NCBI RefSeq assembly: GCF_032854445.1
Contig: NC_088303.1
Coordinates: forward strand, 25,985,501-26,049,500
Reading direction: 5' to 3'
DNA from: Liolophura sinensis
Taxonomy: Eukaryota; Mollusca; Polyplacophora; Chitonida; Chitonidae
DNA length: 64,000 nucleotides
The notes beneath the pieces were generated by a model. That model saw only the letters and a program-made list of their open reading frames with translations. It searched no databases and was not told where the DNA came from. The position numbers and the translations under genes were made by a program. Below, in pieces: positions 1 to 64,000 of the stretch; positions within the stretch are counted from its first letter, which is position 1, and each line of letters begins with the position of its first letter.

Positions 1-1428
1 TCAAATCTATTCATGCTTGTTGATTAGGTGTCAAAATTATCCACCGTATATGTTTGACAGATATAACTGGAATGGCGACAATTGCCTCAAACAGACCAAT
101 GGGCAAACCAATGCACTCATCATAGCCTCGTTTTCATTAGTTTCATTTTTTCCACGCAGTCTGCTGAGTCCGTCAGTTTGGTCCTAAGGGAGATAATAAA
201 CACTTGTGTGCTCAATGTATGTATAAAATTAAAACTAGGACAGACAGCAGATTACTTCAAATGATTAACATTAGGCAAGCTGGAGTATTTTCGATTTGTT
301 GAATTGTTTAAGCTCACCTGCTTTACAGCAAATTCTCAACTTTGTAGGGGGTATACATACACACTAACTTATAAAAAGCATGCATAATATTTTACTGACA
401 ATGGCAAGCCGAAGTTATTTTACTTAGTCACATACTACAACCAGCATCTGTAACTAATGTCTTTGGTTAAAGTTGCTTTTGTTTATAGTGATGTTTTCAA
501 TGCTCCATATAAGGCCCGTGTAATGATCAGTAGTTTTATAAATTATTTGTTCGTCCATTCAGGATTATCACCTAAAGCAGGAACATTTTTTTGGACATTT
601 TGTCCGCCCTTTTTCACCAATATACACTGTAATTGTAACAGATAAATAGTTTTTCCCACATGGTTAGTACACCCAATGGACAATATGTATGTCTATACTT
701 TTCTGAAAAACTGACTTTCGCAATTTTCTGCTTTAAGCACTTCCAATTAATATGCCTTGAAAAATAGAGGGATTACAGCAACCAAATGCACAGCTGACTG
801 TTGAGTAGGCTATTTTTACTGCTAAATATCCTTAAAATATTTATTAATCACATTCATTATTAAAGACACAAGCACTAAATAGTGCCCTTTAAAGCTATTA
901 TTCACACCAAAAAGTGCCACTTTTGGAAAAATGCCAAATGCGCCGTTTTGTCTGAAGCTAGGAGTCTGAGACACAAAAGGTGGAGTGGGTCATCAATTCC
1001 ACCTTTCACATGAAAATATTTATGATATTCAACCTTCACTGTGCAATATTCTATTTATTACTTACATTTTGACAATATCAAGATTTATTTTATCTGAACA
1101 AGTTTAAGTCATGTTTTTAGGCAAAAGCCTCCACAACTTTGTGTATGCAGCATGTTAATGTTGACTGAACTTGTATTATGACCTCATCCTATTAAGCTTG
1201 TACTGGAATGTCGTCAAACAAAATGTTTCTTTTTTAAATATCAAAGTGATGTCTAACGGAGTGAAAAATCATCTTTATCAGCAAAGGAAATCCTGACATT
1301 TCACCTTCATATAAATAATAAAATACCATATACCTTGTTCATTTGTTTTTGACTATTGTGCCTAAAATTTAGTTTCACTCATGAATTATTCGCATTTACT
1401 CTTTAATCCAATATTCGTTGCAACTTAC
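1..1428 (-). other. DDX19 intron (partial), no exon recognised
   Basis: AT-rich sequence downstream (in transcript sense) of the last DDX19 exon seen. The next expected exon would encode the helicase motif I region (A-x-x-G-x-G-K-T type); I looked for it on the minus strand and do not find it, so it is presumably left of the window. Positions about 640-745 match a dispersed repeat also seen at about 28.8 kb and 44.3 kb. Nothing else is supported. Confidence 0.5.
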
Positions 1429-3142
1429 GGATCTGCCAATAGTGTCGGTAAAGCGGTTTCCTGGATCTTGGATGGAGCATTAAATCCCATGTCATAGACC
1501 CCCTTCAACAACTCAGGTTTACTGGAAATATAATGAAACTTGTACATTAAACCCACTTCATATATACCCGCTTCACCAACCCCAGTTTACAGAAAGTATA
1601 ATAGGAGTTGTAAAGTGGATGAAATCCTGTTAATGCCTTCAACTGAGTGCCTTTGTCAACACTTTTGGCATAACACTAAAATAATATTTTAAAATAGTTA
1701 TGCCTGACAGTATTTAGTAGGCAGAAAGTTTTAATCTTGAAAGAGTATACATGACAAATGTCTAGCCTGATCAGTTATATACTATAAATACAATAACCAA
1801 AAATACTCACAGATTCAGGGCCTCAAAACTTTTGACAGAGTACAGCGGTGAGCTGGGGTCTTTTCTCATAACCTCTATGTCATTTTTGTTAGTGACCAGT
1901 TTTGACCGCAGCAGTTTTCTCAAAAGAGATGCTTCTTCCTCAGTTGGGGCTTGAATAAACAACAACAAGAACAACGTCATTATCGCCTCCACCACTGAAT
2001 AGCAAGCATGTTAAATATCAAAGACAGGGCTTGATCAATCTCTCACAGGTTTATTCTTAAGAGAATATTTAGGTTGTGATGAGAAGCAGTGATAAAAAAC
2101 CTTGGGACTATATAATGAAGTAGAAAACCAGTCACCCTGACCACGCCACAAAGTTTCTCATCAAAATGCTCATAACAGGTTTGGTGAAGCTGAAGCTGGC
2201 AACATCTTCTGTGCAATTTATTCACCTCAAAAATTTGACTTTCAGACAAAACTGCATTTGTTCAATTGGCCAATTTCAAGGCTTCACAAAAATTAAAGTT
2301 TTATCATTCCACGCAAAATAATGCCCCAAAGAATGTGCTTAAATAAACACCTTGAAAACATGCAAAAAGGATGAACAATTACAGAATGTTTTAGAACAGA
2401 TAATGATGTGATTACATAATCTGTAGGACAGCCCATGGGCATTACTGGCATTGCCCAATATTGTACAACAACATTCTCTGTGTGGAAGAGTGTACCCATT
2501 GTAGTATATCAGTATACTGTTTCTATTAGGCTACCATATATACTTGTATCTGTAAAATATGGCTAATTTTCTGGTCTTGGAAAAAGTTCCCAAAAGACAT
2601 GATGATAAATGTGAACCCCAAGAACTCTGTCATCGTTTACAATAGTTGGCACAGTAATACTATTAACAATAATATTAGTTGGCATAATAATATCCTTCAA
2701 AGAGTGACGTTTACCCTTTTCACCATCCTGTGCTTTTCCATCTGTTGAAGCGACATCTCCAACGCCGTTCACTGTTGCAGCAGCACCTCCTGCTTCTGCT
2801 CGCTTTATCTGCAAATCTTTCACCTGAAAATGAAAATAATATTCATGAACATACGTTCATTTATTTACCAGATTATGTTTTACACAGAACTCTAGAAATT
2901 TCACACATATGACTGCTGTCGGGTGTATGCTTCCAGCAATTCATCCACCAGTCCATGATAAACGTTATAAATTGATACAAAGGTTACAATACAGTAAACC
3001 ACCATAAAAACTTTTAAAACCTTGCATGTATGCTTTTCTTTTAGACTGTGACGTTTGCTGGACTTACCTGTTTGGCAATGGCCTCTGTGTTTCTTTGAAT
3101 AGTCTGCTCCTGTTTATCCACTTGATCGGCCCAGTCTGCCAT
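1429..3142 (-). CDS. DDX19: DEAD-box RNA helicase DDX19 (Dbp5), first four coding exons, 3' part off window
   Basis: DDX19/Dbp5 is the ATP-dependent helicase that strips proteins from mRNA at the cytoplasmic face of the nuclear pore. Coding exons in transcript order are 3068-3142, 2715-2823, 1811-1949 and 1429-1521. All borders are GT...AG and phases agree, giving 138 residues. The start MADWADQVDKQEQ lies in an exon with an acceptor 18 nt upstream (3161-3162), so there is at least one untranslated upstream exon; a GTAAGT donor at 4974-4979 could be its 3' end. Exon 2 is a low-complexity Ala/Gly/Asp linker. Exon 3 encodes LLRKLLRSKLVTNKNDIEV and DPSSPLYSVKSFEALNL, the DDX19 N-terminal extension. 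Exon 4 encodes GVYDMGFNAPSKIQETALP, the Q motif with its conserved Phe and Gln. The ATP-binding and catalytic motifs are not in the window. The long unbroken match to the DDX19 N-terminus separates it from other DEAD-box families. The gene lies head-to-head with DNAJC16. Confidence 0.93.
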
Positions 3143-3744
3143 ATCTGGATTTTGGCAAATCTGAGAAAATAAAAACACATCATCAAACTACTTCATATCT
3201 GTCCATTTCTTTTTTGCATTTGCCTCTTCCTCAAGTACAGTAATGCAACAATAAGCCAAATACTGTGTTTAAACTAAAAAAAGAAAAATATGTTTACATG
3301 TATTTTGGTTATACGGTGCAATTTTAGCCCTTTGAACTTCCAGAGCAGAGTCTGGGGCTGAAGCGAGTGTTCCACAAAGCACTTCACAACACAAAAGTTA
3401 TCATTAAATAGACCAGTGGCTGTTTGCAAAAGCAACTGTAGGCTAAGTTGATTGTAACTACCATGGTAACACATGTTAAAAACATATGTTGGTATGGTAG
3501 CTGCAGCCAACTTAACCTACAAAGGCTTTGTACAAGAGGCTCCAGAAGAGAAAAAAAGCAAGAAATAAACACAAGATTATAAGACAAATCAGCATTTCAG
3601 GAGTTTCGCCAAATCAAGCAGGTTTGGACAAGATAAGGTGGGATTCTCACAAACTAACACAGCCAAAAGGTCGGATTTTATGGTTGGTATTCTGTCGTAA
3701 TTTTTTGGACGTCAAAGAATGCATAACTAATGATATTCAGCTGA

Positions 3745-3840
3745 CAACCTTGATATGAACAGTCATGGTTACAAACAAGTAACTCTGATTTGAGTTGCAG
3801 CCACCAAAATTATAATCATAAAGGAGATGTAACCCCAAAA
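3745..3840 (+). repeat. short dispersed repeat (copy also at 6335-6435)
   Basis: A segment with 'aacagtcatggttacaaac' and 'ctctgatttgagt' followed by 'gcagccac' matches 6335-6435 in the same orientation. It lies in the DDX19 5' intron; its partner is in DNAJC16 intron 1. Only two copies are seen here. The family is unidentified. Confidence 0.45.
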
Positions 3841-3899
3841 AGAGATATTTTGTGTAATTTCCTCAAATAAAAGTAATGCCTAACACTACATTCACAATT

Positions 3900-4190
3900 G
3901 TGAGTGAGTGAGTGCTTGGGCTTTAACATTGTACTTTACAATTTTTCAGTCATATAACGACAAAGGAGTCTTTTACCTATTGCTGCTTCACTGAGACGAC
4001 TTACCAAAGGCAAGTAAGCCGTCCTGCGTGAGCAATTATACTGATGCGGTTCAGCCAGTCATTGCACTATTCCCTTCATGCTTACAACTTCCTCTTTTCA
4101 GGTCTTAGGTGTGCCTTGATCCAGGATTGACCCTGGATCTATCGCCTCCCAAAGCAGACGCTCTACCAATTGTGCTATCAGGGCTGGGCA
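3900..4190 (-). mobile_element. tRNA-derived SINE, family B, near full length
   Basis: Read on the minus strand, it starts with a tRNA-like head (box-A-like 'tagcacaattggtagagc', box-B-like 'gatccagggtcaatcc'), then a unique body with 'ccgtcttggcag'-type segments, and ends in the family tail 'ctgaaaaattgt...aagtac...aaagccc...agcactcactcac'. The same body occurs at 12470-12770, 14607-14965, 21685-21935 and 32500-32710. Box spacing and tail show it is a SINE and not a functional tRNA. Confidence 0.75.
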
Positions 4191-4979
4191 CACAATTTTG
4201 AAATCAGGTATTTGGCTCTTCATAGGTCTTGCCATTTCACACATGATTTAATGAGACAAAGGGTGGGAGCTCTTGCAAAATAATGCAGCTAAAAGACATG
4301 ATTTTACAGAAGTTGTTTGAATACACATCTTGTGCAGTCGGGTCTGTTGGCTCATCAGTGCCGCTAGCAGCTACAACTGCCTCATGTCTATTAGCCAAAC
4401 TGACCCTCTATACGGAGAGCTACGACATATCTGACAAAGGCATGTAACTGCAACAGGTTTTTAAATGGTGCGAGCTCTGACATTGGTTTGGGGGCCATCC
4501 TCAGGGGAATATTCTTTAACCATATTAAACGTCAGAGCAATCTCGGAGTAACACTCTACCTGAATTATTAAGCCATTGTTTCACCACAACAAAAATGTTT
4601 GAAGTCCTGATAATCATATTTGATAATCCTATTTATTCTCCAGCATAGTCTGCTGAAGGAGTGAAACAAGCCAGTTTCTTAGTCTGTGTCCCAGTGCATT
4701 TAAACCTAAAATCTAGGCGGCTGAGACTCTGAGCTGCCTTACATCGAAGTTATAACGACATATCGCCACATGCTGGATGGTGTTGTTGTTGCCTCTACTT
4801 ATTTCCCAGATGTGGAGGACTGACTCATTTCTTTTCGGTTTGGGCCATTTCTCGTTGTGACTTCATCAAATTTCTGAGCATATATTTCAGTCAAAGAATA
4901 AAAAAAGAGAAATACATTTCCTAGGAACATACCTTTGGATAAATTCTCCAATTCTCCCCAAAACTTTTATAGAACTTAC

Positions 4980-5473
4980 AAACTGCGTCTTCGAATTCTG
5001 TATACACGATACCGGTTTTCCCCTTCCAGTTTCGCGATTAAATAGTTTCGTAGCTCGAAAGTACTTGTTCTTCTTTTAAACTACTTATAAATCAGTTTGT
5101 ATTGCCATCACTTGGTTTATGAACAAAACAATTATTTTTTCCTGCAACAGTAAAAATTTTTTCCCAAAAATTCTCATTTTTATTTAAAATATAACAATCA
5201 TGTTTGTGCGTATTGACGGCTGTGTCACCTTTTAAGGGCAGATAACTGTGGGAGAGCGATTCGATGATGAAGATGCCGGTTGTCACCTTCGCTCTTCGCC
5301 GGGGCTAATTTGTTAGACAGCATCGTTTGAAACCTTCATTATTCCATCAGGTCTTTGGTGAAATCTGTTTCGGAGCATTTGATAGGGTATTGCCGGTTTT
5401 GTATTGACAAACGTCATACACAAAGAATTATTTGGGTTCAGTAGGATTGTTAGTTTAGACCCCATTTTCCGTC
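4980..5473. promoter_or_regulatory. probable shared promoter region between DDX19 and DNAJC16
   Basis: The interval separates the two divergently transcribed genes. On its left is a possible DDX19 untranslated exon (donor GTAAGT on the minus strand at 4974-4979); on its right is the DNAJC16 start codon at 5474. Base composition is less AT-rich near 5200-5310, with several CpGs. I see no convincing TATA box. The bidirectional role is inferred from gene orientation only. Confidence 0.35.
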
Positions 5474-8400
5474 ATGATTACGGTAAAATTTGTACCGGAC
5501 GTACCTCTTCTCAGTTTTTGTGCCGTGATTTTTCTGATTGCAAACAGCGTAGTGGCAGAAGACCTCTACGAGGTTCTTGGAGTTTCAAGATCAGCCACAC
5601 AACAGGAGATCAAGAAAGCATACAAAAATTTAGCCAAGGAATGGTGAGCCTATGCTATTAATAATATTATTGCTTGTAACCACCATTTAATCTTGAAACT
5701 GTGAAATGTGTCCACACCCCACACTCCCAGGGGTTTCCTAACCTCCAACCTGGACAATAGTCCTTCCTGGAGATATTTGGCGATTTGATAGACGATGGCC
5801 GGCGTCCAACAGATTTGTCAAATATATACATGCATCTCCACAACAGACAATTTAGGTAATGGACTACTGGTACCGATTCTTACTGTTTTGTCAGCGGTTT
5901 TATGTCATAAGTTTTGTTAAGTACCTGGTGAAGGTCAATGGTTTAGTCTGGGCATTCTGGTTTCTTCCATCCATAAACCTTATCACCATCATGTAAGTGT
6001 AAAATTTTTAAACGCCAATAAATTAATCATTCTACTGTCTTCTTTAGAATGAAGAGGCGGCATATTATCAGTCCCAGAGATGGCTTTAGTATGAAACAGG
6101 ATTGTACTTCAAAATATGCAATGCAGCAGTTTCTGCTGTGATGTTGTTATGTCTATAATGTGACGTCATCATCAGGAGCTGAAAAAGGGATGTTTTACTT
6201 CAAATGAAAGATGACCTTCTGTCAGGCATTTTGCCACGTGCATTTAACAATGTGTCAGTTGTGAACACATTGCAATATCTTTTCTATCCAGTTGCAATTC
6301 TGGATGCCAAGAGGTCAAAAAATATTAATCTTCAACAGACAATTTAATGTGAACAGTTTTGTTACAAACTAGATACTCTGATTTGAGTCATGCAGCCACT
6401 AGAGTTACAATGCAGAAGGAGATGCTTTTGCATTTCACTGGTTGTAGGACATTGTTTTCTGGTACTTACCACTAAAAAAAATCTTAGACAAGCTCACATT
6501 TTTGCTATATCACTTTCTCTCAATACATGTAAGACTTAGTAGATCACAAGCATTGCTTGTACCAGTGGGAGAGTTTGTCAACACTAGTTTTAAAAGAATT
6601 TGAGAACTGATGAAAATCATGGAGGTAAGTAAGATCTGAATAAGAGTACAGAAGCAGTTTTCAGTTGTATTACGAGGGTTACCTGTATGCTAAAAAAAAA
6701 TCTGAAAAGACTGCACACAGCTTTTGTGAACAGTTCCAGTAAGTGCTCTTCTAGTTTAATTACCGTTGTGTATGTAAATATCCAGGAGGGAAAATCATCC
6801 TGGAGAGAAAATTATCCAGGAGGGAAATAGACAAGTGGAGAAAATGTTCGGCGGAGGGAGTGGGGAAATATCATTACTTTTTTTTTCAGCACTATATCTG
6901 ATTGTTAAAGTTTACTTAAATTTTTTATAACTATTTTATTCAAAACCATACTCATCAAGACTACTCTTTATTCTCCAAAATAAACTGACATTGTTTTCAA
7001 AACATTTACGAAAGTAATATCTTGATGACCTGAATTTTATTTTTACTAAAAAATCTTTTCTTGATGTTTACTGTTGTTTAACTGTTGTAATATTCCTAGT
7101 GATAAGAAAGACCATAGAAGTATTGTGAAATTTCATGCATGTGAATGAAGCTGATTTTTTATTTTTATCTAGGCATCCTGACAAAAACAAAGATCCAGAT
7201 GCTACAGCTATATTCACCAAAATTAATGAAGCTTATGAGGTGAGAGTTAAGTGGAGGATTCCTTGGACTGCTGCACCCTTTGTTCATTTAACTCATTTAA
7301 CATGATATACTGCTTTCAAATTAAGACACTTGACCCAAACATGAACCCCAAGTGTATAAATGAGGACGATTTGCCTTGAAGGCAATTCGTAGCACTATTC
7401 ACGTGTGTGCAAGTTTTGAGTGACTTTTTTTCAATGTTAACTAAAATAAGATATTCACAAGTGTGTTACATTTCAAGAATCATTGACAAACGTCAGCTGT
7501 CAATCCAAATAATTTGACCAGTATCAAATAAATTAAAGGAAAAACAAATATTGCTGACGTTGGTCTCTTATCTTTCAAGTTGGTTGGCAAGCTTATAGTT
7601 ACACCTTGTGGTGCTTTTTATTATTTGTCTTAAAATCTGAAACCTTCAAGTTTCAGTTGTCTCCAAGCATTATACAGTTTACAACCCTTATCTTTTTAAC
7701 CACGTAGACTTTGGGTGAGCCTGAGAGGCGGCACCAATATGATCACTATGGCTACACCACGGCGCAGGAGCCCAACCGACAGCACCAACATCACGGGGAC
7801 TTTGGCTTTTTCAATCAAGGGCCATTTGGAGGGTTTAAGTTTCACTTCCGTGGGGCGGAAGCTATTTTTGATAAATACCTTCTGACTTTAAGGTTCGCAC
7901 CATTTTTGTCCTTTTTTCACCATTAATATCTGTTTTTTCCCCTGTCTATGCTTCGCCATAAAGCTTTACGTTGGCAAGGTTATGTGTAGTAATTTTGACT
8001 GTTGTTTACAACATGTATAACAATATCATCCATAAAGCCCACTTTTCACTGAGAAACATTTATCAACATTTATGCCTATGTGGCCCAGTTGGTTAGTGTG
8101 CTAGCACAGCGTAATGACCCAGGAGCCTCTCACCAATGTGGTCGTTGTGAGTTCAAGTCCAGCTCATGCTGGCTTCCTCTCTGGCTGTACATGGGAAGGT
8201 CTTGCAGCAACCTGCGGATGGTTGTGGGTTTCCCCCATGCTCTGCCCCATTTCTTCCCACCACAAATCTGGCCACCGCCGTATAAGTGAAATATTCTTCA
8301 GTATGGCATAAAACACCAATCAAATAAATAAATAAATAAATATGTCAGTAACCCCCCCCCCCCCCCCCCCAAAAAAAGGTATTTTTTAAATACAACTTTA

Positions 8401-11400
8401 AAAGGTCTTTCTGATGATGCTTACAAATATTTTCCCTTCAGTTTTGTATTCTGAAGGGCTTTGTCTCTAACTGCCAAATGAGGCCTTACACTGTATATAC
8501 ATATTGACATTTCTGTATTTTCCAGAGCATACGAAACTAGAGTTTTTCCGGACAGTCACAAGCGGCCTTACATTATCTACGCCTACTCGGATTTTTGTTT
8601 CCAGTGTATGAGGATGGAGCATATCTTGGAGAAATTCTTCAAGGATTTGGATGGCATAGGTACTTTGATTATTTATTTATTTATTTGATTCATGTTTTAT
8701 GTCTTACTCAAGAATATTTACTTTACAAGACAGTGGCCAGTATTATGGTGGGAGGAAATTGGACCTAGCCATAGGGAAAACCCATGACAATCAGCATGTT
8801 GCTATGGCACACCATGCTGGGATTGGCATTTTAGGAGGCTTGTCTTAGTGACTGTAAATGTAAAGATTAATGAAGCCCAGAAAGAGGAACTTGTCTGTTC
8901 AGTGTTCATGGCGATCTTCAAATATTATGTTGGCAGTAATGATGTGTTATTTCACACAGCATTCCCTTTCCTTCAGCATTGTAATAAATATCTTTTCTGA
9001 TAGAAAGCATGACAATGGACAGTGAAGTTTCTCTCTTAAAGTCAGATTTGCGGCATGCTGTAATATCAACTTATTGAATTCAAAGAGCCATTGAAAATAG
9101 GGCATACTCTGTTTAAGTGCATTTCAGGATAAGTTGCAATTTATTATGATTTTGTTGAATTCTGAAAGTAGGCATGACAGTATGAACTGTGTGGATAGGG
9201 TTTATGATTGAAGAAAAAATGACAGGAATAATTTGCATCTTGGTTTTGGTTTTCACTGCTATGTAGGATTTGGTTTGGGAGCAATTCATGCGGGTGTTAA
9301 CCAAGCCTTAACAACTCACCTGCGACTTCATGAGGTTCCAGCCATCATGGGGCTAAGTCAGGGGCGTTTGACTTTCCTCAAGGGTGTGGTCAACTTGCAG
9401 ACCCTGAAGGACTTTGCTAGAGGCCTCTTCCCATCTCAGCTTGTCAATATGGTATGTAAAGACAGTATATCAGTGAAGTAGTACTGTGATGATATATCAT
9501 TGAGGCAGAACTATAAGGATATATGAGTGAGGCAGAACTGTGACAATATATCAGCGAGGCAGAACCATGATGATGTATCAGTGACGCAACATTATGATGA
9601 TATATCAGTGTGGCAGCACTGTGACGATATATCATTGAGACAGCACTATATGTATGTCAACATTAGGGAGAGTCTGCTGCAAGAGACATGGCTGTGATAA
9701 GAACGAAGTATTGTTTGGTAACAGACTAGTAGATAAATCAGGAGGAGAAATCCAGTAGTAGATTCTGAATATGGTTTAGAGAACGAGATTTGGTCATGTT
9801 CTGTGTAGCTGCGTTGTTGAGGGCTAGCTATTGACAAACCTGAGGGAATATCGTCTAAAGTGGTCACATTTCATCTGGTTGATTTTTTTTTTTTTTTTTT
9901 TTGATTGGTGTTTTACGCCGTACTCAAGAATATTTCACTTATACGACGGCGGCCAGCATTATGGTGGGTGGAAACCGGGCAGAGCCCGGGGGAAACCCAC
10001 GACCATCCGCAGGTTGCTGACAGACCTTCTCACGTACGGCCGCCAGCATGAGCTGGACTTGAACTCACAGCGACCGCATTGGTGAGAGACTCCTGGGTCA
10101 TTACGCTGCGCTAGCGCTTTAACCGACTGAGCCACGGATGCCCCCATCTGGTTGACATCTCAGTGTTCAGCTGGCTTGTGCGCTTCTACCAATTTTGTAT
10201 GTACAGATATTGTATTTCTCCTAATGTTTGGTATGTAAAATGCACTTCTAGAGGAGGGCCTTAAAATAGCACTAGTGATACCAAGTGTTAAGTTTTGCTG
10301 ATGAGAAACTAATTAAACTTCACAAAAAAACAAACCCTTGTCTAGGTGAAACAAGTGAATGAATCAGTCAGAATCAAGAAAAATATGTCACTTGAAAAAT
10401 GCTAAAATTAAGCTGACTGGAAATAAAACAAAACCACTTCTTTAAACTCTATAATCTCTGAGAGTAATCTCTTGTTGTTCTCTGTTGAAATATGTCCTAC
10501 CCATCTAGTGTTTCTTATTCCCAGGTGACTGATGAAGGACTGGACTCATTCTTAAGTGGCTGGCAACAGGATAATCAGGTCCGGGGAATCTTTTTTTCTC
10601 GCAAAGACACCCCGCCTGCTCGATTCTTGCTGAGTGCATTTAAAAACAGAGACCGTATTAAATCGGCCTTGGTTCACATTTACTCGCCGGATGCCAAGGA
10701 AATTCTCTTGAAGTACGGAGTTGACCAATCTAAAGAAACATTGCTCATGTTTAAGGAAGATCCAAAAGTAGCAGTAGCAACTGTGTCGGTAAGCATACTT
10801 TGGCTACTTCTGGTATCTACATGTGAACAGAACTTGAAATTCCCAGTGATTCTTTTTTAATTTTAACATTATTAAAACATTCTAACATTAATTAGAAATA
10901 ATTGTTTTAAATCAAAACTGTATACGTATGTATGTGCATTGTATATTAACAGGAATGTTAATATGTTAACCACATGACCCTGTTATCCTGGATAATCCTA
11001 GATAATCCTGCCATCCTCATTACTAAATGACTGGGTGAGAAGAATTGACGTGGGATACTTTATTCAAGGAAACACAGTTTTTTTGCTAATTTTTATCGAT
11101 CAGTCGAGGAGTAGTATTAAGCATTATAGCATGTCTTATACAGTAATGGTTGGTACACTTCAATTTTACTTTTTGACTGTCTGAAATGTATATTGAATGT
11201 CAGGTTGGTGTCATGCAGATTTCTGAATTGAATATGTGGTTCTTAGTGTAGATAACAGGTCCTTGACCAATGGTGTCACAGTTACCTTTCTGTCTGACGC
11301 TGGATTGAGTGAGATTTACTTCAGAAGATTTTCAACTATTGCCTGGTGTCTAGCGAGCTGATTGTCATCTCATTTTAAAGTGAAAATCTTGATTAAAAGC

Positions 11401-14400
11401 CTAATGTCCCAATACAGCAAACTGTATGAATAATATTGTGTTCTGTCAATTCTGTCAAACAGATGCATCAGATCCCCAGATCTACGTTAGATGAAGTCAT
11501 GGAATCCAACAAGTTCCTGACATTACCCAGACTCTCCAGTCAAGGTTATTTTGATGACCTCTGCCCAGAGACCGAGAGTGTCCGCCGGAGAAAGTAAGAT
11601 TTAACAGTAGCTCATGTAATACAGAAAGGTCTGCTACAGGTAGCACTTTCTTGTGCTGTATATGGTATAAGAGAAACACAAAAAAGTAATTATTGGTCGA
11701 TGAGGACTTTGAATCTATCATCGTTTCCTCTCGCTTAGAGTTTTTGTTTCTAGGACATCCTATTTTACCATTCACATTATCGTGAAAAAACTAACAAAAA
11801 TGCATAATCTTACAGTTTTGGCTGTAATATGTTAATATGTGAAATCTTCTGTAATTGGTTTTAACCTTGCATAATTTGGGAAAATGCAATTCATTTCATG
11901 CATGCATAAAATTTATGTCTTCTTCTAGATTGGTCATATTTAAGATCATTTTCTTTTTATTTTATGTTTTTTCAGGTTGTGTGTTGTGTTGGTAACGCAA
12001 AAGTCCACCGACCATGACTATTACCGCTCAACGTTCAGAAAGTTTGCCCGAAAATTCACCACTTTTCGAGACAAAGTGACACTGACGTACGTGTTTGAGG
12101 ACACTCAGAAGTCCTGGATACAGATGTTGTCTGAAGGTCGTGATAGCAAAGTCAACCAATCCGCTCTGAAGGTCAGCTGCTTCCATGAGAGCTTTCATAA
12201 CTTGAATTACAAGTGATAATTTCTGATGTCTTGCAAAATTAAATGTTTTATTTTTGCCAGATTATATTAGTCTTGCATAGATATACTGATTGTTAAAAAG
12301 GCTTAGGTTATTCTTCAGTGCTTTTATTGCAGTCTCACCAGTGATGTTGATGAGATCCTGAGATTACATAGTAGCTTTGCTTATTTTAGTAACCTTTTTT
12401 TTACACATTCTCATGTCATATTTGCCATTAATGACAATATGACAGTGTTGTGGTCTTTGTAGACAGTTGTTCAAAAGAAGGGAAGTCAGGAATCAAACCC
12501 AGGTCGGGTTATACCAAAGACTGTAAAAATGGTACTTACCTCGCTTGGTGTTCAGCCGTGAAAGGTTAAGAGCAAGGAAACAGGACTGGTTGGCCCAGTG
12601 TCAGCATAATATGACTGGGTGGGGTATCATATCTGGTGTCTTCGGCATGATACCTCAGTGGCGGCAGCACTTTGGAGGCATGTACACTCATCAAATTACT
12701 CTTCGTCGTCAGATGACTGAAAAATTGTTAAGTATGACCAAGAACCCCAAGCATTCATTCATTCAAACGCAGAAAAATCATGACCTACATGTAGGTATTG
12801 TGTATCATATATTCGTATGTAAATAACAATGACTGATTAGAGTGTTGTATTGTTTTGACAGGTGGCAATAATCTGGAGACTTGCTAAGAGGAATCTGAAC
12901 TTTGAATGGCTGGAGCCTGGCTGGCCCAAAGAGAAAACCGACCAGGAGAGGAGCATCGCAGTGTTGAACTCCCGACTGGAACATCTTCTCAGTACTCAGT
13001 CCAATCTATTACATCGTGCCTTGCTACCAGAGCTCTACAACGAACATGCCCTGGTAACTTTACTTCTCACTGCTAATTATGTGTGTTGAAGCTGTTCCGG
13101 GATAAACGGTTGAAGTCCTGTCCATGTGTTAGTGTGTTAATAGATTAATTTGAAAATTTGTGAGTGAGAATATTTGTGAATCTTTCATAGAATAAAGAAG
13201 GAACAGAACAAGTGTAAATGCATGTAGCTTTTTAAAATTTGCTAAATGTACACATGGAAAAGAATGTGTCATTCTCGGTGCTTAAAGCCAATGTTTGTTG
13301 AACATGCTGTTCCAATGTTTAAACATTAAAATGTAGAACTTCTCCATTGCAGAGTATATTAACAAGGATATTGTACAGGCTATTGGACTGGTGGGACCGC
13401 ATTGTGTACTTTGTCATGGGGTGAGTGGCATACATGTGATGTTTGTACAAAGTCTGGTTGGACTGCATTGTGTACTTTGTCATGGGGTGAGTGGCATACA
13501 TGTGATGTTTGTACAAAGTCTGATGGGACCGCATTGTGTCCTTTGTCATGGGGTGAGTGGCATACATGTGATGTTTGTACAAAGTCTGATGGGACCGCAT
13601 TGTTTACTTTGTCATGAGGTGAGTGGCATACAATGTGATGTTTGTACAAAGTCTGGTTGGACCACATTGTGTATTTTGTCATGGGGCGAATGGCATACAT
13701 GTGATGTTTGTACAAAGTCTGGTGGGACCGCATTGTGTACTTAGTCATGGGTTGAGTGGCATACATGTGATGTTTGTACAAAGTCTGATGGGACCGCATT
13801 GTTTACTTTGTCATGAGGTGAGTGGCATACATGTGATGTTTGTACAAAGTCTGGTTGGACTGCATTGTGTACTTTGTCATGAGGTGAGTGGCATGTGATG
13901 TTTGTACAAAGTCTGATGGGACCGCATTGTGTCCTTTGTCATGGGGTGAGTGGCATACATGTGATGTTTGTACAAAGTCTGGTTGGACAGCATTGTGTAC
14001 TTTGTCATGGGGTGAGTGGCATACATGTGATGTTTGTACAAAGTCTGGTTGGACAGCATTGTGTATTTTGTCATGGGGTGAGTGGCATACATGTGATGTT
14101 TGTACAAAGTCTGGTGGGACTGCATTGTGTATTTTGTCATGGGTTGAGTGGCATACATGTGATGTTTGTACAAAGTCTGGTGGGACCGCATTGTGTATTT
14201 TGTCATGGGTTGAGTGGCATACATGTGATGTTTGTACAAAGTCTGATGGGACCGCATTGTGTACTTAGTCATGGGGTGAGTGGCATACATGTGATGTTTG
14301 CACAAAGTCTGGTTGGACCGCATTGTGTACTTTGTCATGAGGTGAGTGGCATACATGTGATGTTTGTACAAAGTCTGGTTGGACAGCATTGTGTATTTTG

Positions 14401-17400
14401 TCATGGGGTGAGTGGCATACATGTGATGTTTGTACAAAGTCTGGTGGGACTGCATTGTGTATTTTGTCATGGGTTGAGTGGCATACATGTGATGTTTGTA
14501 CAAAGTCTGGAGGGACCTGAAGGTAGGTCCTCAGATATGAAGCTTTAAGAATGAAACTGTACGTTACTGGCATTATGTTACTTAGCTGTTTTCAAAATTC
14601 CCAACCTAGCCTTGATTGCACAGTTGGTAGAGCATCCACTTGGGGAGCGCTAGATCCAGGATCAGTCCTGGGTCGAGTCACACCTAAGACCTTAAAAGAG
14701 GAAGTTGTAACTTCCTCGCTTAACATTCAGCCTGATGGGGATGGTGCAACGACTGGTTGACCCTTGTCAGTATAATGGCTTCGGCGGGGCGCCTTACTTG
14801 CCTTCGGTAAGCCGTCTCAGTGAAGCAGCACTAAAAAAAAGAGCGGTGGAAAGCCGTCCTGCGACAAGGAGGCACATTCCATGCACACTAAGGATTCCCT
14901 CGTCGTCATATGACTAAAAAATTGTTAAGTACGACGTTAAACCCCAAGCACTCACTCACTAATTAAGAATTCTTGCCTATGTGCAGCATGCTGGCTTGCT
15001 GACTTGCTCTCTAGTCATACGTGGGAAGGCCTACCAGCAACCTGCAGGGAATCTTGAGTTTTCCTTGGGCTCTGCCTGGTTTTCTCCCACCATTATGGTG
15101 ACCACCACAAGTCCGGCATAAAGCACCACCAATCAAAAAAATAAATAAATAAACATTTGTAGCATACTCTAAAAAACACTCCTTTTACACAGCAGGATGA
15201 TATTAAGGGAGGTAATTCAGATTGGCTTTAAGCTCTACGCTTCTAATTATGTTAAAGAGTGCATTGTAGTGAAGTGACATTTTGGTTAAATGTTTTCACA
15301 AGCCTGATAAAAAGTTTTAGATGTGCCTAAAGTACAGTTTTGCCTCACTTCTGAAAATCTACTGCTCATTTTATGAATTAATGTCACAACTTCCATTGTG
15401 CGTTTTTTGTTTTCTTTACCCGTAGTTACGACTCTGCCACCTGGAGTTTGTTGACATTCTCAGCAGCCATTGTGTTTCTGCTTGGGTATGTCATGCAGAA
15501 AATGATGATGGTAGAGGAGGCCAATGTTGAGCGCATGCGCCCGAAACGAGCCAAACCACGCCCACCTAACAGGTCAGTGTATTAGCATATAATGCACTAG
15601 GCAGCTGATAAATAATGAATAATGTGTCTTACCACTAAACCCTTGACTAACCTGAACTATTTGCTGCTGACAGTCTTGTGGATGTAACAGGTCCTATCAG
15701 TAACCCCTGACTAGTCTCAACCAGTTGCTGCTGACAGTCTTGTGGGTATAACAGGTCCTACCACTAACTCTTGACAAATCTCAACCAGATGCTGCTGACA
15801 GTCTTGTTGGTTTAAGAGGTCCTACCACTAACTCTTGACTAATCTCAACCAGTTGCTGCTGACAGTCTTGTTGGTATAACAGGTCCTACCACTGACTCTT
15901 GACAAATCTCAACCAGATGCTGCTGACAGTCTTGTTGGTTTAAGAGGTCCTACCACTAACTCTTGACTAATCTCAACCAGTTGCTGCTGACAGTCTTGTT
16001 GGTATAACAGGTCCTACCACTAACTCTTGACTAATCTCAACCGGTTGCTGCTGACAGTCTTGTTGGTATAACAGGTCCTACCACTAACTCTTGACTAATC
16101 TCAACCAGTTACTGGTGACAACCTTATGGATATAACAGGTCCTACCACTAACTCTTGACTTTAATACTAAACCAGCAGTGGCATACGGTCTTGTGGATGT
16201 GTCACAACTGTTTAATAGTGATTGCAAATGTTTAAAGTGTCAAAAAAGTAATAAAGCAGAAGCAACAACAGAATCACACTGTTTTATCTATCCCACATGA
16301 TACTGATTTGTCCTGTGTTGATTGGTGATTACAGGACTGAAGACAACACGGTGTACGTTCATCCTCTGCGGGCCGAATCCTATGACATGCTGGTGCGTCA
16401 GTCAGACACTGGGCTCACTGTCACCATTCTGGTGGACTTGCCTTCCAGAGAAAAACTGCTGCAGAGATTTGTGGAGATTATGTTCCCACATTCAAGGTAT
16501 AAAATCTCTATTGTTATAATTAAGGTACATTTTATAAGAAATTTCAGATAGTGTATATGTACATGTTTGTTTGTGCTTAAGGCCTTCTGTAGCGTAATAA
16601 TACAGTAATAGTGATAATTTAATAATTACATGAAAACTAGATGTGTGCAGTTGTTAGTAACTTGTAATAAAGTACGCTCCTGTGAACAACTTGTTCACAA
16701 AGGATACATGGATGTGTGTAAAATGCATCATAAAAGGCAGAGGTGTAGGTCTATTTTGTTTGCCATGTGCTCATTTCCCGATCAGCTCATGTGTATTTTA
16801 TTGTTGTGGTCTTCCATGTACATTTCTACATGTGATTACCCAGCATTCCACAGTAACTTATCGTAGTTCATAACGAGACTGGTCTGTGATGCTGCTGATT
16901 TCTGCTGGTCTTCTATGCCATGTAGAGCTGCTAACATAACTTTGGTGTGTAAGATAAACTTTTCTAGGTAATGCACTGATACACATTCCACATTTGCCCT
17001 CTCCTTTAAAACTGTGGCGAACATGCCGCAATTATTTCATATGACACGTCACCATTAGCAATGTTCATACTGTATGTCGGCATTAGCAACAAGACTTTAC
17101 CATGACTCCATCCAGTGACACTGCATCTTTTCTCTCTGTACATATTCTTGCGTATTAGTATGAGTGTTGATTTCCTAAATTTTTGTGACAGATTTCATTT
17201 TCAGCAACTAAATTTTTGCTCCTTAGTTGAATTGATTGAAGTTTGGTGTTTAATAAATAGATTGAATGAATACAGCTGATGTGGTGGAAGCACCCAAAAC
17301 TACAACAACCTACAATTATTACAATCATGTATTAACTGCGAAAAACATTACCTGAGATAAATAGTTTCTCACTTATGAGTTTTGTCATTCTGTCAGTGAC

Positions 17401-17872
17401 AGCTTTTCTGCAGCTTTTCCCTGCCTGACATCAATGCGTTTCTTGTTGCTGTTACAGGTACAGTGGACTAACGTTTGCTTTCCTACAGTTGGAGCATTAC
17501 CTGGGTTGGTATAAATCTCTTCTGGAGGACAGCACTGACAATCGCACTCAACTGGATAATATCAAGGTGCGCAACTGTGTCGGCACTGTCCTAGCCATCA
17601 ACGGCTTCAGGAAATATTATTACCTCTACCATCCCAAGAGAGCGCGTATTTACATGCGACAGAACCAAAAAATTAATGTCGGTCGTGCTATGGGCCTTTA
17701 TGATACAGACGATTCCAGCACGGATGATGAGAAAATTGCTGAAGAGCTTGAAGATTCCACTCCGATATTTGAGGAGAACCTGTTGGATGGTTTGACAAAC
17801 TGGATGGACCGAGTATTTGATGGCTCTGTGAGAAGGATTCGTGTCAAGGAATGGCCTGATATTATGCCATAA
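5474..17872 (+). CDS. DNAJC16: DnaJ homolog subfamily C member 16 (ERdj8), ER-membrane J-protein with thioredoxin-like domain
   Basis: Coding exons: 5474-5643, 7173-7239, 7708-7892, 8526-8659, 9267-9451, 10525-10788, 11463-11593, 11976-12171, 12862-13053, 13352-13419, 15426-15572, 16335-16496, 17458-17872. Phases join without a break to give 771 residues (human about 782). Residues 1-28 are a signal peptide. A J domain follows, with the HPD triad at 58-60. A Gly/Phe/His-rich stretch is encoded by exon 3. A thioredoxin-like domain carries CFQC at 165-168. A single membrane segment lies at about 536-557 ([18 protein letters not shown]), then a conserved C-terminal domain ends in PDIMP. Family knowledge: ERdj8 resides in the ER and influences autophagosome size; its J domain is expected to stimulate BiP. 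The exon 3 donor (GTTCGC) is weak but required by phase. Exon 10 is the founder of a 66-bp satellite. The gene is tail-to-tail with PLEKHM2. Confidence 0.95.
6335..6435 (+). repeat. short dispersed repeat (pair of 3745-3840)
   Basis: Shares 'gaacagt...gttacaaac', 'actctgatttgagt' and 'gcagccac' with 3745-3840, same orientation. It lies in DNAJC16 intron 1 (5644-7172). The rest of that 1.5 kb intron shows no further repeat that I can define. Confidence 0.45.
7173..7239 (+). CDS. DNAJC16: DNAJC16 exon 2, HPD motif exon
   Basis: A 67-nt exon with acceptor tctag and donor GTGAGA. With the two bases carried over from exon 1 it encodes [20 protein letters not shown], the end of helix II, the HPD loop and helix III of the J domain. 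HPD is the triad that stimulates Hsp70 ATPase activity. It is too short to stand out as an ORF, and is identified by motif and phase. Confidence 0.95.
8068..8345 (+). mobile_element. tRNA-derived SINE, family A, near full length
   Basis: The head has box A 'gtggcccagttggttagtg' and box B 'gagttcaagtcc'. The body includes 'gggaaggtcttgcagcaacc', 'gtgggtttccccc' and 'tataagtgaaatattctt'. It ends in 'aaacaccaatcaaa' with (taaa)n. The same body recurs at 9885-10147, 25115-25385 and elsewhere. It lies in DNAJC16 intron 3. The layout resembles molluscan V-SINEs such as RUDI, but I cannot confirm the family name without a library search. Short ORFs across it are not genes. Confidence 0.85.
8350..8378 (+). 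repeat. poly(C)/poly(A) homopolymer tract
   Basis: A run of about 20 C followed by 7 A just downstream of the SINE tail. It is a simple repeat in DNAJC16 intron 3. Confidence 0.85.
8666..8830 (-). mobile_element. degraded SINE, family A
   Basis: Starts with a (ttta)n tail complement, then 'ttactcaagaatattta', 'ggccagtattatggtggga' and 'acccatgacaatc', the minus-strand body of family A. It is clearly diverged and lacks the tRNA head. It lies a few bases downstream of DNAJC16 exon 4. Confidence 0.65.
9457..9650 (+). repeat. 27-bp minisatellite at 5' end of DNAJC16 intron 5
   Basis: About six diverged copies of a unit like 'gcagaactgtgacaatatat' plus 'cagtgag'. The first recognisable copy begins about 5 nt after the exon 5 donor (exon ends at 9451). 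It does not include the donor itself. Confidence 0.75.
9880..10147 (-). mobile_element. tRNA-derived SINE, family A, full length, little diverged
   Basis: A poly(T) tract (tail complement) is followed by 'gattggtgttttacgccgta' and the complete complement of the family A body. It ends in 'taaccgactgagccac', the complement of box A. This is one of the best preserved copies and would serve as a family reference. It lies in DNAJC16 intron 5. Confidence 0.87.
10195..10470 (+). repeat. dispersed repeat D (second copy at 35205-35430)
   Basis: Shares an ordered set of blocks with 35205-35430: 'tgtatttc.cctaa.gtttg', 'gtatgt.aaa', 'ccttaaa.ta', 'tgataccaag' and 'tcagaatcaag.aaaatatgtcac' (dots mark differences). 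It lies in DNAJC16 intron 5. No ORF or terminal repeat is seen; it could be a non-autonomous transposon remnant. Confidence 0.55.
12470..12775 (+). mobile_element. SINE, family B (5' truncated)
   Basis: Begins in the box B region ('ggaatcaaacccaggtcggg'), continues 'ttagagcaaggaaacagga'-type body, 'ggtgtcttcggcatga', and ends with the family tail 'cgtcgtcagatgactgaaaa' and 'attcattcattca'. It lies in DNAJC16 intron 8. The ORF over it has no protein similarity. Confidence 0.75.
13352..13419 (+). CDS. DNAJC16: DNAJC16 exon 10, founder unit of the 66-bp satellite
   Basis: A 68-nt exon, acceptor 'tccattgcag', donor GTGAGT. It encodes [20 protein letters not shown] followed by VMG (residues 509-531). 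Its phase is exactly what is needed to join exon 9 (phase 0) to exon 11, where the split Gly codon precedes YDSATW. The encoded Trp-rich segment sits where human DNAJC16 has a similar Trp-rich stretch before the membrane segment. The last 33 nt and the first 33 nt of the intron form the repeat unit of the array that follows. Confidence 0.88.
13387..14516 (+). repeat. 66-bp minisatellite made of exon end plus 5' splice site, about 17 units
   Basis: Each unit is 33 nt of exon 10 end ('ctggtgggaccgcattgtgt'...'catggg') plus 33 nt of intron start ('gtgagtggcatacatgtgat'...). I count 17 units including the true exon end. By eye 12 keep GTGAGT at the boundary; five have lost it (near 13664, 13730, 14122, 14188 and 14452). 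One unit has a 1-bp insertion and one is shortened. Because 66 is divisible by three, long ORFs run through it on both strands; they are not genes. Confidence 0.93.
14600..14965 (+). mobile_element. tRNA-derived SINE, family B, full length
   Basis: The tRNA-like head 'cacagttggtagagcatcc' is followed by 'ccaggatcagtcctgggtcg'. The body contains 'gaggaagttgtaacttcctc', 'ttgccttcggtaagccgtct' and 'gtcgtcatatgactaaaaaa', and the tail is 'aaccccaagcactcactcac'. It is the best preserved family B copy in the window. It lies in DNAJC16 intron 10 just after the satellite. Confidence 0.85.
14985..15160 (+). mobile_element. SINE, family A, 5' truncated
   Basis: Retains 'gtgggaaggcctaccagcaa', 'ctctgcctggttttctccca', 'aagcaccaccaatcaaa' and a (taaa)n tail. 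Head and mid-body are missing or diverged. It sits immediately after the family B copy. Confidence 0.72.
15635..16175 (+). repeat. 64-bp minisatellite in DNAJC16 intron 11, about 8 units
   Basis: The unit is like 'gactaatctcaaccagttgc' 'tgctgacagtcttgttggta' 'taacaggtcctaccactaac' 'tctt' (64 bp). It begins about 65 nt after the exon 11 donor. The unit contains TAACAGGTC, nine bases also found across the exon 11/intron junction; this may be chance or a trace of a boundary origin. Confidence 0.85.
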
Positions 17873-18159
17873 GCAGTTAGAACCCTCTTGTGATGAGTTT
17901 CTCAAATCTTGTGTTTTTGAAAACCCCAAATGTCTCTCATATTGTGTTCATTTTATATTCATAAAGTGTTTTAAATATTGTGTCATGAAACCTAGAGTTT
18001 CTCAGATGTTTTGTCATACTATAAGTTGAAAAACCAGAATCTCTCAGATGTTGTGTTCAAAGATTAGAATGTCGCAGATGTTGTGTTGCAAACAACTGAA
18101 GATTGAGAATGTCTCACTTTATATTGTGTGGTTAGCTACTGACACCAAGACTGTCTCGA

Positions 18160-19010
18160 ACTGATTGTGTTGATATCTCCTGGCACTCTCTCAGACATGA
18201 TTGTGTTGGTATCTCCTGATGCTGTCACAGACATGATTGTGTTGGTATCTCCTGACGCTGTCACAGACATGATTGTGTTGATATCTCCTGGCACTCTCTC
18301 AGACATGATTGTGTTGGTATCTCCTGACGCTGTCACAGACATGATTGTGTTGGTATCTCCTGACACTCACTATATAAGACATGATTGTGTTGATATCTCC
18401 TGACACTGTCTCAGACATGATTGTGTTGACAGCTCCTAACACTCACTGTCTCAGACATGATTGTGTTAATAACTCCTGACACTGTCTGAGACATGATTGT
18501 GTTGATAGCTCCTGACACTGTCTCAGACATGATCGTATTGATAGCTCCTGACACTGTCTCAGACATGATTGTGTTGACAGTTCCTGACATTCACTCTCAG
18601 ACATGATTGTGTTAATAACTCCTGACAAAGTCTCAGACATGATTGTGTTGATAGCTCCTGACACTGTCGCAGATATAATTGAGTTGATAGCTCCCGACTC
18701 TCACTGTCTCAGACATGATTGTGTTGATAACTCCTGACACTCCTATGCTCCTGAAACTCACACTGTCTCTAATATGATTGTGTTGATAGCTCCTGACACT
18801 GTGGCAGACATAATTGTGTTGATAGCTCCCGACTTTCACTGTCGCAGACATGATTGTGTTGATAACTCCTGACACTCCTATGCTCCTGAAACTCACACTG
18901 TCTCTAACATGATTGTGTTGATAGCTCTTAACACTCACCATCTCAGACATGATTGTGTTGATAGCCCCTGACACTCACCGTCTCAGACATGATTGTGCTG
19001 ATAGCTCTTG
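18160..19010 (+). repeat. 36-bp minisatellite after DNAJC16 stop, about 23 units
   Basis: The unit is like 'acatgattgtgttgatagct' 'cctgacactgtctcag'. Copies vary in length, with longer composite units near 18710-18920 ('actcctatgctcctgaaact'). The ORFs it creates on both strands have repeat composition only. Confidence 0.9.
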
Positions 19011-20049
19011 TTTTTGATACAGTATGGTAAAACATTGTTCCTCTCCTAATGTGTATGTCTTCCTGGTACAGGATAGTGAAAATCTAATGGGTTACTTTCT
19101 AACCAGCCGGCATTCCCATTGTCACTGTAGAGAATAGTAGCTGGTATTGTGAACCATTTTAATTTATTGAATGGAAATAAGCCATATCTTGTAGTCATTT
19201 ACCTTGTGACTGTGATTAATTATCAAAACAATGTTAATGACCTGTATCAGTGTAGATGTTTTCGTGTCTGTGAATGTTTTGAATGATGTTTAAATAACTT
19301 GTAATGTTAGTGTTCAGCACTTGTGTATGGGTACATATATATAGTGTAAGGTCATGATGACTTTAGCTAGACACCGGGCAAATTGAATAAATGGGAATTG
19401 GCAGCATTATGAAATAAGCTAAGATGAATTTATAAAGCGCCATGCTATGAAATTAATGTGTATACAGAAATGTAATTGATCCTATAACCATAGCCTGAGA
19501 TATGCACAATCAGCATTAGTGTTCTTTTCAGGGGAGGTAATCCAGTAATCATTCGTCATCGCAAAATGCATTTGTGACCACTAAACAAAGCCTCTCCAGG
19601 CATTGGTAGTCTTGTGCCTTTTGGGTGACCATTTTAATCAGATTTTCAACATGGTTTTTTTTGGGGTATATGTAGGTATTTTTATCCCCTTAAACTGATT
19701 CAGAGATATTTATTTTAATTTATTTAGTTAAACTTATGCTGTAGAATGAGAGAAATTCATGATAAAAACTAGAGCATCCATTTGTAGAGGTATATGCCTG
19801 GAGGGGAAGCAATCAGATGCTGGATTCAGATTATCTGATAATGACTTCAGATTTAAAATAATGGAGCATGTGACACAGGTGTTACTCTTCAACAGGACTA
19901 CTTCTTTGTGAACGGTAGAGGGCTATAAAAATAGTTTGTAACTTAGCATTGCTGTCAACATGAAGACAGACGGGTTGATCTTTGTGATGAAATGCACAGC
20001 CTTTACCTTCAGTATTGAGCATTGATAAGTGATTGTCCATAAACAGCTG

Positions 20050-21065
20050 GTTTTATTTTAACTATGGTCATATGACTATCAATAATGGAGTGGTTCTATA
20101 ATGTAGACTATCAGTACATGATTGTCAATAATAGGTTAGTTGTGTGTTAGCTGTTGCTACATGATTATCGGTAATGGGCTGGTTCTATATTGATAATACA
20201 TGATTATAAGTGGTCTCATGCTTCTGTGCTGACTATCAGTGCATGATTGTCAATAATGGGCTGGTTCCATGTTGGCTATCAGTACATGATGGTCAATAAT
20301 TGGCAAGTTTTGTGTTGACTAACAGTACACAATTGTCAGTAATGGGCTGGTGCTGTGTTGACTATCAGTACATGATTGTCAGTAATGGGCAGATTCTGTG
20401 TTGATTATCAGGGCATGATTGTCAGTAATGGGCTGGTTCTGTGTTGACTATCAGTACATGATTGTCAATAATTGGCTAGTTCTGTGTTGACTAACAGTAC
20501 ACAATTGTCAGTAATGGGCTGGTTCTGTGTTGACTATCAGTACATGATTGTCAGTAATGGGCTGGTTCTGTGTTGACTAACAGTGTATGATTGTCAGTAA
20601 TGGGCTGGTCCTGTGTTGACTAACAGTGTATGATTGTCAGTAATGGGCTGGTCCTGTGTTGACTATCAGGGCATGATTGTCAGTAATGGGCTGGTTCTGT
20701 GTTGACTAACAGTGTATGATTGTCAGTAATGGGCTGGTCCTGTGTTGACTGTCAGTGCATGATTGTCAGTAATGGGAAGGTTCTGTGTTGACTTGGTACA
20801 TGTTTGCTGATAATGGACCAGTACTGTGTTGACTACTTATATGTAGTTGACGCATGATTGTCAATAATGGACGGGTTCTGTGTTGACTGTTGCTACATAA
20901 TTGCTGATAACAGACTAGTCCTGTGTTCCATGTACATAATGTAGTTCACAAATGATAACGGGCTGGTTATGTTGACTGTAGCCACATGATTGTTGATAAT
21001 TGACCAGTGCCATACGTGTATTCAGTTAGTACATTGTTGCCAGTAATGGGCTGGTTCTGTGTTAA
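20050..21065 (+). repeat. 43-bp minisatellite, about 20 units
   Basis: The unit is like 'gtgttgactatcagtacatg' 'attgtcagtaatgggctggt' 'tct'. Edge copies are diverged and central copies (20330-20780) are most alike. It lies in the probable 3' UTR of DNAJC16. Confidence 0.9.
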
Positions 21066-21684
21066 CTAATTCTAGAAGAACATAATATTTTAACTCTTAA
21101 CAAGTGGTTACTACAGTAACAGTATTAATATACACTCAACTCATCTGGTTAGACTGCTTTTTTTAACCCAGCTCTTAAATACTTGCAACAATTGGGGGAA
21201 ATTGAGATTCATGGCCAGTTTCTTGTCTGAAGACATTTGTTTGTAAATGCAGTATTTACTGATGAGTTTATGTTCAAATATTTTAGAGGACAAAATTGAG
21301 GCTGTCAAGGGTAGTTGGCTCAGATATTTGTACTTGGAGACCACTTCTTCATGTTTTTATGAAATTCTGATACTACCCATATGGCAGCCTTCTTGGATTG
21401 CCTCTAAAATAGTTAGACTCACATCTTTAATGATCAAAATGGAAAAAAGTCCCTTCATATATCTTTCAATACATATGATCCCAAGCTGTTCATCTCAACT
21501 CGTGTAAGGTTTTCATCAGCCTACAGATACATGATATAATATCTGAGTCATGGCGTAGGCTGTCATTTGTTTTATTTGTATACATCCAACTTCCATGTGA
21601 AATCAAATGTATGTGTGTATGTATTGTTGGCAATTAGCTGTTAGGTGTGTGTATATATACTATGCCTTCAGTGGCATGGTGAGC

Positions 21685-21935
21685 CCATGGTGAGTCCATG
21701 GTGAGCCCATGCCACCGAAGTCCATCAACCACTGAAGTTTCATGCCGAAGACACCAGACACAACACCTCACCCAGTCAAATTATACTGACATGGGACCAA
21801 CCAGTCCTGTTTCCTTGCTCTAGCTGTGCTGAGCGCCATTTTTAAAGTATTTTGTTAAGACCTGTCCCAGGTTTGATCTAGGATCCCCCAACTTCGAGGC
21901 AGATACTCTAACCAGGAGGCCTCCACAGATGTCGT
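21685..21935 (-). mobile_element. SINE, family B
   Basis: On the minus strand it has a tRNA-like head ('tggttagagtatctgcctcg'), 'gatcaaacctgggacagg', 'gctagagcaaggaaacagga' and 'gtgtcttcggcatgaaactt'. It lies inside the presumed DNAJC16 3' UTR. It is followed on the left by a short run of 'atggtgagccc' repeats. Confidence 0.75.
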
Positions 21936-22672
21936 AAATCCAAATAATATTTATCAGTGTCAGTATTGTATCAGTGGAATTCAAAAAGTAAATATTGTAC
22001 AGTATTTAGGCAGAGGTTGGTGGAAGTACATGTAGATTTTGTTGTAATTTATTGAATTCCAATTTGTACATTTGTAAGATTGTGTGTATTAGAGAATACA
22101 GGTTATATTGTCTCCTTATTTATTATTTTCCTGGAGTCCTAGTACATGCACATGTATATGTGTAATGTGGAAGACTGGTCTCTTGGGAGAGATTATATCT
22201 GTGTGCACTGCATGTGCAAGTGTATGTTCAGGGCAGAAAATAGATTTTGTGAGCTTGAACGACTAGTGGGGAAGGAAGTAAATTCTTACACAAGATGACG
22301 AACATTGTTGTTTTATTTCTGTCAAACCCAAACAGAATAGTCACAAATTGATGGCTTATTTACGAAAAGCTCTGCATAATCTTCACTTAATTCTTTTTGT
22401 AGAATCCCACAAAAAATTAGAAATATAATGTACATACCGATGAAGTTGTTGAAATGTTGACCTTATGCTAAATGCTTGGAGTGAATACATGATTTCCAAA
22501 GGAACTTTATGACAGCTAAGCACCGCTTCTTTGTGATATGCTTTCACTGATTTACCACATTATCAGAGCCAGGAATATTATATATCTTTCATTTTGGCAA
22601 ATTACCAAATCGTGTCAGATATGTTCATCTACCTGTTGACATCCATAGTTGAAACAAATACATGTGATTTGT

Positions 22673-22678
22673 AATAAA
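22673..22678 (+). terminator. candidate polyadenylation signal for DNAJC16
   Basis: AATAAA followed within about 10 nt by a T/G-rich stretch ('gtgttgtttttttg'), the usual layout of a cleavage site. It is the best-looking signal downstream of the DNAJC16 stop, but 4.8 kb away. Confidence 0.4.
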
Positions 22679-22922
22679 AGTGTTGTTTTTTTGTAAATTC
22701 TTGGTCTCGTTAACTGTAAAAATCCACAGTTAAAGTAGTCATAATTATTAAAAAGAGTTAAACTGCTTGCCTTTCAATTGCTTTGTTACTCATGGAATGG
22801 GTTCATTCTCTGGCTCAGGCACAAAACGAGTGAACCGCCCAATTCTAGTTGACAAATGCATTAAAGCAACATAATTAATGACTAAAAAAAGGGAGCCCTG
22901 ATTGATAAGCCATTAGGGTTGA

Positions 22923-23050
22923 GTAGAGCCATCAAAGTTGTGCCTGGAGAGAGCCATCAAGGTTATAACTGCAGAGAGCCATCAAGATTGTATCTAGAAA
23001 GAGCCATCAAGTTTGTACCTGGGGAGAGCCATCAAGGTTGTACCTGGGCA
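22923..23050 (+). repeat. 25-bp minisatellite, 5 units
   Basis: Five copies of a unit like 'gagccatcaaggttgtacct' 'ggaga' with few changes. A short ORF across it is not supported as a gene. Confidence 0.85.
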
Positions 23051-24834
23051 GATCAAGGCTGTAGCTCCAACTCACAGCACGGTTTACGTCACTGTTTTTC
23101 AATTTGCATGTCAGACATTTTTACAATGAAAAGTATCGATTGCACAAGAAAATGTTCTGCTTCTCTAAACTCTACAATAAAACCAGAAGAAACACAAAAG
23201 GGTAAAATGCATCTTGTAATGCAGTCTATTTGTTTTATTCACGGCACAAGAGTTGGCTTTATTCAATACAGTAAATACTGCAACATTAAGTATCCATGGC
23301 TTAAGCACTGGGGTGTTCAATCTGGAAAAAGACAAGGGTGAATTTAGCTGAAACACTGATTACACCTGCCCTATGGTCTGCCTGTATTTGTCATGATTAC
23401 TGTACTACTACCTGGGCTCAGTTGTTCAAATGTGTATTTGAATTAACGTTTTGCATTAACAGGTGAAAAAATGTATTAAGATGTACGTCTGGCCTATTAA
23501 CTTTTAATACACTTTTGAACAACTGGGCCCAGATACACTGAAGCTACATATATACATGTATATGCTCAGGAACAAGTACTTACCAGCATTTTCAGAGCTT
23601 AAAACCTGAACCACAAACTATACATTCATGTGAAGCTCTAAATGTTTTTAAGGATTTACACTAATCATGAAAAAATGCCCTTAAATGCTCACTTCACTTT
23701 TATAAGCAGTCTTAAAAAAATAAATCTAACTTTCAGCAAAATGATGATTGCATTACAACAGGAAAAAAGTGAGTGATAGCTATCCTCATGACTGATGCAC
23801 AAAATGTGGAATGATACTTGAAAAGGAAAAAAAATGACATTTAACCATTGACATCAGAAATACATACATGTGTGTATTTTAACTATACAGGCTTATTAAA
23901 ACTAGATTTTCTGGAGAAACATACCATCATTAATGAAAAATGGTGATTTTCTTTAAATTAGAACTGGATCTCTGCATCTAAACAATACTGACCTAACATG
24001 ACAGATTAGATGAAGTAATGTTTGTGAAACAGTAGAAGATGAGCATGAAGACATTCACATAAAATGACTTACTAAAAATAAGACTTATAAAAAAGTAAGG
24101 GAGGCAAAACATCTAATAAAATAGGACATGTACAAACATTCAGTTGATCTTTACTATAACTATCACTTAGTTATACAGACAGCCTATGACCTTCTGAAAA
24201 ATGTCATTTCACCTAGTAATTTGCAAAAATGATGCATAACACATGCAAAATCATCATGGATATGCTAATATTATTAAAAAAAAAAAAAAAAACATGAACT
24301 GCCTGATGTTATGCACCCACAAAGGGGCTCGGAGAAGCCATACAGAATCTGTGTACGTCTCCTTGCCCAAATTGTGGTGACAAGGTGTAATTAACACGTA
24401 AAAAAAATACCCCCAAAATGAAAGTTTTTAACAAAAATTCTGGGGTATAATTTTCATCATTTGGCATAGAAACATAATCTTTTGGTTTACTGTCCCTTTT
24501 CAAGTATCCTTTAAGATCTGTTTAAATTTTTATCCAGAAAGGGTTTCAGCAGATTTCATGATAATTAGGTTGTGAGCAGCATGGCTGTAAGCTTGTTCTC
24601 TTTAAACTGATTCAATCTTACAACATTTTACAAGGTAAAAGTTTTAATAATGGAACAATTTTATACCAAAATCCTTTGATGTCACCACAACTACTTCACA
24701 ATGTTTTAATGCCACATGACTGAGTAGGCCTATATGCTGTCAGACCGCACAGATCAGACCAAAACAGGGATTTCATGGTCATGAAGAATACAAATAATTA
24801 CACAGCTGTCTACTAAAGTACCAGATACATGCAT

Positions 24835-24965
24835 TCATTAAGAGATAGATGTATTCATCAAGAGATAGATGTATTCATCAAGAGATGCATGTATTCATCA
24901 AGAGATGCATGTATACATTAACAGATACACGTATACATTAACCCCAGATACATGTATACATTAAC
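24835..24965 (+). repeat. 21-bp minisatellite, about 6 units
   Basis: The unit is like 'aagagatagatgtattcatc' 'a', with later copies drifting to 'taacagatacacgtatacat'. Confidence 0.8.
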
Positions 24966-25114
24966 ATTCTCCTTGAACATTCACATGAGGACACTTTCAT
25001 ACCACTGCTTTCTGGGCAAACACGTGGAAAGCCACTAATTATGTGCAGGAAATAGTTTGACATTTACCCGTCACTCACTAGCACATGCTTTTTGAACAAA
25101 GACCCATACACATT

Positions 25115-25385
25115 GTGGGGGCCTCTGTGTCTCAGTTGGTTAGCGCACTAGCGCAGAGTAATGACCCAGGAGCCTCTCACCAATGCAGTCGCTGTGAGTT
25201 TAAGCCCAGCTCAGGCTGGTTTTCTCTCCGGCTGTATGTGGGAAGGTCTTCCAGTAACCTTAGGATGGTCATGGGTTTCCCCCAAGACTCTGCCTGGTTT
25301 CCTCCCACCATAATGCTGGTCGCCGTCGTATAAGTGAAATATTCTTGAGTACAGCATAAAACACGAATCAAATAAATAAATATAT
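25115..25385 (+). mobile_element. tRNA-derived SINE, family A, full length
   Basis: It begins 'gggggcctctgtgtctcagt' with box A 'tctcagttggttagcgc' and a box-B-like 'gagtttaagccc'. The body is 'gggaaggtcttccagtaacc', 'ggtttcccccaagactctgc' and 'cgtcgtataagtgaaatatt', with a (taaa)n tail. It is close to the 9885-10147 copy, so probably a fairly recent insertion. Confidence 0.87.
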
Positions 25386-26035
25386 ACATTGTACATACTG
25401 CTCACTAAAATGTACTATTCACTCAATGCATCACAAAAGCGTATCACATTTCGAGTCAGGACTTTTCCCAAAATATTTATAATATCATCAAAAATTTACA
25501 GGTACATGTTTTTATGACTTAAAAAGCATATACATAAAATAACGTTTATTTAAAGTCATGGTTTATCTTCACATTTCTATCATTTGTACACGACACGGTA
25601 ATTGCACAGAGCTTAAATATCATAAATACAACATAGAACAATAAATGTATGAAATCTAATTAATATTAATTGAATACCTGGTCACACCTGTATTTTCATG
25701 TACATATTACAAGTATATTGCATTTCACTGTTTTACTAACAAGGTAAAAGTAAACACCATGTTCTTTGCCTGATAAAAAGATACAAATGTGCTGTTTAAA
25801 AAAAACAACAACAACAAAAAAAAAAACCAACAAAAAAAACAGAAGACAGCAAGACACTGACAGAATACAAAAACAGGAATGGCAGGAGAAATGTGCAGAT
25901 GAACTCCTACTGTGGATGTATGAGATACTGATACAGAAGTATGTATGGGCCAGTATGAAATTGGAATAGTACTGGGGTGTAGGCTTAGTATAGAATGTAT
26001 GAGCCTACCTCAATCAAGTCTGGAAATGGACTAGG

Positions 26036-26125
26036 GGTGGGGAACTTACCAGATACATGTAAGGGGGTGACTGGTGGTGGTAGTGATAATGAGGGGGGTG
26101 GGAGGTTGGGGGGGGGGGGGGTGGC
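26036..26125 (+). repeat. G-rich tract with possible quadruplex
   Basis: Four or more runs of at least three G on the plus strand within 26088-26125 (gaggggggtgggaggttggg and a further run of about 13 G). Three short G runs lie nearby. A simple-sequence origin is equally likely. Confidence 0.6.
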
Positions 26126-26839
26126 GGCAGTGCTTAGCATATATCTAAAGAGCAACCATTGGAAGATGACCCAGATTGGGTGGGGTAGTGGGCAGTAGGC
26201 TTAGCTCAGCCAGTCACTGATATTCTACTGATTGTAAATCCTGCTACAAATTATGACAGCAACACCTTCTTTTTGGTTTTAACTAAAAACTATTTCCATC
26301 ACACTATTATTAACTATTTCACATCAGTGAAGGGCATCTACATATACAAGTCACAGAATGCCACAAATCTTTATCATACATCAAGTAATAAAGATAAAAC
26401 TAAAACTCGCTATCTACAATACCCACAACTTGACAGTGTGACATATAAAATACACTGCATGTCATAAAGGGGAATTACTCTGTACCAGTAATAGGCATAC
26501 ATGAATTGTGGAATATTAATGCAGTAATACCACCAGAGCACATGTAGGGACATGCCAAGAGTAAATCTCGTTTAAATCTTGATAAAGCGAAGCAGTGTCC
26601 TTCACGTTTCACATTACCTATTGCAACACAAAAAATATGCATTAGATATGCACTCAATTCACATAACTTTAAGCAAGAGTAAACTTGGAAATGAATTAAA
26701 TCCTCTGGAAGATAGCACATGCCCATACTCTCATTAAGCAAATTACCGCGAAAACCCTCACTCTTAATTCCGTTTTTCACTGGACTACCTTTGACCAATG
26801 TGATCATATGAACTAGGATGTGGTCACACGTCTTAAGGT

Positions 26840-27090
26840 ATCCAAAAATGGCTCAATGAGTGACCTCGACGGCACCACTGTAGTCACCTAGGCCCCCCAT
26901 GAGCAACGGCAGTGAAGGTTTCTAGAAATTCCCCATTCACAGTTGGGATTGAACCTGCTTCTCTAGCACTGAGATCAGTTGACCACGTTCCCAGCAAAGC
27001 TTCCACATGAACTGCTCGGATTCGAAGCAACTGTTGGCAAACCTGGCATTTGGTCCTGTCGCCCATGCAGTCCTTAAAGTATCCAAGCTG
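26840..27090 (-). mobile_element. possible third tRNA-headed SINE type
   Basis: The minus strand contains 'gaagcaggttcaatcccaac', a good box B, preceded by 'ggtcaactgatctcagtgc'. The flanks do not match families A or B. With one copy here it is only a candidate. Confidence 0.35.
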
Positions 27091-27784
27091 TTTGCAATAA
27101 AAATATCTTTCCCATGATGTTGAAGAAATTCTGAACTCATGTCACCTCATTATGTGGAAATAATAATGATTGTAACATCGTAATTACGCTATCAGATGTA
27201 GAACCGGTGCATCCAATGGACAGAATTAGAACCCAGCTGTTCACTTTTTTTTTTTCAAAATTGTTGCTTACTATTTGATGCGTTCATTAGTGAAACAAAA
27301 ATTACAAGTTTAAGACTCCCTAACAAGTTGACAATCGCCCTGTTAATGATATACATCTTCATGGCTTCAATCCAAAACATTCTGTTGAGTTTATCTTTTT
27401 CCAGATGATGCCACTTGCAGCCGACCGTCATCAAAAATGGTGCTCCTTCTACCAGGTATATTTGTGTTAATTGTGACATTATGCTCATTATTACATATGC
27501 TAATGAATAACTAGGTGATATGAAGTCGGAAACGTGTTACTGTAGCATACTACTTCGATATGTTGTGGACAGTACACTAAAAATACAGAGTTCCAGGTAA
27601 GAGAATGGAACATTACAGGTCAATACTTCTGAAAGTTAACCTGTAAAGAATTAAACAGATCTCCGATCTACCCCTCCTCCAATGTGCCAGTAGTTAACTG
27701 AAGCAACATATTTCTGTCTTTAAGGAAAGCATGTAAAGAATGCCATTTAGGGAAGTTGGTAGAGGGTGCTAATAACACAAGAAT

Positions 27785-27985
27785 ATAGGGTGTGCCAAAA
27801 GTTGGATTTACGAAAAACCATGTACACAGAGGGTGTGCCTAAATTTGATTAAAGGAAAAAACCATGCACACAGAGGGTGTGACTAAATTTGGTTTAAGGA
27901 AAAACCATACACACAGAGGGTATGACTAAATTTGGTTTAAGGAAAAACCATGAATACACAGGGCGTGACTGAATTGTCAGTACTA
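27785..27985 (+). repeat. about 41-bp minisatellite, 4-5 units
   Basis: The unit is like 'acacagagggtgtgactaaa' 'tttggtttaaggaaaaacca' 't'. It is moderately diverged. Confidence 0.8.
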
Positions 27986-28739
27986 ACGGAAGGATATAGA
28001 GGGTGATGCTATAACATAATGTCAAGGAAAATACCACTGAGTGTTTTAATCATGTTTTTTTGCTATTCATAAATTAAACTTTACAAAGCACATTTGCTAT
28101 TGTCAATGCTTCAAAAACCGTCCAAAATGAGGGAACACAAAGTCCAACAAAAATATCTCAAAATATAACAAGTCGCAAAAACTCAACAACTTAATTAATA
28201 ATTACCTGGTTATTTTAAAAAATAAAAAAAAGAATTAAATTACGCATGTATGTAAATTAACCTCATGGACATATATAACTTATTTATATATCCACCACCT
28301 GCCAAGACAACTACATGTAGTATTCTCACAGAAAAGAGAATTGAGTTTTGATGGAAAACTTATGGTTCTGGTCACTTCGGGTCTTTCCTGATCAGTCTGC
28401 TCTGCCTCATACTGCTGATCACTCGTCAAGAAGCACCCATCAATTACAACTAGAGAATAAGGCCACCATCAGGTTTAATAAAAGTTATTTTTCTTTTATT
28501 ATTTTACGCTTGAGAAGGGCTGAGCATAAGCAATACTAACAGAAGTAGAACACTAAATTAAGCCTTATTTTTTTGCCACAATGAAATTTGAAAACAAAAA
28601 AGACATGAACACAGTGAAAGACACATTTTGCACTTGTTACAAACATGCAATTTTGAGATACAATCTTACTGGCAAAAACTGATGTGACTGCTGATAAAGT
28701 GAAGGCTGTATACCATATTTCTTCTAAAATTTGGGACAC

Positions 28740-28960
28740 CTGGTCTGCTCATTTTAGCCAATATATATGATATATAATATAATTATAGCAGGAATACTGG
28801 ATTTTTTTTCTCACATGGTTAGGTTATCTAATGAACAATATACTCATACCTTTACTTTTCCAAAAGGCTGGTAAAGAACTGTAATATTCTACTTCCAACA
28901 CTACTAATCCAAAATTGTAGAAGAATTACGGTACATCTATTTGTAGGAAGTTCTAGTACG
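28740..28960 (+). repeat. dispersed repeat C (copies at 44270-44450 and about 640-745)
   Basis: The blocks 'ctcacatggtta', 'acaatatactcatac', 'tttacttttccaaaag', 'aatattctacttccaac' and 'gaagaatta' occur in the same order at 44270-44450, and in part at 640-745. No ORF is seen. It is an unidentified interspersed repeat. Confidence 0.6.
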
Positions 28961-29281
28961 TTCTTTTTGAACACTAGTTACAAAGCTGATAAAACATCCC
29001 TCTTTTTTTCCTAAAATGACAAACAATGCTCAGTCCAACTGTTTATTGAGCACTAAGTTTTAATGAGCACTACAGGACATCATCAAACTGCCATACACTA
29101 CAAAACTTCATCACTGAGCAAATGATTACAGCATGTCTGTTAGTCAACATGTACCACAGATTTAGCAAAAACTCTGTTCAGTTTCAGTCAAATACCAATA
29201 TTTTGTAAGGGAGGTAAATTTACAAATAATATCTTAGAGCATAAAGAATACCCATGTTAAAAATCTGCAGCACAGGACATA

Positions 29282-32200
29282 TCACTTGAGCTTAAGAGAG
29301 TCTCGTAAGTGGTTGGCCATTTCTCGACACTTTGTCTGCAGTGGCACATCTTGTATTTGGTGAATCGGGACTTCAACCTGGACAAAGGCAAGAGAAACAC
29401 ATCTAGAGCTGAACACTTACCACATTAAATGATCAATTGAATGACTGATTACACCTGACCTTGCAAAAGTATGGTGACCCAATGCAGTCACATCAGTAGT
29501 GCTGCCTCACTGTAGCACCATTTTACTTAATAACAAGTCTCTGTTGTTCAATCATACTCAAGATACACAGCCAGTTGTATGGGTGGAGAAAACTGGAGTA
29601 ACCCACCAATGTTTGGTCAATAACCGACTAACTCTTCCAGGTGTGACAGGGGAGAGGAGAAGTACAGTAGTCTCCAGTAGTCTTCATGCAAGACCATACA
29701 AGAGTACGATGTCCACCACAGACAGACATCAAAGCTGGTCTGACTATAATAGTGATTCTGTGGAATAATAGTGAATGCAGTTCTCAAGCTTTGTATCAAA
29801 TGCTGGGGAAGTTCTTATTTTAGAAACTTTTGTGAAGACCTGACTTGAAGTAATTATCCTATACATGAAGTGAATGTTTTAACCCCAATATAACAACTAA
29901 TAATGAAGTTGAGTCATCACACATGTATGTATCTATATGCTGGAATCACATGGGTTGCAAGCTTGTGACACCTTTTACATTTATGTGGTGATACTCAATC
30001 TTCATTACAGAATCCATATATGACTATGAGTCTTAAGCAGTGCACAATATAACTGTAAAGACATTTCTTCTGAAAAGCCCCTGTGGAAAAGCTAAATTGT
30101 GAATGTACACCAATACCTTTGCCTTACTGACCCAGTCAGTGAGTACTGACAATCACCCAAGCCCATCCAGTCATTGTGTACTAACACTGAACCAAGCCCA
30201 CCCAGTCCCTGAGTAATGACACTGAACCAAGCCCACCCAGTCCCTGAGTACTGACACTGAACCAAACCTACCCAGTCCCTGAGTAATGACACTGAACCAA
30301 GCCCACCCAGTCCCTGAGTACTGACACTGAACCTAGTCCACCAAGCCCACCCAGTCCCTGAGTACTGACATTTGAACCAAGCCCACCCAGTCATTGTGTA
30401 CTGACACTTAACCAAGCCCACCCAGTCATTGTGTACTGACACTGAACCAAGCTCACCCAGTCATTGTGTACTGACACTGAACCAAGCCCACCCAGTCCCT
30501 GAGGACTGACACTGAACCAAGCCCACCCAGTCCCTGAGTAATGACACTGAATCAAGCCCACCCAGTCCCTGAGGATTGACACTGAACCAAGCCCACCCAG
30601 TCATTGTGTACTGACACTGAACCAAGCCCACCCAGTCCCTGAGTAATGACACTGAATCAAGCCCACCCAGTCCCTGAGGACTGACACTGAACCAAGCCCA
30701 CCCAGTCCCTGAGTACTGACACTGAACCTAGTCCACCAAGCCCACCCAGTCCCTGAGTACTGACATTTGAACCAAGCCCACCCAGTCATTGTGTACTGAC
30801 ACTTAACCAAGCCCACTCAGTCATTGTGTACTGACACTGAACCAAGCCCACCCAGTCCCTGAGTAATGACACTGAATCAAGCCCACCCAGTCCCTGAGGA
30901 CTGACACTGAACCAAGCCCACCCAGTCCCTGAGTACTGACACTGAACCTAGTCCACCAAGCCCACCCAGTCCCTGAGTACTGACATTTGAACCAAGCCCA
31001 CCCAGTCATTGTGTACTGACACTTAACCAAGCTCACTCAGTCATTGTGTCCTGACACTGAACCAAGCTCACCCAGTCATTGTGTACTGACACTGAACCAA
31101 GCCCACCCAGTCCCTGAGGACTGACACTGAACCAAGCCCACCCAGTCCCTGAGTACTGACACTGAATCAAGCCCACCCAGTCCCTGAGGATTGACACTGA
31201 ACCAAGCCCACCCAGTCATTGTGTACTGACACTTAACCAAGCCCACCCAGTCCCTGAGTAATGACACTGAATCAAGCCCACCCAGTCCCTGAGGACTGAC
31301 ACTGAACCAAGCCCACCCAGTCCCTGAGGACTGACACTGAACCAAGCCCACCCAGTCACTGTGTACTGATACTGAACCAAGCCCACCCAGTCATTGTATA
31401 CTGACACTGAACCAAGCCCACCCAGTTATGTGTACTGACACTGAGCCAAGCTACAATCAACACACCTGAAATTCCTTTGCCCACTCTCCAGAAAATGCCT
31501 GAATAAAAGCCTTCTTTTCGTTTGCTGCATTGAAGTACAGCACCCATTGGTTACTGCTTATGCCTACATCTTGGGACTCAAATTCCTACAAAAACAAGAT
31601 GAAAATTTGAATGCTGGAAGACTATACTTGAAATATTTCATTGCTGCTTAGCGCAAATTCAAAAATTTTCAATTAAACAATGCCAGTCTGTTTTATGGGT
31701 GCAGGAAAATGGAGTACCCTGGGTAATCCATCACCAGCTGGTAAATTACTGGCAAACTTTCCCACATATGCAGTACAAAATCACATGCCACACTGATGAA
31801 GACAACTGATTTTCACCCAAAAACAAATTTGCCAATGGCCCTGTGAAATTTTTTAAGTGCTTGTTATCAACAAGGGTCCAACTTAATAATACCAGTAGAG
31901 TAAACTTCCATGATGATCAGGATATAAACAAAGATATAGTTTAGTTGAAGGCACACGTGGCCACATCATTGATGAAATCAGACATGGAAAAACATGGCAC
32001 TTTGTCTTTCATTTATTTATGTGGGACTCTTAGAGTATTTGACTTATATCATGGCAGCCAGCAAAATGGGCAGAAACTGCAGTTTATTGGCTGACCTTTA
32101 TACATACAGCAAGAGAGGAAGCAAGCATGAGTTGGACATAAACTCGCAGCGACCTAATTGGCGAGGGGCTCTTGAGGTATTATTTTGCATCAGCATGCTC

Positions 32201-35200
32201 ACCATGTAGGCCCCCACTTTGCCTTTTACATGCGCCCACTCACCAGTACACAGTAAGTTTTCACAAAGGGATCTTCAGTGATGGCTGTGACATCGACCAC
32301 ATTAGCGCTGCCTAAAGTGCGGAAAAAGCTTGTCTGTACATCTTCATGACACATCAGGATCTTCTGGGGGGTCAATATCAAGCAGCAAGCCAGGCAATTC
32401 AAGCTGCGGCCTTCTCCCATAATGCACTGTTATAACGGTAAGATTCATAATGTAAGAAAAAAATCCATATTCATTAAGGCTCACATATACTATGTATTCT
32501 TGTGGCAGGGGCGAGTCCATGCTGCGAAAGATGAAGAATCATGCCGAAGATATCAGACATGACACATCACTGAGTCACATTATACTGACACCGAGCCCAC
32601 CAGTCCTGTTTCCTCACTCTAACCTTTCCGCGCTGAGCTTCATGCCAGGCAGCAACAAGTACCATTTTTGAAGTCTTTGGTATGACCCGACCTGGGTTTT
32701 GATCACGAGCACATGATTCTGAAGTAGTAACATTCTGACAGCACAAAAATTTGCAGCACAGCTCTGTTTCTTTGTGGAGCATTTGAAAATAGCTTACCAC
32801 CAGAGGTTCTTTTCGTACTTTCTATTTGGAATATCAAGCTCTATTCAGAACGTCTAGGCCATAATCCTTAGATACTTTCCATCACAGCAATAAGTGTAGT
32901 GCATTAAATATTATGACTACACTAATTCTTCAATCTTTTCAAACATGAAAGAGCAACTTTCATTGCAATTTATGCATTTACGTAATTTTGTTTTGGAGAC
33001 AAAACTACACTAGTCGGATCTACATTGTAAATCTGCCAGCAACTTACAGATCGTTGTGCTTTTCCTCTGAGCTCTGCCCTGTTTCCTACCTCCATAATAC
33101 TGGAAACTATTGTATAAGTGAAATATTCTTAAGTACCTCATAAGACACGAATCAATTAAATAAATAAACAAGCTTCAGGAACACAAGGCCTCTGACACAG
33201 CACCTGTAGCCAGTTCCTAGCTTCTTCACTTTCACACCTGGTATGTGTAGTTTCACCTGCTGTCCCTCTGACACAGCACCTGTAGCCAGCTCTTCCTCAC
33301 TCTCACACCGGGTATGTGTAGACTCACCTGATGTTCCTCTGACACACCACCTGTAGCCACCTGCTAGCTTCCTCACACCTGCTATGTGCAGACTCTCCTG
33401 TTGACCATCTGACACGGCACCAATAGCCAGCTGCTGGTTTCCTTACCCTCACACCTGGTATGTGTAGACTCACCTGTTGGCCCTCTGACACAGCCTGACA
33501 CAGCACTTGCTAGTATCCTCACTCTCATGCCTGGTATGTGTAGACTCACCTGTTGATCCTCTGACACCACCTGACATAGCTCCTGCAGCCACTTGCTAGC
33601 TTCCTCACCTTCACGTCTGGTATGTGTAGGCTCACCTGTTGGCCCTCTGACACAGCCTGACACAGCTCCTATAGCCTACTGCTAGTTTCCTCACCCTCAC
33701 ACCTGGTATGTGTAGACTCACCTGTTGATCCTCTGACACCACTTGACACAGCACCTGCAGCCACCTGCTAGCTTCCTCGCCTTCATGCCTGGTGTGTGTA
33801 GGCTCACCTGTTGGCCCTCTGAAACATCCTGACATAGCACCTGCAGCCACCTGCTAGCTTCCTCACCTTCACGTCTGTTATGTGTAGGCTCACCTGTTGG
33901 CCCTCTGACACCACCTGACACAGCACCTGTAGCCACTTGCTAGCTTCCTCACCTTTACGCCTGGTATGTGTGGACTCATTTATTGACCCTCTGACACAGC
34001 CTGACACAGCACCTGTAGCCATCTACAAGCTTCCTCACCCTCACACCTGCTATGTGTAGACTCACCTGTTGACCTTCTGACACAGCACCTGTAGCCACCT
34101 GCTAGCTTCCTCACCTTTATGCCTGGTATGTGTGGACTCACCTGTTGACCTTCTGACACAGCACCTGTAGCCAGCTGCTAACTTCCTCATCCTCACACCT
34201 GGTATATGTAGACTCACCTGTTGACCCTCTGACACAGCCTGACACAGCACCTGTAGCCAGCTGCTAGCTTCCTGATCATTCGCTGCGGCCAGCTGTATAC
34301 CATTCCCCTTGGTGCCCATGATCTCCAAACAGTGGCTCCTGTCTGTAGACGTCAGTCTCCTGCACCCGCTACAGTTCTCGCTGTTCAGTTTGATGAACTG
34401 CTGGGGCTTGCTGTCAGACTTTGAGTTGAATAGACAGAAAACTCCATCTCTGCCCGCAGAAAAACAATGTCACAAAATATTAACAACTTAACAGATTTCA
34501 TGTCTATCCAATATATTCCTGCGCTGCATCACAACAGAAAGCACGTTCTGATTGCAACATCAAACTTTTCCATTATCGGAGGCACAGAACCAATTGCATG
34601 CACTACCCACACCACAGAATCAAGCTTGTTTTTTTTTAAAAAAAAAATCAATAGATGAAGAAAATAAACAAAATATCTTGTTCTATTCAGTTGACAGGAC
34701 GTACCTGAGAGCCACGTAAGCTGTTTTCCAGGTAAAGTTGAGGCCCTTTGATTTGTAGAGTAAATGCCCCTCTTTGTGCGCACTCTGCTGTTTGCGACTA
34801 GAGCTGGGATCTTCCCAGTGTACCAGAACATACGACAGAATCTTCACATTCTCTCGCTGGTAACAAAAACACAAGTTACATGTCTTCAGAATCAAAGGAA
34901 TAGTTCAGCAACATGTTTCAAAAGATAGGATAATAGCAATTTAGGTTTGTAGACGCATTTTAACGTGAGTCTGTTTCCATCTTTATGTTGATGTAAGATT
35001 TTTTGTATGTGGTAACAACTCAGTTCCACAGAAATATAATAAGAAGATCTAGACTGTCAGAAATTTGTAAGTTGAGCCTATGTTTTTTTCATGAGTTTGA
35101 CTTTCACTTTGCCACATGTTGCTCCTATAGGGTCTCTCCACTTGTGCAAGTGCAGTAATGCTGTTTATGTTAAAACATATATTGAATCAATCTGTTCTAG

Positions 35201-38200
35201 ATTACTGTATTTCACCTAAAGTTTGGTATGTCAAAACAGACTATCAGAAGCACACAAAGACCTTAAAGTAATACTTCTGATACCAAGGTTTAGTTTTTCG
35301 GTTAACAAATTAATCAAATTTTACAAGAAAAAAAATCTTTATTGGCCCTATAAGGTAGATGACTAAATCAGAATCAAGCAAAATGTGTCACATGTGTGCA
35401 AAACAGTGTCAGTTTGTTGATCTCTGCAGATAAGGCCCTACTTTAAGCCCCACTGACCACGCCGTATAGCTCTCACCTCACTGTTTGTTTCGGCAGCAGC
35501 ATACTTGGTCATGGCAATTCTCTGTGTGGTAGCGTCCGTCAGAACTGATAACTTTGGCAGCTTCAGGGGAGAAAGCTCCATTGCTTCGCAAACAGACTGC
35601 AGTACACACCTGACCAACAACAAAATTCACGATTAGCTATTTCTTCCACTGTCCAGGATTAAATTTATTTATGTGTTTCTTTACTCAAGAATATTTCACT
35701 TATACGAAAGCAGCCTGCATTATGGTGGATAGAAAGTGAGTAGAGTCCGGTGGAAACCCACCACCATTCATGGGTGGCTGATAGACCTTTCCACATATGA
35801 CATATCACATGTGTAAATAACAAGTAAGGTGCAGGTCAAAGGTCACTCTATCTGTGACAGTGGCACATAACTGTCATCTAGCATGAAAATCACAACATTC
35901 CATATTTACCGTACCTTCTCACTAATTACAGACACTCTCTACAAAGAAAAAAAAAAACCCTCCTTGTCGTTTTTCCGGCTGTGTTCTACAAACTATGTAT
36001 CCGATATTTATAGTCGATGGTTGTGTGGCATTATTTACAGGGGAACATTCAACACTCTACTGTATTGGGCATTATATCTGCAGGATTGTCTTGCATCTAC
36101 CGGCCTCATCTTCCTTGCCATTCGTGTGTGGCCCATAAAAGAATGAAAAATGGATGATTGCCATTGTATCAATGAATTAACAATTCTGCCTTACATATGG
36201 GAATAAAACACCTTTGGCAGTAAAGCATGAATGTCCGAGTTGTAAGCAGACCTTGTGGCCCCCAACAAAGTCTTATAAGCATACTTTCATTAATTACTGA
36301 CCACGTCTATTTTGGCGGTAACATGACGTACTTCTGACAGCTAGTCTCAATCAGGTGGAGGACGAACAGGGGCCCACAACCTTTTTAGATTACTTCTTTC
36401 CAGTAAAAGATAGTAGTGTAGGCACATTCAGGTGTTAATGTCATTAAATTTGATAAACAGGGGGTTTGTAACACTTTTAAATGCCTTACTTCAAAGATCA
36501 TTGACAATACCAGATGACCAGCAGATAATATCGAACCCTGAAGAGTACGTATTGCTGTGAAATGCATCACTAATTTTACAGAAAGTACATAAAATTCAGT
36601 TGGTTAGATGCAACTGAAAAGATGACAGGCCTGATTTCCCAGTTCCTGGACGAGAATACAAACCATGTAGATTTCATCTGGTGCCTGCAGATCTGGGACA
36701 TAGGAGGCTCTGGACAGTCATTTCCAGACGCAAGATCTAAGCATATATGTTTTGTGTCCTAATAAATGTGTAAATTAAAGAGAATTGCAAATTTTCTCAA
36801 TTCGCTCCAAAGTTACGAATGATGCAGAGTATGACACAGTATCAGTAAATACATTAACGGCTCCCTCAAGACCCATTCCTTGGACTGGGAAACCTCACTC
36901 AGTTCATTCCGACTGCAATTAAACTGAAGCATCTTGACAAACTCTTCAACTGAACATTGGTGAGACAAAATATGCAAAGAATATATGGGTATATGGATTG
37001 TAAAAATCAAGACTGCACGCAGAACAACCTCTAAAGGTACTGGCTTCAGAAATTATTATCAGATACCAAACTTACAACAAAAAACGTTGTTAAAATATTA
37101 TGGAAATTCACAGCTTGTATGTATCCCACTGATAATATATTTTTAAGCAGCTTTCCCAAATTATAAACAGGTCTACAGGTACATTTATTAGTGAATAAAC
37201 GATTACCTACTGTGAAAAAACTATTACACCAGGTTTTATTTTCAATGAAGCAAAAAAACCTTTAATTCACGGGAAGCAGGGCTTGATCATCATGGTTCTC
37301 CAACACCTGACTAGGATTGGCCAATCACCCCTATGGTGAATGGAACAGTCTCCCACAGCCTGGCCCACAGTATCAGTTGAGCTCACCTAGTAAAATCACT
37401 ACAACTTAGCAACACCTCGACACTAACTATGTCATTTACAGATTTCTGTCCTAAATATCTCCCTCTGTAAAGTGATGTTAATGAGACTACATCTACTTTT
37501 GGCTCTCCTTTCGTCGTCATATGACTGAAAAATTGTTAAGTACGACGTTAAACCCCAAGCACTCACTTCCTCACTTTTGGCTCTCACCCCCACCTTTTAG
37601 CTAACACACACCACACGTTGCTGAGAAAAAAATGAACTAAAAAGTGAGAGAACTGGTGGATATTCGCTAGCCATTTCACATACCCATCGAAGAGTTCGAA
37701 TGTTGATCGTGTCAAAAGCAGGAGTTGTAGGCATGCCGCACTGATGTGGGCTGAAATGCCAGTAATTACAAACATGTGCTAATTCCATCTACAACAACCA
37801 TGTTTTTTATTTTTTTACGTCTTGACATTCATTGCAACAATGAGTCCATCTCTTACAGCCATTCAATGGCACAAAAAGTGAACCCTTCAAAACTGACAGT
37901 CTGTCTCGTCTCTCCCCGTCTTGCCAAGCTGGTGAGGCTCACTGAAGTGTGATGGACAGCTGTCAATGATCAACTACTGGTAATCCCCTACTCCCCACAG
38001 AGAGTGTACGACTTAAGACAATAGTCCTCGCAAGGCATCATTCTGAAAATGCGTCTGAAATTGTTGAGAAGGTACGGTAGTTTAACTCGCTCAGACAAAG
38101 ACACACATTTAGGGTCAGGTGTAACTCACTTGGTAAGAGCTGAATCTCCAGTTGTTACCCAGAACTGCTTACGACGGTTGGTACATACAATCTGTACCAC

Positions 38201-41200
38201 CTGGTCTCCTATACTGAGCTGCAGACATAAACACAACCTTACCACCTCATAATCACATATGAACCTTTTCACAGAAACTTGTCATTCATTCTAATTTATG
38301 GTGTGGAGGTTTTCTGAGGAGAAAGCCACAAAGGATTGCTCCATGATTAACTTTGTCTACAGAGTTAAAAGGTAATAATACTGGATAGTGTAAACATCAG
38401 CATATTATTTTCTTTAACCAGATGAACTTCATCAGCATATTATTTTCTTTAACCAGATTAATACATCACTGATGTTCTCAAAGGGTTATGATCTTTGAAA
38501 ATTTGCTTTAATTTAAAAAGTTGCAAATTCATAACAAAATGTTTTCTCACTGAAATGTAGTCTAGTTCTTGGTAAGGAATGGATGCAACTTTCTTCAAGG
38601 TGCCACCGTGAGTTCTGCTTAACAGGTACACGGCTTTATCAGTGACCAAGAGAGCTATCAGAGTTGTCTCCCCTTCTGTGTGACCCGAACGTGTGCTGAA
38701 CAACTGCAAAAGGAAAAGTAAGAAATCAAATACAAGTCATGGATGAGCCAGCTGTGACAAGATTTGGCAGATTTGAGTAAGCATGCTACAATGCAACACG
38801 GCAAAGACTTGTTAAGTACAAGCTACCATACTGATTGTTTTCTGAAGAATGAACATAACTTTTCACCTTAGTTTTGTCACACCACCTGTGCAAACATTCC
38901 ACCACAACAATGTAATGGTTTGATCCCAGTGCAGACAGTTACTAGGCTGCCTCCAAGGAATGCCATGCTGAAGACACCAAACATGACAGCAGACAGTACA
39001 CTTGGGCCTGTGCTGACTATGACTCAGGACTGACCTGGGTATCTGCAAGCTAAAAAAACAACACAACAACAACGGTCTAAACTGACCAGCCGCAATCCCA
39101 TAGCTTGTTGTTATAGAAGTTAACTGTATTTCCTCACTTTTCCTCATCTCTCTCAATACTTTGGCTTACTTAGTAAGTGTAAGCAGCAGTTTGCATTTCT
39201 AAGGATGACCTCACCTTGATGAACTGCTCTTCTTCCTTTTCAAACACGTCCAGCATGAGGTGTAACATTGTGTTGTTGTCCACTCTGGGAAAATTACAAA
39301 CAGAAAGACATTACAATAAAAACATTAGTTGTTACTTTTATCTCCCTCTTGTAATTCTAAATATCTGGACCATTTTTTTTTAATTTCTGTGAACAAAGAA
39401 GTCACAGCATACTGAAATAAGACTTTTATGCAACTTTTGCACCCTTATAATTTGTTCTGGAGCTTGGATTTACAATGGTAAGACCTGGCTATCTTCACAG
39501 CCACATAGGCTATATAACTGGAATGTCAACATTGAGCTCTCAAAACGTGGATAAACACCTGAGGTCTGTAAACATTGGAAGGATGTTAAGGAAGCATCAC
39601 CACTTACTTGACAGAATAGTCAAACTCTAAGTCTTCCTCTGACGGTTTGTCTTTCTGTTCTTCACCACTCTCTATCACAGAACTTTGATGACTGTTTTCT
39701 AATTCCTTTTCTGATTCTGCTTTGGCCAATGTCTCTAGGACCTTTGAAGAAAGTTCATCAGCTGTGTTTGACCTAGGCTTCAGTGTTGACCCTTGACCTT
39801 TCGAAACACTGCCCCCATAAATGTCATTGGACGATACAGGGGTTTCTTTGACTGTCTCTGAATTCACAGAACATCCTACATGGTTACCTAGAGCAGTTGT
39901 ATCAATCAAACCTAGTTTGACATTGTGCGAGCTATTCCCAGCTTGGCTTGGTGATTCCACTGACTTTACCTGTAGCTCTGGACTAGTTAAGGAGATACTA
40001 TGTGATCCGCTCAGCAAAGGATTGTTTACTTTGTCATTTGCAGTCTGAGAGTCTGTTTTCCTTGTAGGACTCACAGCTGAAGGATGATCATCATGATTGC
40101 TGAACTTTGCTGGAAGGTTAGGCTTTGGGATGTCTCCATGTGACTCTGTCATTGTCTTAAACTGCTCAGATGACAAGTTCGGTTTTCCTCCGACAACAGT
40201 CACTTTGTTGTGGTGATATATACCAGAGTCTGTGTCATCTCCCACTGACATCGCATCCTCACATAAGCCATACCCGCTGTCGTCTTTAGTGACTTTCCCA
40301 AGGGGTGTGGGAGAGTGGAGACTAGTGTTTGTGCCATGGTTGTAGAAATTCTCTGAGTTTCCGTCGTCACTGGGCGTCGCTCGGGATGTGTCCTCTGTAG
40401 AATCATCCCTTGACAGTGAGTTGGAATCTGTCACTTCACCTTCGTCTCTTTCACTGATGCTGTTCTTATCTTTTTTTGTCAACTTTTTCAACTTCTTTTT
40501 CTTCTTCTTTGAGTGATCTCCCTTTGATCTGATCCTTATGACCTCTAAGTTTTCACTGTCCTCTTGATCGGACACATTGACTATGCTCTCTATTCGACTT
40601 ATTCGTGTGAACGTGTCTGAGTGTGGACTCGAACTCCGCATGGAAGAGTCACATGGTACACTCAGATGACGTGATGAAAGCAGTGTACTCCCAGCCTCGA
40701 TCTGAAACCCGGAGTCTGTTGATGCAGAGTAAGTCCTCCTCCTGCCGAAATCCTCATCGCCGTATCCCCTCGGGAACAGGTAATCAGACGAGGACATCAG
40801 ACTGGACTGAAAATAAAGACATACACAGCCATCAGCCAGCTGTTACTCCTAGAATTCAGGCTTTGCATAGGAAAATACACATTAGAATGACACATAAAAC
40901 CCATAATAGTTCTTTATCCTATGGTACATGTTAACATGTGGAGATCTTCAAAATAATTAACGACAAAACACCACTGAATCCAGTGATTCAATTATTTTCC
41001 AGGCTGTAAAGGTATAACTCACGCTCATGGAAGAACTCAGCAGTGAAGAACTACTTTCCATGCTGCACAATGACACTTTATCATCAATATGCGCGGCAGA
41101 TGACTGGTCAGTTTTAGGTCGAGCTTGATAACTGCTTAGGTCAAGATATGGCATGTCCTGGAAAAGAAGGAAAACGTCAAAGGTTAATATATGGGTAATT

Positions 41201-42245
41201 TTTTCAAATATGTGGGTTCTATCACACAAGTACTTCACATACTAATGGTCAGTCGGACAATCAATGCTTCATTACAGCCATGACTTTTGCCATGAATTTT
41301 TAACAATTTGCTCGTATTTATTTTTAAACCAGAAATCTCAGTTAAACAGCACAAGACTACATCATCTGGTAAGAACAGTTTTGGAAAATGTTAATGAATA
41401 GGAGAATAAACAGTATTAGGAGCTTCCATTGTGCCATTACAGCATGGTGTGGGTAAATCAATGCATATCAACATGAGCGGGTATATACAATAAACAATAT
41501 TACCCATAATCGATGAATTTTATTACCTTAAATATTCATTTTAAAGGATTTGCAAGTCAGGTAATTAAAGTCATGTTTTTGATTTTCATTACTGTACATA
41601 CCCGCCCATTTAAAATGAAATAATTAACCCTACCATGATGTAAAGCGACAGGTCACTACTATTTATCAAGCACAGGATATTCATCCATCTTTCACACTAA
41701 TGTATTTGGATAAAGACAAAATGACTATGTAAACATCATATTACTACATGTATACAACAGTTAGTGTGGGAATTCAGTTGAATGAGATTAAAAAATTCAA
41801 AGCAATATCAGAGTTACACGAAGCAGCATTTGATTTATTTGATTGGTGTTTTACGCCGTTCTCAAGAATATTTCACTGATACGACGTCACCAGCAATATG
41901 GTGTGAGGAAACCGAGCACAGCATGGGGGAAAAAACAGCATTTAAAATTATGTACAATGAAAAAGACAGCGCACACACTTTGTCACACCAGAAAAAAAAA
42001 ACGTGTGAAATTTATGTGAAAAAAAAATTGTCACGTAAATGTAAAAGGTTTCACAAGCTTTTGACTCTCTTTCTGGGATCTTTGTCATTTATTTGATTGG
42101 TGTTTCTACACCATACTCAAGGATATTTAAATTATACGATGGAGGCCAGCACTGGGGTGGGAGCAAGGTGGGAATTGTAGTGTTTACCTGTAATCATGTT
42201 ATTACATAATAATACAATTACAACATCATAAACACTTATGGATAA

Positions 42246-42296
<51 letters not shown>

Positions 42297-45200
42297 TCCA
42301 GAATAACATCACAATACACTGCACTGCTGAATAATGTCACTAAGTTTACAATGCATATGATTTATTTATTTACCTGATTGGTGTTTTACACAATACTCAA
42401 GAATATTTCACTCATACAATGGCGGCCAGCACACAATGCATATGAAATATACCATATAAAAAATGTAAACAACATATGTACTAAGGAGTCACTTGACAAA
42501 GATCCAGGCAAGAGATCTAAAATTTGAGAAACTTTCTACATCTACGTGGTGATGCCTCGATTTCTTCAATACTAGGATTATAAATCTCCATCTAACTTAC
42601 ATATTCTAACTTGAAGGTTCCAAAGTCCAAGCCTGATGTAAGAGTAACTAAAACATTCAGCCTCTGTCAAATATCAAAAAATAGAAAAAAGAAATGTAAT
42701 GAATTTATACTCATTTCATCAAAAAGAAAAAAACACCTTAAAATTTCTGAATGCATTTTAATAAAAGGGTTTGACATTAGGAGCGTCTTCCAGTTGAAGT
42801 TAAGTACATTCAGAAAATTACTGTACATTTTATCAACATTGAACCAAACAAGAAATGTGAGAAATATGCTCATTATGTAAATAATTATATATCTTCATAC
42901 ACTAATCAGTGGATGATAGCGTCCCCAGTTATCTCCCCTTGAGAACATGTTCTCTCATTAATCATGTTAATAAAATACTTATTCTCTTTTCTTCTGAGAA
43001 CTAAAAACAAGGTCTCAAACCTGTTGATCCAGTACAAGAGCTTCTTTCACATAATATTTCTTGACATATCGACTGTTTTCCATGAAACACCTCATGTAAC
43101 TCTCCAGAAGGTTCTCGTTCAGAGCAATATACAGCCAAGCTCGTCCTGTGAAATGTGAGATAGGAATTGACTGTTTTAAATGATGTTTTCCACTGTAAAG
43201 CCGAACACTCCAAAAATGATTACTGTCATTCTTCTATCTTTTCGCCAGGTGTTTATTCAAGCATATTCTAAAGGTATTATTCTGTGCTGACGGATAAAAT
43301 TATACTTTTTGTGAAGTCCTGAAACTGACCCATCCAACCAATGTAACCGAAAAGTTGTTCTTTCATATGCAAAAAGGTTGAGGGCAAAGAATAAAATGAA
43401 GGAATGATTAAGCTTTCCTTAACAATTGAAAGAAATTGAAGACCACTGGGGAAAAAAGATTTAATGGATTCCATGGCTGGTTCTGAATTTTGAATTTTCT
43501 TACAAATTATCTCAAACTCAGAACACTGCTAAGGATTTAAAGTGAGACACATGTATTACGCTGATCTTTGCATGTTTTCTTACAGATAAGTTAGTTGTTT
43601 CAGTTGCCACAACATTTTTGTAAAAGAAACTCCGGGTTTTGGCAAAGTTGTTTCTTGCCCTTGTAATTAATGCACAAAATCCTACCTCTTCCTAAGTCTG
43701 TGGTCACATGACTAAGCCGAACGATCTCTTGTACAGCTCCCTTGCGGGTGAAATCTGTCACAACCTTCCAGTAGCCATGAGTCACATGGCGAAGGCTGCA
43801 AATTATTTCAAACAATATCAACCGTAAGGTAAGTCCATACTGGAAAAATTCATTGTGAAATATCTGAACTTTAAAAACCCAAAATTCAATTGGGTAATTA
43901 AATCCTAGATTTCCATACTGTACTTTTTGTAGTATTTGAGGATTGTGCTATTCTCTAACCTTTTATTGGCTTCAAAATCGTATGCTGTAACTGTAAAATG
44001 ACTCCTTTTAATCACACTGGGAAACAAACACATACTGCATAATCAGAGTCACTGGAACAAATAGTACTTACCCATGTAAAAATGCATGGTCTAAGTGCTC
44101 GCATAGCTTATGACATTGCCAGTCTGAGTTCGTCAACACAAGATTTTCCTCTCCTTTCAAAATGTGAAATTCTTGTATCTGAAAAATGTGAATAATTATG
44201 TTGAGGTATTATGAATCACAGAAATCTTAAAATTATATGAATTGGATGAAGGCATTACAAAAACATATGTTTGTAACTTTTATGTAATTCTAGCAGGAGT
44301 AATGAGTTCCTTTTTCTCACATGGTTATACCATATATTGCACAACATACTCATATCTTTACTTTTCCAAAAGTCTGATAAAGAAATTTAATATTCTACTT
44401 TCAACATGGCTTATATCTGTCCTAAATTTGAGAAGAATTAGGGTAAACATACACTTCATATAGTTGGCGCCAATATTTAAAATTTGGAATCTTGAGCAGA
44501 AGAATAAATTAATAAGGTTCATAAACAGTTTTCTTTACATATTATACAAAAAAGAATGCATGTCTGTGTTTTAAGACTTTCCCTCAGGTGCATGCATTCA
44601 CCACTTATGATTTCAACAGGAAGCTCCTCAGGCTTCAATATCTTGGGTACCGAGCCAAATATGTTAAAATACAGATTTACACATCAAATTAACAGGAGAA
44701 TAACATATCCCATGTGGCAGAAATGGTGTTTTTTGTTTTTTGAGGTAGTGGCCACTGAGGGAGACCAGTGGCGCCAATGCCGCCACCAAATCTGGCATCG
44801 ATGGAAACAGTGGCGTGTATTATAACGTGGCTAACGCAACTTAATGCTACTTCTGAAACATTGGGATCACACACTTCGCCCTCCAGTGGCCACTGAATCT
44901 AACACCAGAGGCCGTCTGATCGACAAACGCACCCTAGATAACCATATATGGTAGAGACAAAGGTTTAGTCAAAAAAAAAAAAAATACCTGCCATCAAACC
45001 ACCTGCCATCAAAGCACACCATCTAAAAGGTCTTCACATACGACCATAACAGAGAAATTAAAAACTTAGTGATGGGATGCTGATCAATACCTATTAATGT
45101 AACTATGTCTATGAATTCATAACTATAGACCACAAAGAGTACGTGTACTGTAGTCTTCATGAACAATACTGAATGCACGCACTTCACAAATCTTAGTAGC

Positions 45201-45474
45201 TTATTTCGTACACAAATATTGACTTCAGCACATATATAAGAATAAACATTAGTGAGCCCCAGTGTTATTTTCTTTGTCTTATATTACTCATTCATCATGA
45301 TAATAATATTAGAGTCATGTGATTTTTACTGAGGTCTTACGCTAAGCTTTGGCGCCCACACAAGTATCCCGCCGATTTATCTTCATAACTTACACATTTA
45401 ATTGCCTTGGCGACATTTGCTAAAATTCTGTCCTTAAGTCGCGTTCTGTCACACGAAGTTGTCATCGTCTTCAT
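29282..45474 (-). CDS. PLEKHM2: PLEKHM2 (SKIP), RUN and PH domain lysosome-kinesin adaptor
   Basis: Exons in transcript order: 45394-45474, 44072-44178, 43686-43795, 43021-43145, 42601-42663, 41023-41157, 39608-40806, 39215-39284, 38551-38703, 38130-38218, 35477-35609, 34705-34856, 34218-34449, 32244-32426, 31466-31585, 29282-29377. All phases agree, giving 1015 residues (human 1019). Residues 1-162 are the RUN domain (CEHLDHAFLHG; GRAWLYIALNEN). The middle is a disordered Ser/Asp/Lys-rich region. The conserved C-terminal half runs from VDNNTMLHLMLDVF and includes VQIVCTNRRKQFW. The PH domain is at about 783-883 with its Trp at 870, followed by CCLILTPQKILMCHEDVQT and SFFRTLGSANV. Family knowledge: PLEKHM2 binds Arl8 on lysosomes through RUN and recruits kinesin-1. 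No Trp-acidic kinesin-light-chain motif is seen. Introns hold SINEs and two large satellites. Confidence 0.95.
30120..31452 (-). repeat. 35-bp minisatellite in PLEKHM2 intron 15, about 37 units
   Basis: Unit on the plus strand: 'ccctgagtactgacactgaa' 'ccaagcccacccagt'. It begins about 15 nt downstream of the exon 15 donor (exon ends at 31466 on the minus strand). A composite block containing 'cctagtccaccaagccca' recurs near 30334, 30727 and 30947; the last two are 220 bp apart, so it has higher-order structure. The minus-strand ORFs (GLGGLGSVS-like) are repeat artefacts. Confidence 0.93.
32000..32215 (-). mobile_element. SINE, family A, diverged
   Basis: The complement of the family body is recognisable: 'agagtatttgacttatatca', 'ggcagccagcaaaatgggc', 'catgagttggacataaact' and 'tcgcagcgaccta'. 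It lies in PLEKHM2 intron 14. Confidence 0.65.
32500..32715 (-). mobile_element. SINE, family B, truncated
   Basis: The minus strand contains 'aaaacccaggtcgggtcata', 'aggttagagtgaggaaacag', 'gactggtgggctcggtgtca' and 'tcttcggcatgattcttc'. The tRNA-like head is interrupted near 32700. It lies in PLEKHM2 intron 13. Confidence 0.7.
33025..33172 (+). mobile_element. SINE, family A, 3' half
   Basis: Contains 'ccagcaacttacagatcgtt', 'gagctctgccctgtttccta', 'tataagtgaaatattcttaa' and a (taaa)n tail. It abuts the 86-bp satellite. Confidence 0.7.
33180..34273 (-). repeat. 86/76-bp minisatellite made of PH-exon end plus 5' splice site, about 13 units
   Basis: On the minus strand each long unit is about 56 nt matching the end of PLEKHM2 exon 13 ('aggaagctagcagctggcta'...'gggtcaacag') plus about 30 nt of intron start ('gtgagtctacacatacc'...). 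Spacing between boundaries is 86 bp for most units; the two nearest the exon are 76 bp, lacking 10 nt. Of 13 boundaries including the true one at 34217/34218, by eye 10 keep AG|GTGAGT or AG|GTGAGC; those near 33241, 33388 and 33970 are lost. Each unit re-encodes part of the PH C-terminal helix with its Trp codon. Confidence 0.93.
34218..34449 (-). CDS. PLEKHM2: PLEKHM2 exon 13, PH-domain exon and satellite founder
   Basis: A 232-nt exon (residues 806-883), acceptor 'ctgcgggcag', donor GTGAGT. It encodes the PH core (GVFCLFNSKS ... CSGCRRLTSTDRSHCLEI) and C-terminal helix (EASSWLQVLCQAVSEGQQ). The last 56 nt are the exon part of the following tandem array. Human PLEKHM2 continues after the equivalent helix into the CCLVLT-like segment, which here is exon 14, so the first donor is the ancestral one. 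Confidence 0.92.
35205..35430 (+). repeat. dispersed repeat D (copy of 10195-10470)
   Basis: Carries the same ordered blocks as 10195-10470, including 'gtttggtatgt', 'tgataccaag' and 'tcagaatcaag'. It lies in PLEKHM2 intron 11 in the opposite sense to that gene. Confidence 0.55.
35650..35805 (-). mobile_element. SINE, family A, 3' half
   Basis: Complement of the family tail: 'tttatttatgtg...ctcaagaatatttcac', 'ttatacga', 'gcattatggtgga' and 'ggaaacccaccaccattc'. It lies in PLEKHM2 intron 10. Confidence 0.7.
37505..37575 (+). mobile_element. SINE, family B, 3' tail fragment
   Basis: Matches only the tail: 'tcgtcgtcatatgactgaaa', 'aattgttaagtacgacgtta' and 'aaccccaagcactcact'. It lies in PLEKHM2 intron 10. 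Confidence 0.75.
38396..38460 (-). repeat. 34-bp direct duplication
   Basis: 'catcagcatattattttctt' 'taaccagat' occurs twice side by side just downstream of PLEKHM2 exon 9. Two units only. Confidence 0.8.
38935..39030 (-). mobile_element. SINE, family B, fragment
   Basis: 'aggctgcctccaaggaatgc' 'catgctgaagacaccaaaca' matches the complement of the family B mid-body. It lies in PLEKHM2 intron 8. Confidence 0.5.
39608..40806 (-). CDS. PLEKHM2: PLEKHM2 exon 7, large disordered linker exon
   Basis: A 1199-nt exon, acceptor 'ttattttcag', donor GTAAGT. It encodes a Ser/Thr/Asp-rich linker between RUN and PH regions with a Lys-rich block (KKKKKKLKKLTKKDKN). The LEVIRI segment just before the Lys block is shared with human PLEKHM2. 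Near the N-terminus is SDYLFPRGYGDEDFG, an aromatic-acidic stretch. There is no tryptophan in the whole exon product, so the Trp-acidic motifs used by mammalian SKIP to bind kinesin light chain are not here. Confidence 0.93.
41828..41935 (-). mobile_element. SINE, family A, fragment
   Basis: 'gattggtgttttacgccgtt' 'ctcaagaatatttcactgat' 'acgacgtcaccagcaatatg' is the complement of the family 3' part. It lies in PLEKHM2 intron 5. Confidence 0.75.
42085..42180 (-). mobile_element. SINE, family A, fragment
   Basis: 'tttgattggtgtttctacac' 'catactcaaggatatttaaa' 'ttatacgatggaggccagca'. It lies in PLEKHM2 intron 5. Confidence 0.7.
42247..42293. repeat. (TA)n microsatellite
   Basis: About 20 TA dinucleotides in PLEKHM2 intron 5. 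Confidence 0.95.
42358..42432 (-). mobile_element. SINE, family A, fragment
   Basis: 'gatttatttatttacctgat' 'tggtgttttacacaatactc' 'aagaatatttcactcataca'. It is the third family A 3' fragment in the same intron and orientation within 600 bp. Confidence 0.7.
44270..44450 (+). repeat. dispersed repeat C
   Basis: Carries the same ordered blocks as 28740-28960: 'ctcacatggtta', 'caacatactcatatc', 'tttacttttccaaaag', 'aatattctactttcaac' and 'gagaagaatta'. It lies in PLEKHM2 intron 1. Confidence 0.6.
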
Positions 45475-46618
45475 CTTTCGTCGTGAAATATATCGACGAA
45501 AAGGTTTCGTTTACAGAGGCATCACTGCCTTAACTTGACATTTAACAACCGGAACAACCGGAACAACGCATTGCGCAGATACAGTGGCATCGGAAACCAC
45601 AAAATTGCGCGTGATTCTCGCTACTACCGAGGTTTCCGAAAGGAACAGGGCTGCGCCAGAATTATTGACGTCTAGACCCCGTCAGCATGGACCCTTTCAT
45701 CGCTGGTCGGACTCTTGCTCTTGCTATTCTCAGCCGCCCGAAATTGAGTCTGTTGACGCGAAAGCAGTCAATCTAAATATTTGCTGTACAATACTTGTAT
45801 CGATATATTTACAAGCGCATTTTCTACAGATGGAATCTTTACCGGCTCTGCTTTTCACCCAACAATGGTCGCACTTGTTGCATTAGGGCGGAAAAGAATA
45901 AGTCGGTTTGTCGTTTAGAAGCCAGTGAGCAACCGAGGTCTGTTAAAATGATCCATCACCTTCTGTGCTCTCGAATTTTATGATGACCAAAATCGCGTAT
46001 GAGACTGCAAACCCTGTATTGAATCTTTCCTCTTAGGCATATTTGTATGAAGACTGGTTCTGCACTCCAAAAAATTGATTACCTCAAATATAACTCTACC
46101 TCTTTTATGAATTGATCTCTGCTGACATTCGCATTGGGTTGGTTCAAATCTGAGTTGAGTCAAGTTCTCTTTAGTATGAGTTACAAATTATGTCACCATA
46201 ATTTATTGTTTTAATCCCTGTTGTAACCCAGTAGGCAGGCAACATCAGTTTTACTTTGTGTTTTACGTGTAAGCTGACTTTAAAAATCCAAACTGAAAAA
46301 ATCCAAACTGAAAATCCACTGTTTTACTTTATCCTATCTCCATGCTTTTTTTTTATTCTATTCCATTTTATTTTATTTCATGTTTTTGTAACCCGTTTCG
46401 AGTATGTAAATATGTCAGTGGCCTTTTTATGTAGCTACCCTGCCATGGGAGAACCTTATTGTGATGTTGTTGGCATAATACTGTAACCTGGGAAATGCTG
46501 AACAGGTTGCACATGCACATTTCAGACAATTGGGTCGAAAATTGGCCTACAATATGAAGCCAAGTGAATTAAGGAACACTGATTGGGTAATACTGTCACC
46601 CAGACGTTTTAGGTTGTT
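45475..46618. other. PLEKHM2 5' flank, no gene supported
   Basis: The first 400 bp are CpG-richer than the surroundings and presumably hold the PLEKHM2 promoter and 5' UTR. An AT-rich part follows, with a segment at 46225-46400 resembling 60200-60320 in UBE2J2 intron 4 ('gtgttttac', 'aagctgac', 'aaactgaaaatccac'), perhaps a transposon remnant. Small plus-strand ORFs here (for example from 45584 and from 45685) have no recognisable similarity. Confidence 0.4.
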
Positions 46619-49600
46619 GATGGACTATAAATTTCTGCAATGTTTGGGAGATGCTGTGAAGGCCATTTCGCTCTGTCATGCCGGACAGAATGTTTGGGAG
46701 ATGCTGTGAAGACCATTTCTGTCACACTGGGGTGACTGGGAGATGCTGTGAAGACCATTTCTGTCACACTGGGGTGACTGGGAGATGCTGTGAAGACCAT
46801 TTCTGTCATGGTGGGGAGAATGTTTGGGTGATGCTGTGAACACAATTTCTGTCACACTGGAGTGACTGTTAGGGAGATGCTGTGAAGACCATTTCTGTTA
46901 AATTGGGCAGATTGTTTGGGAGATGCTGTGAAGACCATTTCTGTCATGCTGGAGTGACTGTTTGGGAGATGCTGTGAAGACCATTTCTCTCATACTGGAG
47001 TGACTGTTTGGGAGATGCTGTGAAGACCATTTCTCTCATACTGGGGAGGATGTTTGGGAGATGCTGTGAAGACCAATTCTGTCATGCTGGAGTGACTGTT
47101 AGGGAGATGCTGTGAACACAATTTCTGTCACACTGGAGTGACTGTTAGGGAGATGCTGTGAAGACCATTTCTTTTAAATTGGGCAGATTGTTTGGGAGAT
47201 GCTGTGAAGACCATTTCTGTCATGCTGGAGTGACTGTTTGGGAGATGCTGTGTAGACCATTTCTCTCATACTGGAGTGACTGTTTGGGAGATGCTGTGAA
47301 GACCATTTCTCTCATACTGGGGAGGATGTTTGGGAGATGCTGTGAAGACCAATTCTGTCATGCTGGAGTGACTGTTAGGGAGATGCTGTGAAGACCATTT
47401 CTCTCATACTGGGGTGACTGGGAGATGCTGTGAAGACCATTTCTGTCATGCTGGGGTGACTGGGAGATGCTGTGAAGACCATTTCTGTCATGCTGGGGAG
47501 AATGTTTGGGTGATGCTGTGAACACAATTTCTGTCACACTGGAGTGACTGTTAGGGAGATGCTGTAAAGACCATTTCTGTTAAATTGGGCAGATTGTTTG
47601 GGAGATGCTGTGAAGACCATTTCTGTCATGCTGGAGTGACTGTTTGGGAGATGCTGTGAAGACCATTTCTCTCATACTGGGGAGGATGTTTGGGAGATGC
47701 TGTGAAGACCAATTCTGTCATGCTGGATTGACTGTTTGGGAGATGCTGTGAAGACCATTTCTGTTAAATTGGGCAGATCGTTTGGGAGATGCTGTGAAGA
47801 CCATTTCTGTCATACTGGAGTGACTGTTTGGGAGATGCTGTGAAGACCATTGCTGTCATGCTGGATTGACTGTTTGGGAGATGCTGTGAAGACCATTTCT
47901 CTCATAGTGGAGTGACTGTTAGGGAGATGCTGTGAAGACCATTTCTGTCATGCTGGAGTGACTGTTTGGGAGATGCTGTGAAGACCATTTCTCTCATACT
48001 GGGCAGGATGTTTGGGAGATGCTGTGAAGACCATTTCTCTCATACTGGGATGGATGTTTGGGTGATGCTGTGAACACAATTTCTGTCATACTAGACTGAC
48101 AGTTAGGGAGATGCTGTCATTGTCATACAATTCTGTCATACTGGGATGGATGTTTGGGTGATGCTGTGAACACAATTTCTGTCACACTGGACTGACTGTT
48201 GGGGAGATGCCGTGAAGAACATTTCTGTTAAATTGGGCAGATTGTTTGGGAGATGCTGTGAAGACCATTTCTGTCATACTGGAGTGACTGTTTGGGAGAT
48301 GCTGTGAAGACCATTTCTGTCATGCTGGAGTGACTGTTTGGGAGATGCTGTGAAGACCATTTCTATCATGCTGGAGTGACTGTTTGGGAGATGCTGTGAA
48401 GACCATTTCTCTCATACTGGGATGGATGTTTGGGAGATGCTGTGAAGACCAATTCTGTCATGCTGGGGAGAATGTTTGGGTGATGCTGTGAACACAATTT
48501 CTGTCACACTGGAGTGACTGTTTGGGAGATGCTGTGAAGACCATTTCTGTGAAATTGGGCAGAATGTTTGGAGATGCTGTGAAGACCATTTCTATCATGC
48601 TGGAGTGACTGTTTGGGAGATGCTGTGAAGACCATTTCTCTCATAGTGGAGTGACTGTTTGGAAGATGCTGTGAAGACCATTTCTGTCATGCTGGATTGA
48701 CTGTTTGGGAGATGCTGTGAAGACCATTTCTCAAATACTGGGGAGAATGTTTGGATGATGCTGTGAAGATCATTTCTGTCATGCTGGAGTGACTGTTTGG
48801 GAGATGCTGTGAAGACCATTTCTCTCATACTGGGGAGGATGTTTGGGAGATGCTGTGAAGACCATTTCTCTCATACTGGGATGGATGTTTGGGTGATGCT
48901 GTGAAAACAATTTCTGTCACACTAGACTGACAGTTAGGGAGATGCTGTCATTGTCATACAATTCTGTCATACTGGGATGGATGTTTGGGTGATGCTGTGA
49001 ACACAATTTCTGTCACACTGGACTGACAGTTAGGGAGATGCTGTGAAGACCATTTCTGTTAAATTGGGCAGAATGTTTGGAGATGCTGTGAAGACAATTT
49101 TTCTCATACTGGGGTGGATGTTTGGGAGATGCTGTGAAGACCATTTCTCTCATAGTGGAGTGACTGTTTGGGAGATGCTGTGAAGACCATTTCTCTCATA
49201 CTGGGGTGGATGTTTGGGAGATGCTGTGAAGACCAATTCTGTCATACTGGGGTGGATGTTTGGGAGATGCTGTGAAGACCATTTCTGTCATGCTGGAGTG
49301 ACTGTTTGGGAGATGCTGTGAAGACCATTTCTCTCATACTGGGGTGGATGTTTGGGAGATGCTGTGAAGACCAATTCTGTCATACTGGGGTGGATGTTTG
49401 GGAGATGCTGTGAAGACCATTTCTGTCATGCTGGAGTGACTGTTTGGGAGAGGCTGTGAAGACCATTTCTGTCATACTGGAGTGACTGTTTGGGAGATAC
49501 TGTGAAGACCATTTCTGTCATGCTGGAGTGACTGGGAGATGCTGTGAAGACCAATTCTGTCATACTGGAGTGACTGTTTGGGAGATACTGTGAAGACCAT

Positions 49601-52600
49601 TTCTGTCATGCTGGAGTGACTCTTTGGGAGATGCTGTGAAGACATACTGGGGTGGATGTTTGGGTAATGCTGTGAAGACCATTTCTGTCATGCTGGATTG
49701 ACTGTTTGGGTGATGCTGTGAAGACCATTTCTGTCATGCTGGAGTGACTGGGAGATGCTGTGAAGACCAATTCTGTCATACTGGAGTGGACTGTTTGGGA
49801 GATACTGGAAGGACCATTTCTGTCATGCTGGAGTGACTGTTTGGGAGATGCTGTGAAGACCATTTCTCTCATACTGGGGTGGATGTTTGGGTAATGCTGT
49901 GAAGACCATTTCTGTCATGCTGGATTGACTGTTTGGGAGATGCTGTGAAGACCATTTCTATCATGCTGGATTGACTGTTTGGGAGATGCTGTGAAGACCA
50001 TTTCTGTCATGCTGGAGTGAATGTTTGGGAGATGCTGTGAAGACCATTTCTCTCATACTGGGGTGGATGTTTGGGTAATGCTGTGAAGACCATTTCTGTC
50101 ATGCTGGATTGACTGTTTGGGAGATGCTGTGAAGACCATTTCTATCGTGCTGGATTGACTGTTTGGGAGATGCTGTGAAGACCATTTCTGTCATGCTGGA
50201 GTGACTGTTTGGGAGATGCTGTGAAGACCATTTCTGTCATGCTGGATTGACTGTTTGGGAGATACTGTGAAGACCATTTCTGTCATGCTGGATTGACAGT
50301 TTGGGAGATGCTGTGAAGACCATTTCTCTCATACTGGGGTGGATGCTTGGGAGATGCTGAGAAGACCGTTTCTGTCATGCTGGAGTGACTGTTAGGGAGA
50401 TGCTGTGAAGACCATTTCTCTCATAGTGGAGTGACTGTTTGGAAGATGCTGTGAAGACCATTTCTCTCATGCTGGATTGACTGTTTGGGAGATGCTGTGA
50501 AGACCATTTCTCAAATACTGGGAGAATGTTTGGATGATGCTGTGAAGATCATTTCTGTCATGCTGGAGTGACTGTTTGGGAGATGCTGTGAAGACCATTT
50601 CTCTCATACTGGGGAGGATGTTTGGGAGATGCTGTGAAGACCATTTCTCTCATACTGGGATGGATGTTTGGGTGATGCTGTGAAGACAATTTCTGTCACA
50701 CTAGACTGACAGTTAGGGAGATGCTGTCATTGTCATACAATTCTGTCATACTGGGATGGATGTTTGGGTGATGCTGTGAACACAATTTCTGTCACACTGG
50801 ACTGACAGTTAGGGAGATGCTGTGGAGACCAGTTCTGTTAAATTGGGCAGAATGTTTGGGAGATGCTGTGAAGACAATTTCTCTCATACTGGGGTGGATG
50901 TTTGGGAGATGCTGTGAAGACCATTTCTGTCATGCTGGAGTGACTGTTTGGGAGATGCTGTGAAGACCATTTCTCTCATACTGGGGTGGATGTTTGGGAG
51001 ATGCTGTGAAGACCAATTCTGTCATACTGGGGTGGATGTTTGGGAGATACTGTGAAGACCATTTCTGTCATACTGGAGTGACTGTTTGGGAGATGCTGTG
51101 AAGACCATTTCTGTCATACTGGATTGACTGTTTGGGAGATGCTGTGAAGACCATTTCTGTCATAGTGGAGTGACTGTTTGGGAGAGGCTGTGAAGACCAT
51201 TTCTCTCATAGTGGAGTGACTGTTTGGGAGAGGCTGTGAAGACCATTTCTCTTATAGTGGAGTGACTGGGAGAGGCTGTGAAGACCATTTCTGTCATACT
51301 GGAGTGACTGTTTGGGAGATACTGTGAAGACCATTTCTGTCATGCTGGATTGACAGTTTGGGAGATGCTGTGAAGACCATTTCTCTCATACTGGGGTGGA
51401 TGCTTGGGAGATGCTGAGAAGACCGTTTCTGTCATGCTGGAGTGACTGTTAGGGAGATGCTGTGAAGACCATTTCTCTCATACTGGGGTGGATGTTTGGG
51501 AGATACTGTGAAGACCAATTCTGTCATACTGGGGTGGATGTTTGGGTGATGCTGTGAACACAATTTCTGTCACACTGGAGTGACTGTTAGGGAGATGCTG
51601 TGAAGACCGTTTCTGTTAAATTGGGCAGATTGTTTGGGAGATGCTGTGAAGAGCATTTCTCTCATACTGGAGTGACTGTTTGGAAGATGCTGTGAAGACC
51701 ATTTCTGTCATGCTGGATTGACTGTTTGGGAGATGCTGTGAAGACCATTTCTCAAATACTGGGGAGAATGTTTGGATGATGCTGTGAAGATCATTTCTGT
51801 CATGCTGGAGTGACTGTTTGGGAGATGCTGTGAAGACCATTTCTCTCATACTGGGGAGGATGTTTGGGAGATGCTGTGAAGACCATTTCTCTCATACTGG
51901 GATGGATGTTTGGGTGATGCTGTGAAGACAATTTCTGTCACACTAGACTGACAGTTAGGGAGATGCTGTCATTGTCATACAATTCTGTCATACTGGGATG
52001 GATGTTTGGGTGATGCTGTGAACACAATTTCTGTCACACTGGACTGACAGTTAGGGAGATGCTGTGAAGACCATTTCTGTTAAATTGGGCAGAATGTTTG
52101 GGAGATGCTGTGAAGACAATTTCTCTCATACTGGAGTGAATGTTTGGGAGATGCTGTGAAGACCATTTCTGTCATGCTCGAGTGACTGTTTGGGAGATGC
52201 TGTGAAGACCATTTCTCTCATACTGGGGTGGATGTTTGGGAGATGCTGTGAAGACCAATTCTGTCATACTGGGGTGGATGTTTGGGAGATGCTGTGAAGA
52301 CCATTTCTGTCATGCTGGAGTGACTGTTTGGGAGATGCTGTGAAGACCATTTCTGTCATACTGGAGTGACTGTTTGGGAGATACTGTGAAGACCATTTCT
52401 GTCATACTGGAGTGACTGGGAGATGCTGTGAAGACCAATTCTGTCATACTGGAGTGACTGTTTGGGAGATACTGTGAAGACCATTTCTGTCATGCTGGAT
52501 TGACTGTTTGGGAGATGCTGTGAAGACATACTGGGGTGGATGTTTGGGTAATGCTGTGAAGACCATTTCTGTCATGCTGGATTGACTGTTTGGGTGATGC

Positions 52601-53640
52601 TGTGAAGACCATTTATGTCATGCTGGAGTGACTGGGAGATGCTGTGAAGACCAATTCTGTCATACTGGAGTGACTGTTTGGGAGATACTGTGAAGACCAT
52701 TTCTGTCATGCTGGAGTGACTGTTTGGGAGATGCTGTGAAGACCATTTCTCTCATACTGGGGTGGATGTTTGGGTAATGCTGTGAAGACCATTTCTGTCA
52801 TGCTGGATTGACTGTTTGGGAGATGCTGTGAAGACCATTTCTATCATGCTGGATTGACTGTTTGGGAGATGCTGTGAAGACCATTTCTGTCATGCTGGAG
52901 TGACTGTTTGGGAGATGCTGTGAAGACCATTTCTGTCATGCTGGATTGACTGTTTGGGAGATACTGTGAAGACCATTTCTGTCATGCTGGATTGACAGTT
53001 TGGGAGATGCTGTGAAGACCATTTCTCTCATACTGGGGTGGATGCTTGGGAGATGCTGAGAAGACCGTTTCTGTCATGCTGGAGTGACTGTTAGGGAGAT
53101 GCTGTGAAGACCATTTCTCTCATACTGGGGTGGATGTTTGGGAGATACTGTGAAGACCATTTCTCTCATACTGGAGTGACTGGGAGATACTGTGAGGACC
53201 ATTTCTGTCATACTGGAGTGACTGGGAGAAGCTGTGAAGACCATTTCTCTCATACTGGAGTGACTGTTTGGGAGATGCTGTGAAGACCATTTCTGTCATA
53301 CTGGAGTGACTGGGAGATGCTGTGAAGAACATCTCTCTCATACTGAGGTGGATGTTTGGAAGATACTGTGAAGACCATGTCTCTCATACTGGAGTGCTGG
53401 GAGATACTGTGAAGATCATTTCTGACATGCTGGAGTGACTTTGGGAGATACTGTGAAGACCATTTCTCTCATACTGGGGTGGATGTTTGGGAGATACTGT
53501 GAAGACCATTTCTCTTATACTGGGGTGGATGTTTTGGAGATGCTGTACATGTCATTTCTGTCATGTTGGGCAGAGTGTTTGGGAGATGCTGTAGAGGTCA
53601 TTTCTGTCATACTGGGCTCAATGTTTGGGGAATGCTATAC
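46619..53640 (+). repeat. 46-bp satellite, about 7 kb, roughly 150 units with higher-order structure
   Basis: The unit is like 'gtttgggagatgctgtgaag' 'accatttctgtcatgctgga' 'gtgact'. Variants include a short unit lacking 'gtttggg', units with 'ttaaattgggcag', and a rare form 'gctgtcattgtcatacaatt'. The rare form recurs near 48110, 48935, 50715 and 51960, and the form 'gcttgggagatgctgagaag' near 50345, 51405 and 53045, showing block duplications of about 0.8-1.6 kb. It lies between PLEKHM2 and B3GALT6. No splice donor, ORF or promoter motif is repeated in an obvious way. Confidence 0.95.
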
Positions 53641-54862
53641 AGATAATTTCTATACAACTGGAAAGAATGGGGGAATTGCTGTACATATCATTTCTGTTAG
53701 GCTGGGCAGAATGGGGGAATTGCTGTACATATCATTTCTGTTAGGCTGGGCAGAATGGGGGAATTGCTGTACATATCATTTCTGTTAGGCTAGGCAGAAT
53801 GGGGGAATTGCTGTACATATCATTTCTGTTAGGCTGGGCAGAATGGGGGAATTGCTGTACATATCATTTCTGTTAGGCTGGGCAGAATGGGGGAATTGCT
53901 GTACATATCATTTCTGTTAGGCTGGGCAGAATGGGGGAATTGCTGTACGTATCATTTCTGTTAGGCTGGGCAGAATGGGGGAATTGCTGTACGTATCATT
54001 TCTGTTAGGCTAGGCAGAATGGGGGAATTGCTGTACATATCATTTCTGTTAGGCTGGGCAGAATGGAGGAATTGCTGTACATATCATTTCTGTTAGGCTG
54101 GGCAGAATGGGGGAATTGCTGTACATATCATTTCTGTTAGGCTGGGCAGAATGGGGGAATTGCTGTACATATCATTTCTGTTAGGCTGGGCAGAATGGGG
54201 GAATTGCTGTACATATCATTTCTGTTAGGCTGGGCAGAATGGGGGAATTGCTGTACATATCATTTCTGTTAGGCTGGGCAGAATGGGGGAATTGCTGTAC
54301 ATATCATTTCTGTTAGGCTGGGAAGAATGGGGGAATTGCTGTACATATCATTTCTGTTAGGCTAGGCAGAATGGGGGAATTGCTGTACATATCATTTCTG
54401 TTAGGCTAGGCAGAATGGGGGAATTGCTGTACATATCATTTCTGTTAGGCTGGGCAGAATGGAGGAATTGCTGTACATATCATTTCTGTTAGGCTGGGCA
54501 GAATGGGGGAATTGCTGTACATATCATTTCTGTTAGGCTGGGCAGAATGGGGGAATTGCTGTACATATCATTTCTGTTAGGCTGGGCAGAATGGGGGAAT
54601 TGCTGTACATATCATTTCTGTTAGGCTGGGCAGAATGGGGGAATTGCTGTACATATCATTTCTGTTAGGCTAGGCAGAATGGGGGAATTGCTGTACATAT
54701 CATTTCTGTTAGGCTGGGCAGAATGGGGGAATTGCTGTACATATCATTTCTGTTAGGCTGGGAAGAATGGGGGAATTGCTGTACATATCATTTCTGTTAG
54801 GCTAGGCAGAATGGGGGAATTGCTGTACATATCATTTCTGTTAGGCTAGGCAGAATGTTTAG
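53641..54862 (+). repeat. 44-bp satellite, about 27 nearly identical units
   Basis: The unit is like 'gaatgggggaattgctgtac' 'atatcatttctgttaggctg' 'ggca'. Units differ by only a few positions (ctagg for ctggg, gaatggagg, gggaag, acgtatc). The core 'gctgt......catttctgt' is shared with the 46-bp unit, and intermediate forms at 53520-53660 link them. The order of variants suggests duplication of blocks of about nine or ten units. Confidence 0.95.
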
Positions 54863-55451
54863 GAGAATGCTGTGCATATCTGTCATACTGAACAGAATGT
54901 TTGGGAGGTGCTATACAGGTCATTTCTGACACGAGGGTAGGATGTTTGGAAAATGTTGCAAACATTGTGATTTGTTGGTAGAGATTACCCATAATTGGAA
55001 ATGGGGATTGAGGGTAAGGGAAATGGGTTGTTATGTGTATGCCAGAAATGTATATATTTTTAGAAACTTACCATCACATGCCATGGGTCAACTACATCTA
55101 AATTTGTGAGACTGATTATGGCTTACCACAGAAAATATTCATACACGCCCCAGATGTTGTCAAGGTCATGTCTGCCCTGATGGGCAGAATGTATATGGAT
55201 ATGTTGTACTGATCACTTCTGTCATCCTGGGTATAGAACTGCTATGTTATATACAGCTTGTTTCTGTCATGCTCGACAAACTGTTACGCTTTTACTGTAC
55301 AGAACATTTCCATGATTCTATGTGGAAAATTTTAGTGCAGATCACTGATCTTGAAACATATCTTTAAAACTCACAACCATCTTTAGTAAGGTACAAAAAT
55401 ATTTTATTTCATGTAAAGGTAGAGTGTACATATACATTCCACTTATTTTGT
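54863..55451 (-). other. B3GALT6 3' flank
   Basis: A few decayed satellite copies run to about 54960, then unique AT-rich sequence up to the B3GALT6 stop codon. It probably contains the B3GALT6 3' UTR; 'tattttatttcatg' near 55398 is a possible minus-strand polyadenylation context, not a firm call. Confidence 0.4.
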
Positions 55452-56492
55452 TTAGGGAATTGTCGAGTCATTTCTGATACAACACAAGCTTGGTGGAGCA
55501 TTCCAGTTATACTGATAAGATAAATGTTTTCTCTCCTCTTTTCGACACAAAACCCCAATGTCTTTCAAGGTGTTAAATTTTTCTCTCATGTTAGCAGGTG
55601 ATTGTTTATGCAAAACAATGTACTTATTATTACATCCTCTGGATTCAAATTCGGTGTCAAACCTTGGGTCATGAACTCTTAGAATATCCAGTGGGCCCAA
55701 CCATGCCCCCACAGAAACATCCTCACTGTTAAACTGTTGTAAGAATTTTGAGTTTATGGTTATGTAATGGACCAAGTCTGCTGATAAGACGTACCCACCT
55801 CCACGAGCATATGGTAGATATCTATCACACAACACCCAGTCTTTTTCTTTCCATTTTCCGGAGTGTTTTACCCGAGCAGCACCATTAAAAAAGCCCCAAT
55901 AAAGTCTTTCTTTAGGCTGAAAGCGGAGCTCCTCCAGGAATGTATCCAAACGAACAAAGCTATCATCATCGACTTTTAACAAAAACTGAAAATCAACATT
56001 TTTATCTACCCACTGGAAGCTCTCTACAACTTTTGCTGTAAGCCCACCATAAGACTCTTCTACATTTTTCAAGAGCAGCAAATCATTATGTACAGAGTTC
56101 TCTCTTTCAACACCACGCAGATCATTTTTGTTTAATTTTTTAATTCCGATCAGAAATTTGACCATCACATCTTCGGGCATGTTGCTCAGCCAAGTCTCTC
56201 TGATAACGTCTCTTCTTTCCAAATTCTGTGGCCCTGACAGAACCATGATGATGACGGATGCTGCCTGAGACTTTTTGGCAGCAAAAATATGCTTTTTCCA
56301 GTAGGAATGACTTTTGACGAGTTCCAGATCCTCCTGGAAAATTCCATACGTCTTGTCCTCACAAGGCATGTTACAAAATGTCAAATACATCATAACACTG
56401 AAGCACAGAAAAATCCCACCAATCAAAATTGTTCCCGCATACTTGTTGAGACGGCGGTCAACTCCTGGGGGGAATCTCCCAGAATGCACCAT
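55452..56492 (-). CDS. B3GALT6: beta-1,3-galactosyltransferase 6 (galactosyltransferase II)
   Basis: B3GALT6 adds the second galactose of the GAG-protein linker tetrasaccharide in the Golgi, needed for heparan and chondroitin sulfate. It is a single 346-residue reading frame (human 329), intronless as in vertebrates. A short cytosolic N-terminus and a signal-anchor at about 19-40 (AGTILIGGIFLCFSVMMYLT) make it a type II membrane protein. GT31 motifs are RRDVIRETW (93-101), the DxD metal/UDP site KVDDDSF (173-179), YWGFFNGAARVK, ARGGGYVLSADLVHY (229-243), EDVSVGAWLGPLD (257-269) and HDPRFDTEFESRGCNNKY. The HDPRFDTE...SRGC segment and the APPSLCC tail are typical of B3GALT6 rather than other GT31 members. 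It lies head-to-head with UBE2J2. Confidence 0.96.
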   Translation of the reverse strand: MVHSGRFPPGVDRRLNKYAGTILIGGIFLCFSVMMYLTFCNMPCEDKTYGIFQEDLELVKSHSYWKKHIFAAKKSQAASVIIMVLSGPQNLERRDVIRETWLSNMPEDVMVKFLIGIKKLNKNDLRGVERENSVHNDLLLLKNVEESYGGLTAKVVESFQWVDKNVDFQFLLKVDDDSFVRLDTFLEELRFQPKERLYWGFFNGAARVKHSGKWKEKDWVLCDRYLPYARGGGYVLSADLVHYITINSKFLQQFNSEDVSVGAWLGPLDILRVHDPRFDTEFESRGCNNKYIVLHKQSPANMREKFNTLKDIGVLCRKEERKHLSYQYNWNAPPSLCCIRNDSTIP

Positions 56493-56904
56493 TTCTATTA
56501 TGTCCTAAGAGTCTCCTCGCCATCAAAGCATGTTCGTGCACTTGGTTTCACAGTTCTTTGCATAGTAGGCCTAATAAATGCAGTTCTGAAACACAAATGG
56601 TGGAATATACTTACAGGTATTATTAACACATTTTGGTAAGGTTTTTCTGTTAAGAATGACAAATGACACATCATACTGGCCATAACTTGTACTTTACTTT
56701 GCAAGTCATTTGACATTCAGGGCAAAAACAAAAACCCACTAACGAGCAGTAGGCTATATGCGAGATCAAAGATCAGTAAAAACTGTTCACAAGTATAGTG
56801 GGATTGTTTGTTTGTTTTTTTTTGTTTGTTTTTTTTAGAATTTTCTCAACCCAGTAAAACGCATTTGAAACTCTGGATTCTATGGTGGCCATACTGAGAC
56901 CAGT

Positions 56905-56965
56905 GACATCATTATGGTGGGAGGAAACCGCGCAAAGTTAAGCTAGGGGAAAACACAAGTGCGTG
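56905..56965 (-). mobile_element. SINE, family A, small remnant
   Basis: 'cattatggtgggaggaaacc' 'gcgcaaagttaagctagggg' 'aaaacac' resembles the complement of the family A mid-body. Confidence 0.5.
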
Positions 56966-57502
56966 CTGTTCTAGCAGTAGGCCTACTGTAAAGTATCACG
57001 ACGTGCATCGTGGATTAATTTTTTTTTTTCTTTATTTCTCCTATGTCATTTTCACGCAAAACTGTAGCCTGAAACTCATGGGTTCTACGCATAGCTTTTG
57101 TAGCGTTTTAGCAACTTCTTACCATGGCACCATTTTCATCACACAAAGTTGCAGCACACCACCTTCCTGCCAACCCGTAACTTCAGAACTCCATGTTTAC
57201 AACATAACTGGTGACGTCACGACAAATCGTGCACGGAAGTGGAACACAGGTACTTTCTGGACGTGTGTCAACTAAGACTGTCAAATTTAAGACGTAAGCG
57301 ACAGAGAAAGGAGTAATCAGGTATGCGTTTGTACTGATTGTTTTGTAAACCATTCAATATTTGGGTGTACCTTTATGTAGAGGGATGGACAGAGAAATTT
57401 TTCAAAATTGGGTTTGGTTGCAGGATGGTATTTTGTAACTTACAACAACAACAACTTGATCTGTGTTGAAGTCTTTTTTAAAACTCCATAAGCCGGTGTA
57501 AA

Positions 57503-57985
57503 GCTGAAAGTGCGTCCCCGCACCGTTCAATTTAGGCCAGTCGTTTCTACATCTGTGCTCTGCATGAAACATAAATACTGGGAAAGCCCACTACCTAATC
57601 ATATTTACCTCACATCGCCGCTGTTCCCAAAAAGAAACGAAACACTTCCCACTCACTCACCTGGACAGATCACCAGCCACCATGTTGTCATCATCACGAT
57701 TCATGAATCACCATATTCTGCGTGATTGTCATTTTTGCAGTTGATGCATTCTGTACTGTGAACGGAAGCTGATTTTTGTAAATGGCAACATGGTGGCCAG
57801 TGACCTGTTCAAGCGAGCGGGTAGGATGTATTTCTTTTCTGTTCAGGTGCAGCAGCGATGTGGGGAAAATATGATTTGGTAGCAGGCTTCCCCAGAGTTT
57901 CTGCTTCATGTGGAACACAGTTGCAATGAACCCTGGCCTATATTGAACAGTGCTTGGACAAACTTTCAGCTTTGAACTGGATAGC
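57503..57985. repeat. large imperfect inverted repeat, arms about 190 bp, loop about 95 bp
   Basis: The left arm is about 57503-57690 and the right arm about 57782-57985. Reading the right arm on the minus strand repeats the left arm: 'aaagctgaaagt', 'tgttcaat.taggccag', 'ctaccaaatcatatt', 'ccacatcgctgctg' and 'ccaccatgttg' (small changes between arms). Both arms are also open when translated in the same relative frame and give similar peptides, but I recognise no protein family. It could be a foldback transposon or an inverted duplication. Confidence 0.75.
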
Positions 57986-58201
57986 ATTTGGGACGATGGT
58001 ACATACGTTAGTTCAGTAACTGCTAGAGTATTTGTGGATAGCTGTCTACCTGTTGACAAGAACTGCATGCACTTTTAAGTTTCACAGAAGTACAGCATTG
58101 AACACCAATCAGTAAAATGAATCGAATAATTTTGATTAGTTGTTAGGCAACGGTTTAATAAAACTACATGATAATTTATATTTTGTTCATTAAGATTAAA
58201 G

Positions 58202-61200
58202 ATGTCTGCAAAGAGAGTAAACACGACAGCCACAGCCCGGCTAAAACAGGACTACATGAGAATTGCCCGTGACCCAGTCCCATATGTGACAGCGTTGCCT
58301 CTGCCCTCTAATATACTGGAATGGTAAGGACTTCAAATAAGCCTAAGTAAAGTATGAGGGCCTCCTTGGCTGAGTGGTTAATGTTGACAGCGCAGCAGAG
58401 TGACTGATGAGTATTTCACCAATGCTGTCTTTATCTCCAGTTGTACATGGGAAGGTTTGTCATCAACGTGCGAGTGGTCGTGGGTTTCCTCACTAACATC
58501 CCCTGTGTTTGGGATAGTGTTAGGTTACCCCCATCAGAGATATTTTTAAGGATGGCCTTAGGGTGTGCAAAATGGCATGGAAACTGCTGTCTGTGGTATT
58601 GGGAACATGGAGACCGTTCACTGGTTATGGGCCGTTGAGCTAATTTTAGTTATCTGAAGAAACTAAGTAGAAACTTTTGGCCACGCTAACTGGGAGTGCC
58701 CCTTTTGTGAATTCACACTTCACAGAGATGTGCATTAGCCAGGTTGTACTGAGGGATGTTGTGACATTGACATGTCTTCTCGTTCTGTTTCAGGCATTAC
58801 ATCGTGAATGGCCCAGAAGGTTCCCCCTATGAAGGTAAGACAAACAGGATATTTTATGACTTTCTTTGTTTTCTGCTGACATAGCTTTTATTACATAGGT
58901 CAGCTGAAACTGGGTTTCAGGAAATTATTATTGTTTAACACTGATTCATCAGAGACTCAAGATGCCATATCCACCAACCATCTGGTACACCAGGATGTCA
59001 CAGAGTTCATGAGAGGACTTGTGAAACTTGTAAATTATAAAAATGGTAAACAGTGAATGATAAAATCAATTTTTTTTTCTCTCTCTCTCTGTTAAGTATT
59101 ACTTAATATTACTTATATTTCACTATAAATATGTGACTACACCATCAGATCATTTGAAAAGAATGAAGTTTAGGGTTACTCTATATAAAATAAATGACTT
59201 CAAAGCTTGTGTAGTAGCTTATTATTTCTTTAACAAGGAAAAAAGACCATTCTGCAATCCAATCCTTTGATTTATGGTGACCGCAAAAGTGTACCCCACT
59301 ATCAAGACTCGGGGAAAAATACAATCCCCAAGAACAGCAGCAGATTGTTGCTGATAAAACTTGACTCGGAAAACACTTTGTATTTGACATTGTGTATGTA
59401 CATTGGTTAAGAGTAGTCGGAGCATACTTGGATTCACTTCCTGTTGCCATGTTCAAAGCAAAACTCAGCTGACATGATAATCTACTGTCATCTAGTTGTG
59501 TGTATGTACAGTTTTAGATTGCATTAATGTGATTGATCTATGGTTTTCAGGTGGCCTTTATCATGGGAAACTGGTGTTTCCCAGGGAATTCCCCTTCAAA
59601 CCTCCTAGCATTTATATGATCACACCAAATGGACGGTTTAAATGTAACACAAGGTGAGTGCTGTAGTTTTTGCTAAATGTTGCCATGTGTTTGAATCGTA
59701 ACTATTTAATACAGTATATATTATAATAAGATTTTAAGATTTATTTTAAAGATCTTTTGAAAGAACTTTGCTTGATCAAGATATTGTTGAGAAAACCAGT
59801 GTTACAGTTTTGCCTAAATTTACATAACTTGATCATTTCAAAACTTAATTGAATAGAAAGGATTTTGAAAATTTGTAAAACTTCAAGGTCTTTGCTCCAA
59901 GAATCCCTGGATATAACTTCAGTGATAGGTACATAATGTCATAATCCAGAGTATTTTATGCTTCATGTGACTGATTAACTTTCTTACATGGGTGGCCACC
60001 ACTATCCCCCTGCATGTAAACTACTGGAATACTTAACTTTTAGCATTAAACAAGACATATATTCTGTGGTTTTTCAGACTGTGTTTGTCAATCAGCGATT
60101 TTCACCCGGATACGTGGAACCCAGCCTGGTCTGTTTCCACCATCCTGACCGGACTCCTCAGCTTCATGGTAATGCACTTTGTTTCATTGTAAAATATCAA
60201 CCAGCTGTCTTTGTGGTTCATGAGGTGACACCAATTTTATTTTTGTGTTTTACAGGCAAGCTGACACTTAAATATCCAGTAAGAGAATAAATATAAAACT
60301 GAAAATCCACCTTTTTATTTTGATCGATCTTAAAGTTTTTTTTTTTTTTTATGATTTTCTTATTTTTCAAGGCCTTTCAGTTGTGAAAATATGTCTTCAA
60401 GAGGAAAAATTGCCAAGATTGTCCGCAGTTGAGGATTTTAAAATTTTTATTGTTAAGCTTTCCTCTGTCATTGAAATAATATTTATTCTGCTCATAAAAC
60501 AATAACTAAAGTTGGTGTGGCATAAAGATGAAGTGAAAAGCTTTCAATTTTAATACATTACAAATCCTAAATAATTAAAATGCTAACTATTTCAGGTCCA
60601 CTATTATGTCATTGTGCTCCAAAGGCAGATAAACCCTTGCACTATGAATAAACTCTCTTTTCGGTTTTGTAGTTTTTACATGTGGTCAAACACAGTGTAT
60701 GATTAAAAGAAAAAACACATACAAAGCAATAGAACTAAACAACATTGTCATTGCAAAGAGTTTACTGTGTTACAGAGCATTTTGAATACAATTGCATTTC
60801 AACTTTTAACCCTTCCTATTAAACTTGTCCTATAAAGGTGACGTAATATTGTCTGCAGATAATGATATCATATCTTAACTTTGGTTCCTAATTGGAGAAT
60901 TGGTATGATATTATAGTGTTATTGTGTGATAGCTTGTGGACACTGAGAAAGTGTTTTTGGGCTGTAGCATTATATCGTCAGGTTTGTCATTCACTTGACA
61001 AGGTAAGGTGGTAGCCCTTAGTCCTTGGACATTCTGATTGTGGTGTGGAAAAGCCTAGTCATTCAGCCATTGTTTATAATTATAAATATTTACTAGTATC
61101 TTTATTGTATTTCATTGCATACATTTGTATTCTGGCTAGTGACATACAAACAAACTAACAACTTATGGTGATTGAAATGCATCCAAAATTCAACTCCTTA

Positions 61201-61224
61201 AACTATTTATGTATGAAAAGACAT

Positions 61225-61296
<72 letters not shown>

Positions 61297-63788
61297 CAGT
61301 TTGATGTAAAGAGTGAATATCTCTTTCGTTCAGACTTGATATCTGCCTTGGTATAAAGGCATCACTTTATCACATGTAAGAAATGTTGAATATTAATCAA
61401 TAATAGATGCATAGTCTACCTGATACAATCCATTTGCAACAGCTTGATGCCAGTATTAGGATTGTTAACCGCATAGCAGCATGTGCTTGTTTTCTCTGGC
61501 CTCTGAAATCTTAATATCTACTACTGTTAAATCTGATCACATTCATGTAAAGGAAGTGTGGTTGAAATGAACAAAAATAATCCTTTCTTGTTATCATATA
61601 TCTGTTTTCTCTCTGCAGTTGGAAAGAAGTCCGACACTGGGAAGTATTGAAACCTCAGATTACACTGTAAGTTTACACATAGTATCAGCAGCAAATGGTT
61701 TTAAGACATTGGCGTTAACACATTGGAGTATCGCATTGACATAGTCCATCATTGCTTGATCCAGTGTACTTGTACCCACACCTCAATTAAAAGTAGCCTG
61801 TTTGAGCACTTATGCTTATATACGTTTTGAGATTTATGCACATTTTTCACAAGCCAAGATCAGATTTGGGATTTTATGGCCATCAGTAGCACCACTAATT
61901 TGGAGGTATACTAGTTCAAGTTGAGCGGGTACTTTGGAAAAACAGGATTGCAATCTGCTGCATTTTTGGAATTATTTTATCATCCATGGTGCCATTTTAT
62001 TTTATTTTCCACGGTAGATTTATGAATGTAACAAACAATTTTGTTGTTGTCGTCTTGTTGTAGAAAAGACAGTTGGCGGCACAAAGTGGACCATTTAATC
62101 TCAATGACAAAATATTTTGTGAACTTTTTCCTGACGTTGCAGAGGTAAGAATGCATAATTTGCTTACTACATAAAGCCAATATATTTTCTCTGATAAAAG
62201 ACAAAATGTTTATCTTGAAGAGCTTCTTTGGAGGATTGTTTTGACATTGCAGAAAAGATGAAGTTTGCTACGCGCCTAGCCAGTGATGGTTCATGTTGCT
62301 GTGCACTTTACCAGTGATGGCTCATGATGCTGTGCATTTTACCAGTGATGGCTCATGATGCTGTGCACTTTACCACTGTTGGTTCATGATGCTGTGCACT
62401 TTACCAGTGATGGTTCATGATGCTGTGCACTTTACCAGTGATGGCTCATGATGCTGTGCACTTTACTAGTGATGGCTCATGGTGCTGTGCACTTTACCAG
62501 TGATGGTTCATGGTGATGTGCTCTTTACCACTGTTGGTTCATGATGCTGTGCACTTTACCACTGTTGGTTCATGATGCTGCGCACTTTACCAGTGATGGC
62601 TCATGGTGCTGTGCACTTTACCACTGTTGGTTCATGATGCTGTGCACTTTACCAGTGTTGGTTCATGATGCTGTGCACTTTAACAGTGATGGTTCATGAT
62701 GCTGTGCACTTTACCGGTGATGGCTCATGGTGCTGTGCACTTTACTAATGTTAGCTCATGATGCTGTGCACTTTACCAGTGATGGCTCATGGTACTGTGC
62801 ACTTTATCAGTGATGGTTCATGATGCTGTGCACTTTACCACTGATGGCGCATAGTGCTGTGCACTTTACCACTGTTGGTTCATGATGCTGTGCACTTTAC
62901 CACTGTTGGTTCATGATGCTGTGCACTTTACTAGTGATGGTTCATGATGCTGTGCACTTTACCAGTGATGGCTCATGGTGCTGTGCACTTTACTGATGTT
63001 GGCTCATGATGCTGTGCACTTTACCAGTGATGGTTCATGGTGCTGTACTCGTTACAAGTGATGGTTCATGGTGCTGAGCACTTTATGAGCGATTTTTCAT
63101 GATGACCGTGATGACTTCGGCTTACAGTTTTAAAAAGGGTTATGGGAAAGATGGCTTACCTAATTCCTCAATCTTTCCAACTATCTCAGTGACCATTATT
63201 TTGAAGCATTCTGAGATACCTATGGGGTGTAGAGAAACAGTTTGCACAGTTTTATGAAGCGTGTATCTTTAGTGATACAAACAAATTATTTTAGTATTAT
63301 TTTCATTATATTTGTGTGCATAAATTCTGGTGAAAATAAGTGCTTTAGAGGTTGAAAAGGTTTACAGTAAACTTTTGGAAGGTTTGGAATCATGTCAGCT
63401 GTCCATTTTTGTTTTTTTTTTGGCTGAGCGTTATGAGAGAATATGTCATAATTAGATTGCCTTAGAATACACAGATTTTCAGGAAAATGAGGCACATTTT
63501 TGGTAGGCTGGCTTTATGGCAGTGAATTGGCATGATGATTCTTTGTTGCAGGAAGTTAGAGAATTACTGAAGAAGAGAGAAGAAGAATTGCAAGCAGCCA
63601 GTAACAGCAACAATAGTAACTCTGTCGGCCAATCAGAGAACAGGTTACATCCGGGCCTTGGGCAGGCCAACACAAATGCACAGAATCAAGGATTCTTTAG
63701 CAGTGCACTTACAAACATTTTTGTCATCGTCGGCTTTGCTGCCTTTGCATGGACAGTGAAGTATGTGCTTCGTAATTTGGTGGAGTGA
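58202..63788 (+). CDS. UBE2J2: ubiquitin-conjugating enzyme E2 J2, tail-anchored ER E2
   Basis: UBE2J2 is the ER-membrane E2 that passes ubiquitin to ERAD E3 ligases and can modify Ser/Thr as well as Lys. Coding exons: 58202-58323, 58794-58834, 59551-59653, 60078-60168, 61619-61666, 62064-62144, 63552-63788. Phases join cleanly to give 240 residues (human 259). The UBC fold starts at about residue 13 ([16 protein letters not shown]). [20 protein letters not shown] precedes the catalytic Cys91 in [18 protein letters not shown]. The linker after residue 162 is shorter than in human. A C-terminal membrane anchor spans about 215-235 ([19 protein letters not shown]), ending in LVE. SINE and satellite insertions lie only in introns. 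The start matches the family N-terminus. Confidence 0.96.
58350..58535 (+). mobile_element. SINE, family A, diverged
   Basis: 'gggcctccttggctgagtgg' 'ttaatg' (head), 'tgtacatgggaaggtttgtc' and 'gtggtcgtgggtttcctcac'. The tail is missing. It lies 27 nt after the exon 1 donor of UBE2J2. Confidence 0.65.
60078..60168 (+). CDS. UBE2J2: UBE2J2 exon 4, catalytic cysteine exon
   Basis: A 91-nt exon, acceptor 'tttttcag', donor GTAATG. With the split Arg codon it encodes [18 protein letters not shown], then [13 protein letters not shown]. The Cys is the thioester-forming residue. The ORF that opens across this exon in another frame is a shadow. Confidence 0.96.
61206..61296. repeat. (TA)n microsatellite
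   Basis: About 43 TA dinucleotides in UBE2J2 intron 4, likely highly polymorphic. Confidence 0.95.
62265..63100 (+). repeat. 32-bp minisatellite in UBE2J2 intron 6, about 26 units
   Basis: The unit is like 'ccagtgatggttcatgatgc' 'tgtgcactttac', with two main variants (cagtgatggctcatg and cactgttggttcatg) interspersed. It starts about 120 nt after the exon 6 donor (exon ends at 62144) in a 1.4-kb intron. Confidence 0.93.
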
Positions 63789-64000
63789 GAATCCACACGA
63801 ACTTCTCATCTTCTGAGGACGGTTCTAATCATCTTGTGATACCAAATCAGCACCAGTAGGCGTCGAATGTTGAAGTGTCTGTATCTGTACATAACCCTAC
63901 ATGTTTATGGTTTGTATATAAAAATGTACTGTATATGTTATTGTGTGGACAGCTCTTAAAAAGCTAAATGGTGATTTTCAGAGAGCTTGTAAGGCATCAG
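63789..64000 (+). other. UBE2J2: UBE2J2 3' UTR (partial)
   Basis: Non-coding sequence directly after the UBE2J2 stop codon. No AATAAA is present before the window ends, so the transcript probably continues to the right. Confidence 0.6.

What the first reader, a model, noticed from the sequence alone, without database searches (positions are those of the whole stretch)
33180..34449. PLEKHM2 PH-domain exon end and 5' splice site amplified into an 86-bp array
An independent case of the same phenomenon, on the other strand, in a different gene and with an unrelated sequence. Each unit holds about 56 nt of exon 13, including the conserved PH Trp codon, plus about 30 nt of intron. Ten of 13 boundaries keep AG|GTGAG(T/C). 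The founder is identifiable because the exon extends upstream into PH sequence shared with human PLEKHM2. Two such arrays in 64 kb suggest a mechanism rather than a single accident.
Basis: seen in the sequence. Interest (0 to 1): 0.92.

Follow-up and report, generated by a model that had tools for sequence, protein, structure and literature searches.

The report
Exon-end splice-site repeat array
In a chiton gene, the end of an exon together with its splice signal has been copied about 13 times in a row into the next intron; a small survey suggests that a few percent of exon edges in this genome carry such repeats, a kind known before mainly from a handful of lancelet genes.

Summary
On the minus strand the PH exon of a PLEKHM2-like gene (34449-34218) ends at CAG|GTGAGT. 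Its last ~60 nt plus ~27 nt of intron are repeated down to about 33189: 13 boundary-bearing units, spaced 86 or 76 nt (70 and 71 at the far end), and a partial 14th. Ten of 13 boundaries keep AG|GTGAG(T/C). The founder is clear: the exon aligns with human PLEKHM2 to two residues before the donor.

The kept donors are not evidence of selection: in six arrays they drift like the rest of the unit (31/494 vs 173/3028 cells; p=0.60).

It is not an isolated accident. Of 80 exon regions taken without regard to arrays, 4 of 80 exon ends and 2 of 80 starts carry such arrays; 6 of 12 nearby arrays straddle an edge (1.1 expected, P=3e-4). Of 21 arrays picked by a donor word, 12 begin at a convincing exon end, 2 probably, 7 not.

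The kind is known: amphioxus 'mirages', human CBS 31-bp VNTR. New are a mollusc (assembly matches Liolophura sinensis) and apparent genome-wide abundance. Why exon edges are over-represented is not shown.

The parts
34218..34449 (-). Founder exon, second half of the PLEKHM2-like PH domain; its last ~60 nt are the exon part of the repeat unit
34705..34856 (-). Preceding exon (first part of the PH domain)
   Evidence: sequence; contributes to the PLEKHM2 match
34216..34217 (-). Founder donor GT (CAG|GTGAGT), presumed to be the one used
33189..34277 (-). Array: founder unit, 12 further boundary-bearing units and a partial 14th
33256..34142 (-). Twelve copied boundaries; last exon-like bases 34142, 34066, 33980 (GT lost), 33894, 33808, 33722, 33636, 33550, 33474, 33398 (GT lost), 33328, 33257 (GTGAAA)
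33189..33229 (-). Partial 14th unit, exon-derived part only, ends before the boundary
32244..32426 (-). Next exon of the gene (acceptor AG at 32428-32427, donor after 32244), read by eye; in phase with the founder exon
   Evidence: sequence; no Pfam match
13353..13420 (+). Founder exon of the second array in the window (DNAJC16-like by recall)
13388..14517 (+). Second exon-end array, 66-bp unit, 17 units, 33 nt of exon plus 33 nt of intron

Best explanation
This is a minisatellite of the kind called 'mirage' in amphioxus. An ~86-bp segment straddling an exon end and its 5' splice site was duplicated in tandem and then multiplied, by slippage or unequal exchange, into the intron. Shown here: the anatomy, the founder, drift of the copied donors at the same rate as the rest of the unit, recurrence in many unrelated genes, and an excess at exon edges in a small survey. 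Inferred: the exon-proximal donor is the one normally used, so the copies stay intronic and harmless. Inferred and weakest: the excess at exon edges arises because duplications there are tolerated while the founder boundary survives, together with some local tendency to duplicate (composition, or something tied to transcription or splicing).
For: Unit alignment and founder. Founder differs from nearly all copies at three columns, as expected when copies exchange with each other and not with the exon. Donor columns differ in 31 of 494 cells, others in 173 of 3028, p=0.60; GT kept in 42 of 55 copies. Exon-first survey: 4 of 80 exon ends and 2 of 80 exon starts, 6 of 12 arrays on an edge, 1.13 expected, P(>=6)=3e-4. 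Of 21 donor-word arrays on contig C1, 12 begin at a convincing exon end, 7 of those exons with an outside protein match. Unit lengths are not tied to the reading frame: 7 of 17 divisible by 3. Amphioxus arrays with the same anatomy are reported to splice normally (PMC3087553 section 16).
Against: No RNA data, so use of the exon-proximal donor is not shown. Word counts are noisy: an arbitrary word (CTGGATGAG) gives 286 array triples vs 25 for its reverse, and the donor word AAGGTAAGT only 103 vs 67. Seven of 21 donor-word arrays show no exon at their edge. In L012, L016 and L018 the array starts at the donor and the unit holds almost no exon sequence (by eye). The survey is small, some exons belong to one gene, and its copy threshold was set after looking.
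Confidence: 0.85

Rival explanations
1. The donor array is functional: many near-perfect U1 sites regulate splicing, intron retention or premature polyadenylation of this gene and are kept by selection.
For: Ten of 13 boundaries keep AG|GTGAG(T/C).
Against: Donor columns drift as fast as the rest: 9 of 108 against 87 of 865 cells in this array, 31 of 494 against 173 of 3028 in six arrays.
Confidence: 0.07
2. The array came first and the exon end was later converted to, or recruited from, the array sequence.
For: Founder and copies share about 60 nt of exon sequence, which conversion could also give.
Against: The exon end aligns with human PLEKHM2 to two residues before the donor, so the exon sequence is older; the founder carries private differences at three columns.
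Confidence: 0.03
3. A mobile element or introner-like sequence that inserts at AG|GT sites carries the repeats.
For: Donor-containing arrays recur throughout the genome.
Against: Each array is built from its own host exon and intron sequence; the PLEKHM2 array DNA matches only itself (that search skips very common words).
Confidence: 0.02
4. Assembly artefact.
For: Tandem repeats can be misassembled, and this assembly holds a mitochondrial concatemer.
Against: Copies differ from each other at about a tenth of positions and unrelated genes show the same anatomy with different sequences.
Confidence: 0.02

Closest known systems
Amphioxus 'mirage' minisatellites: globins BflGb6 and BflGb9, Adh3, troponin C, PGBD5 (PMC3087553 section 16 read; PMC3902484 passages)
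   Same: Tandem units spanning an exon-intron boundary, at either end of an exon; many units keep AG/GT; founder or edge units left out of homogenisation; units of tens to ~160 bp
   Different: There reported gene by gene in a cephalochordate, with RT-PCR and length variation; here a mollusc, with a survey of exon edges but no RNA or population data
Human CBS 31-bp VNTR, c.1444_1467+7(16_21) (PMC2630376 passages)
   Same: The unit covers 24 nt of exon end and 7 nt of intron, so each repeat carries a 5' splice site
   Different: One polymorphic human locus; effects on splicing and enzyme activity (Lievers 2001) are recalled, not read
Human CBS c.844_845ins68 (PMC2630376 passages)
   Same: Tandem duplication of an intron-exon junction that is tolerated because one copy is preferred in splicing
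   Different: Two copies only, at the intron end, not an array
Human internal tandem repeats at exon-intron boundaries in segmental duplications (PMC2812944 passages)
   Same: Minisatellites at exon-intron boundaries that can alter splicing or form introns
   Different: Recent primate paralogues compared with each other; no survey of exon edges in general
Intron gain by tandem duplication of AGGT proto-splice sites (Rogers model, as described in PMC3087553 section 16)
   Same: Starts from a tandem duplication containing splice signals
   Different: No new intron or added coding sequence is visible here; the copies lie in an existing intron

Membership tests
Mirage minisatellite | Tandem units that span an exon-intron boundary | tested here: met
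Mirage minisatellite | Occurs at both exon ends and exon starts | tested here: met
   In this genome: exon ends L075, L095, L098, L121; exon starts L090, L098. The PLEKHM2 array itself is an exon-end case
Mirage minisatellite | Many, not all, units keep AG/GT signals | tested here: met
   10 of 13 AG|GTGAG(T/C)
Mirage minisatellite | Edge unit left out of homogenisation | tested here: met
   Founder differs from 10 of 11, 11 of 11 and 12 of 12 copies at three columns
Mirage minisatellite | Normal splicing despite the array | not testable with these tools
   No RNA data
Mirage minisatellite | Length instability between alleles or cells | not testable with these tools
   One assembly only
Introner or other mobile element | Same sequence dispersed at many loci | tested here: not met
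   Array DNA found once in G000 (very common words are skipped)
Intron gain by tandem duplication | A new intron or added exon sequence between duplicates | tested here: not met
   Read-through meets stops within the array in all three frames and the flanking exons are in phase without it

The most novel reading that the evidence does not exclude
In chitons, exon edges are hot spots of tandem duplication, so that several percent of all splice sites (thousands) have spawned minisatellites. Amphioxus shows the same kind of array, which would point to an unrecognised duplication process linked to transcription or splicing, and would give a large set of natural experiments in which one intron offers many copies of the same splice site.
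Probability: 0.3. Interest if true: 0.85.

Novelty: new member of a known kind. Interest (0 to 1): 0.62.

Why it matters
Exon-boundary minisatellites have been described gene by gene, in the papers seen here mainly in lancelets and at single human loci. If several percent of exon edges in a mollusc carry them, they are an overlooked source of intron growth and possibly of new introns. Each array also offers the cell many nearly identical 5' splice sites side by side, so existing RNA reads could test directly the rule that the exon-proximal site wins.

Tried and rejected
Donor-word counting as the main proof. CAGGTGAGT triples 936 vs 55 for the reversed word, singles 10,097 vs 2,731. Among the first 100 listed places of each word, independent loci with at least 3 copies (spacing up to 300 bp) were 8 of 59 vs 2 of 91, p=0.014; with at least 2 copies 10 of 59 vs 6 of 91, p=0.059. 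Demoted after AAGGTAAGT gave 103 vs 67, with singles 7,537 vs 10,164, and the arbitrary word CTGGATGAG gave 286 vs 25 (its singles were not counted). The acceptor word TTTTNCAGG gave 369 vs 106, with singles 41,825 vs 25,555.

Selection on the copied donors: tested, not supported. Units kept in the reading frame: not supported, 7 of 17 listed periods divisible by 3 (L005 and L129 were not in that list). Mobile element: not supported. Array 15626-16160 as a third exon-end array: rejected, it starts about 53 nt past the donor with only short similarity. L120 and L122 as exon-edge arrays: rejected after reading. L004: its upstream edge, in L128, shows no exon.

Rows dropped. Of 146 RRM matches the best 25 came back as loci, many of them looking like one multi-copy long-frame family; they were scanned for repeats but not counted. 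From the rest, 60 regions (one holding two matches) were chosen by place and open-frame length before any sequence was seen. Of 27 PH matches, 20 were used; six with open frames over 500 aa and one apparent paralogue were dropped. In the main count I kept arrays of at least 3 copies and period 20 or more; left out were L068, L070, L077, L086 (all under 3 copies), a 17-bp T-rich row of 3.0 copies in L116 and a T-rich row of 1.9 copies in L106. That threshold was set after looking. With those six rows added P(>=6)=0.0017; with L098 counted once P(>=5)=0.0019.

Protein searches that gave nothing useful: L005, L009, L016, L017 and L010 in Pfam at a credible level (L017 and L010 matched in the PDB set), L021 in the PDB set, L009 in the PDB set (only pentatricopeptide proteins at E 0.002 or weaker, taken as chance), L129 in Pfam, the DNAJC16-like exons in Pfam.

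Papers. Searches showed me no report of exon-boundary minisatellites in a mollusc and no genome-wide count of them in an animal; the library holds open-licence papers only. A chiton comparative paper (PMC12005716) has no occurrence of 'tandem repeat' or 'minisatellite' in its main text. The primary amphioxus Adh paper and Lievers 2001 were not read.

Full report
What is there. On the minus strand, exon 34449-34218 encodes the second part of a PH domain and ends ...GGTCAACAG|GTGAGTC. Joined to the preceding exon (34856-34705) its best solved match is human PLEKHM2 (3hw2_B, 5.6e-17); the alignment runs to two residues before the donor, so this exon end is old. A further piece of the gene at 38461-38736 matches Pfam PH_PLEKHM2 at 9.6e-10. 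From about 34277 down to 33189 the exon end and the intron start are repeated: 13 boundary-bearing units and a partial 14th. The aligned unit is about 60 nt of exon plus 27 nt of intron. Size variants come mainly from an internal 10-nt repeat present once or twice. Ten of 13 boundaries keep AG|GTGAG(T/C). The first junction carries at most a 3-nt match (GAT), read by eye.

Where it comes from. The genome, G000, has 609,464,459 bases in 632 contigs; contig C1 is 96,433,062 and C9, which holds the window, 37,343,639 bases long. These two equal the longest scaffold and the N50 of the assembly published as Liolophura japonica (609,495,693 bases, 632 scaffolds; passages of PMC11068029), a name since corrected to L. 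sinensis (PMC12441733, whole text). The total differs slightly, so the name is a strong inference.

Are the copied donors kept for a reason? No sign of it. In this array mismatch to the majority is 0.083 at the nine donor columns and 0.101 elsewhere; exon-derived and intron-derived parts drift alike (0.091 and 0.114). Over six exon-end arrays (the two in the window, L075, L095, L098, L121) donor columns differ in 31 of 494 cells and other columns in 173 of 3028 (p=0.60); GT survives in 42 of 55 copies. At three columns the founder differs from 10 of 11, 11 of 11 and 12 of 12 copies, so the copies exchange among themselves and not with the exon.

Is it an isolated accident? No. I examined 21 arrays on contig C1 chosen because they hold two or more copies of the donor word CAGGTGAGT. 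Twelve begin at a convincing exon end, with an open frame, an upstream acceptor and a donor at the array edge: L005, L007, L009, L010, L012, L015, L016, L017, L018, L020, L021, L129. In three of these (L012, L016, L018) the array starts at the donor and the unit holds almost no exon sequence. L008 and L022 are probable. L003, L004, L006, L011, L013, L014 and L019 show none; in L014 an exon donor lies 47 nt before the array. Seven of the 12 exons have an outside match: SUFU 7.4e-10, alpha-L-fucosidase 2.7e-4 (below Pfam's gathering score), Fe-hydrogenase C 3.1e-13 (CIAO3 by recall), DNA ligase C 2.3e-8, choline transporter CHT1 6.8e-14, chloride exchanger CLCN7 1.2e-5, TELO2 0.0027. ALG1 (L021) and TADA1 (L129) are recalled names without a match. 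This set was picked by a donor word, so it cannot give a frequency.

Exon-first survey. I took 60 regions from the RRM match list and 20 from the PH list, chosen by place and open-frame length before seeing sequence, with 500 bp on each side. Arrays crossing exon ends: L075, L095, L098 and L121. Arrays crossing exon starts: L098 and L090. That is 4 of 80 and 2 of 80, or 6 of 160 edges (95% interval 1.4-8.0%). Six other arrays of at least 3 copies lay in the flanks without touching the edge: L088, L092, L105, L106, L120, L122. If founder units fell at random, 1.13 of the 12 would cross an edge; P(>=6)=3e-4. Counting L098 once gives 0.0019; adding the six shorter rows gives 0.0017. Limits: small numbers, several exons of one gene or of related genes, a copy threshold set after looking, and all regions counted as having both edges. 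None of the four donors in this survey is CAGGTGAGT, so it does not rest on that word.

Results against a simple reading. Word counts are noisy. CAGGTGAGT triples exceed the reversed word 17-fold, but an arbitrary word, CTGGATGAG, exceeds its own reverse 11-fold, and the donor word AAGGTAAGT barely does. Among listed places the donor word is more often in arrays of at least 3 copies (p=0.014) but not clearly so at 2 copies (p=0.059). I therefore rest the claim on the exon-first survey.

How it works. Most likely an ordinary tandem duplication crossed the exon end; because the exon-proximal boundary stayed whole the mRNA was unaffected, and the extra copies then grew as a minisatellite inside the intron. 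The steps after the anatomy are inferred. Amphioxus Adh3 data and globin RT-PCR are reported to show normal splicing despite such arrays (PMC3087553, section 16 read). Unit lengths are not tied to the reading frame (7 of 17 divisible by 3), and read-through meets stops in all three frames. Why edges are over-represented is open: tolerance, composition, or a duplication process linked to transcription or splicing.

What is known. The kind is known as 'mirages' in amphioxus; the human CBS 31-bp VNTR, written c.1444_1467+7(16_21), has the same anatomy, and CBS ins68 is a two-copy case at an exon start (passages); human internal tandem repeats at exon-intron boundaries are described in PMC2812944 (passages). 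In the literature searches made here I saw no report in molluscs and no genome-wide count. So this array is a new member of a known kind; the apparent genome-wide excess is the new part.

Noticed in passing
46641-54927: An 8.3-kb array of 46- and 44-bp units (about 153 and 54 copies) with strong G over C skew (about +0.35) on the plus strand.
   Followed up: no
9461-9649 and 15626-16160: Two more arrays in the DNAJC16-like gene start 9 and about 53 nt past exon donors without including them.
   Followed up: partly
window as a whole: DNAJC16-like and PLEKHM2-like genes are neighbours here as, by recall, in human 1p36: possible old linkage.
   Followed up: no
55455-56504: Single 350-aa frame on the minus strand with Pfam Galactosyl_T at 1.4e-31.
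   Followed up: no
about 12500-12720 (+) and 32560-32700 (-): Two dispersed repeats share 'caggtcgggt.ataccaaagac', SINE-like by recall.
   Followed up: no
G000 contig C99: COX1 occurs seven times about 15.5 kb apart, once on C632, with TGA inside (invertebrate mitochondrial code): a mitochondrial concatemer in the assembly.
   Followed up: no
L098 (and probably L008): One exon with an array at each edge: the exon start amplified upstream, the exon end downstream.
   Followed up: partly
L011: Arrays holding the same donor-bearing unit in both orientations next to each other.
   Followed up: no
L030, L031, L034, L035, L038, L042, L045: Long-frame RRM gene copies on different contigs carry the same ~241-bp tandem duplication downstream.
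   Followed up: no
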